Source: Thermoplasma acidophilum DSM 1728
GTDB taxonomy: Archaea > Thermoplasmatota > Thermoplasmata > Thermoplasmatales > Thermoplasmataceae
DNA length: 64,000 nt
Reading direction: 5' to 3'
NCBI RefSeq assembly: GCF_000195915.1
Contig: NC_002578.1
Coordinates: forward strand, 62,001-126,000
The notes under the pieces are model-generated. The model did not search any database. It had not been told where the DNA came from and worked only from the letters and a program-made list of their open reading frames with translations. Shown piece by piece: positions 1 to 64,000 of this stretch. The number at the start of each line of letters is the position of its first letter. The first letter of the stretch is position 1. The translations under genes were made by a program, and so were the position numbers.

Positions 1-45
1 TCCCGCATCAGCTTTCTCAGCGATTATTATCCTGAAACCATCCAA
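1..45 (-). CDS. topA: DNA topoisomerase I (type IA), N-terminal fragment
   Basis: Only the first 15 codons are inside the window, read leftwards from a probable TTG start at 43-45. They encode LDGFRIIIAEKADAG. A hydrophobic strand followed by AEK is how the Toprim domain of type IA topoisomerases (and reverse gyrase) begins, where the Glu is catalytic. The acylphosphatase stop codon lies only 6 bases upstream, so the two genes probably share a transcript. With so few residues the family call is an inference; another Toprim protein cannot be excluded. Confidence 0.5.
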   Translation of the reverse strand, partial: MDGFRIIIAEKADAG

Positions 46-51
46 AACTGA

Positions 52-324
52 CTACCTCTTTATCCTGAAATCGGGGAACTCCATATACGGTATGTCATAC
101 ACATCATACCTTTTCACAACCGCATACGGCATATCGGAAACACAGTAATTTATCAGGCTCATCACATCGCATAGTTCGCCCGAAAAGTAAGCCTCAACCG
201 ATCCGTCGATCCTGTTCATTACCCAGCCTTTCACGTTTAGTTCCAAAGCCTTTGATAGCGTATTTGATCTGAAGTTTATGCCCTGAACCCTGCCATAGAA
301 GAGAACTCTCTTTGTCACCAGCAT
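52..324 (-). CDS. acyP: Acylphosphatase
   Basis: A 90-residue protein that hydrolyses carboxyl-phosphate bonds, for example in acetyl phosphate or 1,3-bisphosphoglycerate. It shows the family signature GRVQGINFR at residues 11-19, giving the catalytic Arg19, and GWVMN at 33-37, giving the catalytic Asn37. Size is normal for the family. The frame stays open upstream, but the start at 324 puts the first beta strand (RVLFYGRVQG) in the expected place, so longer versions are unlikely. It sits just before the topoisomerase gene on the same strand. A metabolic link to topoisomerase is not evident. Confidence 0.9.
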   Translation of the reverse strand: MLVTKRVLFYGRVQGINFRSNTLSKALELNVKGWVMNRIDGSVEAYFSGELCDVMSLINYCVSDMPYAVVKRYDVYDIPYMEFPDFRIKR

Positions 325-456
325 TATAGGACATAATAGATCACCATGACTAATAGTTTTATGGTCTGCGTTATGGAGAGCAAGGAATGCATCCCCGATA
401 TCAATCCACAAGAACAGCCATTCGCTTCTGTGCCTGCTAATGAAAAAATTATTTTG

Positions 457-2094
457 TCACTGATGCACTGACTGCCCACTCTCACGGTCAGCATTAAGAA
501 GCACAATATTGTATCGAAAGACCATGAAAAGGAGGACGATTATACCAATTACCGTGTTGATCAGGAAGAAAAAGTATGCGTTGAGTCGCAGCAGATCCTG
601 CAAAAACAGAGAAAATATATCGGCAGATCCCACGATCAGGCCGGTGAAGGCGAACGTGGTTATGAAGGCGATCTGTCCACCGAATGAATAGAAGTTGACC
701 GTATCAGCGGTATCAGGGATTTTCCGATAGAGCCTGTTCATATTGTAAACCGTCGAGGAGACGAAGTAAAGCATCATGTCCACTATTATGATTATATAGA
801 ACGCAGCGCCCATTAGTGCCTTTACGCTTATGGCCGCAAGCGTCGATATGCTTATCACGGCAAATATGAATGTTGGTGCAGAGATCTTCCACCTTATTAT
901 GCTGTTTCCATCCAGCGGCAGGGCCTTTATGAAGGATATGCCATTCCCTTCTATAACCAGGAACAGTATGGAATAGAAGGACGACGTCACGATAACGAAT
1001 GCCACCATGGCATTGTAGAGTATGATGGGATCTGCCTTAGACGTGGGAGCATACAAAACCTCGGACATTATGGTTGGGAATACAAAGAAAAGGGGCATTA
1101 TCAGCAGTACCAGATTCTGCGACTTTCTGGAAGAGATCTTCAGATCCTTGGAAAAGAATGAAAACGGCCTGCTTCTCACCTCTGCTTTCATCTGGGTTTT
1201 TACCCTTGACTGGTTTCTTGCGGTAGGTTCAAGGAGCCTGTAGAAAGCCTTCCTGTTGACATAAATAAACGCGAAGCTGGCTAAGGCGGTGTATACCATC
1301 GATATTATGAATCCAGTGGCCTGCATGTAAATGCCATGGAAGAAGAATACTGTAGACTGTATGTTGAAAATCGGAATGAAGTAAGAATATGGATAGGGAA
1401 GCCTAGGTATTATACCATTCACAATGTTGGCATTGTACAGTATTATCTCGAATATTGCAAACACAAAGACCAAAAAGACGATTCTGCCAACATTTCTCAG
1501 TATGTTGGTTGATCTTGTCCTCTTCCCGCTTATCCTGCTCCCGAAGGCAACGAATATTGAAGAACCTATTATATAGCCAAGGAGAACGGAAAATATGCTC
1601 CATATAAGGCCTATTACAAGTATGTACGGATCGCCGAGAAGGAAGGCTGCGAGAAATATCGCTGGGAGAACCGCAAACAAAGAGGAACTTCCTGTATATA
1701 TGAACCAGGAAACGGCTATGACATGATCCGGAAAATCCACAGGAAGAATGCGCAGTGGGTCCAGAATGTGGTTTATGTTCACCGATACAAAGAACAAAAG
1801 CGAATTTGATATGTTTATGAAAAGGGAATATACGAAAAGCAGGAGTACCACGCTGGACAGTGTGTATATTCTATGCTCCATGAGGCTAGGTGCAACGAGT
1901 ATCAGCGAGAAAACTATGAAGGAAAACGAAGTTGCGCCATATGAGATGTTCACATACCTCATTATGTAGTTGCCCTTGTTCCTTACCCTGGAGGATCTGG
2001 CCATAAAGGATGCTGAATTTTTAAGTGCGAGGTATCTCTCCTCTATGAGTATTCTCCTGGCAAGGTAAAACAGGGTCTTAGTGTTCAATTTCAT
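457..2094 (-). CDS. ABC-2 type exporter membrane subunit
   Basis: A 545-residue protein with about a dozen hydrophobic segments and short basic loops, starting with a soluble stretch of roughly 45 residues. It lies directly after an ABC ATPase gene on the same strand and overlaps it by 17 bases, so the two are translated from one mRNA and should form one transporter. Organisation and ATPase type point to an export or drug/lipid-efflux system rather than a nutrient importer; there is no binding protein. The substrate cannot be told from sequence. I recognise the fold class from hydrophobicity and context, not from a specific motif. Confidence 0.75.
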   Translation of the reverse strand: MKLNTKTLFYLARRILIEERYLALKNSASFMARSSRVRNKGNYIMRYVNISYGATSFSFIVFSLILVAPSLMEHRIYTLSSVVLLLFVYSLFINISNSLLFFVSVNINHILDPLRILPVDFPDHVIAVSWFIYTGSSSLFAVLPAIFLAAFLLGDPYILVIGLIWSIFSVLLGYIIGSSIFVAFGSRISGKRTRSTNILRNVGRIVFLVFVFAIFEIILYNANIVNGIIPRLPYPYSYFIPIFNIQSTVFFFHGIYMQATGFIISMVYTALASFAFIYVNRKAFYRLLEPTARNQSRVKTQMKAEVRSRPFSFFSKDLKISSRKSQNLVLLIMPLFFVFPTIMSEVLYAPTSKADPIILYNAMVAFVIVTSSFYSILFLVIEGNGISFIKALPLDGNSIIRWKISAPTFIFAVISISTLAAISVKALMGAAFYIIIIVDMMLYFVSSTVYNMNRLYRKIPDTADTVNFYSFGGQIAFITTFAFTGLIVGSADIFSLFLQDLLRLNAYFFFLINTVIGIIVLLFMVFRYNIVLLNADRESGQSVHQ

Positions 2095-2860
2095 CCCTCA
2101 GGTACCTTGCAACCTCCGGTATGTCATCCGCATTCGTGAGCTTCAGAAATATCTCCTCCAGATTCTGGGATGGCGCATTCGCTTCATTTCTGAGATCGGC
2201 AATTGTTCCGTTTGCAACTATATGCCCGTTGTAAAGTATTGCAACATGATCGCAGAGGGATTCTGCGATCTCCAGTATATGCGTTGAGAACACTATTATC
2301 TTACCGTGATCCCTCATATCAGTAAGGATGCTCTTGAAAAGCTTTGCAGAACGTGGATCGAGGCCATTTATGCCTTCATCTACTATGAGTATCTTTGGAT
2401 CGTGGAGTATGGCCGAGATTATGGCAACCTTCTGCCTGTTGCCGAATGAGAGGGATCCTATAAATTCGTTAATATATTCAGCTATACCGAAGGCATCTAT
2501 AAGCGCATCTACCCTTCTCCTGAAGGTACCCTCATCCATCCGCCTTATGGAGGCTATGAAACTGAACAGTTCCGAGGGTGTCATGGATTCATACAGTATT
2601 GGGGTCTCTGGAACATAACCAGATATTTCTTTTATCTTCATCTGATCACGTGTGCTGTCATAACCGCACACGATTGCGCTTCCGGCTGTTTGCTTGAGAA
2701 GGCCGAGTATTATGCGCATAAGGGTGGTCTTTCCAGATCCGTTTGGCCCAAGTATCCCGTATATAGTTCCCTCAGGAATATCCAGTGTAACTCCATCAAG
2801 AGCCAGTTTTTCGCCGTATCTCATGGAGACGTTATCGATCTTGATGGAACAGTTCATCAT
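2078..2860 (-). CDS. ABC transporter ATPase subunit
   Basis: A 260-residue nucleotide-binding subunit of the CcmA/DrrA type. Walker A is GPNGSGKT at residues 38-45. The signature region reads LSFGNRQKV, and Walker B with its following loop is ILIVDEGINGLDP, followed by the H-loop in VFSTHILE. All catalytic motifs are intact. It drives the membrane protein encoded immediately downstream (17-base overlap). Compare the second ABC module of this window at 23509-25258, whose ATPase gene is broken. The start at 2860 gives a normal N-terminus one residue before the first strand. Confidence 0.92.
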   Translation of the reverse strand: MMNCSIKIDNVSMRYGEKLALDGVTLDIPEGTIYGILGPNGSGKTTLMRIILGLLKQTAGSAIVCGYDSTRDQMKIKEISGYVPETPILYESMTPSELFSFIASIRRMDEGTFRRRVDALIDAFGIAEYINEFIGSLSFGNRQKVAIISAILHDPKILIVDEGINGLDPRSAKLFKSILTDMRDHGKIIVFSTHILEIAESLCDHVAILYNGHIVANGTIADLRNEANAPSQNLEEIFLKLTNADDIPEVARYLRDEIEH

Positions 2861-2963
2861 ACATCAACGACAATAGTAATAAAATGACCTTAATAAGTGT
2901 GGAGATGTACCTTACACATTTTCGTATCCAAGTTTGCCAGAATCCTGGATATCCATAGGCATT

Positions 2964-3010
2964 GTGCCGGTTTCTCCTTATGGCTGTCTTCGTTTGGTAC
3001 CATCCGGCAC
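2964..3010. other. Inverted repeat upstream of the ABC exporter operon
   Basis: GTGCCGG at 2964-2970 is repeated as CCGGCAC at 3004-3010, a perfect 7-bp stem with a 33-base loop. An inner ATGG/CCAT pairing is possible. A second dyad, CCATTgtAATGG, lies at 3022-3033. Both are in the 182-base gap between the ABC ATPase start (2860) and the end of the ferritin-VIT1 gene (3043). They could be an operator, a terminator-like hairpin for the iron transporter, or a small structured RNA. No protein-coding frame explains the gap. Confidence 0.35.
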
Positions 3011-3042
3011 TTCAACGCTGCCCATTGTAATGGCCCATGGCA

Positions 3043-4023
3043 TTAGATTATAGATATGTGCAGGAAATAGTGGAAGGAGAAACCGACCATGAATGTTATG
3101 AATGCGGCAAGAAGCGCAAGCAATGATGCCCTTATTGCCATCCTGAAGATCCCAACATTCACAGAAAGCGCAACGATGGCGTTGGTGAACCCCTGAACGA
3201 CAAAAACAAGTACTATGGAAACTGCAAGTGCAATGTACTTGCTCAGAAACACGAACGGGAGTATTGGCACTGCTGCACCTAATATATAGGAAACGCCGAC
3301 GTAAAGCGCAGAAGTCTTTGATTCGCTCTTTATGGAGTTGATGTAGTCCATGTCCACATCCTTTTTTCTGAACAGTATCTTCTTCTCTTCTTCGACGAGC
3401 TTGTATTCGGTCTCAGATTTCTTTGAGAGATACGCACCTATGCTCATGCTTGCAGTACCGCTTATGCCAACAACAAGGCCGCCAAGCGCAATATCGATAT
3501 TGCTCACTATTATTGAGGTCAAGCCGGCTAGAGCAGCTAACACCTCAACAAGGCCATCGCTTATGCCGTATATCATGTCCTTGTTTCTCTCTATGGTGTC
3601 GCTCGATTTCTCCATGGCCTTTTCGAAGATTTCCTCATGCTCTATCTCTTCATCTAGTATCTCCTGCAGCCTGAGTCTGAAATCCTCGTCGAGATCAGGC
3701 CTCTTGAGATATTCGCTATACACTCTCACAGTGTTTATCTCGCCATGTTCAAGCAATCTGGCGGTTAGGAATACGCCGAGAAAATGCCTTAGAAAAACAA
3801 GGAAAAAAACCTTCAGCCTGTTGTACGTGGGCTGCGGGTTTACACCAGCCTTTTCCAGATTTTGCCTCCAGAAGTCTGAATGTTCCTTTTCTATGCCCGA
3901 GAGCCTGGAAAGGTTTTCCCTCAGATAATCATCCTTGATCTTCCTTGAGAGTATGGAGTAGAATGTCATGTCGGTAAGTTCGTCATGATAGAAGTCTGAC
4001 CACTGCTTGACGTCTGCATCCAT
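3043..4023 (-). CDS. Ferritin-like/VIT1 fusion, iron or manganese transporter (MbfA-like)
   Basis: A 326-residue two-part protein. Residues 1 to about 140 form a ferritin/rubrerythrin-like four-helix domain with the metal-binding pattern Glu...GIEKEH early and EEIEHEEIFEKA later. The rest is a VIT1/CCC1 domain with five probable membrane helices, beginning with NKDMIYGISDGLVEVLAAL, the conserved first-helix motif of that family, followed by the glycine-rich second helix. Related proteins (MbfA, plant VIT1) move Fe2+ or Mn2+ across the membrane. The soluble domain probably collects or senses the metal. For an organism living in acidic iron-rich water an export or detoxification role is likely, but that is inference. 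Confidence 0.85.
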   Translation of the reverse strand: MDADVKQWSDFYHDELTDMTFYSILSRKIKDDYLRENLSRLSGIEKEHSDFWRQNLEKAGVNPQPTYNRLKVFFLVFLRHFLGVFLTARLLEHGEINTVRVYSEYLKRPDLDEDFRLRLQEILDEEIEHEEIFEKAMEKSSDTIERNKDMIYGISDGLVEVLAALAGLTSIIVSNIDIALGGLVVGISGTASMSIGAYLSKKSETEYKLVEEEKKILFRKKDVDMDYINSIKSESKTSALYVGVSYILGAAVPILPFVFLSKYIALAVSIVLVFVVQGFTNAIVALSVNVGIFRMAIRASLLALLAAFITFMVGFSFHYFLHISII

Positions 4024-4183
4024 ATCTAATTATCGATATCTACCTTAAATAATTATCGTTTTTTCTAGGTTCGCCATTGATTGCGAATAAGGTCATCCTG
4101 ACATTTTACTGAATACGAAGATCGTATTGCACATACGTTTTTCATTCAATAAAATATATATTATTACTTCTAATATTGTTACT
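4024..4183. promoter_or_regulatory. Divergent promoter region, iron transporter and aminotransferase
   Basis: A 160-base gap between two divergent starts. AAAATATATATT at 4151-4162 lies about 25-30 bases before the ATG at 4184 and is a good TATA box for the aminotransferase, implying a leaderless mRNA. On the other side AATTATCG occurs twice in direct orientation, at 4028-4035 and 4051-4058, across the presumed start region of the ferritin-VIT1 gene. The repeat could be a metal-dependent repressor site, but it does not match a consensus that I can name. Confidence 0.5.
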
Positions 4184-5533
4184 ATGATGCAGGAAGAGCT
4201 CAACGGAATTAAGATAAAAGTAACACCGCCAGGCCCAGAAGCAAAGAAGATAATAGACATGAACGACCGATATCTGGCAAGAAGCACACAGTCGCTGCCC
4301 GTTGTGGGCAAGATCGGCCGTGGCGTATACGTTGAAGATGTTGACGGGAACGTGTATCTGGACTTTTCAAGTGGTATAAGCGTTACAAACCTCGGACATG
4401 TCGATCCATATGTCACCGCAAAGGTTGAAGATCAGCTCCACAAGATGTGGCACTTTCCAGGCACAGATTTCTATACGGAGATGCAGGTTCTTGCAGCTAA
4501 ATCACTAATAGAAGTCACTCCAGGAAAGTTTGAAAAGAGGGTATTCTTCACAAACAGCGGAACCGAAAGCGTGGAAGCGGCCATCAAGGTGGCAAAATCG
4601 TACACCGGGAGAGGAATGTTCATAGGCTTCATCGGCGCCTTCCACGGAAGGACTCAGGGTTCGCTCAGCTTCACCGCTTCCAAGCCAATACACCACAGAG
4701 GTTTCTTCCCGTCCATGCCTGGAGTGGAGCATGTACCTTACCCGAACCCGTACAGGAATCCATTCGGAATAGACGGTTATGAGAATCCAGACGAGCTTGT
4801 GAACAGGGTTATAGATTACATAGAAACATACCTTCTCAAGACATACGTTCCGCCGGAGGATGTTGCCGGCATACTGGCCGAGCCCGTACAGGGTGAGGGT
4901 GGATACATAGTACCACCAATGAACTTCTTCCGCGAATTGCGCAAGCTTGCGGACAGCTACAACATTCCACTGATGATGGATGAGGTTCAGAGCGGTTTCG
5001 GAAGAACTGGAAAGTTCTTTGCCTCTGAGCACTTCGGTGTTGAACCTGACGTTATAACGCTGGCGAAGGCTATAGCATCGGGTATACCCATGGGCGCAGT
5101 GGTTATGCGAAAGGAGATGAACTTTAAGGAAAGCGGCCTCCATTCAAACACGTTCGGCGGAAACCTGATAGCGTCAGCCGCCTGCGTTGCCACCATCGAG
5201 GAGATGAAGAAACTTAATGTTGTTGAAAATTCAGCAAAGCAGGGCGCTTACCTGAGGAAACGCCTTGAGGAGCTACAGTCAAAGTACGATGCGATCGGTG
5301 ATGTGAGAGGTCTCGGCCTAATGCAGGCAATAGACTTTGTCAAGGACAGGAGAACAAAGGAACCGAACAGCAAGCTAAGGAATGCGGTGATAGACAACGC
5401 TTTCAGGCTGGGATTAATACTGCTTTCAACAGGATCCAGCGCTATAAGGATCATCCCGCCGCTGATAATAACGCAGGATCAGATCGATGAGGGCATAGAG
5501 GTGCTTGACAAGGCAATAAAGCAGTCTCTGTGA
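4184..5533 (+). CDS. Class III PLP aminotransferase (4-aminobutyrate/ornithine type)
   Basis: About 449 residues from the ATG at 4184. The frame is open from 4127, but the TATA box at 4151-4162 argues for the later start. Class III hallmarks are visible: the glycine-rich FTNSGTESVEAAIK, the DEVQSGFGRTG loop whose Asp contacts the pyridine nitrogen, and ITLAKAIASG with the Schiff-base Lys. Closest relatives by eye are archaeal GabT-like enzymes, which transfer amino groups from 4-aminobutyrate, ornithine or neutral amino acids; some archaeal members act as racemases. The exact substrate cannot be read off. It ends 2 bases before the convergent nuclease gene. Confidence 0.85.
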   Translation: MMQEELNGIKIKVTPPGPEAKKIIDMNDRYLARSTQSLPVVGKIGRGVYVEDVDGNVYLDFSSGISVTNLGHVDPYVTAKVEDQLHKMWHFPGTDFYTEMQVLAAKSLIEVTPGKFEKRVFFTNSGTESVEAAIKVAKSYTGRGMFIGFIGAFHGRTQGSLSFTASKPIHHRGFFPSMPGVEHVPYPNPYRNPFGIDGYENPDELVNRVIDYIETYLLKTYVPPEDVAGILAEPVQGEGGYIVPPMNFFRELRKLADSYNIPLMMDEVQSGFGRTGKFFASEHFGVEPDVITLAKAIASGIPMGAVVMRKEMNFKESGLHSNTFGGNLIASAACVATIEEMKKLNVVENSAKQGAYLRKRLEELQSKYDAIGDVRGLGLMQAIDFVKDRRTKEPNSKLRNAVIDNAFRLGLILLSTGSSAIRIIPPLIITQDQIDEGIEVLDKAIKQSL

Positions 5534-5535
5534 TA

Positions 5536-6138
5536 TCAAATTATTTTTTTATTTATTATCTCTATGAACGATGATAGAGGAAGCCCATCTTCCCATTTCA
5601 TGATGTAGTTTCCCTCTCTGGTCTTTGCTATTTTCGGTATAAGTTCGTATACCATGCTGAACCTTCCAATCGGTTTTGATTCCACTACAAACAGCTTCCA
5701 GGGATCGCCCTGCACGTTCTTTATCCTATAGGCATAGGTCAGGAATATCCCTGCCTTGGTACACATCTCATTTATCCTGTTGGCCTGCTCCTGTTTCTTT
5801 CCGGATCCCTCGGAAAACATGAGGTACGGCCTAACAGAGGACTTCACCTCTATGACCATGGAAAAATCATGCCTTATGGCTATCACATCTGCACCGAAGG
5901 ACCCGGCGGATCTTGTCACGTAGAACGGAGATTCTATTAGGGACATTATTGCATCTGACTTTTCAGGGATCTTACTGGCATATTTCTTCACAGCCTGTTC
6001 TCTTCCACCCAGTATATCCCTTATCTCGCGTTCATAGGTACTTCCATTCACCATTCCGTATACCAAGTTTGAATTTAAAAGAAGATCATCAGGGAATTGA
6101 AATTTTACAAAGGCGTTTATGCGCATCGAATTTAACAT
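5536..6138 (-). CDS. hjc: Holliday junction resolvase Hjc-like nuclease
   Basis: A 200-residue PD-(D/E)XK nuclease. The catalytic core shows an early Arg/Glu helix (GGREQAVKKYA), then SAGSFGADVIAI with the metal-binding Asp, then MVIEVKSS with the E-x-K pair, and a following helix QEQANRI. The C-terminal part (IPKIAKTREGNYIMKWEDG) resembles the tail of Sulfolobus Hjc as I remember it. Hjc cuts four-way DNA junctions in recombination. The protein is longer than the usual 120-140 residues, with about 55 extra residues in front of the core. ATGs at 6138 and 6126 are both possible starts. Confidence 0.7.
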   Translation of the reverse strand: MLNSMRINAFVKFQFPDDLLLNSNLVYGMVNGSTYEREIRDILGGREQAVKKYASKIPEKSDAIMSLIESPFYVTRSAGSFGADVIAIRHDFSMVIEVKSSVRPYLMFSEGSGKKQEQANRINEMCTKAGIFLTYAYRIKNVQGDPWKLFVVESKPIGRFSMVYELIPKIAKTREGNYIMKWEDGLPLSSFIEIINKKII

Positions 6139-6524
6139 AACCTTTCATGATTATAAGATGTGTCTGAATGTATGCTTTATTGTTAATGCAAATGACAGAA
6201 GGACGATATCTAAAGCCTTATGGACTCTTCAATGTAGTGGTATCATCAGGTTATAACCATAACAAGCAGCAATGATGACCAATAGAATGAATGGAATAAC
6301 ATGAAATCGGATAGATTCCATAATGCAGTAAGCAACCGGTTATTATGATTCTTGGAAACTAGAATCCGCCTCGTTAATATCGTTTTACGTAAGAATTAAA
6401 AAGAAAGCTTCGATCTTTTGTCGTGGGAATATATCAATTGAATAATAAGTGCAAAGTTAAATAATACAAATGTAAGTTGAGAATATAATGCTATATGATA
6501 ATTTTTATGATGAGTACTAATTAA
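6139..6524. other. AT-rich intergenic stretch, nothing recognised
   Basis: 386 bases, richer in A+T than neighbouring genes and with stops in all frames. The only signals I see are a TATA-like CTTATAAT near 6151-6159 on the minus strand for the Hjc gene, and CTATATGATA at 6491-6500, about 27 bases before the ATG at 6525. It marks the left edge of the accessory island that runs to 8584. Confidence 0.5.
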
Positions 6525-7022
6525 ATGTGGATGAAAACGATGTCTATGGACTATGAGAGGAAAATTTTACTTATTGGTTTCTTGAAATATATAGGATTCA
6601 ATCGGAAAAAGATTATGCAAGAAGATATAGATAACCGCATAAAAGTCCAAAAGCTTGTCTACTTTGGAAAGGCCCTTGGTCTGCCGCTGGATTATGATTT
6701 CAACCTGTATCTTTATGGGCCATACTCTTCCGGACTTACAAAGGATTATTTCAACATAAGTGATGAGGAATGGGCAAATGGTAAAATCGATATACCGGCT
6801 AACGTGTCCGATCTTTTAAAACAACTCAAGGGGAGAGATGCGCTATTCTTGGAAATTGCCGCAACACTGCATTCCATAAAGACTGCAAATCCGGATGCAT
6901 CTGAAGATCTCCTTATAAATATCGTGACCGATATTAAATCGGAACGGCTCAATGGAAAGAGTGAGGCTCATAAATATGTTAGAGATACTTTTAACTTCCT
7001 AAAAAAAGTAAAATTACTCTAG
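6525..7022 (+). CDS. Panacea/YwgA-like protein, probable antitoxin
   Basis: A 165-residue soluble, mostly helical protein. The segment RIKVQKLVYFGKALGLPL followed by FNLYLYGPYSSGLTKDYF is the pattern of the Panacea (DUF4065, SocA/YwgA-like) family, where a KLQKLLYY-type helix precedes a YGP turn. Panacea proteins are promiscuous antitoxins that neutralise unrelated toxins. The next gene, 1-10 bases downstream on the same strand, encodes a PIN-domain protein, so this looks like a toxin-antitoxin pair. A TATA box lies at 6491-6500. Three in-frame ATGs (6525, 6531, 6540) are possible starts. Family assignment is by eye. Confidence 0.6.
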   Translation: MWMKTMSMDYERKILLIGFLKYIGFNRKKIMQEDIDNRIKVQKLVYFGKALGLPLDYDFNLYLYGPYSSGLTKDYFNISDEEWANGKIDIPANVSDLLKQLKGRDALFLEIAATLHSIKTANPDASEDLLINIVTDIKSERLNGKSEAHKYVRDTFNFLKKVKLL

Positions 7023-7032
7023 ATTGAACGTT

Positions 7033-7532
7033 ATGCAACATCAGGTGAATACGATAGATGCAAACGCACTCGTAAACTATCTCTCAAGAGATGAAATCGA
7101 CAAAGATCTAAAGAACAAAATAAAAAAATTCTTTATCCGTTCCAACTCTGGCGACATAAAAATCAGAATATTTGTTTATTCACTTGGAGAGGTTTTCAAA
7201 TGGCTCCAGAAGAAAGAAATGGGAATATGAACTTTGATCCTTTTGATAACAGAAAATCGATGATATTGAAAGAACTTCAAGAATTTGTAAATAACGGTTT
7301 AATTTCAGTTTTAAAGATGGATGATATTGCATCAAAGGTTTTCCGTTATTACGAAGAAATTGATGGTCTCGACTCCAGAATACAAATAGGTGACAAGGTT
7401 GCTCTGGCGGCATTTTGCGCTGATAAAGACTCTGTAGCATTCTACACCAATGATAGTAATTCATTAAAGAGCATAAAGATCCAAGAATACATGCACGGTT
7501 TAACTCCATCAAAAGCAATCCGCGAACCTTGA
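7033..7532 (+). pseudogene. PIN-domain (VapC-like) toxin gene with a frameshift
   Basis: Two overlapping frames together make one PIN nuclease. The first (7024 or 7033 to 7230) carries NTIDANALVNYL with the first catalytic Asp and SLGEVFKWL with the conserved Glu. The second (7200-7532) continues with FDPFDNRKSMILKELQEF, then IGDKVALAAFC and AFYTNDSN with the last two acidic residues. The break falls in an A-rich stretch near 7210-7225. Continuing needs a -1 shift, equal to one base lost from an intact gene. All four acidic PIN residues survive, so decay is recent, the sequence has an error, or the ribosome shifts frame; I see no canonical slippery heptamer. Its neighbour is the probable antitoxin. 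Confidence 0.65.
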
Positions 7533-7580
7533 TGTACCTAGCTATTTCAAGTTTCGTCGTTTATTTGTTCCGCAAGTAAG

Positions 7581-7766
7581 TTAAATTATCGTATCCAGAA
7601 CTTCAGCCTGTCCTAATTTCATCATGTTCATTATCTTTGCCCTCATCTGATCCGATATCTCTCGCATCAAGTTCTCTCCATATATGTTCCTCTCTATTTT
7701 AGATACAAGATCTCTTCTCCGATTAACAGCGATGGTCTTTGCTCTATTGTTTAGATTTGGAGTATT
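7581..7766 (-). pseudogene. Possible C-terminal remnant of an unknown helical protein
   Basis: A stop-to-stop frame of 61 codons with no plausible start codon near its beginning. It reads as a charged helical tail that includes NRRRDLVSKIERNIYG and MREISDQMRAKIMNMM. Codon use (AGA, AGG, ATA, AAG, GAG) matches real genes of this genome better than chance frames do. I do not recognise the family. Lying between a broken toxin gene and a decayed zinc-ribbon gene, it is most simply another gene relic. The remaining bases between 7767 and 8145 show only short unconnected frames. Confidence 0.25.
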
Positions 7767-8145
7767 TTATTGCTTTTAGTGTATTTTTAACAAGATTGTG
7801 GACACGCATTGAAGATAGTTTTCCAATTATATTGACATGACGATATCGGCATAAGTCTCGGGATGTCGAATCGGCATGTCCTGATCTGATAGATCATATT
7901 CGATAATGGTTGCCGTTCATATTTAAACGAGCTGAAACAGGGATGAACGCGAATATAACGCACTATGGTAATGGGAAACGCTGAAGTTGTATGAATGCGG
8001 AAAATGTATCGTATTATAGGAACACATAGGCCTATTGAAAAATAGTTTGCGAGATCTTGTTATAGTACCTGATGGGCATTTATACATAGAAAACTGTTAA
8101 TTTGAACCTCAGATTCATGCTTTGTTTCGTCAATAGCTCAATGGA

Positions 8146-8529
8146 TCATGTGCCCGCAGGAAAGTATTGACCATAAAGGAATACTGTTGATATATTTATC
8201 ACTAGACCAATGGTGAATCTCCAACCAGGTACATCTCCTGGATAGTACTGCTCACAGAAGACGTCAACGCTCGAATTATCCTAGAATGCAAAGACGATCC
8301 TGCCGGAAGAATCGCTGAGTCTGAAATCATACTAGAATTCCTGATCGGTGGTCAGTAGTGTGGTGCCATTGAACACAACGTCATCATCGGCGGAACCCGT
8401 GTTTATGGTAAGGACTGATCCGATAATTGTTGTATAGGCATATCGGGCAATTCCAAAAATTTTAGGTATCGGAATACCACAAACGCAATATTTTTCTCCT
8501 AAATTTTTATAAAACTGATAACCTTATAA
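8146..8529 (-). pseudogene. Decayed zinc-ribbon/extracytoplasmic protein gene with two in-frame TAG codons
   Basis: Reading leftwards in one constant frame, the DNA encodes GEKYCVCGIPIPK, resembling the zinc-ribbon start of archaeal membrane proteins but short by a residue in CxxC. A hydrophobic stretch follows, then a polar beta-like segment (SADDDVVFNGTTLL, YDFRLSDSSGRIVFAF) and a tail ending at 8146. Two TAG codons interrupt it at 8332-8334 and 8281-8283, and no start codon is found. Base composition and codon use are those of a gene. The most likely reading is a pseudogene of a zinc-ribbon plus TM plus surface-domain protein. A functional amber-readthrough gene is possible but has no other support here. 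Confidence 0.5.
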
Positions 8530-8539
8530 TGCGGGATGA

Positions 8540-9718
<1,179 letters not shown>

Positions 9719-9725
9719 ATCAACC

Positions 9726-9761
9726 GATGATCAGGGAAACATTTTCTTTAACCTGATCATC
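9726..9761. terminator. Perfect 10-bp hairpin between ftsZ and pyrF
   Basis: GATGATCAGG at 9726-9735 pairs with CCTGATCATC at 9752-9761 around a 16-base loop, just after the ftsZ stop and 5-8 bases before the pyrF start. It may end ftsZ transcription, protect its 3' end, or act as an operator or translation control for pyrF. It lacks a T run after the stem, so a bacterial-type terminator is not supported. Confidence 0.5.
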
Positions 9762-9769
9762 ACCACGTG

Positions 9770-10414
9770 ATGTCGGAATCAAGGCTTGTGGTTGCACTAG
9801 ACCTCACGGACAAGGATAGAGCCCTGGAAATAGCCAGATCCATAGGAAGACAGGTGTTCGCCATAAAGATAAACTGGCCCCTGGTCCTGGCAGGATCCGG
9901 ATCGATAATAGGCGAGATCGCAAGGGTGTCGCGGGTTGTCTGTGACTTCAAGATAGCAGATATACCGAACACGAACAGCATAATAGCAAAATTTGCGAGG
10001 GATCAGGGAGCATGGGGCATAATATCGCATTCATTCACAGGCCTTGAATCACTGAGATCGGTCGTCGAAGCATCTGGCGATACTAAGGTCTTCTCGGTTG
10101 TGGCCATGTCGCATCCCGGTTCGGATCTCATTAACGACAATTACCGGAAGCTGATGGATATATCTGAGAGGGCAGGCGTCTACGGCTATATAGCGCCTGG
10201 CAATAAATTATCCGACCTGTCTGAAATACGGAAGCGCACGAAAAAGACCATAATGTCTCCAGGCATAGGATCGCAGGGAGGAAGGGCATCGGATGCCATA
10301 AAGGCCGGCGCGGATCTGGTTATAGTCGGAAGATCCATATACGAAAGTGCAGATCCGGTGACAGCAGCAGAAGCCATAAACGAGGAAATAGCAAAGGCCG
10401 TTGAACAAAACTAG
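9770..10414 (+). CDS. pyrF: Orotidine 5'-phosphate decarboxylase
   Basis: A 214-residue TIM-barrel enzyme for the last step of UMP synthesis, OMP to UMP plus CO2. Asp11 in VVALDLTD, Lys33 in FAIKINWP and the catalytic DxKxxD array (DFKIAD, Asp59, Lys61, Asp64) are all present. MSPGIG and the phosphate-binding VIVGRSIYE close the barrel. A GTG at 9767 directly precedes the ATG at 9770; I prefer the ATG. A hairpin overlaps the region just before the start, so its translation might respond to structure. No other pyrimidine gene is adjacent. Confidence 0.95.
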   Translation: MSESRLVVALDLTDKDRALEIARSIGRQVFAIKINWPLVLAGSGSIIGEIARVSRVVCDFKIADIPNTNSIIAKFARDQGAWGIISHSFTGLESLRSVVEASGDTKVFSVVAMSHPGSDLINDNYRKLMDISERAGVYGYIAPGNKLSDLSEIRKRTKKTIMSPGIGSQGGRASDAIKAGADLVIVGRSIYESADPVTAAEAINEEIAKAVEQN

Positions 10415-10498
10415 CGTTTGCTTGCATTCCAATCGCATCTTTTCATAATTGTAGAAGATGTATCAAAACACTAAATAGAGGATATTTGATAAGTATAC

Positions 10499-11191
10499 GT
10501 GTACATCCTCAGAACAAGGATAGAGGGAACCATAACACAGCAGCTCTATCGATCGTATTATCCTATATTTTCCTTCGCGGAAAATAAAAGATCCGTGGCA
10601 GGACTAGTTTTGGTGTTCAATTCTGGAGGCGGTGATGCAGTTGCTTCACAGCTGATGTTCGAGATGATCCGCAAGATCAGGAAGAAGAAGCCCGTATACT
10701 CTTTCATACAGGGCATATGCGCTTCCGGTGCATACTGGATCTCGGCGGGATCCTCAAAGATATACTCGCTTGATACCTCCTTGATAGGTTCCATAGGTGT
10801 AATATCGATGATACCCTACATCAAGCCTCTTCTCGACAAGATCGGTGTTGAGATGAAAATTTACAAGGTAGGCAAGTACAAGGACATGCTCTCATCATAC
10901 AGGGAGCCAAGCGATGAGGAGAATGAACACTACATGAGGGTTTTGAACGATGTGTACAGAAAATTCAGGGATTCTGTCATGACCGAGAGGAATATACCGG
11001 AAGATAAGATGGAGGATATAGCGCAGGGGCAGATATTCTCTCCATCAATGGCAATGGAAAACCGTCTCATAGACGGCATCGGAACCATGGATTCTATGAT
11101 GGACGATATGTACAGACAACTCGGGCGAAAATATAAGACACGCGACATACTTCCTAGGAGGCCATGGATAATGAGATTCCTGGGTACCTGA
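10499..11191 (+). CDS. sppA: SppA-type signal peptide peptidase (S49 family)
   Basis: A 230-residue serine protease using a Ser-Lys dyad. Ser76 lies in GICASGAYWIS and Lys128 in GKYKDMLS, with the oxyanion segment NSGGGD at 41-46. SppA degrades signal peptides left in the membrane. Unlike most SppA proteins, no N-terminal membrane helix is encoded: the protein starts at a GTG and goes straight into the fold (YILRTRIEGTI), so membrane contact would need another route or an undetected upstream start. The gene is followed after 22 bases by cobQ. The C-terminal part (RPWIMRFLGT) is short. Confidence 0.88.
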   Translation: MYILRTRIEGTITQQLYRSYYPIFSFAENKRSVAGLVLVFNSGGGDAVASQLMFEMIRKIRKKKPVYSFIQGICASGAYWISAGSSKIYSLDTSLIGSIGVISMIPYIKPLLDKIGVEMKIYKVGKYKDMLSSYREPSDEENEHYMRVLNDVYRKFRDSVMTERNIPEDKMEDIAQGQIFSPSMAMENRLIDGIGTMDSMMDDMYRQLGRKYKTRDILPRRPWIMRFLGT

Positions 11192-11213
11192 TATCCGTTG
11201 CCGAGGGAATTGC

Positions 11214-12626
11214 ATGAAGATGATCCAGGTTCTGGGAACATCATCGGGATCGGGCAAGACAACCATAGCGATGGCCCTGAGCAGGATATTTTTCAGATCT
11301 GGATACAGGGTGGCGCCGTTCAAGGCCGTTAACATGTCGTTGAACTCTGTGATAGTGGAGGGTGAATACGAGATCGCCAGGGCACAGTGGCTCCAGGCAA
11401 AGGCTGCCAATACTGAGCCCACCAGGTTCATGAATCCTATACTTCTGAAACCGGAGGGCATGGGGGCAAGCCAGGTAATAATGCTTGGAAAATCGCTTGG
11501 AAAGAAGACCATCCCCGAATACTATGAATTCATAATGAACGATGGGAAAAGGGTGATAAGAGAGGCAATAGACAGGATATCGGATGACTACGATCTGATA
11601 ATTGCAGAAGGAGCTGGATCTCCAGCAGAGATCAACCTTCTGGATCGGGATATGGCCAACATTTACGTTTCATCCATATACAACACGCCCGCAATACTTG
11701 TGGGCGATATAGATCGCGGTGGGGTCTTCGCATCCATCTACGGGACTCTATCCCTTATGCCAAGGCCAGATCTGGTGCGCTGGATAATGATAAACAAGAT
11801 GCGTGGCGATGCCTCACTGCTTGAACCCGGACTGAAGAAACTGGAGAATCTAACAGGAAAGAGGGTAATTGGCGTAGTGCCGTATTCTGAGAACAGACTC
11901 CCGGGAGAGGATTCTTTCGATTATGACCATCCAAGGGCCAGAGGATCGAAGATAACGATAGTTCGATATCCATTCATGGAAAATTATAGTGATCTGGATC
12001 CTCTTGTATATACCAGCACAGGATACAACTATGTAACCGCTGAAAACGCATCGGATCTGTCAGATGCAGATCTCATAGTGCTCCCAGGCTCAAAGAACGT
12101 GTTCGCGGATCTTGAATATATGAGGAAAAACGGTATAGACAAAATAATAATTGAAAACGCCGGGAGGGCCAAGATACTTGGCATATGCGGAGGATACCAG
12201 ATGCTGGGGCAGAGGATAACCATGGGTGAAATCTCGGCAGACGGCCTTGGGCTGCTCAGGGCCAAGACCAATTACGAAAGGACAAAGACAACAAGATCCG
12301 TTAGGTATCGTGTTGACAACACCCTTATGTCCGGAACCTGGGAAGAGGGATATGAGATACATTATGGCGCCGTGATCAGCCTGGGAGGCGAGAGGATGAA
12401 TGAGACGGATAAAGGGCCTGAAGGAAATGTGGACGCTAATAGGCTGGTCTTCGGAACAAACATACATGGAATACTGGCGAACAGATCCGTATTCAGGTTC
12501 ATGACAGGGAGGGATATAGGCGAACCGGAAGAGTATCTCAGAAGTGAGATCGATAGGTTCGCCGATGTTGTCAAAAGCAGCATAGATGTTGCTGATCTCA
12601 TCGAATATGCAAGTTCAAGGGAATAA
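11214..12626 (+). CDS. cobQ: Cobyric acid synthase
   Basis: A 470-residue glutamine-dependent amidase that amidates four side chains of adenosylcobyrinate a,c-diamide. The N-terminal BioD-like ATPase half starts with GTSSGSGKTT at 8-17. The C-terminal class I glutaminase half carries ILGICGGYQMLG with the nucleophile Cys and GTNIHGIL with the catalytic His. Length and domain order fit CobQ/CbiP. It begins a cobalamin group with cbiB, a permease and a CobT-like gene. With no corrin-ring genes nearby, the group suits corrinoid salvage or the late steps of synthesis. Confidence 0.95.
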   Translation: MKMIQVLGTSSGSGKTTIAMALSRIFFRSGYRVAPFKAVNMSLNSVIVEGEYEIARAQWLQAKAANTEPTRFMNPILLKPEGMGASQVIMLGKSLGKKTIPEYYEFIMNDGKRVIREAIDRISDDYDLIIAEGAGSPAEINLLDRDMANIYVSSIYNTPAILVGDIDRGGVFASIYGTLSLMPRPDLVRWIMINKMRGDASLLEPGLKKLENLTGKRVIGVVPYSENRLPGEDSFDYDHPRARGSKITIVRYPFMENYSDLDPLVYTSTGYNYVTAENASDLSDADLIVLPGSKNVFADLEYMRKNGIDKIIIENAGRAKILGICGGYQMLGQRITMGEISADGLGLLRAKTNYERTKTTRSVRYRVDNTLMSGTWEEGYEIHYGAVISLGGERMNETDKGPEGNVDANRLVFGTNIHGILANRSVFRFMTGRDIGEPEEYLRSEIDRFADVVKSSIDVADLIEYASSRE

Positions 12627-12941
12627 AGGCGATCATTCGACGTCATAAGGCGTGAATAGCATTTGCGCTAAATCTTGGCCAAACGTGCTAAGGAAATAGA
12701 TGGGTCCATATTGCGTGTTTTCATCGTTGTATCCATCCCGGTACAATTTTATGCCAAGAACTTTGCGATGCGTGAATCTTTCAGCTGTTTCTTGCCAATC
12801 TCCAACTTCTTTATTAATAACAATTCATTCTGGTAAATGAAAAACGATAAATGTCTATATGACGGATGGAATGGCAGTATGCAGAACATTTAACATGTAT
12901 AACGTGTAGCAAGTTACTGTAGCCGGGAAACTGGTGGATGT
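12627..12941. other. Intergenic gap between cobQ and cbiB with start-less open frames
   Basis: 315 bases. On the minus strand a stop-to-stop frame of about 63 codons ends at TGA 12633-12635 and reads a charged, Tyr-rich sequence (KVLGIKLYRDGYNDEN and YGPIYFLSTF), but it has no start codon. An overlapping frame upstream does start with ATG (MFCILPFHPSYRH) and runs 46 codons. Together they could be a frameshifted small gene. Against that, codon choice (CAA, CGC) is less typical of this genome. Before cbiB, GGTGG at 12933-12937 may serve as a ribosome binding site. No riboswitch fold was recognised although the next genes concern cobalamin. Confidence 0.25.
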
Positions 12942-13874
12942 ATGAATAATCTAATCATAATGATAATAATACTGATCGGTGCAATCGCTATCGACATAAT
13001 ATTCGGCGAACCAAAGGAGTACATACATCCAGTTGTTTTCTCTGGCAAGGTGTCGAAAAGGATAGAGACGTATTTCAGGCACCATGATAACAGGATAGTA
13101 TACGGATCAATTTTTGCCGTGGCCGTTATTGTCATAACTGCAATACCATATTTTCTTGCCATATACGTATCAAGTTTTGTTCTTGTCATCTATGTTATCG
13201 TGTCCATGGTGATTCTGAAGACAACCTTTTCCATTTCCGCCATGGGAGATCACATACGCCTCGTAGTTGAATCCCTGAAGAATGGAAACATAAGTGATGC
13301 ACGTGTTTATCTGTCAAGGGTGGTTAGAAGGGATACATCCAATCTGAATGAGAATGAGATATCCTCAGCAGCCATAGAGACCATTGCAGAGGGGCTTGTG
13401 GATGGATACATGACACCACTGTTCTTCTTCATATTTCTGGGCATTCCAGGGGCCTTCGTTGCGAGGATCATAAACACCCTTGATTCGATGTGTGGCTACA
13501 AGGACAGGGAAAATTTTGAATTCGGAAGATTCTCCGCGTTCATGGATACTGTCATAAATTACATCCCGGCCAGATTATCATGGTTTTTCATAGGTTTTTC
13601 TGCGGATGTTCTGAACTACAGGCATAAGGTCATAAGCCCACGGAAATATGTGAGCAGGTTTGACAGCGTGAATGCCGGCTGGCCCATATCCACCATGGCA
13701 TGCGCTCTCAACCTGAGGCTTGAGAAGAGGGGATCATACATAGTGAATGATGAGGGCTATCAGCCATCGGTCAGGGATATAGAACGATCCATGCACGTCT
13801 TTTATGTTGCAGTTTATTCCTACACAATAATATTCGTTCTCCCGCTTCTCGTGGCAATGGCCTTCCTCCTGTGA
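12942..13874 (+). CDS. cbiB: Adenosylcobinamide-phosphate synthase CbiB/CobD
   Basis: A 310-residue integral membrane protein that joins aminopropanol (phosphate) to adenosylcobyric acid. The first helix is followed by DIIFGEPKEYIHPVV, the conserved DxxxGxP...HPV motif of the family. SRVVRRDTSNLNENEISSAAIETIAEGLVDG and the later NTLDSMCGYKD are equally diagnostic. Four or five membrane segments are visible. It acts directly after CobQ in the pathway and is only 6 bases before the permease gene, so the group is probably co-transcribed. Confidence 0.95.
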   Translation: MNNLIIMIIILIGAIAIDIIFGEPKEYIHPVVFSGKVSKRIETYFRHHDNRIVYGSIFAVAVIVITAIPYFLAIYVSSFVLVIYVIVSMVILKTTFSISAMGDHIRLVVESLKNGNISDARVYLSRVVRRDTSNLNENEISSAAIETIAEGLVDGYMTPLFFFIFLGIPGAFVARIINTLDSMCGYKDRENFEFGRFSAFMDTVINYIPARLSWFFIGFSADVLNYRHKVISPRKYVSRFDSVNAGWPISTMACALNLRLEKRGSYIVNDEGYQPSVRDIERSMHVFYVAVYSYTIIFVLPLLVAMAFLL

Positions 13875-13880
13875 TCATCT

Positions 13881-15251
13881 TTGCTCGGTATCGTGCCTCA
13901 GGGCAGGCTAATAACGAAAATTTCTTATAATAAAGTCAAATTAACTTGCGTGGGGAGTGCAATATCTAGTTCGTTTGGGCCATTTATCCAGTCTCTTTCT
14001 TCCATAGGCCCGATGCTCAACATAATCGGCCTGTTTTCAATCATAGCTGCCATAGACTACAGAGATCTCTTTTACATAGTCATCATTGCCTTTGCCTTCT
14101 CTGCATTCAACATATACATGCCGTACAGGGCCTCATCTCTGATAAGATCAAACGGTGGCTACTATGCGGTCACAGGTCTGATGTCTGGAAAGCGCGCTGG
14201 TGTTGCCACAGCATATCTGTATCTCATATACGGGTTCTCTACCCTGCCGTCCATAACGCTGTTTCTGATGTCATTTGCATCATTTTTCATGAATTCTTTT
14301 TACGTTGAGATGCTGATTCCCGTATTTTACACTTCAATCGCCCTTTACGCGGTATCAAAGGGTGTTGGCAGATCCATTAACATCATGAAAGCGCTCGACA
14401 TAATCGAGATCGCTTTCATAATAGCCCTCGATGGGTTCATGCTGGCGCATCCCGAGGGGCACGTTCCGGGTCCGAACGAGATTAACTTTGCAGGCGGGAG
14501 CCTGTGGAGTGGGCTTCTGTTTGGAATGCTGATGTTCGCAGGGGTAGGTTCTGCTTTCTTCATAACTGAAAACACGAAGGATGGCAGGAAGAGGGTACCG
14601 CTTGGAATTCTCACGGCATTCATCGTGTCAGGAATTCTGATGTCGCTTTCGGCATACGCTGTCCAGTCATTTCTCGGAGAAAAAATGATCTCCTATTCGC
14701 TGAATCCGTATATAATAGTGGATTACCTGAGATCATCCGCCGGTTCGATCGTTTATTATGCCTTCATATTCTTTTCCGTATCCAGTGCATTCAATCTCAC
14801 CATAGGCTACCTTAACTCGTTCAGGAATGCAGTTGTGCGTATGTCGCTTGACAACATATTTGAGATTGATATGCGCAGATTCTATGCACTGATCTTCGCT
14901 CTCAATCTTGCAATTTCATGGGGCTTTTACCTTACGTTAGGGGTATTCTACGGTTTTATCATAGTCAGCGGGATTGTTTCCTCAATGTATCTCACGGTGC
15001 ATCTCATTTCAACGGTCGCCCTCTCCAGGCATGAGATCTCATCCCGCAGGAATCGTTACATGGCAATACTTTCTGCATCGTTCCTAATACTGGCGGTGAC
15101 GCTGGTCTATTCCATCATAGCGGATGCTACATCGGACATTATGATAGACCTGATCTATTTAGCCGGCGTCATTCTGGTCTCAATCTCCATTCTATTCCAT
15201 TTCAAGGGAAAGGCCTTAGAGCGGGTAAAATTTGGTGGTGATGAGGCATGA
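13881..15251 (+). CDS. APC-superfamily amino acid/amine permease
   Basis: A 456-residue membrane protein with about 12 hydrophobic segments, starting at a TTG 6 bases after cbiB or at a later internal start. The first segment contains VGSAISSSFGPF, similar to the broken first helix of APC transporters, and the second reads IIAFAFSAFNIYMPYRAS. It overlaps the following CobT-like gene by 4 bases (ATGA), so it is embedded in the cobalamin operon. A role in importing a precursor such as threonine (source of aminopropanol) or an amine would make sense of the location, but this is inference. The substrate is unknown. Confidence 0.7.
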   Translation: MLGIVPQGRLITKISYNKVKLTCVGSAISSSFGPFIQSLSSIGPMLNIIGLFSIIAAIDYRDLFYIVIIAFAFSAFNIYMPYRASSLIRSNGGYYAVTGLMSGKRAGVATAYLYLIYGFSTLPSITLFLMSFASFFMNSFYVEMLIPVFYTSIALYAVSKGVGRSINIMKALDIIEIAFIIALDGFMLAHPEGHVPGPNEINFAGGSLWSGLLFGMLMFAGVGSAFFITENTKDGRKRVPLGILTAFIVSGILMSLSAYAVQSFLGEKMISYSLNPYIIVDYLRSSAGSIVYYAFIFFSVSSAFNLTIGYLNSFRNAVVRMSLDNIFEIDMRRFYALIFALNLAISWGFYLTLGVFYGFIIVSGIVSSMYLTVHLISTVALSRHEISSRRNRYMAILSASFLILAVTLVYSIIADATSDIMIDLIYLAGVILVSISILFHFKGKALERVKFGGDEA

Positions 15252-16273
15252 TCATCGATGACGTCATCATCGGAAAGGGGATAGGTGACATCGAGTTCTC
15301 CAGGGAAAACACCATATTTGTCCTCATAGCCGGTACAACCGAGGTATCGCTGCGTTCAGGAATAACTGCTGCAGGGGCTTCACCGGAGTTCACGCGCATA
15401 ACTCCAACGGTAGATGCAGAGATAATAGGGGAGGGCAAATGCCTGAGCACTGCCGATCCGCCGATGACTCCGGAGGGCATACCCACGCCTGCAATAGTGT
15501 CTCGTGCAATTCTCGATCTTACAGGCCTGCGATCCCTGATAGTCAATGGCGGTTTTTCCGTGCGTCCGAAAACGGCATTCTTCGAGACATACATCGAACC
15601 ATCCAGGGATCCTGGCCTTGATAGGGCCGTAATGGAAGCAGAGAGGGTAATGGAAGCCGGTCGCAGGCTTGGAAAGATTCTGGATGGAAATTTCAAAAAT
15701 ATAATCCTGGGCGAGAGCTTTCCAGGAGGGACGACGACGGCGTACGTGGTGCTGAGATCCTTGGGCATAGACTCTGGAACGAGCAGTAGCATGCCTGTCG
15801 ATCCAGACAACCTGAAAAAAAAGGTTGCAGAGGAGAGTTTCAGGAGGCGCAATGTTCGGTCGCCACTGGAAGCGGCCACAGAATACGGCGATAACCTAAT
15901 GATATTCATGATCGGATTGGCCGAATCCATCAGATCCTCCAAGATGATACTTGGTGGTGGCACACAGATGGCCAACGCGGCAAATCTCATAGCGAAGGTC
16001 AATGGGCGTACGGACCAGGTAGTGGCAACCACGCAGTGGGTATTCTCCCACAGATCGGATCTGTTCAGGATTCTGGGCCTGGAGGATCGCAGTATAATTT
16101 CAGTTATGGACTTTGGCAGGATGAGGAATAATGGCCTCAGGTTATACAATCAGGGCCACGTCCGTGAGGGTGTTGGCATGGGTGCACTTTACTCGTATGC
16201 AAGGATCGCTGGATTCAGCAGGGAAGAGATAGAATCTGCAATAGATGATTTCTATACAACTTTCCTGAGATGA
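15248..16273 (+). CDS. CobT-like nicotinate-nucleotide phosphoribosyltransferase (UPF0284 family)
   Basis: A 341-residue protein of the archaeal CobT-like group. Features by eye: FVLIAGTTEVSLRSGITAAGA at the start, then STADPPMTPEGIPTPAIVSRA, a glycine-rich LGESFPGGTTTAYV and MILGGGTQMANAANL. CobT activates the lower-ligand base of cobalamin by moving phosphoribose from nicotinate mononucleotide. Archaeal relatives are annotated by similarity and may use another base. The ATGA overlap with the permease and neighbouring cbiB and cobQ support the cobalamin role. Confidence 0.8.
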   Translation: MIIDDVIIGKGIGDIEFSRENTIFVLIAGTTEVSLRSGITAAGASPEFTRITPTVDAEIIGEGKCLSTADPPMTPEGIPTPAIVSRAILDLTGLRSLIVNGGFSVRPKTAFFETYIEPSRDPGLDRAVMEAERVMEAGRRLGKILDGNFKNIILGESFPGGTTTAYVVLRSLGIDSGTSSSMPVDPDNLKKKVAEESFRRRNVRSPLEAATEYGDNLMIFMIGLAESIRSSKMILGGGTQMANAANLIAKVNGRTDQVVATTQWVFSHRSDLFRILGLEDRSIISVMDFGRMRNNGLRLYNQGHVREGVGMGALYSYARIAGFSREEIESAIDDFYTTFLR

Positions 16274-16315
16274 TGTTCCTTTTACTAGGAGAATATCGGT
16301 ATTTTCAACCGCAGG

Positions 16316-17359
16316 TCAAGTGTTGCTGCCCATTCCTTGAGATGCAAGGACCAGGTAGGTGGTCAGTGCATCCCTGTTCTCCTTCACGTCGTGTACTCTC
16401 AGTATTGATACCCTGTTCTCGGCTAGATATATGCTCGTGCCTATTGTTCCAGCAAGCCTGTTCTCGACATTCTGGCCGGTTATGGTTCCTATGAACGTCT
16501 TCCTGGAGGTACCAACGAGCAATGGGAATCCGACATTGAAGCTCTTTATGTTTCTGAGTATATCCACATTTCCCTTTATGTCCTTGGCGAAGCCTATTCC
16601 AGGATCAAGTATTATCCGATCGAAACCAACGTCATTCCTCAGGAGTTCATCGGCCCTGTTGGCGAGGAATCCGGCCACATCGTAAATTATGTCATCGTAC
16701 GCGGTCAGGCTTTGCATGTTTTCCGGCGTGCCGCGCATGTGCATCACTATGCAGTTCAGCCCGGAATCCTTTGCAATATCTATCATTTTCCTGTCGGTGA
16801 ATCCTGATATATCGTTTATGTAGTTTATTTCATATTTTATGAGGCCATCGATCACAGATGGATGTCTGGAATCTATCGAAATTGGTATGTCTGAATAATC
16901 TCTGACCATCTTGACCACGGGAATCAGCCTCTCGAGTTCAGTGGATGGATCGATCCCCTTGCTACCAGGCCTTGTGCTCTCAGCACCTATGTCTAGTATA
17001 TCGGGTTTCTCATCTATCATCTTGAATACGAGGTCTGAGTGTCCGAGAACGCGGCTTCCCGGATAAAACGAATCCGGCGTGGCGTTCACTATGCCCATTA
17101 TCTTGGGTATTGATGGCTTGTCATCCAGCGCTTTGAATACGGCAGCAGAGGCAGCATCTTCGTGTCCTGGATACATGGAGTAGAATTCCATCAGATCCCT
17201 GAACATCTTCTGATCTGCCCACACAATGTACTTTTTCTTTCCACCTTCAGTGATCTCCTCGTGTTCTACAGGTGGGGCTTTCTCGGAAAATATCTCAAAC
17301 TGGAACCGCCCATTGGATCCACCATAGAATCCCCTGCGCGGGATGATCAGACCGTCCAT
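16316..17359 (-). CDS. folP: Dihydropteroate synthase with N-terminal extension
   Basis: 347 residues. From about residue 88 the protein is a classic dihydropteroate synthase TIM barrel: MGIVNATPDSFYPGS, DIGAESTRPGS, ISIDSRHPSV, NDISGF, MHMRGTPENMQ, DPGIGFAKD, GTSRKTFIG and RVHDVKENRDAL. It condenses a pterin pyrophosphate with an aromatic amine in folate or methanopterin-type cofactor synthesis. The first 87 or so residues (FQFEIFSEKAPPVEHEEI, KYIVWADQKMF) are not part of the catalytic barrel. They may be a domain used for the archaeal modified-folate substrate. The gene is alone and convergent with the CobT-like gene. Confidence 0.9.
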   Translation of the reverse strand: MDGLIIPRRGFYGGSNGRFQFEIFSEKAPPVEHEEITEGGKKKYIVWADQKMFRDLMEFYSMYPGHEDAASAAVFKALDDKPSIPKIMGIVNATPDSFYPGSRVLGHSDLVFKMIDEKPDILDIGAESTRPGSKGIDPSTELERLIPVVKMVRDYSDIPISIDSRHPSVIDGLIKYEINYINDISGFTDRKMIDIAKDSGLNCIVMHMRGTPENMQSLTAYDDIIYDVAGFLANRADELLRNDVGFDRIILDPGIGFAKDIKGNVDILRNIKSFNVGFPLLVGTSRKTFIGTITGQNVENRLAGTIGTSIYLAENRVSILRVHDVKENRDALTTYLVLASQGMGSNT

Positions 17360-17462
17360 GATCCCCTTATTAAATTTGGCATCTTATAGATTTTTTCATG
17401 GGGGCGATGCAGTTTGAAATAAGGGAATGGATTGACCAGAGCTTGAATTGAGATCTTTGCAT

Positions 17463-18617
17463 TCAAGCTCCAAGGGCATTCTGGATATCTGCGATCAGAT
17501 CCTCTGCATCCTCTATGCCTATTGAGAACCTTACAAGGTTGTCGCTTATGCCCATTCGTTCCCTTTCTTCTCTGGACAGCGAGGAATGCGAAGTCTCCGC
17601 CGGTAGTGTTATGAGGCTTTCAACACCGCCAAGGCTTGCGGCCACCATCGGTATGCTGAGTTTCCTCAGAAATGAGTGGACATCCCTATCGCGCCTTATC
17701 TCAAAGGATACCATGCCTCCAAACCCGCTGAGCACCTTTTTTCCCATTTCGGTGTCCGGATAATAAACCCGGGATATGGAATCGTTTTTCCTCAGGAAGG
17801 TTGCAATCTCCATACCATTTCTGTTATGCTTCTCCATCCTCAAGCCGAGAGTCTTCAAGCCGCGAAGCGCAAGATAGGCCTGTATGGGATCTGGGTTCGA
17901 TCCATAGGTCTTCCTACGGATGACGAGGCTGTTGAATATCTCCTTGCTGTTCGTACCCACAACGCCCATAACGATGTCGCTGTGACCTCCAATGTATTTT
18001 GTGGCACTGTGTATCACTACGTCAGCCCCCAGATCAAGAGGGTGCTGGTTGTACGGGGATGCAAACGTTGCATCAACTATAACAAGGGATTTCTTCGCAT
18101 AGTCTGACACGGATCTTATGTCCGGTACCTTGAGTGTCGGATTCGTTATCGACTCCATGTAGATAGCATCGTATTTTGATGGATCAAAATCTAGGCTGTT
18201 GATCCTCTCGGTATCGATGTAATCGACCTTTATGCCAAGATCACCGAGTACCTTGTTAAAAAAATAAAACGTCTGCCCGTAGAGATCCGACAAAGAAAGC
18301 ATTCTTGAACCCGGATGGAGAAGCCCAGTGATCGCAGAGGTTATTGCACCCATACCGGAGGAGAAAGAAAGTGCATATTCGGCGCCCTCAACTGCTGCAT
18401 ACTTCTCCTCAAATGCCTGTACCGTTGGGTTTCCCCATCTGGTGTATATGTAAGGCTGGTCTCTTGTGTGATCGGTGTAAGCTTCCTTTTCAGGATTCGG
18501 ATATACGAATGTAGAAGTCTCGAATATAGGTGTGGTGACGTTTCCGAATCTTGGATCCCTGAGCTCTCCAGACTGAACAGCCTTGGTGTTGAAGCCCTTA
18601 TACCTGTGTGATACCAT
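17463..18617 (-). CDS. Cystathionine gamma-synthase/lyase family PLP enzyme
   Basis: A 384-residue Cys/Met metabolism PLP enzyme. Hallmarks are YIYTRWGNPTVQAFEEKYAA near the N-terminus, ALSFSSGMGAI, DADFASPY-like VDATFASPYNQHPL, and the PLP-lysine motif DVVIHSATKYIGGHSD, followed by LRGLKTLGLRM. Members make or split cystathionine, or act as methionine gamma-lyase or O-acyl-homoserine sulfhydrylase; sequence inspection alone does not separate these. Length is normal. It is divergent from tmk and has no sulfur-pathway neighbour. Confidence 0.88.
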   Translation of the reverse strand: MVSHRYKGFNTKAVQSGELRDPRFGNVTTPIFETSTFVYPNPEKEAYTDHTRDQPYIYTRWGNPTVQAFEEKYAAVEGAEYALSFSSGMGAITSAITGLLHPGSRMLSLSDLYGQTFYFFNKVLGDLGIKVDYIDTERINSLDFDPSKYDAIYMESITNPTLKVPDIRSVSDYAKKSLVIVDATFASPYNQHPLDLGADVVIHSATKYIGGHSDIVMGVVGTNSKEIFNSLVIRRKTYGSNPDPIQAYLALRGLKTLGLRMEKHNRNGMEIATFLRKNDSISRVYYPDTEMGKKVLSGFGGMVSFEIRRDRDVHSFLRKLSIPMVAASLGGVESLITLPAETSHSSLSREERERMGISDNLVRFSIGIEDAEDLIADIQNALGA

Positions 18618-18727
18618 GAATCGACATGACAGTGCAGGATAACAACATTTGCTTTAGCCAATGTGTACATGCGCAGATTAGAGCGTTTTTCAGTACATTT
18701 ATTATCATGTGGTTTCTATCCATCTGA

Positions 18728-19309
18728 ATGTTCATAGCTATTGAGGGCATAGATGGCGCTGGCAAAACAACACTTGCAAGAGGCATAGGAAATATGCTAT
18801 TGGGCGAAGGCTATCGTGTCTACATGACGAAGGAGCCTACAGATGGCATGGAAAACTATGCTGGCGATGGAGTAGAACTTTTTCTCAAGTTCACGATAAA
18901 CAGGTATGCGCATCAAAGAGAGATAGATCGTCACATTAAGAATGGTGAAATTGTCATATGCGACCGCTACATAAGGTCATCATACGCATATCAGTTTGAA
19001 GGCATAGCTGAGTTCTTTGGAAATTCCGAAAAGGCGTGGGAGTGGATGGACAGCGTATCTGAAATTATAAAGATCAGGCCGGATGTGCAGATATACGTGG
19101 ACGTGGATGAGGAAACAGCCATGGAACGCATATCCAGGAGGGGCCTTAGAAATCCACATTTTGAGAACGAGCAGAAGCTTAGGAGTGTACGCCAGATATA
19201 CAAAGGATTTCAGTGGGATCTGATCGTTGATGGTGGCAGGGACAAGGAAGCAATTATATCTGAAACCTTTGAAAAAATAATTGCGAGGTTACGTCAGGAA
19301 AAGACATGA
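18728..19309 (+). CDS. tmk: Thymidylate kinase
   Basis: A 193-residue P-loop kinase phosphorylating dTMP to dTDP. EGIDGAGKTTLARGI (P loop from residue 6) contains the usual GxxGxGKTT, TKEPTDG is the TKEP loop that positions dTMP, and CDRYIRSSYAYQ is the DRY motif. A lid with RISRRGLR follows. Length is slightly short but complete. It is 32 bases before purN on the same strand, so the two nucleotide genes may be co-transcribed. Confidence 0.92.
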   Translation: MFIAIEGIDGAGKTTLARGIGNMLLGEGYRVYMTKEPTDGMENYAGDGVELFLKFTINRYAHQREIDRHIKNGEIVICDRYIRSSYAYQFEGIAEFFGNSEKAWEWMDSVSEIIKIRPDVQIYVDVDEETAMERISRRGLRNPHFENEQKLRSVRQIYKGFQWDLIVDGGRDKEAIISETFEKIIARLRQEKT

Positions 19310-19341
19310 GAGAAGCATACAATTAAGACGGTCGCAAGGAT

Positions 19342-19953
19342 ATGGATCTGGCCATGAAGAATATATGCATACTGGTGTCCGGGACTGGTACAACCCTTCA
19401 GGCGGTCATTGATGCCATTGCAGGCGGAAAGCTTGATGCCAGGATATCAGAAGTTATAGCGGATCGTGAATGCATGGCAGCAGATCGTGCAAGAAAGGCT
19501 GGTGTTAAAACAGTTGTCGTGAGGCGTGGAAGGAATTTCCAGTCCGATCTGATGAAGGAAATGGAGAATTCATGTGCGGATTTCTTTCTCCTGGCGGGTT
19601 TCCTCAGCATACTGGATGCTGGCATAATTGAGAGATTTAGAAACAGGATAATAAACACACATCCAAGCCTTCTTCCCTGTTTTGGCGGAAAGGGATTCTA
19701 TGGAATGAGGGTGCATGAGGCTGTTATTGAAAGCGGAGCAAAGTTCTCTGGATGCACGGTCCACTTCGTAACAGAAGAAATAGATGGTGGCCCCATAATA
19801 CTACAAAGAGTACTGCAGGTTGATGATGTCGACACGCCCGAAACCCTTGAGAACAAGATACATGCCATAGAGCATTCTGCCGTACTGCAGGCACTGAACA
19901 TAATCATATCTGGGAACTATAGAATAGTGGGAAAACGTGTAATAGTGGCGTAG
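19342..19953 (+). CDS. purN: Phosphoribosylglycinamide formyltransferase
   Basis: About 203 residues, using 10-formyl-tetrahydrofolate (or the archaeal equivalent) to formylate GAR in purine synthesis. The GAR site LVSGTGTTLQAVIDAI, the FLLAGFLSIL strand, the NTHPSLLP motif with catalytic Asn and His, and GCTVHFVTEEIDGGPII with the catalytic Asp are all intact. A second ATG at 19354 (MKNICILVSG) gives the more usual N-terminus and may be the true start. purM, an adjacent pathway step, is in this window at 25252. Confidence 0.92.
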   Translation: MDLAMKNICILVSGTGTTLQAVIDAIAGGKLDARISEVIADRECMAADRARKAGVKTVVVRRGRNFQSDLMKEMENSCADFFLLAGFLSILDAGIIERFRNRIINTHPSLLPCFGGKGFYGMRVHEAVIESGAKFSGCTVHFVTEEIDGGPIILQRVLQVDDVDTPETLENKIHAIEHSAVLQALNIIISGNYRIVGKRVIVA

Positions 19954-20049
19954 ACGATACAAGGCGCGGAATGCGATAGCCCGTATTCATTGTCTTGGGT
20001 CTGCGTTTGCCATGGAAACAGAAAAATAGATTCAACCAATCATTGTGTG

Positions 20050-20111
20050 GATCACTGTGATGAGAATTCATCTTTCTGATATATGATGAAAGACGGGCAG
20101 GCTGAGTGATC
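20050..20111 (+). ncRNA. Box C/D guide sRNA
   Basis: All elements of an archaeal box C/D methylation guide are present in order. Terminal stem GATCACT (20050-20056) pairs with AGTGATC (20105-20111). Box C GTGATGA is 20057-20063, guide one 20064-20075 (12 bases), box D' CTGA 20076-20079, a 3-base spacer, box C' ATGATGA 20083-20089, guide two 20090-20101 (12 bases) and box D CTGA 20102-20105. Both guides have the canonical 12-base length and the C'/D' spacing is right. Such RNAs assemble with L7Ae, Nop5 and fibrillarin and direct 2'-O-methylation of rRNA or tRNA at the fifth base from D or D'. Targets were not identified. It lies in the gap after purN. Confidence 0.85.
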
Positions 20112-20158
20112 TCAAAATATTTTATGTTCCAATTTTTCTTTTCTGAACGTTCCTATGT

Positions 20159-20368
20159 TCATTCATTGTCGTAGAATGAGTGGAATTCCTCCCTCTTCTT
20201 CTCCGCATTGTATATGTATATGTGATCTCCTTCATCTGCCGTTATCTTATGTGTGCCATCACAGTAGGGCTTATGCGACGACAGGCCGCAGCCACATATG
20301 TGTACTTCCTTATCGCCCACCTTTACCACGTAGGGATGATCCCTTGTGTGCAGTACAAGTCTTGCCAT
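20159..20368 (-). CDS. CDGSH-type iron-sulfur protein
   Basis: A 69-residue protein with the CDGSH pattern CGCGLSSHKPYCDGTH. Cys25, Cys27, Cys36 and His40 are the three-Cys one-His ligands of a redox-active, pH-sensitive [2Fe-2S] cluster. There is no membrane anchor, unlike mitoNEET, so it is probably a cytosolic electron carrier or cluster donor. It is a stand-alone single-motif protein. It precedes no obvious partner, and the KaiC-like gene on the same strand ends 57 bases upstream of its start. Confidence 0.9.
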   Translation of the reverse strand: MARLVLHTRDHPYVVKVGDKEVHICGCGLSSHKPYCDGTHKITADEGDHIYIYNAEKKREEFHSFYDNE

Positions 20369-20425
20369 AACATACGATCGGTCTTCTGGTTAAAATACGT
20401 TTTGAAAAGTATGCAGGACAAAGTG

Positions 20426-21142
20426 CTATTTTATTCTTTCCACATTGAATGATCCAAGCGTGAATGTCCCTTCCTCGGGGTATATTCTCACCCACTCCTT
20501 TGTTCTTATGCGTTTAAGGGTAAGAACCCTCAGATAATCCCTGTCTCCGTCGTTTCTGAAATGCAGCGCAGAATCCATCAGATATGCAAACCATTCAGAT
20601 CTATCTTCAGGCACAAAATCATCCACAGCATAGATCGATACGAGTGATCTTTTCCTGTTCATATTTATCAGCTGAACAAAGAAACGATCCGTGTTTTGGT
20701 CCTTGGCGATAAGATATCTTGTAGCAGAAAGCATGACAAACACATATTCGTCCATCTTCTGCACGGTTGACGTTATCTGCTTGAGCACTGAGGGTATGTT
20801 TCCAGGATCATCAAGCATCTCTGTATTTGATGGTGCAGATATCTGGAACGGTTTTGCAAACCCATCTAGGATATGTACCATGTCCGTATTTGTTCCGCTG
20901 CGCACCAGATCGGCCATTATACCTTCGGACGGAAAGTCAAAATCGACAAGAACAACTCCTATTCCACTGTTTGCCGACTTTTTTATAAAGCTATAGATAA
21001 AGCTCCTTTTCTGCGAAAAATTATTGCCTCTAACTACCACATTATCGTTCCTGTCAAAACCTCCATAGAAGAGATCGTCCAGGCGCTCTATTCCCGTTGA
21101 AATCTTCTGTACTTTCTGGATTCCGTCCTGATCTAGCGCCAT
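20426..21142 (-). CDS. KaiC/RadA-like protein with degenerate ATP site
   Basis: A 238-residue protein with the layout of a single KaiC/RecA-like domain: ISTGIERLDDLFYGGF resembles the KaiC start (TGI..LD..L.GG). A strand and the P-loop position follow, but this reads VVRGNNFSQKRSFI and lacks GxxxxGK[S/T]. The Walker B position (YVFVMLSATRYL) has no acidic residue. It is therefore probably a non-catalytic member, as seen in several archaeal paralogue families. A TATA box (TTTTTATATCAG, minus strand, near 21160-21171) sits about 25 bases before the start. Function unknown. Confidence 0.65.
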   Translation of the reverse strand: MALDQDGIQKVQKISTGIERLDDLFYGGFDRNDNVVVRGNNFSQKRSFIYSFIKKSANSGIGVVLVDFDFPSEGIMADLVRSGTNTDMVHILDGFAKPFQISAPSNTEMLDDPGNIPSVLKQITSTVQKMDEYVFVMLSATRYLIAKDQNTDRFFVQLINMNRKRSLVSIYAVDDFVPEDRSEWFAYLMDSALHFRNDGDRDYLRVLTLKRIRTKEWVRIYPEEGTFTLGSFNVERIK

Positions 21143-21172
21143 ATGAAAAAAGAGTGTGTACTGATATAAAAA

Positions 21173-22369
21173 TTATTTTTGTCGGTATGGCTTGAATGTA
21201 CCAGAGACAACCCATGGAGGTTCCTTATCATCGAATGGTTCCATACCTGAAACCTGATATTTTTCAACGATGTCCTCGTTAACCTTGCATACGCCAGGCT
21301 CGTTGGTCAGCGTGAAGTATCCATTCTCGAGCTTATAGCCAGAGGACACGAGCTTCTTCTTCCAATCTGGCCAGAACATTTCAAAGCTCTCCTGTATTAT
21401 GAAGTTGGTTATGGTAGTATCCAGATTCAGCGTTGCTGCGGTCTGTATGGGCCCGAATGCGTTGTGCGGCGCTACAGGTATACCGAAGCCATCTGCGATA
21501 GCGGCTATCTTCTTTCCCTCCAGTATGCCTCCTGAGTTGGTAAGATCTGGCTGTATTATGTCAACCAGTTTCTGTGAGATGAACCTAGCAAATATCTTCT
21601 TGTTAAGTACTCTTTCCCCAAGCGCTATCGGAACCCTGTAGTAGTTCTTCAGATCTAGCAGGTCGTGATCAAGGTCAGGATGCAGGGGTTCCTCGTAAAA
21701 GAACGGATGGTATTCCTCCAGAGCCATGCCGGCCTTTATGGCTGCTATCTTCGAAAACCTGCCATGGTATTCGATCAACAGGTCTACCTTATCACCAAGC
21801 TCGGATCTGAGCGTTCCAACTATGTTTCTGGCATTCTCTAGGCCGTCGTTTGTTATTGAATCGTAGTTATCACCGAAGGGATCAAACTTCATTGCTGTGA
21901 ATCCCATCTTCACAACTTCCTTTGCCTTCTTGAGGAAGTCATCTGGCGATACGCAGTCATTGTACCAGCCATTGGCATAGGCCCTCATCTTCTGGTTTAC
22001 TTCTCCGCCCAGAAGCTTGTACACTGGAGTACCAAGCTGCTTTCCTATCAAATCCCATGAGGCTATTTCGAATGCGCTCAATGCTGAGGTCGCCTCCATG
22101 GACACAGGAAGGTAGAACGAATTTCTGTAAAAGTCGAAAACGTTGCGTTCCACATTGAAGAAGTCCTTTCCGTTGAAGACCCTTGCAACTTCCTTCATGC
22201 TCTCAAGCACCGGAAGCGTCATGAGTGTCGTCGGTGCTTCGCCATATCCGACAAGTCCGTCAGCGCTTGTTATCTTCACAAGCAAAATCGTTGAACTCCA
22301 GGGAGAGGAAGTCTCACGCGATTTTTCTCCCATCTCTATTATCTCTATGTTTTTGATGGTAGAATTCAT
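21173..22369 (-). CDS. gad: D-gluconate dehydratase (enolase superfamily)
   Basis: A 398-residue mandelate racemase/enolase-superfamily enzyme. The metal ligands appear in order in DLLIEYHGRF (lower confidence), FYEEPLHPD and ALGERVLNKK; MGFTAMKFDPFGD carries the general-base Lys and VAPHNAFGPIQ the general-acid His. The gluconate dehydratase of T. acidophilum (Ta0085m, from memory) is of this type, and the gene order here fits that number. It turns gluconate into 2-keto-3-deoxygluconate in the non-phosphorylated Entner-Doudoroff route. The substrate of that step is used by the KDG kinase at 52604. Other sugar-acid substrates remain possible. Confidence 0.85.
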   Translation of the reverse strand: MNSTIKNIEIIEMGEKSRETSSPWSSTILLVKITSADGLVGYGEAPTTLMTLPVLESMKEVARVFNGKDFFNVERNVFDFYRNSFYLPVSMEATSALSAFEIASWDLIGKQLGTPVYKLLGGEVNQKMRAYANGWYNDCVSPDDFLKKAKEVVKMGFTAMKFDPFGDNYDSITNDGLENARNIVGTLRSELGDKVDLLIEYHGRFSKIAAIKAGMALEEYHPFFYEEPLHPDLDHDLLDLKNYYRVPIALGERVLNKKIFARFISQKLVDIIQPDLTNSGGILEGKKIAAIADGFGIPVAPHNAFGPIQTAATLNLDTTITNFIIQESFEMFWPDWKKKLVSSGYKLENGYFTLTNEPGVCKVNEDIVEKYQVSGMEPFDDKEPPWVVSGTFKPYRQK

Positions 22370-22557
22370 GATTGAGATATCCTCTCATTCCTCATAAAAC
22401 TGTTGTGATTTTAGAAGACATTGCATAATCCAATCAAATTATAAATACGAGTGCGGCTGTATCGGCTTTCAACGCTATATTTTTGATATGGTTGTTTTAT
22501 GGAAAAGTTATGGTTTGGGGGGAGCAATAAAACATGTTTTCAGGAAGCATGTGCTGG

Positions 22558-22672
22558 CTTCTTCTTGAGAGAAGAGTCGAACGTTCAGCGTTTATGGTAC
22601 GCTGGAAACGTATTAACCATGCGAATTTCAGGCGTATGATCGCATATCTATATTCGAACGATCACGATCGAA
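22558..22672. other. Cluster of hairpins, possible structured RNA
   Basis: Four potential hairpins lie within 115 bases of the 323-base gap between the MBL gene and gluconate dehydratase. (1) CTTCT 22558-22562 with AGAAG 22570-22574. (2) ACGTT-CAGCGT 22581-22591 with ACGCTG-ga-AACGT 22599-22611, an 11-bp stem with one 2-base bulge. (3) ATGCGA 22619-22624 with TCGCAT 22640-22645. (4) TTCGA 22653-22657 with TCGAA 22668-22672. An open frame on the plus strand here looks like chance. The gap also holds a TATA-like GTATTTATAATTT near 22438-22450 (minus strand) for the dehydratase gene. Confidence 0.35.
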
Positions 22673-22692
22673 CATTACGGCTCAGGAGCAGA

Positions 22693-23301
22693 TCAGAGCT
22701 GTACCTTATCACCGTGTCCTGGAAGCACCAGATAGCCCTTCATGCCCTTTATTATCTCCAGGGATCTCTCTGCGCTGTTGATCTCGTAAGAGAAACTCTT
22801 GTTGATCTTAAGTTCGCCGCCAGATTCCACGGCCGCGTCCCCGCTGAAAAGAATATGCAGATCTTCAACTATGTATGATGTGCTGCCAATGGTGTGGCCT
22901 GGTGTTGCCATCTCCTCAATGCCGGGGATGCTTGCCTTAGAAACTGGTTTTACATCTTTGACAGGCTCGAACTTCAGCATTCCGGTTATCATTCTGCCAA
23001 AGAAGGATCTTGGTTTTGGAGGATCTTCTTCTCCCCTTATGATCTTCATCTCCAGATCGGGTACGTAAATCTCAGGATTGAACCTCTCCGATATTTCCTT
23101 TAGACCGCCGACATGGTCCGCATGGTGATGCGTTACTATCACGTAATCTGGCTTTGTCCCATTCTTGTTAAAGTAATCTATTATTTTCTTACCCCCACCG
23201 GCTGTTCCGGTATCGATGAGGATATTCTTTCCATCCAGCGTCAGAAGGTATGAATTCGCGGTTACCCCGTCAATCCTCTCAACACCTTCACTGATCTTCA
23301 T
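22693..23301 (-). CDS. Metallo-beta-lactamase-fold hydrolase
   Basis: About 202 residues. The zinc motif THHHADH (His58, His60, Asp62, His63 from the 23301 start) is followed by ATPGHTIGSTS, SGDAAVES and a C-terminal LPGHGD, all standard for this fold. Glyoxalase II-like or related thioester/lactone hydrolysis is possible; no substrate can be inferred. A GTG at 23316 and ATGs at 23310 and 23301 could start translation. The TATA-like TTTTTATAATC near 23320-23330 (minus strand) favours 23301 with no leader. Confidence 0.88.
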   Translation of the reverse strand: MKISEGVERIDGVTANSYLLTLDGKNILIDTGTAGGGKKIIDYFNKNGTKPDYVIVTHHHADHVGGLKEISERFNPEIYVPDLEMKIIRGEEDPPKPRSFFGRMITGMLKFEPVKDVKPVSKASIPGIEEMATPGHTIGSTSYIVEDLHILFSGDAAVESGGELKINKSFSYEINSAERSLEIIKGMKGYLVLPGHGDKVQL

Positions 23302-23508
23302 AGAATACATATCCACTAAGATTATAAAAACATTAATCGATGGAGATCACAGCTAAGCAAAGGCAATCTCATTTAACGTTGACTAATCCACAAATTATTG
23401 AGACAGTGCGAAATACGAAATAAAGTGCAAATGAATATATCAAAAGTTTGAAAAATTTTTACTGTAAATATATAGAAATGATTTTAATATCGATTTCGAT
23501 ACACCGAT

Positions 23509-24333
23509 ATGGCCTTTGCAAATGCCAATGATCTGCACAGCTATTTTGTGGGTACAAGATTTCAGTTCACATACTATTTCAGGAGCCGGAGATTTGTTGG
23601 GCTTCTCATATTCTCAGTGCTAATAACTGCATTGATACTGTTTCTTGACCTTCACTATAACTATTCGCTGTATAAGTCCGAAAACTCGGCAGATTTCCTC
23701 AACGCGTACTTCTCAAGCGATATAATCGCGTATTTTGCTATACTCGCAGCCTTCTTTGGTGGGGACATGGTTTCCATGGATCTTGGCACAAATACAGCCT
23801 ATTACACGCTGGTCCAGCCCATAAGGCGCAGTGTTCTGTATATAGGCAGGTACACCGCGGCCTTTTTTTCAACTGCTGTACTTGTACTGATAGTATATCT
23901 GGGTGGCATCGCAGGATCGCTCTACCTTTACGGTGAAGTTTCGGATCTCATCCTTCCATCCTTCGGTTTCGCGCTTCTATACATGCTTGCATTGATATCA
24001 TTCGCAACGCTCTTTAGCGCCATATTCAAAACTCCAAGCATTGGCCTTGTTGTATCAATACTGTTCCTTTTACTCGTTTATCCGGCGGTGCAGGGCATAC
24101 TCTCTGCGCTGGCTGGGATCAACCCATGGATGTTCGTAACTTACGTCGGGCAGATGATATACCTTGTCTATGAAAAGAGCTACCCGGTGCATGCGGTTAC
24201 TCACACGCACTTTGCCACCATATATACGTTCAATCCGACTGGAAACGAGGCCATAATTGTGATGCTTGGGTACATTATCGTGTTCTCGCTGATATCTATC
24301 CTCGTATTCACAAGAAAGGAGATAAAGGGGTGA
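23509..24333 (+). CDS. ABC-2 type transporter permease
   Basis: A 274-residue protein with about six membrane segments. The region GGDMVSMDLGTNTAYYTLVQPIRRSVLYIGRY has the ABC-2 family pattern, where an amphipathic helix with a conserved acidic residue and P.RR sits between the second and third helices. It is followed after 3 bases by an ABC ATPase gene, so the pair encodes an export module like that at 457-2860. A TATA box (TTTTAATAT near 23480) lies about 26 bases before the ATG. The partner ATPase gene is frameshifted, so function is uncertain. Confidence 0.82.
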   Translation: MAFANANDLHSYFVGTRFQFTYYFRSRRFVGLLIFSVLITALILFLDLHYNYSLYKSENSADFLNAYFSSDIIAYFAILAAFFGGDMVSMDLGTNTAYYTLVQPIRRSVLYIGRYTAAFFSTAVLVLIVYLGGIAGSLYLYGEVSDLILPSFGFALLYMLALISFATLFSAIFKTPSIGLVVSILFLLLVYPAVQGILSALAGINPWMFVTYVGQMIYLVYEKSYPVHAVTHTHFATIYTFNPTGNEAIIVMLGYIIVFSLISILVFTRKEIKG

Positions 24334-24336
24334 AAA

Positions 24337-25258
24337 ATGGCATCTATAGAGCTTGTTAACGTATCTAAGTACTTCGGAAAATTCAAAGCGCTGGAAGACG
24401 TATCGTTCAGATACGATGAGAACGGCGCCATTGGATATCTCGGCCCAAATGGCGCAGGAAAAACAACAACGCTGAAGATACTCACGAACTTATTAAGGCC
24501 GTCTTCCGGAAAGGCAATGATAAACGGGATAGACGTAAACAGAGATCCCGTTGGTGCATTCAAGAGCATGGGATCCGTCATAGAATCGCCATCTCCATTC
24601 CCCTATTTCACAGTTGAAGATTCATTGATGTTCGTAGCGGAACTAAGGAAGATGAGCAAGAAGGATGCAAGGGATCGGATCGAGTACTATGCCAAGGCGC
24701 TTGCTCTTCCAGACCTGGAAAAGAAGATAGGCGATCTCTCAAAGGGCAGAGGCAGAGGTCGTCATAGCCGCAGCACTCTTGCCGGATCCTGAAGTGCTTC
24801 TGCTGGACGAGCCGACCAGCGGCCTCGACCCATTCGAGATGAAGATAATCCGCGATCTGATAATAAAGCTCAAAAGCGATAGGCTCGTCCTCATGAGTTC
24901 TCATCTCTTATCCGAGGTTTCTGAAGTATGCGATGAAGTCATATTCATCAATCATGGCAGGATACTTGCAAGAGATAAAGTTGCAAATATATCAAGGGAG
25001 TTCAGGGCAAAGGCCGTTATAGTGGAATTTCTAGATCCGGTTGATGATAAGATAATATCTACCATCAAAGGTATGGGGTTGGAGGTTCAGAAGAACAACG
25101 GAAATTCGGTCATAATAGCATATGACGGAAACAATGAGGCACGCGCAGAGATATTAAGGAAGCTCATTGAGGTCGGGAGGGTCATAAGGTACGATAGCGT
25201 TGGATCAGAGCTTGAGGAGGCCTATATATCAATACTTAAAAATGGATCGGATCAGTAA
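24337..25258 (+). pseudogene. ABC transporter ATPase gene with frameshift in the signature motif
   Basis: Frame one (24337-24792) encodes residues up to the signature: Walker A LGPNGAGKTTTLK and the Q-loop region are normal, then GDLSKG turns into RGRGRHSRS and a stop. Frame two (open through 24779-25258) continues from VVIAAALLPDPE with Walker B and D-loop LLLDEPTSGLDP and H-loop LMSSHLLSE. The shift lies in a GGCAGAGGCAGAGG repeat at 24745-24758. An intact family member would read SKGMRQRVVIA, so two bases appear to be missing. Either a genuine recent inactivation or a sequencing error. It overlaps purM by 7 bases, tail to tail. Confidence 0.8.
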
Positions 25259-26268
25259 TACCCCTTCAACGATACCTCATACTTCGGTATCTCAACCCCA
25301 GATCCGTTTTCCACATGGCCCATAACCTTAACGGGCACTTTGCCTTTCAGTGCGTTCATTATATCCACCTTTTCATCCTCATCTATGACCAGTACAAAAC
25401 CAGTGCCCATGTTGAAGATCTCGAACATCTGGGCATAGTTCAGGTTGCCCATCTCCATCAACCTGATAAAGACGTTTTGCGGTTCGAATGGATCGTCTAT
25501 AACGTATTTCATGTCCTTCATACGTGTTATATTCTTGAAACCGCCCCCTGTGATGTTCGCCATGCCCTTTATTGTTATTATGCCCATTATGTCCAGAATT
25601 TCCCTCACATATATCCTGGTCGGTTCTAGCAGGACTTCATAGGTTTTCTTGGAATCGCCGGGGAACGTGTCCTGAAGATCGAGATTATTGTCCGCAATTA
25701 TCTTCCTGACGGTGGTGAAGCCATTTGAATGCAGGCCGCTGCTGCCAAGTCCAATTATTACGTCACCTTCCTTTATATTCGAACCTGTTATTATCTGGTT
25801 TTTCTGCACTATCCCTATCACGGCGCCGGAGATATCTATATGCTTGACAACATCGGGCAGTACCGCAGTCTCGCCTCCCACTATGCTGATGTTCGCCATC
25901 TGTGCTCCCACATTGAATCCGGTACCGAGTTGCTTTGCCATTTCCTCGTCCATTTTGTTTACGGCAAGGTAGTCTACCATCGCTATTGGCTCAGATCCGA
26001 CGGTTATCGCATCGTTTACGTTCATCGCAACGCAGTCAATGCCAAGGGTATCGTATTTATTTACGGCCTCGGCAATCATGGCTTTCGTCCCAACGCCATC
26101 GTTGTTGAACGTGATGCCAAAATTCCCCATGTCAATTATAGACGTGAATCCACCTATATAACCTATATTCTTGAAATCTTCGCGGTGAAACTTAAGCTGC
26201 CTTATGAAGGTATTTACGAATTCTCCCTGAAGCTTCCTGTTGATAATCCCCCCTTCAACTTCGCTCAT
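25252..26268 (-). CDS. purM: Phosphoribosylformylglycinamidine cyclo-ligase (AIR synthetase)
   Basis: A 338-residue purine biosynthesis enzyme that closes the imidazole ring of AIR with ATP. Conserved segments are FNNDGVGTKAMIAEA, IDCVAMNVNDAITVGSEPIAMVDYLAV, VGGETAVLPD, GLGSSGLHSNGFT and ITGGGFKNI. Length and motifs are normal. Its convergent overlap with the broken ABC gene is 7 bases. Together with purN it gives two steps of the same pathway in this window, but they are not linked in one operon. Confidence 0.95.
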   Translation of the reverse strand: MSEVEGGIINRKLQGEFVNTFIRQLKFHREDFKNIGYIGGFTSIIDMGNFGITFNNDGVGTKAMIAEAVNKYDTLGIDCVAMNVNDAITVGSEPIAMVDYLAVNKMDEEMAKQLGTGFNVGAQMANISIVGGETAVLPDVVKHIDISGAVIGIVQKNQIITGSNIKEGDVIIGLGSSGLHSNGFTTVRKIIADNNLDLQDTFPGDSKKTYEVLLEPTRIYVREILDIMGIITIKGMANITGGGFKNITRMKDMKYVIDDPFEPQNVFIRLMEMGNLNYAQMFEIFNMGTGFVLVIDEDEKVDIMNALKGKVPVKVMGHVENGSGVEIPKYEVSLKGYY

Positions 26269-26439
26269 GATTTCGGTATCACTTCATATAATAACTTTAT
26301 TGTGATTATTCGTCAGATATGATAATACAGTCCTTTTATATATGAATATAGATAGAACTGGAGATGTCAGATATAAATATCAGATAAGTATTATGCATCA
26401 CGCATAGCAAGTTCAACTTCATGGCATCATGGTGATATA

Positions 26440-26868
26440 ATGGGAAATGGTATAAACGCTGGAAGGAAATTACTCGAAAACCGAAAGAAGTTCAGATGGT
26501 CTGATAGGGACTATAAGAGAAGAGTGCTTCAGCTTAAGAGAAAGAGCGATCCTCTTGAGGGTGCACCTCAGGCCAAGGGAATAGCCATAGAAAAAGTTGG
26601 TATAGAGGCAAAGCAGCCTAACTCAGCCATTAGAAAATGTGTCAAGGTTCAGCTTATAAAGAATGGAAGGCAGATAACCGCCTTTGCTGTCGGGGACGGT
26701 GCAATTAACTATATCGATGAGCATGATGAAGTTACCGTTGAGGGAATAGGCGGAAGGATGGGTAGAAGTAAGGGGGATATACCTGGTGTCAGGTACAAGG
26801 TTGTAGCCGTAAATGGTATATCGCTCAAGGAGCTTGTGAAGGGAAGAAAGGAGAAGACGGTGAGATAA
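26440..26868 (+). CDS. rpsL: Small ribosomal subunit protein S12 (uS12)
   Basis: A 142-residue ribosomal protein of the decoding site. The universal motif [19 protein letters not shown] is present, as are the [18 protein letters not shown] region and the archaeal C-terminal [15 protein letters not shown] at 26429-26434 is a suitable ribosome binding site 5 bases before ATG. The stop is directly followed by the S7 start. The EF-2/EF-1alpha genes that often follow in archaea are absent here. Confidence 0.97.
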
Positions 26869-27429
26869 ATGCTGATGCTATTCAACAAATACGATGTCAA
26901 TGCGGTGGAGATACACGATCCTGGTATGGTGAAATATATCAATGTGAAATCTGCACTCAACCTGCACACTGGTGGCAGGTTTTCATCATACTACGCTGGA
27001 AAAATAAACATGAACGTCGTGGAAAGATTGATAAACAAGCTCATGAGGAGCGAGAAATGGACCGGCAAGAAGTACAGTGCTTACAAGATAACGGAAGAGG
27101 CCTTTCAAATAATAGCGGAGAAGACAAAGCAGAATCCGCTCCAGATACTCATAAATGCGATCGAGAATGCAGGCCCCAGGGAAGAGGTTACTAGGCTCAA
27201 ATACGGCGGAATAGCTGTGCCGAAATCGGTTGATGTTTCCCCTTCCAGGCGAGTAGACGAGGCTCTCAGGAACATCGCTACTGGCGCAACAAATGCATCC
27301 TTCAAGAGCAAGAAGTCGATCGTTAACTGCCTTGCAGATGAAATAATGGCTGCAGCGAGAAACGATCCAACTTCATTTGCAATAAGCAAGAAGGAAGAGA
27401 TAGAAAGAGTTGCACAGTCCGCAAGGTAA
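26869..27429 (+). CDS. rpsG: Small ribosomal subunit protein S7 (uS7)
   Basis: A 186-residue ribosomal protein that nucleates the 30S head. The archaeal/eukaryotic S5e-like form is seen: [38 protein letters not shown], and [14 protein letters not shown], ending with the basic helix [18 protein letters not shown]. It starts immediately at the S12 stop codon, so the two are translationally coupled. An alternative ATG exists at 26875. After it the operon ends; the chromatin protein gene HTa is convergent 116 bases away. Confidence 0.96.
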
Positions 27430-27545
27430 AGCGGTTCCTGGCTTTACTGGACACTCTCTTCTTTTTTAAATATATTTTAGAAGAAGGGAACAAAATCTGG
27501 AGATGCAGTTAAACAATAAAAATTAAAAAATGTAAACGTATCAGC

Positions 27546-27818
27546 TTACTGCTGGTATTTTATCTTGCTTGAAGCCCTGAAGACGAATTTCTTCTTGGAT
27601 GGGACTTCAATTACCTTCTTGGTCTGCGGGTTCCTCGCCTTCCTCGGACCCTGCGTCCTTCTTTCGAATATACCAAAGCCGGCCAGGTTTATCTTTTGGC
27701 CGCCGTTGGCCTGAGAGACTATCTCATCCAGAAAAGACTTTATCACGGTTCTTGCCACTTTCTGGGTGGTGTTTGCCTTCTTTGCTACCTCCTTGGATAG
27801 CTCACTGATTCCTACCAT
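27546..27818 (-). CDS. hup: HTa, bacterial HU-like chromatin protein
   Basis: A 90-residue HU/IHF-family DNA-binding protein. GFGIFERRTQGPRKARNPQTKK is the beta-arm consensus (GFG.F..R...AR.G.NP.T) with the intercalating Pro, preceded by the two-helix dimer body. The sequence matches Thermoplasma acidophilum HTa as I remember it (Ta0093). It replaces archaeal histones, wraps DNA into nucleosome-like particles, and is generally regarded as acquired from bacteria. A strong ribosome binding site AGGTGGT (minus strand, plus-strand 27824-27830) lies 5 bases before the ATG, suiting a very abundant protein. Confidence 0.97.
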   Translation of the reverse strand: MVGISELSKEVAKKANTTQKVARTVIKSFLDEIVSQANGGQKINLAGFGIFERRTQGPRKARNPQTKKVIEVPSKKKFVFRASSKIKYQQ

Positions 27819-28162
27819 CTTTTACCACCTGTATGTTAATAACATAGGAAGTATTAAAATATTTCTATCGTGTTTTAATTAGAGCGTTGTTTAAACGCAG
27901 TCTGCCAATATTCTAAATTTATAATAAAAAAATTGATCATTAATTATTCACATTTGACACCAGAAAAACAGAATTTATTCATATACGCAAATTATTTTTA
28001 CAAATGCATTGTACATAGATGGATCAAAATTAAAGCTTTTTTCACTGCATTTGTCAGACATTTCCTGCTACAACGATAAGATTAACAGATCCGACGCTAT
28101 CTTTATGATCGAAATTCGCAGATAAGCCAACAGTAATTTATACAAGTTAAAAATTGAAGCGT
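27819..28162. promoter_or_regulatory. HTa promoter region and AT-rich gap
   Basis: 344 very AT-rich bases between HTa (leftwards) and the CopD-like gene (rightwards). For HTa, AGGTGGT at 27824-27830 (minus) is the ribosome site and ATATTTTAATAC near 27855-27866 (minus) a candidate TATA box. For the rightward gene, AATTTATACAAG at 28135-28146 is a likely TATA box. The middle (27900-28080) has long A and T runs and no open frame; it may be bent DNA. Confidence 0.5.
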
Positions 28163-28666
28163 ATGAGTATAATAGGAATTCTGCTCGCAGTATTGATCAT
28201 TCATGTCTTTGCTGCCATGATCTTCATAGGCGGATCCCTCTTCATATGGTTCATAGTATGGCCCGCATCCTACAAGGCGGCATCTGATGAGAGCCAGAGG
28301 ACAAAGATTGTCGGCATAATAGGGCGGTACTTTGGATGGTGGACGGACGCCACGGTTGCCATTCTGCTGGTCACTGGTACTTATCTTGGCTACGAATATA
28401 TAGGCGGAAATTTCTCACTCCTCACAACAACAATCGGTGGAGAGATACTGCTCTATAAGGTGATCATAGTGTGGATCACCATCGTTCTGATGTATGCAAA
28501 CAACATATATCATGGTAAACTCATAATGCGCCTGGCCGCAGAGAAGAAATATGATGAGATGAAGAGGATAAGGAAGATCACCCACACCGCTTCATTCATA
28601 ACTCTGGGATTGCTCCTGGTGATAATGGGGCTGGCGGTTGCACTGCAGTTCTTTATGCCATCCTAA
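28163..28666 (+). CDS. CopD-like four-helix membrane protein
   Basis: About 167 residues with four membrane helices. The first, LLAVLIIHVFAAMIFIGGSLF, has the conserved His found in CopD/HemJ-type proteins, and WPASYKAASDES follows at the loop. The third has LLYKVIIVWITIVLMYANNIYHG, and the fourth ends LALQF-like VALQFF. CopD proteins move copper or bind heme; which applies here is unknown. A TTG at 28154 also starts the frame, but the ATG at 28163 better fits the TATA box at 28135-28146. The end overlaps the small minus-strand gene by 4 bases. Confidence 0.65.
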   Translation: MSIIGILLAVLIIHVFAAMIFIGGSLFIWFIVWPASYKAASDESQRTKIVGIIGRYFGWWTDATVAILLVTGTYLGYEYIGGNFSLLTTTIGGEILLYKVIIVWITIVLMYANNIYHGKLIMRLAAEKKYDEMKRIRKITHTASFITLGLLLVIMGLAVALQFFMPS

Positions 28667-28953
28667 TCCTTTGTCATCATTTTTTTTCTTTCTTTTGCTG
28701 AATAGCCGGTCAGCTTCTCTATGAAGTCGTTATATGTCCTGACCACGGCGAGCTTATCGGCATCGCTATCATAATCACCTGTATTGACCAGTATTTTCCT
28801 CTTATCGGGCTTTATTTCAATCCTAGAAATGCCGGGTATAGAAGCAATGATTAGGTCTCCCTCAGATTTCACGTCGAATCCAAGTTCAGAGATCTTCCTT
28901 TTTATAGAATCATAATCTGTTGGGAAACCCTTCTTGACGGGATACTCTCTCAT
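28663..28953 (-). CDS. Small conserved-looking protein of unknown function
   Basis: 96 residues, charged, probably alpha+beta (a repeated pattern LGFDVKSEGDLIIASIPGISRIEI and DKRKILVNTGDY). Its ATG directly follows the stop codon of the TIM-barrel endonuclease gene with no gap, so it is translationally coupled to it and may act with it in DNA repair. No family is recognised. No membrane segment or cysteine motif is visible. Confidence 0.7.
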   Translation of the reverse strand: MREYPVKKGFPTDYDSIKRKISELGFDVKSEGDLIIASIPGISRIEIKPDKRKILVNTGDYDSDADKLAVVRTYNDFIEKLTGYSAKERKKMMTKD

Positions 28954-29979
28954 TCAATCACCTGAAACCGGTTTTTCCGTCACCTTCCTTCTCTGCATCT
29001 TCTTGAAATAGGATCTCACATAGATTATCTGCATGTACTGGGCATCATGCTCCAGCAGGGGAGAAGACGAAATTATGGTCATGTCATCCTGGTAATCTAT
29101 AAGATATTCTGACAGCGTTTCGAACTTCAGGGTTCCGTGCTTTATGGCAGTAAGCCTGCGCTCCTCGTTGCCTATAAATTCCACACCGGAAAATTCAGTG
29201 TACAGATCGTATTTCGCATACTTCTTGAAGTCGTTTATGATGCTTTCGAAATCCTTTATTTCTACCAGAGATCCGCCGGTTATCGCATGCACATGGGCGA
29301 AATTGAGTATCGGTTCTATATTTATTCTTCTGGCAAGTTCCAGCACCTCTTTAGGTGTTCCAAAGACCTCCTGCTTGCCAGACGTTTCTACACCTATATA
29401 TGGATAACCATTGTCTGGCGAGAATTCGTTCAGAATGTCTGAATAAACATCGGCAAATTTGTTCAGACTGTCCTTTTTGCTGCCATGGTAGAATCCGGAA
29501 TGTGTCACGACCCTCCTTGCGCCAAGGTATTTTCCCAAGATGAGCGTCCATCTCAAGTGGTTTATTGATTTCTCAGCTATATCCGGCGAACCGATCATGT
29601 CCATATAATAGGGTGCATGCATGGAGAGTGTGACGTCCAGTTCCTTTGCAAGTTCTCCCCCGGTTTGAAGCTCGTCGTAATTTCTGGCCATATTCCAGAA
29701 GAGCTCCTGCACTATGTCATCCTCCTCTATTTCGGTATCTATACCCACGCTTCTGTAATTTCCGTCTTCATCCTGCCTGAGAACATCTATTATTATAGAA
29801 TCTTCCACGTCCTGGGGCCTGAGGCCGGTATACTCTTCAGCTGAGTTCTCCTGCACATTGACACGCAGGAGCTGTACCTCCAATGCGTTTAGGCCAAGAT
29901 TATGTGTTTCTTCAACCGAATCTATAAAAGTTCTTCCCTTGCTTGTGAGGGGGATCCCAGCAATACCGAATCTTATCAT
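28954..29979 (-). CDS. Endonuclease IV-like TIM-barrel protein
   Basis: A 341-residue protein of the AP endonuclease 2/xylose isomerase-like barrel family. Expected metal-site positions occur in order: LSMHAPYYMDM (His), RVVTHSGFYHG (His), YIGVETSGKQ (Glu), PILNFAHVHAI (His) and YTEFSGVEF (Glu). Endonuclease IV relatives cut DNA at abasic sites using three zinc ions. Archaeal variants of this size are usually annotated as probable endonuclease 4, but not all have been tested. A small gene follows directly. The gene starts near position 29979 with its own promoter. Confidence 0.8.
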   Translation of the reverse strand: MIRFGIAGIPLTSKGRTFIDSVEETHNLGLNALEVQLLRVNVQENSAEEYTGLRPQDVEDSIIIDVLRQDEDGNYRSVGIDTEIEEDDIVQELFWNMARNYDELQTGGELAKELDVTLSMHAPYYMDMIGSPDIAEKSINHLRWTLILGKYLGARRVVTHSGFYHGSKKDSLNKFADVYSDILNEFSPDNGYPYIGVETSGKQEVFGTPKEVLELARRINIEPILNFAHVHAITGGSLVEIKDFESIINDFKKYAKYDLYTEFSGVEFIGNEERRLTAIKHGTLKFETLSEYLIDYQDDMTIISSSPLLEHDAQYMQIIYVRSYFKKMQRRKVTEKPVSGD

Positions 29980-30192
29980 GTATAACCTTAATATTGCTAT
30001 TTAATTGACCTATAAATATCTGACCATCATCGTATCAATGCGCAAAAACAGGTAATCGGTCGGACACATATATTGTATTTCACCTGTGTGTTGTGTGATA
30101 GAATACATTATATATCATTTATGCATTTGTTAATTTGATGCCGATTTTAGGTGGTAATGTTAATATCATTATCATTCAAAAAGGTGATATGG

Positions 30193-31497
30193 ATGAACGT
30201 AGATCCAAACTTAACAAAATACATGATCAAGGCGAAGATATATACCGATGGGGTGGTTGAAAAACCAGATGTGGTTGGTGCAATATTTGGTCAGACTGAA
30301 GGTTTACTTGGGGACGATCTGGATCTAAGAGATCTCCAGAAGAGCGGGAAGATCGGAAGGATCGAGGTCGAGATAGACAGTAAAAAGGGCAGAACAGAGG
30401 GTTATGCCCTGATACCTTCTGGTCTTGATCAGGTTGAAACAGCCATTCTGGCAGCAGCCCTTGAGACCATAGACAGGATAGGCCCATGCAAGGCCAAGGT
30501 TGAGATAGCCAATGTCGAGGACGTCAGGGTTCAGAAGAGGCAGAAGATAATCGAAAGGGCTAAGAAGATATACCAGGATATGAACAGCAAGGGCGATGAC
30601 CTCAGTGAAAGTCTTGTCAAGAGTGTAAGGGAAGAAGTAGAGAAATCTGAGATAATCTCCTATGGCGAGGAAAAGCTTCCAGCCGGCCCAGCGATAAACG
30701 ATTCCGATTCGATAATCGTAGTAGAGGGCAGGAACGACGTGCTGAACCTTCTGAAATACGGAATAAAGAATACCATAGCTGTTCAGGGCACAAACATACC
30801 TGAAACGGTAAAGAAGCTATCAAAGGAAAGAACGGTAACTGTATTTCTCGATGGCGACAGGGGAGGCGATCTGATACTTAAGGAGATGCTTCAGGTTGCA
30901 GAGGCGGATTTCGTGGCGAGGGCCCCACCTGGCACAGAGGTAGAGGAACTGACTTACAAGCAGATCGTAAAAGCGCTGAGGTACAAGACCCCAATAGATC
31001 AGTATCTGTCAATGCACGGAATGAACGATGAACTCAAGGAATACTCCCAGAGGAACAATCTTGTTTTCGGTTCACAGCCAAACAACAACCATGAGGCCAA
31101 GGCGGAGGTCATAGAAGAGCCTCCGGAACAGCCCCCTAAGAACGAGGAGATACGTGAAGAGCAGTCGCAGCAGGTGACAGTGCAGAAGGAGGGATTTCTA
31201 GACCTGCTGAATCCCCATGAGGTGTCAAAGAGGATAGAGGCTCTAGCCCAGCTCAAGATGACAGAAGTATACGATTCAAACGGAGAGAGGATCTTTTCCT
31301 TTCCTGTTTCGGAGGCTGTGGAGAGGATATCTCAGGATCCTAGGGGCAACACGATCGTCACCGGAGGCATAATTTCACAGAGACTCATAGATGTCTCCTA
31401 CAACGCTGGGATAAAGAATATATACGGGCTCAAATTAGGGCACATAACGAAGAAGCCCGTTGATATAAACGTGATAGCATGGGAACGTTCTTTGTAG
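30193..31497 (+). CDS. dnaG: Archaeal DnaG-type primase
   Basis: 434 residues from the ATG at 30193. An AAGGTGAT ribosome site 4 bases before it decides this start over the one at 30151. The N-terminal archaeal domain (TKYMIKAKIYTDGVVEKPDVVGAIFGQTEGLLG) is followed by a Toprim domain with DSIIVVEGRNDVLNLLKYG and FLDGDRGGD. A Gln/Glu-rich linker precedes a C-terminal ARLKMTEV-like segment. In archaea this protein makes short RNA primers and also binds the exosome. The gene overlaps the following AAA+ gene by 19 bases. Confidence 0.95.
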   Translation: MNVDPNLTKYMIKAKIYTDGVVEKPDVVGAIFGQTEGLLGDDLDLRDLQKSGKIGRIEVEIDSKKGRTEGYALIPSGLDQVETAILAAALETIDRIGPCKAKVEIANVEDVRVQKRQKIIERAKKIYQDMNSKGDDLSESLVKSVREEVEKSEIISYGEEKLPAGPAINDSDSIIVVEGRNDVLNLLKYGIKNTIAVQGTNIPETVKKLSKERTVTVFLDGDRGGDLILKEMLQVAEADFVARAPPGTEVEELTYKQIVKALRYKTPIDQYLSMHGMNDELKEYSQRNNLVFGSQPNNNHEAKAEVIEEPPEQPPKNEEIREEQSQQVTVQKEGFLDLLNPHEVSKRIEALAQLKMTEVYDSNGERIFSFPVSEAVERISQDPRGNTIVTGGIISQRLIDVSYNAGIKNIYGLKLGHITKKPVDINVIAWERSL

Positions 31498-32960
31498 ATT
31501 TTTATAATGAGTATCCGGACACATCTTACATAAAGATACCAACAAACCCGCTAGATAGGGTGATAGGCCAGGACGATGCCGTAAAGATAGCCATGGTTGC
31601 CGCGAAGCAGAGAAGGCATCTCTTGCTAGTAGGGCCGCCAGGCGTTGGAAAATCAATGATAGCACAGGCCATGTCGTTCTACATAGACAGGCCGACCGAG
31701 GAGATAAGAGTTGTACACAATCCGCAGTACCCTGAAAGGCCATTTGTGGAGATAAAAACCAGGGAAGAGGTCATGGCCGAACGCGAGGAGGAGACATCAA
31801 CATCAGGTATAATAATTGACCCGAAGGATGCCCCAACCAGCGTAGCCGAACGCCTTGGATACAGATGCAGCAAATGCGGCTTTTACTCTTCACCATCAGA
31901 TGCAGTATGCCCCAACTGCAACTCACCGAAGATACAGATGGGCACTCAGGGCCCATTCGGAGATGTATTCAACGTCATAGGGGCGGCGTTCGGAGTGCAG
32001 AACAACCTTGATAAGGTAACGCTCACGAGACGCAATGGGGATCATGATGAAATCATCGTATACGAAAGGTACAACGACAAGATACGCGTACTTGATGAGA
32101 AGACGCTTGAAAGGCGCAGACGGCTGGAGAAGAAGAGTCCAAGCAAGACGATAGTGCCCATAGACAGGAACCCGTTTGTGCTTGCGACGGGTGCGAGCGA
32201 AACCGAGCTCCTGGGAGATGTAAGGCACGATCCCTACGGCGGGCATCCGCAGCTTGGGACGCTTCCATATGAAAGGGTGATTGCAGGTGCTGTCCACGAA
32301 GCGCATCAGGGTGTCCTCTTCATAGACGAGATCACGCATCTTGGAAACCTGCAGCGGTATATTCTCACAGCCATGCAGGAAAAAACATTTCCAATAACAG
32401 GCAGGAATCCGCAGAGCGCAGGTGCCAGCGTGAGGGTGGACAAGGTCCCGGCAGATTTCATACTTGTGGCAGCGTGCAATATAAACGATCTGCCCTACAT
32501 ACTCAGTCCGTTGAGATCAAGAATAGTGGGAAACGGATACGAGATCCTCATGAAGACCACGATGAAGGATACGGACGAAAACAGGATGAAGTATCTGCAG
32601 TTCATATCGCAGGAGATAACCATGGATGGAAAGATACCCCATATGACCATGGAGGCTGCGGAGCTGATCATCGAAGAGGGAAAGAAGAGGGCGAGGATCA
32701 TAGACAAGAAGAACAACGAACTCACGTTGAGGCTCAGGGAACTCGGTGGTCTGATTAGGGCGGCCGGTGATATAGCAGTGTTCAAGGGCAATAAGCTCAT
32801 TGAGAAAGAGGACGTCGAGGAAGCCATAAAGCTGTATGTGCCTGTTGAAGAGAAGATAACCAAGGAGTACGGCAGCATGGCGGCAGCCTATTCGTCCGAG
32901 AACACAACGTCGCAGAAGGATTTCTACAACTACAACCTTGACGACAGATCATACGAATGA
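31479..32960 (+). CDS. Lon-like AAA+ ATPase with zinc ribbon, no protease domain
   Basis: 493 residues. Walker A GPPGVGKS is at 52-59, Walker B GVLFIDEI at 278-285, sensor 1 in AACNIND (331-337), and an arginine-finger candidate in SPLRSRIV. The sequence GHPQLGTLPYERVIAGAVHEAHQG before Walker B is typical of archaeal LonB. The LonB membrane-anchor insertion between Walker A and B is replaced by a zinc ribbon: Cys130-x2-Cys133, Cys144-x2-Cys147. The Ser-Lys protease domain is missing and the protein ends in an acidic tail. It overlaps dnaG by 19 bases, so a role with primase, the exosome or nucleic-acid remodelling is possible. Confidence 0.85.
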   Translation: MGTFFVDFYNEYPDTSYIKIPTNPLDRVIGQDDAVKIAMVAAKQRRHLLLVGPPGVGKSMIAQAMSFYIDRPTEEIRVVHNPQYPERPFVEIKTREEVMAEREEETSTSGIIIDPKDAPTSVAERLGYRCSKCGFYSSPSDAVCPNCNSPKIQMGTQGPFGDVFNVIGAAFGVQNNLDKVTLTRRNGDHDEIIVYERYNDKIRVLDEKTLERRRRLEKKSPSKTIVPIDRNPFVLATGASETELLGDVRHDPYGGHPQLGTLPYERVIAGAVHEAHQGVLFIDEITHLGNLQRYILTAMQEKTFPITGRNPQSAGASVRVDKVPADFILVAACNINDLPYILSPLRSRIVGNGYEILMKTTMKDTDENRMKYLQFISQEITMDGKIPHMTMEAAELIIEEGKKRARIIDKKNNELTLRLRELGGLIRAAGDIAVFKGNKLIEKEDVEEAIKLYVPVEEKITKEYGSMAAAYSSENTTSQKDFYNYNLDDRSYE

Positions 32961-33062
32961 TCTGTAGAACTCATTTTTAACAATTCAATAACCTGCATTT
33001 AGTTCCTATCGAAATAAAAATCAATATATACTGTCCCACAATTTTATCAGAAGGTGTACCGA

Positions 33063-34334
33063 TTGCAGATAGAAAAAATACGTGGATTCAGAGATTTTTA
33101 TCCAGAGGACATGGATGTTGAGAAGTTCATATTCAAAACGGCAGAGGAGGCTGCAGAGGCATTCGGTTTCAGGCGAATAGACTTTCCAAGTCTTGAGTAT
33201 CTTGATCTTTACCGGATTAAGTCCGGAGAAGAGCTGTTGCAGCAGACGTATTCATTCGTTGATAAGGGAGGCAGGGAGGTTACCCTGATACCGGAGGCAA
33301 CGCCGTCAACGGTCAGGATGGTTACGTCAAGGAAGGATCTGCAGAGGCCGCTTCGCTGGTACAGCTTTCCCAAGGTATGGCGCTATGAGGAACCGCAGGC
33401 CGGCAGGTACAGGGAGCACTATCAGTTCAATGCAGACATATTCGGAAGCGATAGCCCCGAGGCCGATGCAGAGGTGATCGCACTTGCTTCATCGATACTC
33501 GACAGACTGGGTCTCCAGGATATTTACGAGATCAGGATAAACAGCAGAAAGATCATGGAAGAGATCATAGGCGGCATGACCTCATCAGATCCGTTCTCAG
33601 TTTTCTCCATAATCGATCGATATCACAAAATAAGCCGTGAAGAGTTTGTTGATCAGCTCAGATCCGCAGGAATAGGGGAGGACGGCGTATCAATGATAGC
33701 CGATCTTTGTTCTGGTACACGCGGCATTGATGAAATGGCAAGGATAACGGGAAAGAGCAGCGAGGAGATAGCCAGGATGGCTGCGGTTGAGGATCTCCTC
33801 GCTTCATATGGCGTCAAGAACGTACGCTATGACTTTTCAATAGTGCGCGGCCTTTCGTATTACACGGGCATCGTGTTCGAAGCGTATGATCGATCCGGGC
33901 AGTTCAGGGCCATACTGGGTGGCGGAAGATACGACAACCTTGCTTCTCTCATGTCAGGAGAATCGGTTCCAGCTGTTGGCTTCGGCATGGGCGACGCTGT
34001 GATATCACTGCTGCTGAAGAGGGAAAACGTGCAGATACCGAGGGAGAAGAAATCGGTATACATATGCAGGGTCGGTAAGATCAATTCCAGCATAATGAAT
34101 GAGTATTCCAGAAAGCTCAGGGAAAGGGGAATGAACGTTACTGTGGAGATAATGGAACGTGGGCTTTCGGCGCAGTTGAAGTATGCTTCAGCGATAGGGG
34201 CGGATTTCGCCGTAATATTTGGGGAACGCGACCTGGAAAGGGGCGTCGTGACGATCAGGAATATGTATACCGGATCGCAGGAAAATGTGGGGCTCGACTC
34301 CGTCGTGGAACATCTGATTTCACAGGCAACGTGA
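33063..34334 (+). CDS. hisS: Histidyl-tRNA synthetase
   Basis: About 423 residues. Class II synthetase motif 1 ([11 protein letters not shown] to the ISFPSLEY region), motif 2 ([28 protein letters not shown]) and motif 3 ([10 protein letters not shown]) are present, with the HisRS-specific [12 protein letters not shown] and the C-terminal anticodon domain. It charges tRNA-His. Translation could begin at GTG 33054 or TTG 33063. The sequence AAGGTG at 33051-33056 is a good ribosome site for the TTG, giving MQIEKIRGF. Confidence 0.95.
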
Positions 34335-34384
34335 ACTGGAAGGAAATGAAAAAACTTTAAATATTTTCTAATTCTCGGAGGCTC

Positions 34385-34576
34385 ATGGATCCAGTACTGG
34401 AATTGTTCAAGGAAAACCCAGATGTGTACCTGACTGAAGAGCAGATCCTGTCTGTGACTGGCCTGAAGGATCTCGATAGGAAGCTTCAGGAGCTGGTAAA
34501 GGCCGGTAAACTGGTCAGGATAGAAACAAACAAGAAGAGCGGTAAGAAGATCTATTACGGCCTTAAACAGAATTAG
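34385..34576 (+). CDS. Small winged-helix protein
   Basis: 63 residues forming one winged helix-turn-helix: YLTEEQILSVTGLKDLDRKLQELVKAGKLVRIE, then a basic wing NKKSGKKIYYGLK. It has the size of a free-standing DNA-binding domain. TATA (CTTTAAATATTT) lies at about 34354-34365 and GGAGG at 34377-34381 precedes the ATG, so expression is well supported. It ends 4 bases inside the ZPR1 gene of the opposite strand. Target unknown. Confidence 0.78.
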   Translation: MDPVLELFKENPDVYLTEEQILSVTGLKDLDRKLQELVKAGKLVRIETNKKSGKKIYYGLKQN

Positions 34577-35094
34577 TCCATGGATTCAACCATGGCCTTA
34601 TCGCTGTGAACTACACTTTTTCCAGATTCGTCCATTATTATCAATGTGAAGGATTCAAATTTTCCGTTTATTATTCCGTCTATGCGCTTTCTCAGGCTGG
34701 CTATTTTCTTATTATTCTGGTCATCCGCGGCAAGCAGGTCAAGTTTCTCTCCAATTCTGTAAATTATTCCCTCTATAGTTGTGATCTCTCCGTTTGAGTA
34801 TTCCGCGGAATCTATGGATGCCTCCATCTCAGGTATGTATACGTCAGCCCTCCTCGATCTGTACACTATTATTCTAAGATCGTCAGGGTTCTCAATCCTT
34901 ATGGTTATCTTCTTCGGATCACGCTTCTCATCCGAATAGACCTCTGTTTTCCTGTATCCGCACTCCTTGCAGAAATAGGTGTAAATGGAAATCTTGCCCT
35001 CATAGGGTATCTCCGTATCATACATGATCAGGTAAAGATTGGCCTCACATACTGGGCACTCCATTTCCGTCTCAATCTCCCTAGGCACATCCAT
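34573..35094 (-). CDS. ZPR1-family zinc finger protein
   Basis: A 173-residue archaeal ZPR1 domain protein. The four-Cys zinc finger is CPVCEANLYLIMYDTEIPYEGKI...FCKECGYR, with the characteristic CxxC-x(~28)-CxxCGYR spacing, followed by the double-psi-like beta domain (TIRIENPDDLRIIVYRSRRADVYIPEM). Eukaryotic ZPR1 binds eEF1A, recently described as a folding chaperone for it. The archaeal function is assumed similar. It is the last gene of the leftward GNAT-ipk-fni-ZPR1 string, starting directly at the fni stop. Confidence 0.9.
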   Translation of the reverse strand: MDVPREIETEMECPVCEANLYLIMYDTEIPYEGKISIYTYFCKECGYRKTEVYSDEKRDPKKITIRIENPDDLRIIVYRSRRADVYIPEMEASIDSAEYSNGEITTIEGIIYRIGEKLDLLAADDQNNKKIASLRKRIDGIINGKFESFTLIIMDESGKSVVHSDKAMVESMD

Positions 35095-36141
35095 CTACTT
35101 TGCCTCCAGCCATGACCTCAGTGGATCAACGATAACCTTTTTAGTAAATTTAAGTTCATAAACATTTTTATTTCCAGTAAGAAACAGAGCAACACGGAAT
35201 TCACGCTGTATCAGCTCTATATTCTTCATAAGCATCTCTGGGTCGGTATCGGCATCCTTGAGCAGGCTTCTGGCGAATCCACCGGCGGTTGCTCCCATGG
35301 CTATGGCCTTGGCCAGATCTAGGCCATTTCTCAGACCGCCGCTGCCGATCACTGGCGCAAGGTCGCTGCAGTAATAAACGGAAGCGGGCGATGGAATACC
35401 CCAGTTCCAGAACGTTTCGCCTATCCTCATCTTCTCCAGATTGTTCTCCTTCCTGGCCCTGTAATACTCAACAGCGGCAAATGTGGTTCCGCTGACACCT
35501 GATACCTCTATCGCCTTCACGCCCGCATCGATCAGTCTCTCTGCAGTTCTCCTGCTGAAACCGCTTCCGGTCTCCTTTGCTATTATGTTGAACGATCCTG
35601 AAAGATCCTTTATGCGATCTATAACGCCCTTGGAATTTCGATCACCCTCAGGCTGAACCATCTCCTGCAAAAAGTTGAAGTGTACAGCGAGGAAATCAGC
35701 CTTTATGAGATCGTATATATATGCTATGTCCCTGTTGGACACCGCATCCTTGTCCTGCCTCACAAGCTGCGGCGCACCTATATTGGCAATCTTCAGTGGC
35801 ACATGGCTCTCATTTATGACGGAATAGGTATCTTCGATGCTTCGGTCAACAATGGCTGCCCGCATGCTTCCAACGCCCATGCCTATGCCGAACCTCTCCG
35901 CCGCAACAGCGAGGTTCCTGTTTATATTTTTCGCTATCTCAGCGCCACCGGTCATTGATGAAATGATCATGGGGAATTTCAGTTTTTTTCCAAGGAAATC
36001 CACCGAGGTGTCGATCTCATCGTAATTGACCTCAGGGTCAGCCTCGTGCATCAGGCTGATGTCATCCCAGAAGTTGTGAAATGAAGATACATCCTCATTT
36101 TCCGCTATTCTTATATGTTCTTCCTTCCTCTTTCCTATCAT
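35095..36141 (-). CDS. fni: Isopentenyl-diphosphate delta-isomerase type 2
   Basis: A 348-residue FMN-dependent TIM barrel interconverting IPP and DMAPP. Markers are GKRKEEHIRIA at the start, FPMIISSMTGG, GMGVGSMRAAI, HFNFLQEMVQPEGDRN with the substrate site, KETGSGFSRRTAERL, VSGVSGTTFAAVEYYRA and IGSGGLRNGLDLAKAIAMGA. It overlaps the isopentenyl phosphate kinase gene by 4 bases; the two act one after the other in the archaeal mevalonate route to membrane lipids. FMN is loosely bound and NADPH-reduced in this family. Confidence 0.95.
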   Translation of the reverse strand: MIGKRKEEHIRIAENEDVSSFHNFWDDISLMHEADPEVNYDEIDTSVDFLGKKLKFPMIISSMTGGAEIAKNINRNLAVAAERFGIGMGVGSMRAAIVDRSIEDTYSVINESHVPLKIANIGAPQLVRQDKDAVSNRDIAYIYDLIKADFLAVHFNFLQEMVQPEGDRNSKGVIDRIKDLSGSFNIIAKETGSGFSRRTAERLIDAGVKAIEVSGVSGTTFAAVEYYRARKENNLEKMRIGETFWNWGIPSPASVYYCSDLAPVIGSGGLRNGLDLAKAIAMGATAGGFARSLLKDADTDPEMLMKNIELIQREFRVALFLTGNKNVYELKFTKKVIVDPLRSWLEAK

Positions 36142-36875
36142 CTTATCACCGTACCTATGAATGATTCCTTTCCAATGTCTCCGATCCTCTCTGGATGGTT
36201 CCCGTTGATCAGGTAAACTCCGTTTTTCACGCTGCTCTTCATCTTCACCATGGATTCGAACTTCTTCCCTATACCGCCGGTAACATCGTTCTGCACCCGA
36301 TCGAAGGTGATATTTGTATCTATATCCCTGAGAAGCACCGCATCAGGATTTCTCTTCGGATCCTTGCTGTAGATGCCATCAACATCGGTAAGGAATACAG
36401 CTACATCTGGTTTCAGCAGTTCTGCCATGTCGGCCATTATGTCGTCTCCAGAGTATATACCATATGAATGTTCATCCTTTATATATACGTCACCGTATGA
36501 TACAGGAACAAAACCAGCATCTATGTACCTGATAAGAGGGGTGTAATCGAAGCGGCCGTCATAGCGCAGGGCGCTTATTGGCACGGATATCGGTCGCATG
36601 CCCATCTCTATCATTGCATCGATGACCATGAGATCAAGATTCTCCATGTCTCTGTGAACTATGCTGTATCCAATGCTGGATCTTGGGTTCTTTGGGCCTG
36701 GCAGTCCAAATTCCATCGCCTTTATATGGCCGAAGGAACCGCCGCCGTGAACCACGCACACCAGATCCTCGATTCCGGATAGAACCTTAACTATGCTCCT
36801 TATGGCGTACGTCCTGGCAGTCCGGTAAGCGGATTTATCGGTGATCACGCTTCCGCCTATCTTCAGTATCATCAT
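36138..36875 (-). CDS. ipk: Isopentenyl phosphate kinase
   Basis: A 245-residue amino acid kinase-fold enzyme phosphorylating isopentenyl phosphate to IPP. Lys5 in LKIGGS and His50 in GGGSFGHIKA are catalytic; the His is the signature separating this family from other amino acid kinases. SGDDIMADMAELL and VFLTDVDGIYSKDPK follow. The T. acidophilum enzyme (Ta0103, from memory) has a crystal structure, and the gene order here fits that number. Thermoplasma uses an unusual mevalonate route in which this kinase makes the final step. It overlaps both neighbours by 4 bases. Confidence 0.95.
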   Translation of the reverse strand: MMILKIGGSVITDKSAYRTARTYAIRSIVKVLSGIEDLVCVVHGGGSFGHIKAMEFGLPGPKNPRSSIGYSIVHRDMENLDLMVIDAMIEMGMRPISVPISALRYDGRFDYTPLIRYIDAGFVPVSYGDVYIKDEHSYGIYSGDDIMADMAELLKPDVAVFLTDVDGIYSKDPKRNPDAVLLRDIDTNITFDRVQNDVTGGIGKKFESMVKMKSSVKNGVYLINGNHPERIGDIGKESFIGTVIR

Positions 36876-37402
36876 CTGTTCAGCCTTGCGAATTTTATGA
36901 AATCGTAGTACTTCCTGCCAATTCTAATGGCATCCTCTTCGCGCCCCTCTATTCTGAAGCCATTTCGCATCAGCACCACCATTGACGCATAGTTGAATTC
37001 AACTACGGATGTATACAGCCTGTGTATCTTAATTTCCGTGGAATATTTGACAACGAGGTGAAGGGCCTCAGTTGCTATTCCCCTGCCTCTGAATTTCCTT
37101 CCCACCCAGTAGCCGACGTGAGCGTTGCTATCCGTTCTATTTATCTCACTGAGGCCAATGACTCCTGCTGGCCTGCCATCGAATTTAATCAGAAAATCAA
37201 TGCGGAATATCTCGTTTCCATAGGATCGCTGAGATTCAATGAAGAATATTGCATCTTCCCGTGTATAAGGATATGGAAATGAATGGCTGCCTATGCTTCT
37301 GACCAGGCTTCTGTCATTGGCCAGTTCAGCTATGTCATCGGCATAGCCTATGTCGATCGGCTCCTCGATCTCGAGGTTCATCCTGGCGGATCTGATCTTC
37401 AT
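36872..37402 (-). CDS. GNAT-family acetyltransferase (RimJ/RimL-like)
   Basis: About 176 residues from the ATG at 37402. The frame is open further upstream but runs over the divergent promoter, so I reject the longer form. The acetyl-CoA site is YWVGRKFRGRGIATEALHLVVKY, preceded by ITxVGLSEINRTDSNAHVG-type strands and followed by LYTSVVEFNYASMVVLMRNGFRIEG, as in RimL-type N-terminal acetyltransferases. It is the first gene of the isoprenoid string (4-base overlap with ipk), but no functional connection is clear. Confidence 0.85.
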   Translation of the reverse strand: MKIRSARMNLEIEEPIDIGYADDIAELANDRSLVRSIGSHSFPYPYTREDAIFFIESQRSYGNEIFRIDFLIKFDGRPAGVIGLSEINRTDSNAHVGYWVGRKFRGRGIATEALHLVVKYSTEIKIHRLYTSVVEFNYASMVVLMRNGFRIEGREEDAIRIGRKYYDFIKFARLNR

Positions 37403-37492
37403 CGTGACACGAAAACACGCGTCTTTAAAAAGTTGGTGCATCACAGAGAACCGCTTCGGCAAACCTTTAATTCGATGTAGCGATATTATCGC

Positions 37493-38278
37493 ATGTCCGG
37501 CCTGACATTGGAGATACTGAATGACGGGTACTTTTACCTTGATGCCGGTGCTATATTCGGGGTCATACCGAAAGCTATCTGGTCTAGAACGATCAAGGAT
37601 GAGGATAACACGATAAAGCTTGCAACAAACGTGGTTTATGCCCATGGGGATGACATCTCATTTCTCATAGACAGTGGCCTTGGGAATAATTTCAGTGAGA
37701 AGTTTCAGAAGATATATAAAATAGAAAAAAGCAGCGATATACTCGATTACATAAAGAAGCACGGTGATCCGGATTCTGTCACGATGATCATAAACTCTCA
37801 TCTGCACTTTGACCACGTTGGCCATAATAGTGATTTCAGAAACGCTTACACATACGCCCAGTCATTGGAGTTCAGGGATCTCAGGTACAGGAATGCCGTG
37901 ACGAAGGCAAACTATACTATACGATACTCAGATTTAAAGCGAAAGATTGCGATCAGCGGATCCAGGAGGATCGGTAAGTACGTCACAGTAATAAAGACTG
38001 GCGGCCATACGCCAGGCCATCAGGTCATTCTCGTGAACACCGGCAGTACCAGACTCATGTACCTCGGCGATCTGGTTCCGTCGACCTTCCATCTCAAGCT
38101 GCCCTACAGGACAGCCATAGATATTGAGCCGCTGAAGACGGTTCAGATGAAGAAGATACTCATAAAGAAGGCTATAAGGGATGGCTACGTATGCGTTTTC
38201 AACCATGATCCGGAAACTCCTGCCGCTTTGCTTCACGGAGATTATGAGAATCCGACATTTGAAAAGGTTGAGATGTGA
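37493..38278 (+). CDS. Metallo-beta-lactamase-fold hydrolase (lactonase-like)
   Basis: A 261-residue zinc hydrolase with the full motif HLHFDH (His103, His105, Asp107, His108), the third ligand in GGHTPGHQVIL, the bridging Asp in MYLGDLVPST and the final His in FNHDPETPA. The layout resembles N-acyl-homoserine lactonases and related enzymes. The natural substrate is unknown. It is divergent from the GNAT gene with 90 bases between starts; CTTTAATT near 37464-37471 may serve as its TATA box. Confidence 0.88.
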   Translation: MSGLTLEILNDGYFYLDAGAIFGVIPKAIWSRTIKDEDNTIKLATNVVYAHGDDISFLIDSGLGNNFSEKFQKIYKIEKSSDILDYIKKHGDPDSVTMIINSHLHFDHVGHNSDFRNAYTYAQSLEFRDLRYRNAVTKANYTIRYSDLKRKIAISGSRRIGKYVTVIKTGGHTPGHQVILVNTGSTRLMYLGDLVPSTFHLKLPYRTAIDIEPLKTVQMKKILIKKAIRDGYVCVFNHDPETPAALLHGDYENPTFEKVEM

Positions 38279-38366
38279 TCTGTACGCACGTTTATGCGTG
38301 ATTATATTTTATGCACCTTTTTATTACTTCAGGTAATATTATTATATTTATTCGTGATGTAGCTCC

Positions 38367-38951
38367 ATGGAAATGATGCCCAACATTGAAGAGCTCAGAA
38401 AGATGCGGAAGAATCTTGGGATAAGCCAGAAGGATCTGGCCAAGGTAACGGGCGTAAGTCAGTCATACATAGCGAGGCTGGAGAAGGGCACGATCAATCC
38501 GACATATTCTAAGATAAAGGCGATATACGAATACCTGACGAAGTCCAGTGAGAAGGCCAGCACCATGGTGCTGACGTGCGACAGGATAATGACCAGGAAT
38601 GTTGTTGTATGCAGATCAGATGAGTCCATACTTAATGCACTCAACATAATGAGGGACAAGGGCTTTTCCCAGCTACCTGTCGTTAATGAGGAGAATAAGG
38701 TTATCGGTACGATAGCTGAGAACAACATAAACGACATGCTGCTGAAGGGCATGAGCATCGATTCACTCAGAGGGCTCACCGTAAGGAGAGTGATGAGCGA
38801 TGTCCTGCCACAGGTTGACAGAAATACACCTGTAAATATAATCTACCAGCTTCTCAAATATTCAAATGCCGTTCTGGTGATAGAAGCTGGAAATCTTGTG
38901 GGCATAATTACGAAGGCAGACATTCTGAAGACCGTTGCAGGCATGATCTGA
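38367..38951 (+). CDS. HTH-CBS domain transcription regulator
   Basis: A 194-residue protein with two parts. Residues about 7-60 are an XRE-type helix-turn-helix (IEELRKMRKNLGISQKDLAKVTGVSQSYIARLEKG). From 68 on two CBS domains follow (IMTRNVVVCRSDESILNALNIM and RRVMSDVLPQVDRNTPVNIIYQLL), ending VGIITKADILKTV. CBS pairs bind adenylates or SAM, so this should be a ligand-responsive regulator, a common archaeal design. Targets may include the divergent or neighbouring lipid genes, but nothing in the sequence proves it. Confidence 0.9.
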   Translation: MEMMPNIEELRKMRKNLGISQKDLAKVTGVSQSYIARLEKGTINPTYSKIKAIYEYLTKSSEKASTMVLTCDRIMTRNVVVCRSDESILNALNIMRDKGFSQLPVVNEENKVIGTIAENNINDMLLKGMSIDSLRGLTVRRVMSDVLPQVDRNTPVNIIYQLLKYSNAVLVIEAGNLVGIITKADILKTVAGMI

Positions 38952-39046
38952 TCAGCACCTATTTTCTTGGCGAAGGAAATAGTGAGAAGCGCAGGTGCTA
39001 GCCTGAATATGGGAAATTTATTAAATATCTGTAGATTAGCCAGCTA

Positions 39047-39598
39047 TTGAATGAGATAGTATCCGTTGTGCAGTCCATCATACTGTTCATACCCGCGCTG
39101 ATAGCCAATTCCGGTGCGGTTATCACGGGAGGGCATTTCATAATAGATAGAGGAAAAAAATTCATCGATGGCCGCAGGATACTCGGAAATGGCAAGACGT
39201 TGAGCGGATACGCAGGCGGCATTGCAATAGGCACGGTAACCGGCTTCATCATTTATCTGATATCTACATTATTCAATTATGCCCTGGGAACATACGGAAC
39301 GTTGGCTGAGGCGATCATCATACCCTTCATAATGGCCACAGGATCCCTGACTGGCGATATAGCCGGTTCATTCGTGAAAAGGAGGATCGGCATAGATCGT
39401 GGCGGCAAGGGAGGCCTCCTAGATCAGTGGCCATTTGCCCTCATGGCCTTTCTCTTCCTATATATATTCGAAAGGCCGTTTTTTATGTATCATTACTTCT
39501 ATGTGACCATGATAGTGATACTGGTTATTGTACCGCCGATACACCGGGCTGTCAATATAATAGGATACAAGATGCATAAGAAGGATGTGCCATGGTAA
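39047..39598 (+). CDS. carS: CDP-archaeol synthase
   Basis: A 183-residue membrane protein with five helices, starting at TTG 39047. [16 protein letters not shown] and [17 protein letters not shown] (the polar loop between helices that is invariant in CarS) are present, followed by [35 protein letters not shown], the CTP/metal-binding region. CarS activates unsaturated archaeol with CTP before headgroup attachment. It overlaps pth2 by 7 bases and follows the CBS regulator on the same strand. Confidence 0.93.
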
Positions 39599-39945
39599 AG
39601 AAAATGGTGATAGCAGTCAGAAAGGATCTGGACATGGGAAAGGGCAAGATCGCCGCTCAGGTTGCGCACGCAGCCGTCACATGTGCTATAAGATCCATGA
39701 AGATAAACAGGGACGTCTTCAACGAATGGTATGATGAAGGGCAGCGCAAGATAGTGGTAAAGGTAAACGATCTTGACGAAATAATGGAGATCAAGCGCAT
39801 GGCAGATTCCATGGGCATAGTCAATGAAATTGTCCAGGATAGAGGTTATACCCAGGTTGAGCCCGGAACGATAACATGCATAGGCCTTGGGCCGGACGAA
39901 GAGGAAAAACTTGATAAGATAACAGGAAAATACAAGCTCTTATAA
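39592..39945 (+). CDS. pth2: Peptidyl-tRNA hydrolase, archaeal type
   Basis: A 117-residue enzyme freeing tRNA from stalled peptidyl-tRNA. The family signature [21 protein letters not shown] with catalytic Lys, plus [31 protein letters not shown] and the final [10 protein letters not shown], match Pth2 throughout. Length is normal. It overlaps carS by 7 bases, so both are likely on one mRNA despite unrelated functions. Confidence 0.96.
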
Positions 39946-40025
39946 GATCATGCATCGCAGAGAGGCTAGTTCATTCATCCCATCAATTTATAAGAAAGTT
40001 AGAGGTTTAGGGGATGCAGTAAAAC

Positions 40026-40283
40026 TCCCATCTTCAGCGATGGGATACACGGACTTCCCCAAATAGAGGAGTTTATAATGTCAATGCAGATATTAAAAAA
40101 TACAGCTGGTGTGATCCGAATTTACGCCTATGGTATATCTCGACGGGATATCTAAATCATAAAGGTATTGGTCGCGTGTCGTTGAATCAGGAAGAAGATC
40201 CAAAGCTTCAGCTGAGGAGTAGCTCACTGTATGCTATAAATGCTTTTACGCAGGAGGAACGAGACTTCATTCTCTCCTGTTGA
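40026..40283 (+). pseudogene. Remnant of an IS200/IS605-family TnpB gene (3' end)
   Basis: Three frames carry pieces in the order expected at a TnpB C-terminus. GYTDFPK (frame of 40040) resembles the end of the zinc ribbon. NRGVYNVNADI (frame of 40062) resembles the RuvC-III segment DRDVNAA. ILKNTAGVIRIYAYG up to a stop at 40153-40155 resembles the ILKNTAG...ACG tail. An 86-codon stop-to-stop frame without a good start also spans 40023-40283. A TCCCATC/GATGGGA hairpin lies at 40026-40045. The whole looks like a decayed TnpB end; its tail meets the small minus-strand gene. The call depends on memory of TnpB tails. Confidence 0.4.
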
Positions 40284-40437
40284 GGATCGCTAGGAGCTGC
40301 GCCTTCCTCTGCATCAGCACTTCATATTCGTGCTTATCATAGCCCTGTTCTGGCCTGTTCTGATGTATCTGCTGTAGCCTCTCGTTGACGTATGATAGTT
40401 CGGCCTGAGCCTTCATGATAGTCTGCATGTCCGCCAT
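40267..40437 (-). CDS. Small coiled-coil protein of unknown function
   Basis: 56 residues from the ATG at 40437, almost entirely helical with heptad-like spacing (MQTIMKAQAELSYVNERLQQIHQ and YEVLMQRKAQLLAIL). A TATA box (ATTATATATCGA on the minus strand, about 40467-40478) lies roughly 30-35 bases upstream, which supports expression. An earlier in-frame ATG at 40455 or the start of the open frame at 40503 are less likely. No family recognised. The TnpB remnant ends against it. Confidence 0.6.
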   Translation of the reverse strand: MADMQTIMKAQAELSYVNERLQQIHQNRPEQGYDKHEYEVLMQRKAQLLAILNRRE

Positions 40438-40567
40438 GGTATCACAGGATGTCATCAAAAAAATCGATATATAATTTTCCAGCCAATGAACGAACAACCC
40501 CAATCAAGCCAAGATGCTATATATACTGATATGGAAAACCTTTTATTAATATATATGATAAATAGTC

Positions 40568-41530
40568 ATGGAACGTGTGACGAGAAAGGTGCAGGTAACA
40601 GGTGGATCAACGTACATTATATCGCTTCCACCGGAATGGATCAAGAGGAACAATATAGGCAAGGGCAGTGAGGTTTCTGTCATCGATCAGGGCAGCGATC
40701 TCGTAGTGACCGCTCCGGAAAACAGTGAACCCGAGATCACCAAAAAAATAACGCTTCCTGGATCATACACGGGAAAACCCCTGCAGAGGCTTCTCACTTC
40801 AACTTATATATCTGGATTTGACACGCTTGTCGTTGTCTCAAAGGATAAAATGACGGCGGAGATGAGAGACGATATAAAGCGCTTTGCCAAGGTAGTAATG
40901 GGAATAGAGGTTATCGAAGAAACATCCAGGAGCATAGTGCTCCAGAACGTGCTCAATGCCAGTACTTTTCCGCTTCAGAAGGCCATCAGGAGGATGTCTC
41001 TGAATGTATCCACGATGATAGAGGACACGATCAAGGCGATACAGGATGAAGATGATGATCTTGTCGAAAACATCATACTCAGGGACGATGAGGTTGACAG
41101 ATATCAGTGGTACATATACCGTGAGGTCAAGATAAGGTGCAGGGACGACAGATCAAACGTCTACATACTTGTTCTTTCAAGGATACTGGAGAGAATAGCC
41201 GATCATGCTGTCAATATATGCCAGGCCATTAAAAACAGGAAGGGAATAAAGGGAAAAGAGAAGATGGTGGAGAACCTGGCATATTCAAAGGATGTCTACA
41301 ACCAGGCTATGGAGACATTCTATTCAAAGAACTTCGGGGAGATAGACGGCATTATAAACAGGAAGAGCGAGATAACGTCAAGAAAGTACGAACTCCTTAA
41401 GATCCTCAGCTATGATTCGGTCCTCAGCTCCGTAGCCGAGGAGATCTCAAGGATCGGCCTTTACGGTACGGATATAGCAGAACTGGCCATGGATCTGATA
41501 ATGTCCGATAAGGATGAATTCTCGGTCTGA
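40568..41530 (+). CDS. PhoU-like protein with AbrB-type N-terminal domain
   Basis: 320 residues. The first 50 or so form an AbrB/SpoVT-like swapped-hairpin domain (VTRKVQVTGGSTYIISLPPEWIKRNNIGKGSEVSVI). The remainder is a PhoU-type helical bundle with repeated acidic patches (EDDDLVENIILRDDEVDRYQWYIYREVKI) and ILERIADHAVNICQAI, the PhoU metal motif ExxxDHA. The combination is typical of archaeal regulators linked to phosphate uptake. No Pst transporter is adjacent. TATA (TTTATTAATATATA) sits at about 40541-40554. Confidence 0.88.
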   Translation: MERVTRKVQVTGGSTYIISLPPEWIKRNNIGKGSEVSVIDQGSDLVVTAPENSEPEITKKITLPGSYTGKPLQRLLTSTYISGFDTLVVVSKDKMTAEMRDDIKRFAKVVMGIEVIEETSRSIVLQNVLNASTFPLQKAIRRMSLNVSTMIEDTIKAIQDEDDDLVENIILRDDEVDRYQWYIYREVKIRCRDDRSNVYILVLSRILERIADHAVNICQAIKNRKGIKGKEKMVENLAYSKDVYNQAMETFYSKNFGEIDGIINRKSEITSRKYELLKILSYDSVLSSVAEEISRIGLYGTDIAELAMDLIMSDKDEFSV

Positions 41531-41545
41531 TCATATGCAATCCTT

Positions 41546-41618
41546 GCAAAATTGCCTGACCCGCATTTCTTGAATAAAATTTGTTCATTGTAATGCAAAT
41601 TTTGCGGGCAGTGAACAA
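41546..41618. promoter_or_regulatory. Two interleaved inverted repeats before a membrane protein gene
   Basis: GCAAAATT (41546-41553) pairs with AATTTTGC (41598-41605), and TTGTTCA (41581-41587) pairs with TGAACAA (41612-41618). They lie upstream of a TATA box (CTTTAAATAGG, 41627-41637) for the gene at 41660. Their position suggests operators or a 3' hairpin of the PhoU-like gene. Confidence 0.3.
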
Positions 41619-41659
41619 GCGCTCAACTTTAAATAGGTCTTTTGCGGTAATCCCCCATT

Positions 41660-42391
41660 ATGCCTGTAAATGCTAAAATCAGAAAGTACAGCGCGGTATT
41701 CATCCTCATCGTGGTTGCGCTGCTGGCTTACGGCCTTGGATACCTTGTATCATACTTCGAGAGCCTTTTCCTACTTGTATTTCTGGTTCCGATAATAATA
41801 CTCGTGCTGATGCACTATCTTGGCCTCTACGGGCTGAAGAAGAGGCTGCTCTATGGCGTTGTCATAGTTTTTCTGGCTGCGGTCCTCATCGCATCAGCGG
41901 AGGCCCAGGTTTATTATTCAACTGATCATCCAGTTTCGGCATCGTATACAACACCCGCAGGTTCGATCACAGCCACCGCAAGCGTGAAGCCATTCTCCGG
42001 CAATTTCCCAGCCTACAACTTCTCGCTTGATATAAGCAATTACAAGGATCTTAAGGATCTCAATTTCAGCTTGCGTATAGCTTCTCCAGGATACGTATAC
42101 AACGTAACTAACAATATGCTGAAAAATTACACATCGGGCGATCAGATGGTCGTCTACTATGTTGCATCGCCCGGTTCGCTCCCACTCGGCATATACAATT
42201 ACACCTTTACGTTCTACAATTACACTCTTGCAGCCCCCGGTCCGATAAATGCACCGCTGAGCACATGGTTATCTGACAGCGTGTTTTCAGTGACGATACT
42301 GTATTTCATCTATTACGAAATAATACTGCTCGCTGGAATATTCCTCATGAGGTCCATTGAGCATTCAAGATCCTACATGGCCAAAAAATAA
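41660..42391 (+). CDS. Membrane protein with one large external domain
   Basis: 243 residues. Three hydrophobic segments at the N-terminus (VFILIVVALLAYGLGYLV, LFLLVFLVPIIILVLMHYL and LLYGVVIVFLAAVLIASAE) lead into an external beta-rich domain of about 130 residues with many N-x-S/T sites. A last helix (TILYFIYYEIILLAGIFLM) and a basic tail follow. The Asn-rich, Tyr-rich external part is typical of surface proteins in this wall-less organism. No family or enzyme motif is seen. TATA at 41627-41637 supports the start. Confidence 0.75.
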   Translation: MPVNAKIRKYSAVFILIVVALLAYGLGYLVSYFESLFLLVFLVPIIILVLMHYLGLYGLKKRLLYGVVIVFLAAVLIASAEAQVYYSTDHPVSASYTTPAGSITATASVKPFSGNFPAYNFSLDISNYKDLKDLNFSLRIASPGYVYNVTNNMLKNYTSGDQMVVYYVASPGSLPLGIYNYTFTFYNYTLAAPGPINAPLSTWLSDSVFSVTILYFIYYEIILLAGIFLMRSIEHSRSYMAKK

Positions 42392-42500
42392 GGATGCCCA
42401 TCGGTTTGCCTTGCCAAGGTCTTCACTTTCATGGAGCGAAATATCATAGGATCAATGGTTATGGGTATCCTTTGATCATCTACAATATTTTCGGATCATG

Positions 42501-42529
42501 CAATGATGAATGCGGATTATGCATCATTG
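42501..42529. promoter_or_regulatory. Inverted repeat upstream of the aconitase promoter
   Basis: CAATGATG (42501-42508) and CATCATTG (42522-42529) form a perfect 8-bp repeat with 13 bases between arms. It ends about 20 bases before the TATA-like GTATAATCT region (42545-42553) of the aconitase gene, where a transcription factor could bind. No family consensus is recognised. Confidence 0.35.
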
Positions 42530-42572
42530 TTTTGAAACGAAAAGGTATAATCTCATCTAGCTATATCTTATT

Positions 42573-45212
42573 ATGGTAGAAATAAAGACAGATTCTTTTG
42601 AAGTGAACGGAAAGAAGGTTTACTATTATCCACTGAGGAAGATCTTCGGTGAAAAGGTGAACAGCCTCCCAAGATCCCTGAGGATAATACTAGAGTCGAT
42701 GGTCAGGAATCTGGATGGAAGATCAATTTCAGATAGCGACATAAATGCCATTCTCAACTGGAATGCGGAGAATGTTGCCGATACCGAGATAAGGTTCAAG
42801 GTCTCACGTGTGGTCATGCAGGATTTCACAGGTGTGCCTGCAGTTGTTGATCTTGCCTCGATGAGGGATACCGTCAAGAATCTTGGAAAGGACCCAGAGC
42901 TCATAAATCCTCAGGTGAGGGTGGATCTTGTAATAGATCATTCGGTTCAGGTTGATTATTACGGGGAAACGTTCGCCCTGGAGAAGAATGAGGAATTAGA
43001 ATTTGACAGGAATATGGAGAGGTACAGGTTCCTCAAGTGGGCACAGAAGGCTTTCAAGAACTTCAAAGTCATACCGCCAGGTACCGGTATAATACACCAG
43101 GTCAATCTTGAATATCTGGCAGAGGTCGTTTTCGAAGGAAAAAAGGATGGTAAAGATTACGCTTACTTCGATTCGCTTGTGGGCACGGACTCACACACAA
43201 CCATGATAAACGGCATAGGCGTACTGGGCTGGGGTGTCGGCGGAATAGAGGCAGAAGCTGCATTGCTCGGCCAGCCAATAACGATATCCCTGCCTGAGGT
43301 CATCGGCGTTCGGATCAAGGGAAAGATGCAACCGGGCGTAACAGCTACGGATGTTGTCTTAACAGTCACCGAGATGCTCAGAAAGGTCAACGTTGTGGAC
43401 AAGTTCGTTGAGTTCTTCGGGCCATCCGTGAAATATTTATCCGTGCCTGAGAGGGCAACGATATCAAACATGTGCCCTGAGTTCGGTGCAACGTGCGCAC
43501 TGTTCCCGATAGACGATCAGACGCTGCAGTATCTGGAGACGACTGGAAGGCCAAAGGATCACATAGATCTGATAAAGAAATATCTGGAGGCGCAGGGGCT
43601 TTTCGGAGAGGGCGCAGAACCGAAGTACACAAGGGTGATAGAACTAGACCTGTCCACCGTCAAGCCCAGTGTGGCCGGCCCAAAGCTCCCTCAGCAGAGG
43701 CTGGATCTCGATCAGGTTCCGGCAAGCTTCCTCTCCACGCTCGAACAGAACGGAGGCGACCGCCTGGTTACGCTGCGTAAAGTCCCACTCAAGATGAAGG
43801 GCCAAAACCTAGAACTGTCGGATGGAGATATAGTTATAGCAGCCATAACCAGCTGCACCAACACAAGCAATCCATACGTGATGATAGCTGCTGGGCTGCT
43901 TGCCAAGAAGGCTGTGGAAGCTGGCCTGAAGGTGAATCCAAAAGTCAAGACAAGCCTGGCCCCAGGATCGCGCGTCGTTACGGATTACCTGACTGAATCC
44001 GGACTCCTATCATACCTTGAGAAGCTTGGCTTCTATATAGTCGGATATGGATGCACAACCTGCATAGGAAACAGCGGTCCGCTGGATCAGGATCTGGGTA
44101 ACGCAATAGTCAACAACAATCTCAGCGTGGTATCTGTGCTTTCTGGGAACCGCAACTTCGAGGCCAGAATACACAAGGACGTAAAGGCAAACTACCTAAT
44201 GTCACCTCCGCTTGTGGTCGCATACGCACTGGCCGGAAACATAACCGTTAACCTCAACAAGGATCCGATAGCGACGGTAGGTGGAAAGAAGGTCTACCTG
44301 AAGGATATATGGCCCACTAACGAAGAGATCAATGAGGCTGTAAACAAATACGTCAGGAAGGACATGTTCGAGAAGAGGTATGGAAACATAACCAATGAGA
44401 GATGGGAAAAGATAGATGCACCTTCATCCCCAACCTATGCCTGGGATCCAAAGAGCACATACATAAGGAACCCGCCGTTCTTCGAGAATTTCAGGCTGGA
44501 TCAGGAGTTCACAGATTTCCGCATCAAGGGTGCCTATCCACTGCTCGTCCTCGGAGATTCGATTACAACGGATCACATATCCCCTGCAGGATCCATAGCA
44601 AAGGACAGCCCCGCCGCCAAATACCTGATTGAGAACGGCGTCAAGCCAGAGGATTTCAACTCGTATGGATCCAGGCGCGGAAACCATGAGGTCATGATGA
44701 GGGGTACGTTCGCAAACGTCAGGATAAAAAACCTCATGGTGAAGAGAGAGGGAGGATACACATTATTCGTACCAGAGAACAAGGAGATGTCCGTTTACGA
44801 TGCTGCCATGCAGTACAAGAAGATGGGCATACCGGTTGTCGTCATAGCTGGCAAGGAATACGGTACCGGAAGCTCCAGAGACTGGGCAGCGAAGGGCACA
44901 TACCTTCTGGGAGTGAAGGCCGTCATAGCAAAGAGCTACGAGAGGATACATCGCAGCAACCTCGTTGGAATGGGTGTGATACCCATCGAGTACGAAGGCT
45001 TCAATCCGCAGGATATCGATTATACAAAGACAATAGACGTTGACATAGGGAGCATCGATCCGGGATCGAAGGCAAAGATTACCTATACGGACAAGAAGGG
45101 TGAGAAACACACCATCGATGTGAGGCTCAGGGTAGATACGCCAGCTGAATCGGATTACATAAAAAGTGGCGGTATACTGCAATATTCGCTCAAAAAGATA
45201 CTGGCCTCATGA
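42573..45212 (+). CDS. acnA: Aconitate hydratase (AcnA type)
   Basis: An 879-residue [4Fe-4S] enzyme converting citrate to isocitrate in the citric acid cycle. Cluster ligands lie in AAITSCTNTSNPYVM and YGCTTCIGNSGPL. Catalytic segments HSVQVDYYG, SLVGTDSHTTMINGIGVLGWGVGGIEAEA, and the swivel domain with GDSITTDHISPAGSI, SRRGNHEVMMRGTFANVRIKN and KEYGTGSSRDWAAKG are all intact. Length and order are those of the AcnA/IRP1 subfamily. It has its own promoter and ends in a T run. Isocitrate dehydrogenase, the next step, is at 48753. Confidence 0.97.
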   Translation: MVEIKTDSFEVNGKKVYYYPLRKIFGEKVNSLPRSLRIILESMVRNLDGRSISDSDINAILNWNAENVADTEIRFKVSRVVMQDFTGVPAVVDLASMRDTVKNLGKDPELINPQVRVDLVIDHSVQVDYYGETFALEKNEELEFDRNMERYRFLKWAQKAFKNFKVIPPGTGIIHQVNLEYLAEVVFEGKKDGKDYAYFDSLVGTDSHTTMINGIGVLGWGVGGIEAEAALLGQPITISLPEVIGVRIKGKMQPGVTATDVVLTVTEMLRKVNVVDKFVEFFGPSVKYLSVPERATISNMCPEFGATCALFPIDDQTLQYLETTGRPKDHIDLIKKYLEAQGLFGEGAEPKYTRVIELDLSTVKPSVAGPKLPQQRLDLDQVPASFLSTLEQNGGDRLVTLRKVPLKMKGQNLELSDGDIVIAAITSCTNTSNPYVMIAAGLLAKKAVEAGLKVNPKVKTSLAPGSRVVTDYLTESGLLSYLEKLGFYIVGYGCTTCIGNSGPLDQDLGNAIVNNNLSVVSVLSGNRNFEARIHKDVKANYLMSPPLVVAYALAGNITVNLNKDPIATVGGKKVYLKDIWPTNEEINEAVNKYVRKDMFEKRYGNITNERWEKIDAPSSPTYAWDPKSTYIRNPPFFENFRLDQEFTDFRIKGAYPLLVLGDSITTDHISPAGSIAKDSPAAKYLIENGVKPEDFNSYGSRRGNHEVMMRGTFANVRIKNLMVKREGGYTLFVPENKEMSVYDAAMQYKKMGIPVVVIAGKEYGTGSSRDWAAKGTYLLGVKAVIAKSYERIHRSNLVGMGVIPIEYEGFNPQDIDYTKTIDVDIGSIDPGSKAKITYTDKKGEKHTIDVRLRVDTPAESDYIKSGGILQYSLKKILAS

Positions 45213-45220
45213 TTTTTTTT
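45213..45220 (+). terminator. T-run terminator after aconitase
   Basis: Eight T directly after the aconitase stop codon, followed by a second T run at 45224-45228 and more T-rich sequence to 45270. Archaeal RNA polymerase stops at such runs without a hairpin. Confidence 0.5.
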
Positions 45221-45350
45221 CAATTTTTAGGGCCTTTAGCCTTAATCGAACAATTTTTTAATTTTTATTGTACATCAGGCAATTGCCAGAATTGTACGAT
45301 CTAATTTCAAGACTGCAACTCATTTATAACCAGGGCGGCGATTAACCGTC

Positions 45351-46571
45351 ATGGACAGCGAAGCGATACCTTCATACGAGGATATCCTTTCTGCAAAGGC
45401 CTATTTGGAGGGCCGCATAAACAGGACGCCGCTGATAAAGTCCACGACGTTCGGAAACGAGTACGGTTCCGAGATGTACTTCAAGCTTGAGAATTTCCAG
45501 AAGACAGGGTCATTTAAGTCCAGAGGCGCTCTTTTCAAGTTCTCCAAGCTGAGCGAAGATGACAGAAGGAGAGGCGTTTTAACGGCCAGCGCGGGAAACC
45601 ACGCGCAGGGTGTGGCGTATGCTGCAAAGGTCAACGGCATAAACGCGAAGATCGTAATGCCGGAGTACACCATACCTCAGAAGGTAAACGCGGTCGCCGG
45701 CTATGGCGCCGAGGTGATACTTCATGGCTTCGACTACGATGAGGCGCACAGGTACGCTGACGATCTCGCAAGGAAGGAAAACCGGGTTTTCATAGAGGCA
45801 TTCAATGACAGATGGGTGATATCCGGCCAGGGAACGATAGGGCTGGAGATAATGGAGGACAGGCCTGACATCGACACCATAATTGTTCCTGTTGGCGGCG
45901 GTGGCCTCATCTCTGGCATAGCACTGGCGGCCAAGCACCACAATCCGCATGTGCGCATAATAGGCATAGAGTCAGAACTGTCCGATTCCATGAAGGCCTC
46001 CTTAAGGGAGGGGAAGATCGTAGCGCATACAAGCGGTGTTAGCATATGCGATGGCATATCTGTCAAATATCCTGGCGATCTGACCTTCAACATAGCAAAA
46101 GATTACGTCGATGATATAGTGACGGTGACCGAAGAATCTGTTTCCAAAGCCATATACAGGCTCTTCGAGAGAATGAAGATAGTTGCGGAGCCTTCTGGAG
46201 CAGTTGGCCTGGCTGCGATAATGGAGGGCAAAGTCGATGTAAAGGGAAGGAAGGTTGCTATCGTCGTATCAGGCGGCAACATAAACCCGCTGCTGATGTC
46301 AAAGATAATATACAAGGAGCTGGAGAACCTTGGGCAGCTGGTGCGCATAGAATGCATAATACCGGACAGGCCAGGAAATCTTTACAGGATTGCGGAGGCC
46401 ATAGCAAAGAACGGTGGAAATATATACCATGCGGAGGTCGACAATCTCAGGAAGGAGACACCTCCAGGCTTCCAGAGCGTGATATTCAGCGTCAACGTTA
46501 GGGGGCAGGATCATCTGGACAGGATACTATCAACGCTCAGGGAGATGGGTTACATCTTCAAAGTAACATGA
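45351..46571 (+). CDS. ilvA: Threonine ammonia-lyase with ACT domain
   Basis: A 406-residue PLP enzyme that deaminates threonine to 2-oxobutyrate, first step to isoleucine, or works in catabolism. Lys56 in QKTGSFKSRGA binds PLP. TASAGNHAQGVAYAA is the substrate loop, VPVGGGGLISGIALA the phosphate-binding loop. Residues from about 330 form an ACT domain (RIECIIPDRPGNLYRIAEAIAKNGGNI) for feedback control. Length fits the catabolic-type single-ACT form. The methyltransferase gene downstream overlaps it by 4 bases. Confidence 0.93.
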   Translation: MDSEAIPSYEDILSAKAYLEGRINRTPLIKSTTFGNEYGSEMYFKLENFQKTGSFKSRGALFKFSKLSEDDRRRGVLTASAGNHAQGVAYAAKVNGINAKIVMPEYTIPQKVNAVAGYGAEVILHGFDYDEAHRYADDLARKENRVFIEAFNDRWVISGQGTIGLEIMEDRPDIDTIIVPVGGGGLISGIALAAKHHNPHVRIIGIESELSDSMKASLREGKIVAHTSGVSICDGISVKYPGDLTFNIAKDYVDDIVTVTEESVSKAIYRLFERMKIVAEPSGAVGLAAIMEGKVDVKGRKVAIVVSGGNINPLLMSKIIYKELENLGQLVRIECIIPDRPGNLYRIAEAIAKNGGNIYHAEVDNLRKETPPGFQSVIFSVNVRGQDHLDRILSTLREMGYIFKVT

Positions 46572-47131
46572 AGAAGGATCCCATGCATTACTGCGATCTT
46601 GATATTGCGGAATGTGACGGTGTCTATCCACCGTCCGAAGATTCTTTTCTTATCATAGAATACGCATCCTGCTCAGGGAAGGCCATAGAGATTGGCTGCG
46701 GTACAGGTATAGTTTCCATTTGCTTTCTGAAGAGGGGATGCGACATAGAAGCTGTGGACATAAGCGATCTCGCCGTCGAATGTGCAAAGGACAACGCCTC
46801 TAGGAATGGCCTGACTCTGAAGGTATACCGATCAGATCTGTTCTCAGGCGTCAGCGGTACATACGATACGATTCTGTTCAATGCCCCATACATACCTGTA
46901 GAGGGCGAGGATGCATCATGGAGCGGAGGAAGGAATCTGGAGGTTGTTTCACGGTTTCTGGGCCAGGCCAGGGAACATCTTAGCGCATCTGGTCAGATCT
47001 ACATTGTTCTGTCTGATCTGACGGACAACGAAGGCATGTTCAGGATGATGGGTTACGATTATTTCATCATAAAGAAGATCAGCTTTGAATTTGAAGCGAT
47101 AGTGCTCTACAAGCTGACACTAAAAGCATAA
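46568..47131 (+). CDS. HemK/PrmC-like N5-glutamine methyltransferase
   Basis: A 187-residue SAM-dependent methyltransferase. DGVYPPSEDSFLIIEYA is the N-terminal segment of archaeal and eukaryotic Mtq2-type enzymes, EIGCGTGIVSICFL is the SAM loop, and ILFNAPYIPVEGED takes the place of the NPPY motif, with Ala for the first Pro. Family members methylate a Gln in release factors (aRF1/eRF1 GGQ motif). The Asn and Tyr of the motif remain, so activity is plausible. It is translationally coupled to ilvA (ATGA). Confidence 0.85.
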   Translation: MKKDPMHYCDLDIAECDGVYPPSEDSFLIIEYASCSGKAIEIGCGTGIVSICFLKRGCDIEAVDISDLAVECAKDNASRNGLTLKVYRSDLFSGVSGTYDTILFNAPYIPVEGEDASWSGGRNLEVVSRFLGQAREHLSASGQIYIVLSDLTDNEGMFRMMGYDYFIIKKISFEFEAIVLYKLTLKA

Positions 47132-47194
47132 GAAATGCCTTGTCAACAGCTTATGCACGGCCATGATCATCATCAGCAGTAAAATGGGCAAATT

Positions 47195-47235
47195 GGGTCA
47201 TGTTTAAGGGATTCGCCGTCATAAAATCATGACCC
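47195..47235. other. Inverted repeat in the gap before a wHTH regulator gene
   Basis: GGGTCATG (47195-47202) and CATGACCC (47228-47235) are perfect 8-bp arms separated by 25 bases. They lie 80 bases before the ATG of the regulator at 47314, a plausible autoregulatory operator, or a 3' hairpin of the methyltransferase gene. Confidence 0.3.
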
Positions 47236-47313
47236 TGAAGGTCATCCAATACCAAGCAGACGCAATTCTACATTGGGAAAAATGTTATCTACTCCGCAGA
47301 TAATATTCATGGG

Positions 47314-47754
47314 ATGTTTAAAATATCAATAACGTCAGTGCCATCAAGGGTTGATGAATCAGATCTGGACAGAAGCATAGCATATTTTCTCTCAGACATA
47401 GGCTACATACCGAGGATAAGCCCCTCAACAGACATGAACTCCATAAAGAACTCCGTATACTTCAGGCTGTTCAAGGAGTGCTTCCTTATACACAGTGAAA
47501 GATACTGGACACCAGAAGAGCTAATGTCCTATCTAAACACAAGCAGATCCACGCTCTACAGGCATCTGAACAAGCTGAAATACCTGGACATACTGGAGGA
47601 GATCAAGGATGGAAAGGTGAAAAAATACAGGATAAGATCGGGCGATCTGGAGAAGGCATGGTCATGGGTAGAGATCAACATAAAGATGGCCATAGAAAAC
47701 TACAGGAACAACGTACAGCACATAAACAGCCTGATAAAGAACGGCAAAGCTTAG
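47314..47754 (+). CDS. Winged-helix transcription regulator
   Basis: 146 residues. After a beta-like start of about 50 residues, ERYWTPEELMSYLNTSRSTLYRHLNKLKYLDILEEIKDGKVKKYRI forms a clear winged helix with the recognition helix SRSTLYRHLNKLK. A final helix AWSWVEINIKMAIENYRNNVQ probably dimerises. I do not recognise the narrow family; ArsR- or MarR-like folding is likely. It is a single gene with a dyad upstream, consistent with autoregulation. Confidence 0.75.
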   Translation: MFKISITSVPSRVDESDLDRSIAYFLSDIGYIPRISPSTDMNSIKNSVYFRLFKECFLIHSERYWTPEELMSYLNTSRSTLYRHLNKLKYLDILEEIKDGKVKKYRIRSGDLEKAWSWVEINIKMAIENYRNNVQHINSLIKNGKA

Positions 47755-47961
47755 TTCGCGCCATTAAATTGATCGGAAGAGACCATTTAATGATGAAACA
47801 ATAGAGAAAATTCAGGTATTCTACATTAAAATTTTTAGCGAATTGCAGTGGTATTTTCCTGATATGCAGTCTGAAGCGTATCCCTAAGTTGCCCTGCAAG
47901 ATCCTGATGCCTGAAATCGTTCGCTCCAATATGTTTTTAACCTGTTCGATGATCATGTGCC

Positions 47962-48648
47962 GTGCCGTTGTACAGTGGGGACAAGATAAGCATCGGAAAG
48001 TTTGTGATAGGCAACCCAATGCCAATAGTTGTGACGTCGGTCTTCTACGAGGACGTGAGTACGTTCGTGGAAAGGTTGCAGACAAAGGTTCTATCAGACA
48101 AGAATTTATACGAAATACGTTTCGATATGTTCACGGAGAGGGAGATCTCCGATGAAGAGGAGCTAATATCAGCCATGAGAGAGATGGATATAGACTACAT
48201 ATTCACGTACCGTGGAAAGGATGCCAGGAAATACTATGAGACTGCGATAAGGAAGATGGCACCAGCCGTCGATATAGACATGGATCTGATAGGAAAGCTC
48301 GAGGCAAAACCCACCGTGACGAAGGTCATAGGATCGTATCACACATCAGATTCCGAAGCCATGATGTCTGCGCTTGATCGCATGATCGATAGTGATGTTG
48401 ATATGGTTAAGGTTGCCTGTTCCTATTCCGAAGATCAGGAATTTCTGGGAGATCTGAAAAGGATCATAGACATCAGGAAGAATCGCAGGAAGCCCATCGC
48501 ATATGTACCTATGGGAAGGACATTCTGGAGGGCGCTTGCGGGATACTATGTTTCAGATATAGTCTACGCGATGGCAGACCGGCCGACAGCCTATGGACAG
48601 CCACCTGCTGATTACTATTATCAGGCGTTTAAGGCATTGTTTTATTGA
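47962..48648 (+). CDS. aroD: 3-dehydroquinate dehydratase type I
   Basis: A 228-residue TIM-barrel enzyme of the shikimate pathway. The Schiff-base Lys150 lies in DMVKVACSY and the catalytic His127 in KVIGSYHTSDSE; EIRFDMF and FTYRGKDARKYYETA match the family substrate loop. It starts with GTG at 47962. The C-terminal YGQPPADYYYQAFKALF closes the active site. It stands alone with no other aro gene nearby. Confidence 0.92.
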   Translation: MPLYSGDKISIGKFVIGNPMPIVVTSVFYEDVSTFVERLQTKVLSDKNLYEIRFDMFTEREISDEEELISAMREMDIDYIFTYRGKDARKYYETAIRKMAPAVDIDMDLIGKLEAKPTVTKVIGSYHTSDSEAMMSALDRMIDSDVDMVKVACSYSEDQEFLGDLKRIIDIRKNRRKPIAYVPMGRTFWRALAGYYVSDIVYAMADRPTAYGQPPADYYYQAFKALFY

Positions 48649-48752
48649 TTTTTCGTTAATTATTTTCCTGTTTCTTTACTTAAAAAGATGTATTTCGACT
48701 GATTTCGTAGCTAGATGATAAGTATAAATTAGAATGGTGCTATTCAAGTCAT

Positions 48753-49970
48753 ATGGCATATATTCAAGTGAAGGAGGATGGAACCCTTCAGGTTCCAGAT
48801 AGAGTAACTATAGGATATATAGAGGGCGATGGAATAGGACCTGATATATCAAAGACAACGATAAACGTACTCAACGCAGCTCTTGACATCGCCTATGGTG
48901 GAAAGCGTTCAATAGAATGGAAGAAGATACTTGCAGGAGATGAGGCCTACGATAAGACCGGTGACAGGCTTCCCCAGTCATCGCTAGATGAACTGAAAAA
49001 GTGTGTAGTTTCGCTGAAGGGACCTCTGACAACCCCAATAGGAGAAGGCTTCAGGAGCCTTAACGTCACTTTGAGGCAGTACCTCGATCTTTATGCGAAC
49101 ATCAGGCCTGTAAGATACTTCCCAGGCGTGCCTTCCCCTGTAGTTCATCCAGAATATATGAACATGGTCGTCTTCAGGGAGAACACCGAGGACCTGTATG
49201 CCGGCATAGAATGGAGGTACGATTCAGATGGAGCCAAGAAGGTCAGGGAATTCTTGGCGTCAACATTCAACATAAACCTAACAAGCGATACCGGCATAGG
49301 GATAAAGCCCATAAGCAAGTTCAAGTCCACGAGGCTTGTCAGGAAGGCTATACAGTATGCTATAGCTAACAAGAGGAAGAGCGTAACGCTTGTGCATAAG
49401 GGAAACATAATGAAGTACACTGAGGGGGCATTCAAGGAATGGGGTTATGAGGTTGCTAAGACGGAGTTCGGCAACTACACCGTGACGGAAACGGAATACC
49501 TTCAGGATCCTGAAAAATACTCGAACAAGATCGTCATAAAGGATCGAATAACGGACAACATGTTCCAGCAGGTCCTGACCAGGACGCAGGAGTACGATGT
49601 CATTGCGACGCCCAATCTGAATGGCGACTACCTTTCAGATGCCCTGGCGGCCCAGGTCGGCGGCATAGGCCTGGCACCTGGAGCGAATATAGGCGACCAC
49701 TATGCCGTATTTGAGGCCGTGCATGGAACAGCACCGAAGTACGCTGGCATGGATGTTGCAAACCCAACATCGCTGATACTCTCCGGAGAGATGATGCTGC
49801 AACACATTGGCTGGAACGAGGCTGCGAACATACTCGATGAGGCAATAATGCAGACGTACAGGGATCAGAAGCTGACGCAGGACATTGCAAGGCTTCTTAA
49901 CGTAAAAGCACTTAAATGCTCTGAATTCGGTGAGGAGATAATCAACAGGATGAAAAAACCTGTTCACTGA
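48753..49970 (+). CDS. icd: Isocitrate dehydrogenase (NADP-type)
   Basis: A 405-residue enzyme for oxidative decarboxylation of isocitrate. YIEGDGIGPDIS, the substrate loop GFRSLNVTLRQYLDLYANIRPVRY (Ser and Arg residues contacting isocitrate), VVFRENTEDLYAGIEW and HKGNIMKYTEGAFKEWGYEVA are present. EAVHGTAPKYAG carries the Lys-Tyr pair associated with NADP rather than NAD specificity. Length is that of the bacterial/archaeal homodimeric class. It acts after aconitase (42573). It overlaps kptA, tail to tail, by 7 bases. Confidence 0.95.
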   Translation: MAYIQVKEDGTLQVPDRVTIGYIEGDGIGPDISKTTINVLNAALDIAYGGKRSIEWKKILAGDEAYDKTGDRLPQSSLDELKKCVVSLKGPLTTPIGEGFRSLNVTLRQYLDLYANIRPVRYFPGVPSPVVHPEYMNMVVFRENTEDLYAGIEWRYDSDGAKKVREFLASTFNINLTSDTGIGIKPISKFKSTRLVRKAIQYAIANKRKSVTLVHKGNIMKYTEGAFKEWGYEVAKTEFGNYTVTETEYLQDPEKYSNKIVIKDRITDNMFQQVLTRTQEYDVIATPNLNGDYLSDALAAQVGGIGLAPGANIGDHYAVFEAVHGTAPKYAGMDVANPTSLILSGEMMLQHIGWNEAANILDEAIMQTYRDQKLTQDIARLLNVKALKCSEFGEEIINRMKKPVH

Positions 49971-50671
49971 TCCTTTTTGTTTTTATTCCTCACTCTATCT
50001 ATATCCATTTTTTCCTCTTCCGTCAGCGTGACCTCTTCTGGTTCCGCGTCCTGAATGTATTCTGGAGGTATCTCCCTGGTCAGGTAGATATCATCGCTGG
50101 ATCTGTATATATCATGCCCGCTATCAATCATCGATCTCGCGTCTATGCGCAGTATGAAGGGATCATCGATGTGATATAAGCCGGACACATACGATCTCCT
50201 GTATGTTCCAGAAAGATGCACCCATGTCTTATCTGAAGGATATATGCCAGCTTCCTTGACAAGCGGCGCTTCAGCGGCCGATGACTGGTAGTACAGGACA
50301 TCAGGTATGTTGTCTTCAGGCAGATCGCTGAGATCGACCGGTATCGTGTGGCCGTACATAGCTCTGATGAGCACGCCTGAAACCTGATATCTTCCCTTTG
50401 GATCGGTCTCGGCCAAGGACAAGATATGGTCAAAAGTTATCCATTTCATTCCCTTGTACTTTCTCAGCACCGTTACTATGCCCGCTATCCTGGCATAGCC
50501 ATGGCTGTCTAGCCTTATGTGGTACCTCTCTGGATCATGCCTAAGGATGGCTGCCAGCGTCCTGCTGACCTCATCCACCTCCCTCTCATTCATGAGTATC
50601 TTTCCCGGCTTTCCGCAGACCGGGCATTCTCTGCCACGATACGGGCCATGGCAAGTTCTGAGCTCAGGCAT
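49964..50671 (-). CDS. kptA: RNA 2'-phosphotransferase KptA with N-terminal zinc motif
   Basis: A 235-residue enzyme that transfers the splice-junction 2'-phosphate of tRNA to NAD. The catalytic pattern is visible in TLAAILRHDPERY (Arg, His), AMYGHTIPV (His) and KTWVHLSGTYRRSY (Arg). The first 20 residues, with Cys7-His8 and Cys16-x2-Cys19 (CHGPYRGRECPVC), form a zinc knuckle found in archaeal members only. A Glu/Asp-rich tail follows the fold. It overlaps prs by 8 bases; that operon link to PRPP metabolism is not obviously meaningful. Confidence 0.9.
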   Translation of the reverse strand: MPELRTCHGPYRGRECPVCGKPGKILMNEREVDEVSRTLAAILRHDPERYHIRLDSHGYARIAGIVTVLRKYKGMKWITFDHILSLAETDPKGRYQVSGVLIRAMYGHTIPVDLSDLPEDNIPDVLYYQSSAAEAPLVKEAGIYPSDKTWVHLSGTYRRSYVSGLYHIDDPFILRIDARSMIDSGHDIYRSSDDIYLTREIPPEYIQDAEPEEVTLTEEEKMDIDRVRNKNKKDQ

Positions 50672-51524
50672 GTTTACCAGCTATGTAATCACAAACTACC
50701 TGATAAACAGATATGTCGGAGAATTTTCCAGCGACCGTATCCGTTACATGTATTTCATCTGCATTTTCCAGGATCTTTGATTCGCTGCTGTTCACGAAGA
50801 GGCCATGTATGGCAGACACGTATATTTTCGACGCACCCTTTTGCCTGAGGATCGATGATGATTTTGCTATGGTTCCGCCTGTTGATATTATATCATCCAG
50901 TATCAGAACCTTTTTCCCATTAAGATCTATGTCTGGAGCCTTCATTTCAACGGTTCTATCATCTATTCTCTTCTTCTCTATGTAGAAATATTTCTTTCCG
51001 AGGGCCTCTGCCACGTGCTTTACTCTTTGCAACCCTCCATCGTCCGGCGATACCACATAATCGATGTCCACATGCCTGTAAAAATCTATTATTGAACGAT
51101 CGGCATGCAGGTCGGTGAATCTGACCTTTGAATAGCTCAGGGTCTGTTCGTCATGTATGTCAACCGTAGCTATGCTTGTGCTGTAGGAGGCAAAGATCTC
51201 CGTGAATATCTGCGACGATATGGGTTCGCCTCTTCTGTATCTCTGGTGCTGCCTTGCATAGCCGTAGTATGGTGCTATGATGTTAACGCTTTTTACTTGA
51301 TAATCTCTGACTGCCGATAGGCTGAGGATCATCTCTATGATCTCCGCATCGGTGTGTGTATTCCCGATTATGAACACGTCCTCTCCATTCAGATCAGCAT
51401 CGTACCGAACGTATAATTCGCCGTCTGGAAAACGCCTTTCCTCAGGTAAAACAAGTTCGCTATGGAGCTGTTCTGCAACCTTTCTGGCAAGGCTTGAAGA
51501 TGATTGAAGGCCTATTATTTTCAT
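50664..51524 (-). CDS. prs: Ribose-phosphate pyrophosphokinase
   Basis: A 286-residue PRPP synthetase of the archaeal class. DIHDEQTLSYSKVRF carries the His/Asp region that binds ribose-5-phosphate and metal. YVVSPDDGGLQR and VLILDDIISTGGTIAKSS, the PRPP-binding loop, are canonical. PRPP feeds purine, pyrimidine, His and NAD synthesis, including pyrF and purN/purM in this window. Archaeal enzymes are phosphate-activated dimers or tetramers. The promoter is in the gap to the right. Confidence 0.95.
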   Translation of the reverse strand: MKIIGLQSSSSLARKVAEQLHSELVLPEERRFPDGELYVRYDADLNGEDVFIIGNTHTDAEIIEMILSLSAVRDYQVKSVNIIAPYYGYARQHQRYRRGEPISSQIFTEIFASYSTSIATVDIHDEQTLSYSKVRFTDLHADRSIIDFYRHVDIDYVVSPDDGGLQRVKHVAEALGKKYFYIEKKRIDDRTVEMKAPDIDLNGKKVLILDDIISTGGTIAKSSSILRQKGASKIYVSAIHGLFVNSSESKILENADEIHVTDTVAGKFSDISVYQVVCDYIAGKHA

Positions 51525-51696
51525 AACGCAGAGGTATGCCGAACCCCATTAAAAATTTGAGGATGCAACCATAGGATGAAATAATATTCTTTATCGGTAG
51601 AAACATTAAAAACTCCATCCTAACCAATAGCGTAGAGGCTTTATCTGCTGGCAAGATTATATGATTTGTTGCATATAATATGATAGGAATAGCCTC

Positions 51697-51837
51697 ATGC
51701 TGAAATGGGTGCATAAGCATGCGATGATAGTTGAAGCGGAAAGCTACGAAGTTCCGGATGAGTGGTGATGCACTAGGAGATGCAGCCATTGGAAGGCCTC
51801 TAGCCTGATAGAACCTTGGCAAGAAAAAGCAAGATAA
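51697..51837 (+). pseudogene. Small remnant resembling the zinc-finger region of TnpB
   Basis: From an ATG at 51697 the frame reads MLKWVHKHAMIVEAES then YEVPDEW and a TGA stop, continuing in the same frame as CTRRCSHWKAS to TAA at 51835-51837. The order (helix, YEVP, a CTRRCSH segment) resembles the stretch leading into the C-x2-C zinc knuckle of IS200/IS605 TnpB. Adding one T after 51789 would give CSHCG. It is a heavily decayed fragment, and the similarity is judged by eye. It fills part of the 345-base gap before the enoyl-CoA hydratase gene. Confidence 0.35.
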
Positions 51838-51869
51838 AAATATAACCGAAGGCTATTTTTTTGATACAT

Positions 51870-52607
51870 ATGCCGGTCTTGAAAAACATGGTTGGATCTG
51901 CGATCTACGTCTATCTAGACAGGCCCGATAAGAAGAATGCACTTGACATTGAATCCATAAAGGGATTGGAGAAAGCGCTGGATGAAGCATGCTCTGATGA
52001 AAAGATACGTGCAGTGGCCATATCAGGTAAGGGAAAGGACTTCTCGGCAGGCGCCGATATAGATATGCTGTCCTCGTTCGACAGCTCTTCAGCCTATGAA
52101 TTCAGGATGGCCATGAACCGTTTATCCAGGAAGATGAGGGATCTTCCGAAACCCGTGATAGCGATACTGAAGGGATACTCACTGGGAGGAGGCCTTGAGC
52201 TTGCAGAATCTGCTGACATAAGGATAGCATTGAAGGACGCCATCATAGGGCAGCCAGAGGTCTCCATAGGAATAAACGCAGGGGCTGGTGGAAACGTCAT
52301 ACTGCCAAGGATCGTGGGCAGCGGAATAGCCATGTACATGGCGATGAGCGGGCGCAGGATGAACGCCAGCGAGGCAAAGGCCATTGGCCTTGTGGACGAA
52401 GTTGTGGACGATGAGGATCAGGCGAGGAAGATAGTTGAGGATATCTCGTCAAAACCGGCGGTGACCCTTCAGTACATAAAGAAGCTCGTCAATGCATCAC
52501 TGGACCTGCCAGTCGACCGCGCTATGGAGGAAGAGGCATTATATTTCTCCATGCTATTCACACGGAAAGAGGTAACGGATCTGCTGAACAGATGGAGGAA
52601 GAGATGA
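51870..52607 (+). CDS. Enoyl-CoA hydratase/isomerase family protein
   Basis: A 245-residue crotonase-fold enzyme. The oxyanion-hole segments [14 protein letters not shown] and [21 protein letters not shown], and the catalytic Glu position in [17 protein letters not shown], are present. [13 protein letters not shown]-type and [12 protein letters not shown] follow. It probably hydrates an enoyl-CoA, but crotonase members have many substrates. An earlier TTG at 51861 is less likely than ATG 51870 given the TATA-like AAAAATATAA at 51836-51845. It overlaps the sugar kinase gene by 4 bases (ATGA). Confidence 0.9.
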
Positions 52608-53602
52608 TGATTCTCGGTGTTGATGGGGGTTCTACAAAGACGCTTGCCATAGTTTTCGATGAACGCAGCGAAAGGATAATGGGTGTAGGCATATCCGGCC
52701 CATCAAATTTTACCAATGCCCCAAGGGAAACAGCCGAATCCAATATATCAGATGCAGTGCGCAAGGCATGCTCCGAGGCAGGAACAGACCTGGATGGTAT
52801 CGGGATAAGGGTATTCGGGCTTGCTGGCATAGGGGACAGCAGGGAAGCCACAGAACTTGGGAAAGACATAGTCCGATCCATCGTTGGCCATGCTGATGTT
52901 TATTCAGACGGCCTGGGTGCATACAAGTTTGCGAATTTGAATGACGATGGCGTTGTTTTTGCCCCTGGCACTGGGAGCGTGGGTTTCATAAAGAATGGCA
53001 GCGATCCTGAGAGATTTGGAGGTTGGGGCTGGTTCATAGGCGATGAAGCCTCCGCTAGCTGGATGGCAAAGCAGGCCATACTGTTTGCTGAACGGGAACA
53101 TGATGGCATAGCAGAGACAGGCTTCCTCGATGTCGTCAGGCGTTATTTCGGCATGGATCTCTATGAGACCGTTTACGCAATATCAAAGGAGAAGATAGCT
53201 AAAAGGGTTGTAGCTGCTCTTGCGCCACAGGTATCTGCTATGGCGAGATCAGGAAACAGATACGCCATTTCAATATTTGAGGAGAGCTCATCGTACATTG
53301 CGGATCTGCTGAATGCCAAGTCCAGAATCTTTGGAAGATCTGGAAAATATTCGGTTCTAGGTGGCACAATGCTTGCAGGAGATTTCTACAGGGATATGAT
53401 CAGGAAGAAGAGCAGCGTCGATGTCAGCATATATTATGGTTACCAGGTTGCAATAGGCGATGTTCTAATCGGCATAGAGAAGAAGGGAAGCATCAGCGTG
53501 GATCTGAGGAACAAGATGATAGATCAGCTGAACTCTATCCTTGAAAATAAGAAGGAGGACATCAAGAAATTCCTCTTCCTGGACAGCGTACCTACATCCT
53601 AA
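52604..53602 (+). CDS. 2-keto-3-deoxygluconate kinase (BadF/BadG ATPase family)
   Basis: About 332 residues of the ASKHA fold: phosphate-1 loop [14 protein letters not shown], phosphate-2 loop [32 protein letters not shown] and the adenosine loop [10 protein letters not shown]. By sequence it is an N-acetylglucosamine kinase/BadF-type protein. The KDG kinase found biochemically in T. acidophilum (Ta0122, from memory) belongs to exactly this unusual class, and gene order here agrees with that number. It would phosphorylate the product of gluconate dehydratase (21173). Starts at 52592, 52604 and 52607 are possible; 52604 gives the usual ATGA overlap. Confidence 0.85.
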
Positions 53603-55365
53603 GATATCCTTCTCTTTTCCATCTCGAATTCGATCAGGAGATCCTCCGGTATATTTCCTATCTGGCTGAAGTAATCTCCGATACTCTTCATTTCCTCCCT
53701 CCATCCATCTCTGTCGATCCTGAAGAGTTCCTCCATATCCTGTTTGGTAAGGTTCAGGCCATCTGTGTTTATATTCTCAGGGATGTATCCAATTGGGGTC
53801 TCTATGGCATTGTCATTGTGGTCCAGCCTATACAGTATCCATTCTATGACCCTGAAGTTCTCGGAGAAGCCCGGCCATATGAAAGACCCATCCTGTCTTC
53901 TTCTGAACCAGTTGACGTAGAATATCTTCGGCCTGCGGCTTAGCTTCCGTCCCATCTCTATCCAGTGCCTGAAGTAATCAGATATATTGTAGCCGCAGAA
54001 AGGACGCATGGCCATCGGATCCCTCCGGAGTTCGCCTACCTTTCCCTCAGATGCCGCAGTCTTCTCCACGCCCATCGTCGCGCCCATGAAGACGCCGTGG
54101 TTCCAGTTGAATGCCTCGTAAACGAGAGGCACCAGTGATGCGCGCCTGCCACCGAACAGTATGGCAGAGACTGGAACACCTTCCGGATCTTCCGATCTGT
54201 CCGATAAAAACGGATAATTTGAAAGCGGAGACGTAAACCTGGAGTTGGGATGCGCTATTGGTTCACCATCGGGTTTCCTGAGAACACCTTTCCAATCGTA
54301 CAGTTCCTCCTGCAGCGGATCGAGGCCCTCCCACCATGGTTCGCCTGTCTTCGTCATGCCTGTGTTGGTGAATATGGTATTTCTGCTCAGCGTGATCATG
54401 GCATTTTTGTTTGTTCTGTAGTTCGTACCAGGTACAACGGCAAAGAAACCGTTTTCAGGGTTTGTAGCGTACAGCATACCGTCCTTCATCTTCATCCAAG
54501 CTATATCGTCGCTTAAGAGCCTGGTCTTCCATCCAGCCTCTGCATACTGCTTTGGAGGGTTTATCATTGCCAGGTTTGTCTTTCCGCTGGCGCTGGGGAA
54601 TGCACCTGTTATGTAAACCTTTCTTCCATGCGGGTCTTCCACCTCAAGCAGCAGCATGTGCTCTGCCAGCCACCCCTCTTTTCTTGCCCTCACCGAAGCT
54701 ATCCTGAGTGCATGGCATTTCTTGCTCAGTAGTGCATTTCCACCGTAGTTTGTATTAACGCTGAGTATGTCAGCATCCACCCCTTCAGGCTTGTCCCACG
54801 GGATATGTATTATGAACTTGTTTCCAGGATCAAGCGTGCCCGTCGCATGCACGCCCTTAACGAACTTTTCAGGCATGCTTCCAATAACCTGTTTGCCCAT
54901 CCTCGTGATGTAGTGGAGATTAAGCACAACGTATCTGCTGTCGGTGATCTCAATGCCATAGTCTGTGAATCTTGAATTAAGCGGGCCCAGTGCATAAGGT
55001 ATTACGAACATGGTTTTTCCTCTGTAAGCACCTCTGAAAAATTTGTTCCAAACTTCGCTGACCTGTTGCAGCGTCATGTGGTTGTTCAGAGATCCGGCCA
55101 TGCTGGCATCGGGCGCTGCTATGAATGTCCGTTCCTCACTTCTCGCAACATCCGTCCTATCGCTCCTGTATAGGAACGAGTTTGGATAACGATTCTCATT
55201 GAGCTTTATGAACTCACCAGATTTGATTAATTCATTGGATATCTGTTTGAACTCCTCAGGCGTCCCATCACATACCACAACATCCTCTGCCTCTGTGAAT
55301 TTCTTTATTCCCTCTATCCATTTCATTGCATGCTGATTGAGTTCTGATTCGTCGATCGCGAGCAT
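53599..55365 (-). CDS. pckG: Phosphoenolpyruvate carboxykinase (GTP)
   Basis: A 588-residue enzyme interconverting oxaloacetate and [22 protein letters not shown] is the kinase-1 P loop; [18 protein letters not shown] carries the reactive Cys/Lys region; LLSDDIAWM the metal site; [13 protein letters not shown] and [16 protein letters not shown] follow the GTP class. The frame is open to 55443, but the TATA box TATATATAAATAT (55388-55400, minus-strand promoter) is too close for that start. ATG 55365 lies about 25-30 bases downstream. It supplies PEP for gluconeogenesis. It is convergent with the KDG kinase, overlapping it by 4 bases. Confidence 0.95.
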
Positions 55366-55567
55366 AGTTGTTTCAGCTGAAAGATGGTATATATAAATAT
55401 CTGATCCATGGAATGCAGTGTATACATTAGGCAGATGTACCATTATATGAGTTCCGCAACGAAAGGTTTTATTTAAAAGATATAATTTATTAAATTAATA
55501 TGATTATCACAAATAAATATAATGGATCATAATTTAAAGAATCATGGTAAAATTGATATCTTCATCC

Positions 55568-56332
55568 TCATGCAGGGCTCAGTTCGAATTCTATGCGTTT
55601 GTTCTTCCTGCCCTTATTCTCTATCTTCCTGAGCACTATTTTTCCAACTTCTCTAGTGTTTGCAACGTGCGTACCGCCATCTGATTGTTCGTCCAGCCCC
55701 TCTATGACTATTATTCTTACAACGGGAAGAGATTCTATGAGCTTCCTTCCTGGCTCCGTCCTTGCGAGATTTGGTCTCTTCATGGCCTCCTCCCTTGATA
55801 TGTTTTCCGCGTATACGCGATGGCCTTCGGATATAAATTCGTTAGCCTCCTGTATAATCTGATCCACGAACTCCTTTGTGAAATTCTCGATGTTCATGTC
55901 AATGCGGGAACGATCTTCATAGATCTGCCCGCCGGTCAGCAAGGCCTCAGAATTGTGCTTTGCTGACACAATACCATCCAGTATGTGGATCGCAGTATGA
56001 TACCTCATGTGGGCATATCTGCGCTCCCAGTCTATCTTTCCGTATATCCTATCACCGGCTTTCAGGCCGTCTACGCTCTCAAGGATGTGAACAACATCGT
56101 CACCATGCTTCTGCACATCCACAACTCTGTAAGTCTTGTCGTCATTCACAATGATTCCGGTGTCGTTGGGCTGGCCTCCACCGGTTGGATAGAACGCAGT
56201 TCTGTCAAGCACAATGCCGTTGGAGTCCACAGAAACAACCTCAGCCTGGAACTCCTTCATATACATGTCGTCGTAATACAGTTTTTCTGTCACGGTACAC
56301 AGCATGCTATCATGCCTTAAACGCTTTGCCAT
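55568..56332 (-). CDS. alaX: AlaX-type alanyl-tRNA editing protein
   Basis: About 254 residues. It is a stand-alone homologue of the alanyl-tRNA synthetase editing domain, which clears Ser- or Gly-tRNA-Ala. YYDDMYMKEFQAEV and RTAFYPTGGGQPNDTG form the N-terminal part. HTAIH (His112, His116) is the zinc motif, and QSDGGTHVANTREVGKI is the second. The usual Cys in CGGTH is Asp here, leaving His as ligand. The frame is open to 56395, but TATA at 56361-56372 points to ATG 56332. The gene shares that promoter region with the divergent disulfide oxidoreductase. Confidence 0.9.
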   Translation of the reverse strand: MAKRLRHDSMLCTVTEKLYYDDMYMKEFQAEVVSVDSNGIVLDRTAFYPTGGGQPNDTGIIVNDDKTYRVVDVQKHGDDVVHILESVDGLKAGDRIYGKIDWERRYAHMRYHTAIHILDGIVSAKHNSEALLTGGQIYEDRSRIDMNIENFTKEFVDQIIQEANEFISEGHRVYAENISREEAMKRPNLARTEPGRKLIESLPVVRIIVIEGLDEQSDGGTHVANTREVGKIVLRKIENKGRKNKRIEFELSPA

Positions 56333-56340
56333 TGTGAATA

Positions 56341-56352
56341 CACAGATCTGTG
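56341..56352. promoter_or_regulatory. 12-bp perfect palindrome at the alaX transcription start
   Basis: CACAGATCTGTG equals its own complement. It lies between the shared TATA element (CTTAAATATAAT, 56361-56372) and the alaX start codon, so it covers the presumed alaX transcription start while sitting upstream of the TATA box for the rightward gene. A dimeric repressor would fit. Confidence 0.4.
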
Positions 56353-56388
56353 TAGCAAGGCTTAAATATAATAAAAAAATGCCTGACC

Positions 56389-57051
56389 ATGGCAAATCTG
56401 ATAAGAAAGGAAGACAGAGAATACCTTAAGGGGGAGTTTGAAAAGTATCTCAAGAACGATGTTGATCTTGTGGTTTTCACTTCAAATGATGAGAACTGCA
56501 GGTACTGCAAAGAAACTGTTCAGCTTGCAACTGAAGTATCGGAAATAAATCCGAAGATACACCTGAAGGTTTATAACTTCGATGAAGACAAGGAGATGGT
56601 GAAGAAGTACGGAGTTGAGAAGTATCCGGCAACCATCGTTTCAAAGGCAGGTGTCGAGGATGGCAGGATCGTCTATTACGGCCTTCCGTCTGGCTATGAA
56701 TTCGGTTCGCTGATAGAAGACCTCAAGAATGTATCGATGGGAGAAGCAGACGTTTCATCAAAGGCTGCAGAACTCATATCAAAGATCGACAAGCCAATAA
56801 CCATAAAGGTCTACGTTACGCCGACATGCCCGTACTGCCCGAGAGCAGTTGGAACAGCGCATAAATTTGCACTTCTCAATCCGAACATAAAGGGTGAGAT
56901 GATAGAGGCGCTGGAGTTCGAGAATGAGGCCGAAGAGGTCGGTGTTTCCAGCGTTCCGCATATAGTCATAAACAACGATGTTACATTCATAGGCGCGTAC
57001 CCGGATGACCAGTTCGCGGAGTACGTTATGGAGGCCTACGACCATCAGTAA
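56389..57051 (+). CDS. pdo: Protein disulfide oxidoreductase (double thioredoxin fold)
   Basis: A 220-residue protein made of two thioredoxin folds. Active sites are Cys37-Arg-Tyr-Cys40 (ENCRYCK) in the first and Cys147-Pro-Tyr-Cys150 (CPYCPR) in the second, each followed by a cis-proline strand (VEKYPATIV and VSSVPHIVI). PDO makes and rearranges disulfides inside thermophile cells, where disulfide-rich proteins are common. The TATA box is the shared element at 56361-56372. Two T-rich stretches after the stop end transcription. Confidence 0.93.
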   Translation: MANLIRKEDREYLKGEFEKYLKNDVDLVVFTSNDENCRYCKETVQLATEVSEINPKIHLKVYNFDEDKEMVKKYGVEKYPATIVSKAGVEDGRIVYYGLPSGYEFGSLIEDLKNVSMGEADVSSKAAELISKIDKPITIKVYVTPTCPYCPRAVGTAHKFALLNPNIKGEMIEALEFENEAEEVGVSSVPHIVINNDVTFIGAYPDDQFAEYVMEAYDHQ

Positions 57052-57077
57052 ATAAAATTTACTATATCTTGTAATAA

Positions 57078-57085
57078 TTTTTTTT
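57078..57085 (+). terminator. T-run terminator after the disulfide oxidoreductase gene
   Basis: Eight consecutive T about 27 bases after the stop codon, in an AT-rich spacer of 183 bases that separates the gene from the sugar transporter operon. No hairpin is needed for archaeal termination. Confidence 0.45.
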
Positions 57086-57234
57086 GCATTGATTATTATT
57101 CTATATAATAGTTTTCATTCAATCCTGATGAGTTTTGCCTTGCAGATCACATCATAACTTAATTCTATGGATTTGCAAGAGAGTATATATTTTGCTAAAG
57201 AAAAAGTTAAATAATCTATTTCCGATTATACACT

Positions 57235-58710
57235 ATGGACAGTAGTAATGACGATAAGAATAAGGGGACCAGCTATCAGCCACCCTCCGGTGGTGGATAC
57301 AAGCCCCCTTCTTCCGGAAAGAAAAACAGAAAGCTTGTCTGGGCGGTTGTTGCGGTTGTCGTAATAGTGGTAGTAGCCACCGTGAGTGTTGAGGCATACT
57401 ACTCAAACAAGGCAGCGCACACGATAACAATATGGAGCTCCCAGAGTGCAGGCGGGGAGACGCAGGTATTTGATCAGGCTGTGAAAGCGTTCGAAGCAAA
57501 ATATCCTAACATAACGCTTCAAATAGATACAGCTGTTGCAGTTGGTTCTGCATCCACATATCTTACGGCAGCCCATGCGGGTAAAGCACCTAATGTGTAC
57601 AGGGATACTAGCGACGATGCCGCAGTTCTTTGGGCTTCAGGATCGCTGATAAACATGAGCGATGAATTCAACAGTTCCTACTTTTCGCAGTTTGAGCCAG
57701 CAGCATTGAATGACTGGACGTACCATGGAAGCATATACGGTATACCCATCAACATAAACGGGAATGCACTCTACTACAACAAGATGTATGTAAAGACACC
57801 GCCAAAGACAATATACCAGCTTATACAGGACGCGAAGAGTGTTACTGGCGAAAAGGCTCCAAATGGAAAGACTGTATATGGCTTCCCCTACGGCCTGGGG
57901 CTATGGTATGGCTACAATGCAGCTGCGTGGTTCCCTGCATTTAACGCGACAATCTTCAATTCCTCGATGTATCCGCAGCTGAACTCTGTAAATTCTACTA
58001 AAACGATCGGATTCCTCTACAATCTCACTTATTATTATAAGGTCAGCCCAACCGGGCTAAGCAGCCAGACAGACGTCATAAGCATGTTCGAGGATAATGA
58101 ATCAGCATTCATAGAGGAGGGCCCATGGGAGCAGTCAACATTTGAGAGCTATCTCGGAAGCAATCTCGGCGTTGCCCCACTGCCATTTAACAATGCCACA
58201 GGATCATGGGTTGAACCAATCTGGGGTTCTATAGGCTATGTGGTTTCCAACAGCAAGGCTAGCGGTGCAAACCCGACTCAGATATGGGCCTCAATACAGT
58301 TCGTGAAGATGATGACAAACGTAACAAACCAGGAGCTACTATTCAAGGAGGCCGGTGATTTTCCATCGGCAATAGCTGCAAATAACTGGGCAATAAGTCA
58401 TAATTCCACAGATCCATACGCACAGTACTGGTTTGATCAGGAAGCACACACACAGATACAGCCAAACTATCTTGCATTCAACGCATACTGGACGCCATTC
58501 AACACGCAGATGTATGCTCTATATGTTGGAGGTTCTGGGAACATAACACAGGCAGCAACCGCTCTGGAGAATCAGATAATCGCCACGATGAAATCAGCTG
58601 GATATCCACCATTCATCTCTGCAACTACGATCTCGCTTCTGCAGGTTTCCTCTGCAAGCGAGAATCTATATTTCTTCGCTGAAAGTTCAGTTAGCGGAAT
58701 AAAATTATAA
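57235..58710 (+). CDS. Sugar ABC transporter substrate-binding protein, membrane-anchored
   Basis: A 491-residue solute-binding protein of the maltose/multiple-sugar type. A cytoplasmic tail of about 33 residues rich in Gly, Pro and Ser (GGGYKPPSSGKKNRK) is followed by one membrane helix (LVWAVVAVVVIVVVATVSV). The binding domain then begins as usual with TITIWSSQSAGGETQVFDQAVKAFEAKYPNI, and later LYYNKMYVKTPP and EEGPWE. There is no lipobox Cys, so the helix anchors it. Many N-x-S/T sites suggest glycosylation. It precedes two permease genes and a secreted GH57 enzyme, so malto-oligosaccharides are the likely cargo. Confidence 0.9.
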   Translation: MDSSNDDKNKGTSYQPPSGGGYKPPSSGKKNRKLVWAVVAVVVIVVVATVSVEAYYSNKAAHTITIWSSQSAGGETQVFDQAVKAFEAKYPNITLQIDTAVAVGSASTYLTAAHAGKAPNVYRDTSDDAAVLWASGSLINMSDEFNSSYFSQFEPAALNDWTYHGSIYGIPININGNALYYNKMYVKTPPKTIYQLIQDAKSVTGEKAPNGKTVYGFPYGLGLWYGYNAAAWFPAFNATIFNSSMYPQLNSVNSTKTIGFLYNLTYYYKVSPTGLSSQTDVISMFEDNESAFIEEGPWEQSTFESYLGSNLGVAPLPFNNATGSWVEPIWGSIGYVVSNSKASGANPTQIWASIQFVKMMTNVTNQELLFKEAGDFPSAIAANNWAISHNSTDPYAQYWFDQEAHTQIQPNYLAFNAYWTPFNTQMYALYVGGSGNITQAATALENQIIATMKSAGYPPFISATTISLLQVSSASENLYFFAESSVSGIKL

Positions 58711-58729
58711 GCAACGCTAGGCTTTAGCT

Positions 58730-59644
58730 ATGAAGAGCATGAAAACATCTAACATATCAAATTTTTTCAATAAGAATCTAGATTGGAAGAGCATCATCTA
58801 TGTCTTACCGGTGATAGCCGTTCTGATATTCCTCGACTTCTACCCTATAGGTGTTGGCATATACTTCTCCTTCACAAACCTCAATGTTGTGCATTTCTAC
58901 GATTATAGTTTCATAGGCCTTGCAAATTACGTATCTATAGTGACCTCCAGCGCATTCCTACAGATAATATTGCATACGATAATATGGAGCGTTGGAAGCA
59001 CGGCTCTAATGGTGCCGATGGGCTTTGCCCTTGCACTTGTCATCAACCAGAAAGGCCTTATAGGAAAGAGATTCTACAGAACTCTTATACTCTTTCCATG
59101 GGCTTATCCAGCCTTTATCACGCTCCTTATATGGAAAAATATGCTTAGTTACCATTTTGGAATAATAAACGAAGTCCTGAACGCAATTGGAATAAAAGGG
59201 CTTTTTTGGCTTGGAAGCCCTTCACTGGCCATGCTCTCCCTGATACTCGTGAACCTGTGGCTTTCATTTCCATATTATACATACGTTTTTACCGCTTCCA
59301 TACAAAGTATCCCGTCCGAGTTATACGATGCAGCTGAGATGGATGGATATGGCACTTTGCGGACGCTCAGGCGTATAACAATTCCAATGCTCAGCAGGCA
59401 ATTCGCTTTCATAACGATATTCGGTTTCATATTCACATGGAACAACTTCTATCCTGTATTCCTGCTTACAGGTGGCGGGCCACTGATATCCACGCAGATA
59501 CTCATTACCTACTCCTACTATGAGGCCTTCACATACCTTGCCTATGGTGTTGGAATTGCCTATGCAATAATTTCCATACTTATCCTGCTAGTACTGGTTG
59601 TGCTTGCAAATAAGTACACCAAGATGATGCAGGTGCTCTATTAG
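58730..59644 (+). CDS. Sugar ABC transporter permease (MalF type)
   Basis: A 304-residue permease with six membrane helices. The ATPase-docking EAA loop reads ELYDAAEMDGYGTLRTLRRITIPML, the hallmark of importers. N-terminal motif YPIGVGIYFSFTNL matches MalF/UgpA-like proteins. It pairs with the permease at 59653 to form the channel. It starts 19 bases after the binding protein gene. The matching ATPase (MalK/MsmX type) is not in this window. Confidence 0.92.
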   Translation: MKSMKTSNISNFFNKNLDWKSIIYVLPVIAVLIFLDFYPIGVGIYFSFTNLNVVHFYDYSFIGLANYVSIVTSSAFLQIILHTIIWSVGSTALMVPMGFALALVINQKGLIGKRFYRTLILFPWAYPAFITLLIWKNMLSYHFGIINEVLNAIGIKGLFWLGSPSLAMLSLILVNLWLSFPYYTYVFTASIQSIPSELYDAAEMDGYGTLRTLRRITIPMLSRQFAFITIFGFIFTWNNFYPVFLLTGGGPLISTQILITYSYYEAFTYLAYGVGIAYAIISILILLVLVVLANKYTKMMQVLY

Positions 59645-59652
59645 GTGGTAAA

Positions 59653-60564
59653 ATGGAAGAAACAAATGAGAATAAGAATATGAGGCGCCCAAGATACGCA
59701 GAGGCTTATATGCGTAAGAATACGTATTATAAGCGCATTTCTTTAATCAAGAAGATCCTCTCGCACATAATACTCATAATAGTTGGGATATATTCCATAT
59801 TTCCGATATATTATGTAGTTTTAACATCCCTGAGCTCTGTGAACAGCATAGCTGAAACAAGCCTGTCTGATCTTCTCCCCAAATTCTTTTCGCTATCAAA
59901 TTATTACCTGATACTTTTCAAGTATCCCTTCTTCACATGGCTAGGGAACACACTTATATTCTGTACAGCTTCCACAGCGATAGGAATTGCATTCGCAATA
60001 ATAGCCGGCATAGGCATGGCGAGGTTCAACATACCTGGTAAGAAGGCGATCCTATACATGATGCTAATACTGACCATGTTTCCGTTTGTTGTTATGGTTA
60101 TACCACTCTATTTCATGTTTGCAACGCTGCATCTTATTGATACGTACCAGGGCCTCATACTGGCATACACCGGCGGTGCCCTGATATACTCATCTTGGTT
60201 GATAATGAACTATGTAAACTCCCTGCCAAAGGACTATGAAGAAGCAGCACAGCTTGACGGTCTTACGCAGTCACAGGCCTTATTCAGAATATTGGTTCCA
60301 ATGTCAAGGCCAGTGATAATATTTGCAGTACTGGTCGCATTCATGGGTCCATACACAGATTATGCTCTTGCAGGGCAATTCATAACGACACCGAGTATGT
60401 ACACACTGGCCATAGGTCTTTACTACACTTCAACAGGGACAGTGGTCATGAATTACAACGTTTATGCGGCTTTCTCCGTTCTCATGGGCCTTCCTCTGTT
60501 CATACTCTTCTTCGTGTTCCAGAAATACCTCGTCAGTGGTTTCAGTCTAGCTACGTATAAATGA
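59653..60564 (+). CDS. Sugar ABC transporter permease (MalG type)
   Basis: A 303-residue partner permease with six helices. The EAA loop is DYEEAAQLDGLTQSQALFRILVPMSRPVI. PIYYVVLTSLSS near the N-terminus and the C-terminal QKYLVSGFSLATYK are normal for MalG-like proteins, whose tail reaches into the binding-protein side or ATPase. Eight bases separate it from the MalF-type gene. A T-rich stretch follows at 60565-60600 before the GH57 gene, which has its own TATA-like element (AAATATTTATAG, 60648-60660). Confidence 0.92.
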   Translation: MEETNENKNMRRPRYAEAYMRKNTYYKRISLIKKILSHIILIIVGIYSIFPIYYVVLTSLSSVNSIAETSLSDLLPKFFSLSNYYLILFKYPFFTWLGNTLIFCTASTAIGIAFAIIAGIGMARFNIPGKKAILYMMLILTMFPFVVMVIPLYFMFATLHLIDTYQGLILAYTGGALIYSSWLIMNYVNSLPKDYEEAAQLDGLTQSQALFRILVPMSRPVIIFAVLVAFMGPYTDYALAGQFITTPSMYTLAIGLYYTSTGTVVMNYNVYAAFSVLMGLPLFILFFVFQKYLVSGFSLATYK

Positions 60565-60680
60565 TTTTTTGCACAGATAATTATTCATAATTTTTTAAAT
60601 TAATTTCCGTATTTTCTGCTTATTTCTATCGTAAATGTACATTGAAAAAAATATTTATAGAGATTAGGGTTTATTATACC

Positions 60681-63600
60681 ATGCAAAGTAGTAATAAGAT
60701 GATAATAGTTCTAGTAATGGTCTCTCTCTTTCTTACCTCGCTTATGGCATCTTCAGTGTCAGCAGCCTCTCCGATGCCTTCGCAGCCCATACAGGTGACG
60801 CAAGGAAGCATAAGCTTCACAGGCAACGTTAAAGCAGACTTTTCTGGACACCTCATTTACAGGAATACGGAACCTTCGCTCTGGGGAAGTAATAATAATA
60901 TATCATCATTTTATGTTTCGTTCAACGCAACGGATCTTTTTCTCGGAATTGAAGAGAACATCAGCAGCAACGCCCTTTACGTTTTCATAAGCAACGGTAC
61001 CGATTCGCCTTACGGAACTTACGAAATATCGAATCTCAACGTCTGGGCGAGAAACATAAAGTTCTCAAGTCCGATCAACTACTTTTCTGCAGCATATTTT
61101 GGTGGAGATAATACGGGCATAACGGGATACGGAACATATCTCATCAATACCTCTCTCGCAAACCCATCACCCAATGCAAATCTGATACCTAGTACCTTCA
61201 GGTTCAATTCATCTGCAAACACCACAGAGATAGCAATTCCCTGGACATCCTTGTTTCCGGATGGCTACACCGGGCAGCTCATTATGAACTTTTCACTCTT
61301 CGTGGTGGGTGGAGAAGGATCATGGGTGGGAACTGGCATACCGTATCATCAGCAGGGTATATACAGCGATGGTAGCCAGCCATTCTTTATGGTCAATAAT
61401 ACACTTTCTCTGGACTTCGGGCACATGAATATACCGTCTTCAAGGCCAAAACCAATAGATCTTGCCATAATATACAATGATCATCAACCGCTCTACAAGA
61501 TCGTCGGATCAAACAACTACGTACTGCCCTGGACGGAAGTACACGCCACTTCCGAATACATTGAACAGGCGCTCATTGCACACATGTTCCCGCAAATAAA
61601 TGTAACATATGAGCTGTCCGGATCGCTCCTTTATCAGCTCGTAAACATATCCACGGATCCTTACTATAATAACACATTCATACAGTATGCATTCATACCT
61701 TACAGCGAACTGAACACAACACAGAATCAGAGTTTACTGGCGAACATAACAGCGGACTACTTCAGCATACCGTCCTACGTGTATAAGCTGGACGAACCAG
61801 CTTCCAATGAATACCTTGAGCTTCACAATATATGGGCTTCCGGTGGAAAATTGAGCAAGGCACAATTTGAAGATGCCAAGGTGCTCTGGTTCCTGTATGA
61901 TATCAGCACACCTCTTGTTGAGGGTCAGCTCGGATCCACCTGGATGAACAGCACAATTTGGGCCATGCACAATCAAACCTCGTTCAGCCAGAGAGACCTG
62001 ACGGAGATACTCCACTATTCAAAATGGCTTACCGGACAGGTTATACCAGCTTTCAGGAATGATATGCTTGGAAATGATCTGGGGAGCGACAACGTTGAAC
62101 TATTTACAAGCCCATTCTATCACCCGCTTACGCCGCTGCTACTGGCCAATAATATATCTGGACCGGATGGAACTATACAGAAAGCCTCTTATTACAGCGA
62201 TGTGCTGGCTCAGATGAATATAAGCAGGGGTCAGTTCCACGAACTCTTTGGGCAGTGGCCATCAGGTATGTATGCCCCAGAGTTCACGGTATCATATCAG
62301 ATGATGCAGGCCATAAATGAATCCGGAGCCATATGGAGCAACAGTGCTGAAGCAACCCTTCGTGCTTCCGGAATAAATGCGCTGGGATATGACTTTGGTA
62401 ACGGTGGCAACGTATCCCAGATGATGAACCTTTACACCCCATACATAGCATTGGGACCAAACAACACCTCGGTTTACATGTTCTTCAGGGACGGGTACAT
62501 ATCAAATAACTGGGCGTTCAACTACGGCAACCTGCCAACATGGACCGCAGTGGACAACATTATAAATTATCTCAAAGGGGTTTACAGCGCAATCCCGGCA
62601 CAGTATCATCAGAGAACATTGGTAACAATCGGTATAGACGGAGAGAATTGGATGTTTATGTCTCCGTTCGCAGAGGATGGCGTTCCGTTTCTCGAGGATC
62701 TCTATACAGCTCTGGAACAGAACTCTACATATATTCACACCGTTACGCCTGAACAGTTTATAAATCAGATTAAAAATGAGGGAATTAAACTACCAGTGAT
62801 ACAGCACCTTGCTACCGCAGGCTGGAACAGCGGAAATGGAGAAGCTGCTCCCTATCAGAGCAATATATACCTTACGCAGTGGTCTGGGGATTCTGTTCAG
62901 GACTTTTACTGGCAGGCACTAAATGAGGTAAGAAGTGAAGTTTTGACATATCAGAAGATAAACAATTTAACGCAATTGCAGAACTATTCATCTTTTGAAA
63001 ACAACCTTACCGCCAACAGCATTGAGGGCAATCTGACAAGGGCATGGAACGGCATCTACGCAGCAGAGGGAAGCGACTGGTTCTTCCAGATGGCTCCATG
63101 GACCATAAGCAGTTCGAACACGCTTCCATTTGACTACATTTTCAAAGGGGATCTTACATATGCGCTGAAGCAGATAGGCGCAAAGGTGCCGAATTATCTT
63201 ACACTTGGTTACACTCCACCTCTGGTTCCGACTTCGATGGGAAACTACACTGTTCAGCATTCCCCATCTCTGAACGGATACCCGGGTGAGACCATCAGCA
63301 CTCCCTACGGGATAGCTTCAACTCCGGTTGTGAGAAACCAGTGGAATGGCAGCATAGAGTACACCGATAACAACGCTTCGCATGGAGGCGTATCGCAGGT
63401 TGATATAGAGTACAATTCAACAACGCTGTTCGTTCAGGTCTACATAAACGGTCCAGCGTGGATTTACGGCATCGATCCGCTGAACAGCATTGGTGTCTAC
63501 ATTTCAATGCCTGATCCTACGATGGGAAGCAACATCAGCAATGACGTCCAGAGTTCTTCATTCTACACGGTAAATGGTTTGCAGAGTCTCGACTTTGCAG

Positions 63601-64000
63601 CCATGTACGCTGCTGTGATCAACGTGTCCTCGTTCAGTGATGGTGCGGGTTATTACAATTCATTCGTGTCGACCGGCCTTGACCACTGGTCTATTTTGCC
63701 ACATAATCCAAACATGATCGCCTTTGCCAGATCAGTGGTGCAGTTCGCCATTCCCATGTCTATGATCGGCATAGTGCCAGGCGAATCATTTGAGATGGGG
63801 GTGTATGCCTACGATGGGCAATGCAATATCAGCAGTTCGCTATCTCCAGTTTACATAGATATACCACAGTCCATCGCTGCTTATGTACTTGTATCCTCTA
63901 TACACAACACAGTTCCGCCAGTAGGGGATGGATATTACACCTATCCTGATCAGCCGACGCAGATACCTCCTGGATCGCTGAATCTTGAATACGTAAATGT
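60681..64000 (+). CDS. Secreted GH57 amylopullulanase-like glycosidase (3' end outside window)
   Basis: An uninterrupted frame of 1106 codons that leaves the window. Residues 1-28 form a signal peptide (MIIVLVMVSLFLTSLMASSVSA). A beta-sandwich region follows (about 40-230), then the GH57 catalytic barrel. Its motifs are IIYNDHQPLY, SGMYAPEFTVS with the nucleophile Glu534, TIGIDGENWMF with the acid Asp653, and AAEGSDWFFQ, typical of amylopullulanases. The end (GDGYYTYPDQPTQIPPGSL) begins a glucodextranase-type C-terminal domain. It should cut starch, glycogen or pullulan outside the cell, feeding the importer encoded just before it. Numerous N-x-S/T sites suggest heavy glycosylation. Confidence 0.9.
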   Translation, partial: MQSSNKMIIVLVMVSLFLTSLMASSVSAASPMPSQPIQVTQGSISFTGNVKADFSGHLIYRNTEPSLWGSNNNISSFYVSFNATDLFLGIEENISSNALYVFISNGTDSPYGTYEISNLNVWARNIKFSSPINYFSAAYFGGDNTGITGYGTYLINTSLANPSPNANLIPSTFRFNSSANTTEIAIPWTSLFPDGYTGQLIMNFSLFVVGGEGSWVGTGIPYHQQGIYSDGSQPFFMVNNTLSLDFGHMNIPSSRPKPIDLAIIYNDHQPLYKIVGSNNYVLPWTEVHATSEYIEQALIAHMFPQINVTYELSGSLLYQLVNISTDPYYNNTFIQYAFIPYSELNTTQNQSLLANITADYFSIPSYVYKLDEPASNEYLELHNIWASGGKLSKAQFEDAKVLWFLYDISTPLVEGQLGSTWMNSTIWAMHNQTSFSQRDLTEILHYSKWLTGQVIPAFRNDMLGNDLGSDNVELFTSPFYHPLTPLLLANNISGPDGTIQKASYYSDVLAQMNISRGQFHELFGQWPSGMYAPEFTVSYQMMQAINESGAIWSNSAEATLRASGINALGYDFGNGGNVSQMMNLYTPYIALGPNNTSVYMFFRDGYISNNWAFNYGNLPTWTAVDNIINYLKGVYSAIPAQYHQRTLVTIGIDGENWMFMSPFAEDGVPFLEDLYTALEQNSTYIHTVTPEQFINQIKNEGIKLPVIQHLATAGWNSGNGEAAPYQSNIYLTQWSGDSVQDFYWQALNEVRSEVLTYQKINNLTQLQNYSSFENNLTANSIEGNLTRAWNGIYAAEGSDWFFQMAPWTISSSNTLPFDYIFKGDLTYALKQIGAKVPNYLTLGYTPPLVPTSMGNYTVQHSPSLNGYPGETISTPYGIASTPVVRNQWNGSIEYTDNNASHGGVSQVDIEYNSTTLFVQVYINGPAWIYGIDPLNSIGVYISMPDPTMGSNISNDVQSSSFYTVNGLQSLDFAAMYAAVINVSSFSDGAGYYNSFVSTGLDHWSILPHNPNMIAFARSVVQFAIPMSMIGIVPGESFEMGVYAYDGQCNISSSLSPVYIDIPQSIAAYVLVSSIHNTVPPVGDGYYTYPDQPTQIPPGSLNLEYVN

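Follow-up and report, generated by a model that had tools for sequence, protein, structure and literature searches.

What is encoded in the gap between the purN and CDGSH protein genes of Thermoplasma acidophilum, and which nucleotide would its product select? The gap holds a 62-base element on the forward strand, at positions 20050 to 20111 of the window, the latter being the whole 64,000-nucleotide stretch of DNA that was analysed. A first-pass annotation had read this element as an archaeal box C/D gene guiding 2'-O-methylation, and its anatomy, its conservation and the coevolution of guide and target all argue for that sequence-based prediction. The methylation targets had been left open; a candidate can now be named for the D guide, namely the 16S nucleotide equivalent to E. 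coli C1402, but not for the D' guide.

Anatomy of the sRNA gene

The gene reads, in order, GATCAC-T-GTGATGA-GAATTCATCTTT-CTGA-TAT-ATGATGA-AAGACGGGCAGG-CTGA-GTGATC. From the 5' end, all on the forward strand, box C (GTGATGA, 20057 to 20063) is followed by a D' guide of 12 nt (GAATTCATCTTT, 20064 to 20075), box D' (CTGA, 20076 to 20079), a D'-C' spacer of 3 nt (TAT, 20080 to 20082), box C' (ATGATGA, 20083 to 20089), a D guide of 12 nt (AAGACGGGCAGG, 20090 to 20101) and box D (CTGA, 20102 to 20105). The 5' arm of the terminal stem, GATCAC (20050 to 20055), pairs with the 3' arm, GTGATC (20106 to 20111). Archaeal box C/D sRNAs are recognized by four boxes, the outer C (RUGAUGA) and D (CUGA) and the inner D' and C', by two guides of about 12 nt, each immediately preceding D or D', with a short D'-C' spacer, and by a terminal stem that closes the C/D K-turn; all of these are present. 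Direct reading of the sequence thus reproduces exactly the coordinates, the order of the four boxes and the two 12-base guides given in the first-pass annotation. Its perfect 7-bp stem has to be shortened: six pairs lie outside the boxes, and the seventh, T20056-A20105, borrows its A from the 3' end of box D, which leaves a free terminal stem of 6 bp. The folding energy of the sRNA is not unusual (z -0.26), as expected of a K-turn RNA. A possible TATA-like promoter element, AGAAAAATAG (20020 to 20029, forward strand), precedes the stem by about 25 nt; spacer comparison finds it identical and at nearly the same spacing in G002, the nearest congener, and lacking in the other congeners.

The boxes are short and one of the guides is without a convincing target, as would be expected if they had come together by chance in a spacer or were the remains of a degenerate gene. 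The full C-D'-C'-D arrangement, however, has a single occurrence in the window and none in 300 windows of the same composition generated by a first-order Markov model, and such an origin would also have to accommodate class-wide conservation, covariation of the stem and coevolution of guide and target, all described below. We consider it vanishingly improbable. In the whole 1.56 Mb genome, the strict C-D'-C' pattern has this single match, with none in a reversed control.

Conservation in the genus and class

The purN and CDGSH genes, correctly named as flanks in the first-pass annotation, enclose the sRNA in the same order in four congeners. When the congener spacers are aligned, the sRNA stands out as the conserved part and the remainder of the spacer drifts, G002 also retaining part of the upstream flank. 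Loss of the boxes in T. volcanium beside conserved neighbours had been named in advance as the result that would count against the gene; in G004, which we take to be T. volcanium, the sRNA and both flanking genes are kept, as they are in the three other congeners.

Each of the four congeners has an ortholog, and others occur elsewhere in the family and the order. Twelve orthologs served to build a covariance model, which matches 342 of the 400 class genomes searched, nearly always exactly once per genome, and 177 of the 192 that are of good quality. When 20 genomes lacking a first match were searched again with greater sensitivity, they returned weak matches or none; many of these are incomplete assemblies. 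Within the first 12 orthologs the TGATGA of box C and the CTGA of boxes D' and D are invariant, the wider set containing a few departures in box D' and two in box D, and box C' is likewise conserved among orthologs. The terminal stem is preserved as a structure: in 90 distinct aligned sequences all six pairs have changed on both sides, with 93.9% of cells paired. The covariation score is 0.562, as against 0.180 for shuffled sequences and at most 0.135 when the partner is slid. Although the 90-sequence alignment was fitted to the covariance model, the slid versions and an independent MAFFT alignment of 12 sequences agree with it.

Archaeal C/D guides are regarded as fast-evolving (PMC7994747, PMC4644070), and published archaeal sets have no methylation site common to all seven species (PMC7994747), in contrast to the retention of this guide across the class. 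The sRNA shares with the archaeal sR families (Pyrococcus, Sulfolobus, Pyrobaculum and others) its box order, a length of about 60 nt, dual 12-nt guides, a terminal K-turn stem, the N+5 rule and a genome that encodes fibrillarin. It nevertheless belongs to no named Rfam sR family: the window sequence reaches the gathering score of no Rfam family, the best being sR2 (RF01139) at 32.1 against 42 bits, and the D guide aligned in sR2 differs from the one found here. A literature search on C/D guides of the Thermoplasmatales found no paper; subscription literature lay mostly outside that search, and an earlier prediction may exist. The window sRNA is a further member of the known archaeal box C/D guides, and an unusually widely kept one.

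The D guide and its predicted 16S target

Numbering the D guide from box D (g1 = G20101, g5 = G20097, g10 = G20092), its core GACGGGC (20092 to 20098), comprising g10 to g4, pairs with GCCCGUC at 1343-1349 of the T. acidophilum 16S rRNA. The N+5 nucleotide, G20097, faces 16S C1344; the aligned E. coli nucleotide, C1402, belongs to the P-site part of the decoding centre. The T. acidophilum duplex consists of seven uninterrupted Watson-Crick pairs and, beyond an A.C mismatch at g3, a further pair at g2, and so falls short of the nine pairs that the rule of Dennis et al. requires (PMC4644070). Within this one genome, 99 of 100 shuffled guides score as well as the D guide, and the 12-base guide complements proposed in the first-pass annotation, AAAGATGAATTC and CCTGCCCGTCTT, have no perfect match in the 16S, 23S or tRNA genes. 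The T. acidophilum match alone is too short to stand out, and the target can be named because guides were compared across genomes.

Across 98 sequences, g4, g5, g6, g9 and g10 are invariant while g1, g11 and g12 drift; the remaining positions alternate between two bases, g8 (C or T), g7 (G or A), and g3 and g2 (A or G). At the N+5 position the pair is Watson-Crick in every case. When g2 to g10 are set against 16S 1399-1407 in 100 guides, assuming U1404 wherever g7 is A, every one of the 100 contains only Watson-Crick, G.U or A.C oppositions. Full pairing is rare: in 89 of the 100 guides, one or both of g2 and g3 are an A that faces a C. It looks as if full pairing were avoided, perhaps because A and C can form an A+.C wobble at acidic pH.

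A second site invites comparison. In T. acidophilum, the D guide could be aimed at 23S CCUGCCC next to box D (C1885, E. coli C1836), where g1 to g7 also form seven contiguous Watson-Crick pairs. Over the 100 guides, however, this 23S site has 3-7 Watson-Crick pairs as compared with 7-9 for the 16S site; it leaves the invariant g9 unpaired and fails to explain the coevolution of g7 with 16S 1404. We rejected it for its poorer pairing and hold it to be very improbable.

Coevolution of guide and target at 16S 1404

In the 32 genomes for which both sequences are available, g7 and 16S 1404 agree without exception (20 G/C, 12 A/U), the g7 of G022 and G186 having been read by eye and entered by hand after a first regular expression had missed their guides. 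A simple count, which ignores kinship, gives this agreement a probability of 4e-9. On the 16S tree there are five changes for g7 and five for 1404, and all five independent pairs are concordant; the corresponding sign test gives p = 0.0625, the minimum attainable with five pairs. That the D guide follows its predicted target base by base is direct comparative evidence of target choice.

The helix 44 partner of 1404, position 1497, turns from G to A in all 12 of the U1404 genomes. The resulting U1404-A1497 pair, which replaces the near-universal C1404-G1497 pair of helix 44 in about five independent changes within the order, is found in the 16S genes of G015, G347, G022, G018, G186, G230, G027, G397, G030, G033, G036 and G354. 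With U1404, the widely shared 16S stretch ACACACCGCCCGTC becomes ACACACCGCCTGTC.

A predicted guide for 16S Cm1402

We conclude that the locus is very probably an independent box C/D sRNA gene whose D guide directs fibrillarin to 2'-O-methylate 16S C1344 (E. coli C1402). Two motifs would form in the transcript, a C/D K-turn, which the terminal stem closes, and a C'/D' K-loop, and L7Ae, Nop5 and fibrillarin would bind to it; the D guide would then pair with CCGCCCGUC of the 16S rRNA, allowing fibrillarin to methylate C1344, in the decoding centre, at its 2'-OH. For this locus, we infer transcription, RNP assembly and methylation alike. The T. acidophilum genome does encode a fibrillarin homologue (PF01269, 217 bits). 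Cm is present at the equivalent site in Pyrococcus abyssi (Cm1376), yeast (Cm1639) and human (Cm1703), and E. coli carries m4Cm1402 (PMC7005279). The P. abyssi residue, an archaeal Cm at the position equivalent to the predicted target, was seen in 16S rRNA by cryo-EM with mass-spectrometry support (PMC7005279). In eukaryotes, this nucleotide is guided by snR70 (yeast 18S Cm1639), U43 (human Cm1703) and AtU43 (plant Cm1645) (PMC5199042, PMC8817022, PMC11542601). It is because of the fibrillarin gene, the Cm at the equivalent site elsewhere and the guiding by snR70, U43 and AtU43 that we propose this locus as the Thermoplasmata guide for 16S Cm1402.

The D' guide

The D' guide has a different history. 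In the genus Thermoplasma it is CATCTT-like and finds no target better than those of shuffled guides. The best consistent site in three congeners, 23S A2604 (near E. coli 2579), is equalled by 15 of 100 shuffled guides and was rejected. In many relatives GAATTCATCTTT is replaced by TCAGCCTT, and 41 of the 98 sequences contain TCAGCC or TTAGCC in the D' guide. Such guides match 16S CAAGGCTGAA (E. coli 899-908, in helix 27), with G902 as the N+5 nucleotide. The genus Thermoplasma and several other lineages no longer have this helix 27 guide but keep the D guide. The invariant core of the D guide, set against the changing D' guide, implies that the former is strongly constrained and the latter free to change; in Thermoplasma the D' guide may be idle or may have another target. 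In family f24 (L101, L110, L113, L134, L137 and L142), the D' guide AAACCCAGCT resembles the complement of 23S near E. coli 2577-2586, as judged against the bacterial 23S sequence.

In the folded subunit, the helix 27 site (899-908) lies near helix 44. An sRNA that touched both could serve mainly as a folding chaperone bridging two 16S sites (helix 27 or 911-921, together with helix 44), with methylation secondary. The match of the D' guide to 899-908 in many relatives fits such a role, as does the ATTCCTT in the D' guides of a second phylum (see below), which is complementary to part of 911-921. Dennis et al. have put forward double guides of the chaperone type (PMC4644070). Against this, the helix 27 guide is dispensed with in Thermoplasma and several lineages that keep the D guide, and the N+5 position of the latter never departs from a Watson-Crick pair. 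We therefore judge a chiefly chaperoning function quite unlikely, and retain methylation of C1344 as the predicted role of the sRNA.

Counterparts in other lineages

If the target is as predicted, the window sRNA and snR70, U43 and AtU43 act on the same rRNA nucleotide (the E. coli C1402 equivalent) by the same mechanism, and the sRNA would share the function of the U43/snR70 guides, namely to direct 2'-O-methylation of the small-subunit (SSU) C1402 equivalent. Sequence homology to U43/snR70 beyond the boxes and guide was not found: with the SNORD43/snoU43 models the archaeal relatives reach 14-19 bits, far short of the gathering score of 45, and these models are absent from the Rfam matches listed for the window sequence. 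In bacteria, RsmI and RsmH are stand-alone proteins that act on the same nucleotide without a guide RNA, with N4 methylation in addition to 2'-O-methylation (m4Cm1402; PMC5053481). Few rRNA ribose methylations are shared by all three domains; for one of these the locus would be an archaeal equivalent of snR70/U43, which makes the age of the SSU Cm1402 guide testable.

A scan of a genome collection for perfectly pairing guides returned, outside the Thermoplasmata, C/D-like RNAs with GACGGGCGG before box D from a micrarchaeon (L294) and a Thermoproteota archaeon (L228). In the phylum of L228, a match occurs in 18 of 29 genomes; in each of the 18 sequences box D is preceded by GACGGGCGG or GATGGGCGG, and their common D' guide, with ATTCCTT, is unlike that of the Thermoplasmata. 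Most matches of the scan were bacterial (Bradyrhizobium, Azospirillum and others) and were taken as chance; the three bacterial loci checked, L225 and L272 (match across the pattern only) and L241 (none), do not score as sRNAs, and neither does the Poseidonia match L277. Descent of the Thermoplasmata, second-phylum and micrarchaeal sRNAs, together with U43/snR70, from one ancestral SSU Cm1402 guide, as opposed to repeated origin from a universal target, is a doubtful proposition at present. The micrarchaeal locus (L294:2257-2318) is a complete C/D sRNA that has the D-guide core in common with the window sRNA but differs from it in the D' guide. L321 to L338, from the phylum of G401, are C/D-like sRNAs with GACGGGCGG or GATGGGCGG as D guide and often degenerate D' boxes; the ATTCCTT of their D' guides is the stretch complementary to part of 16S 911-921.
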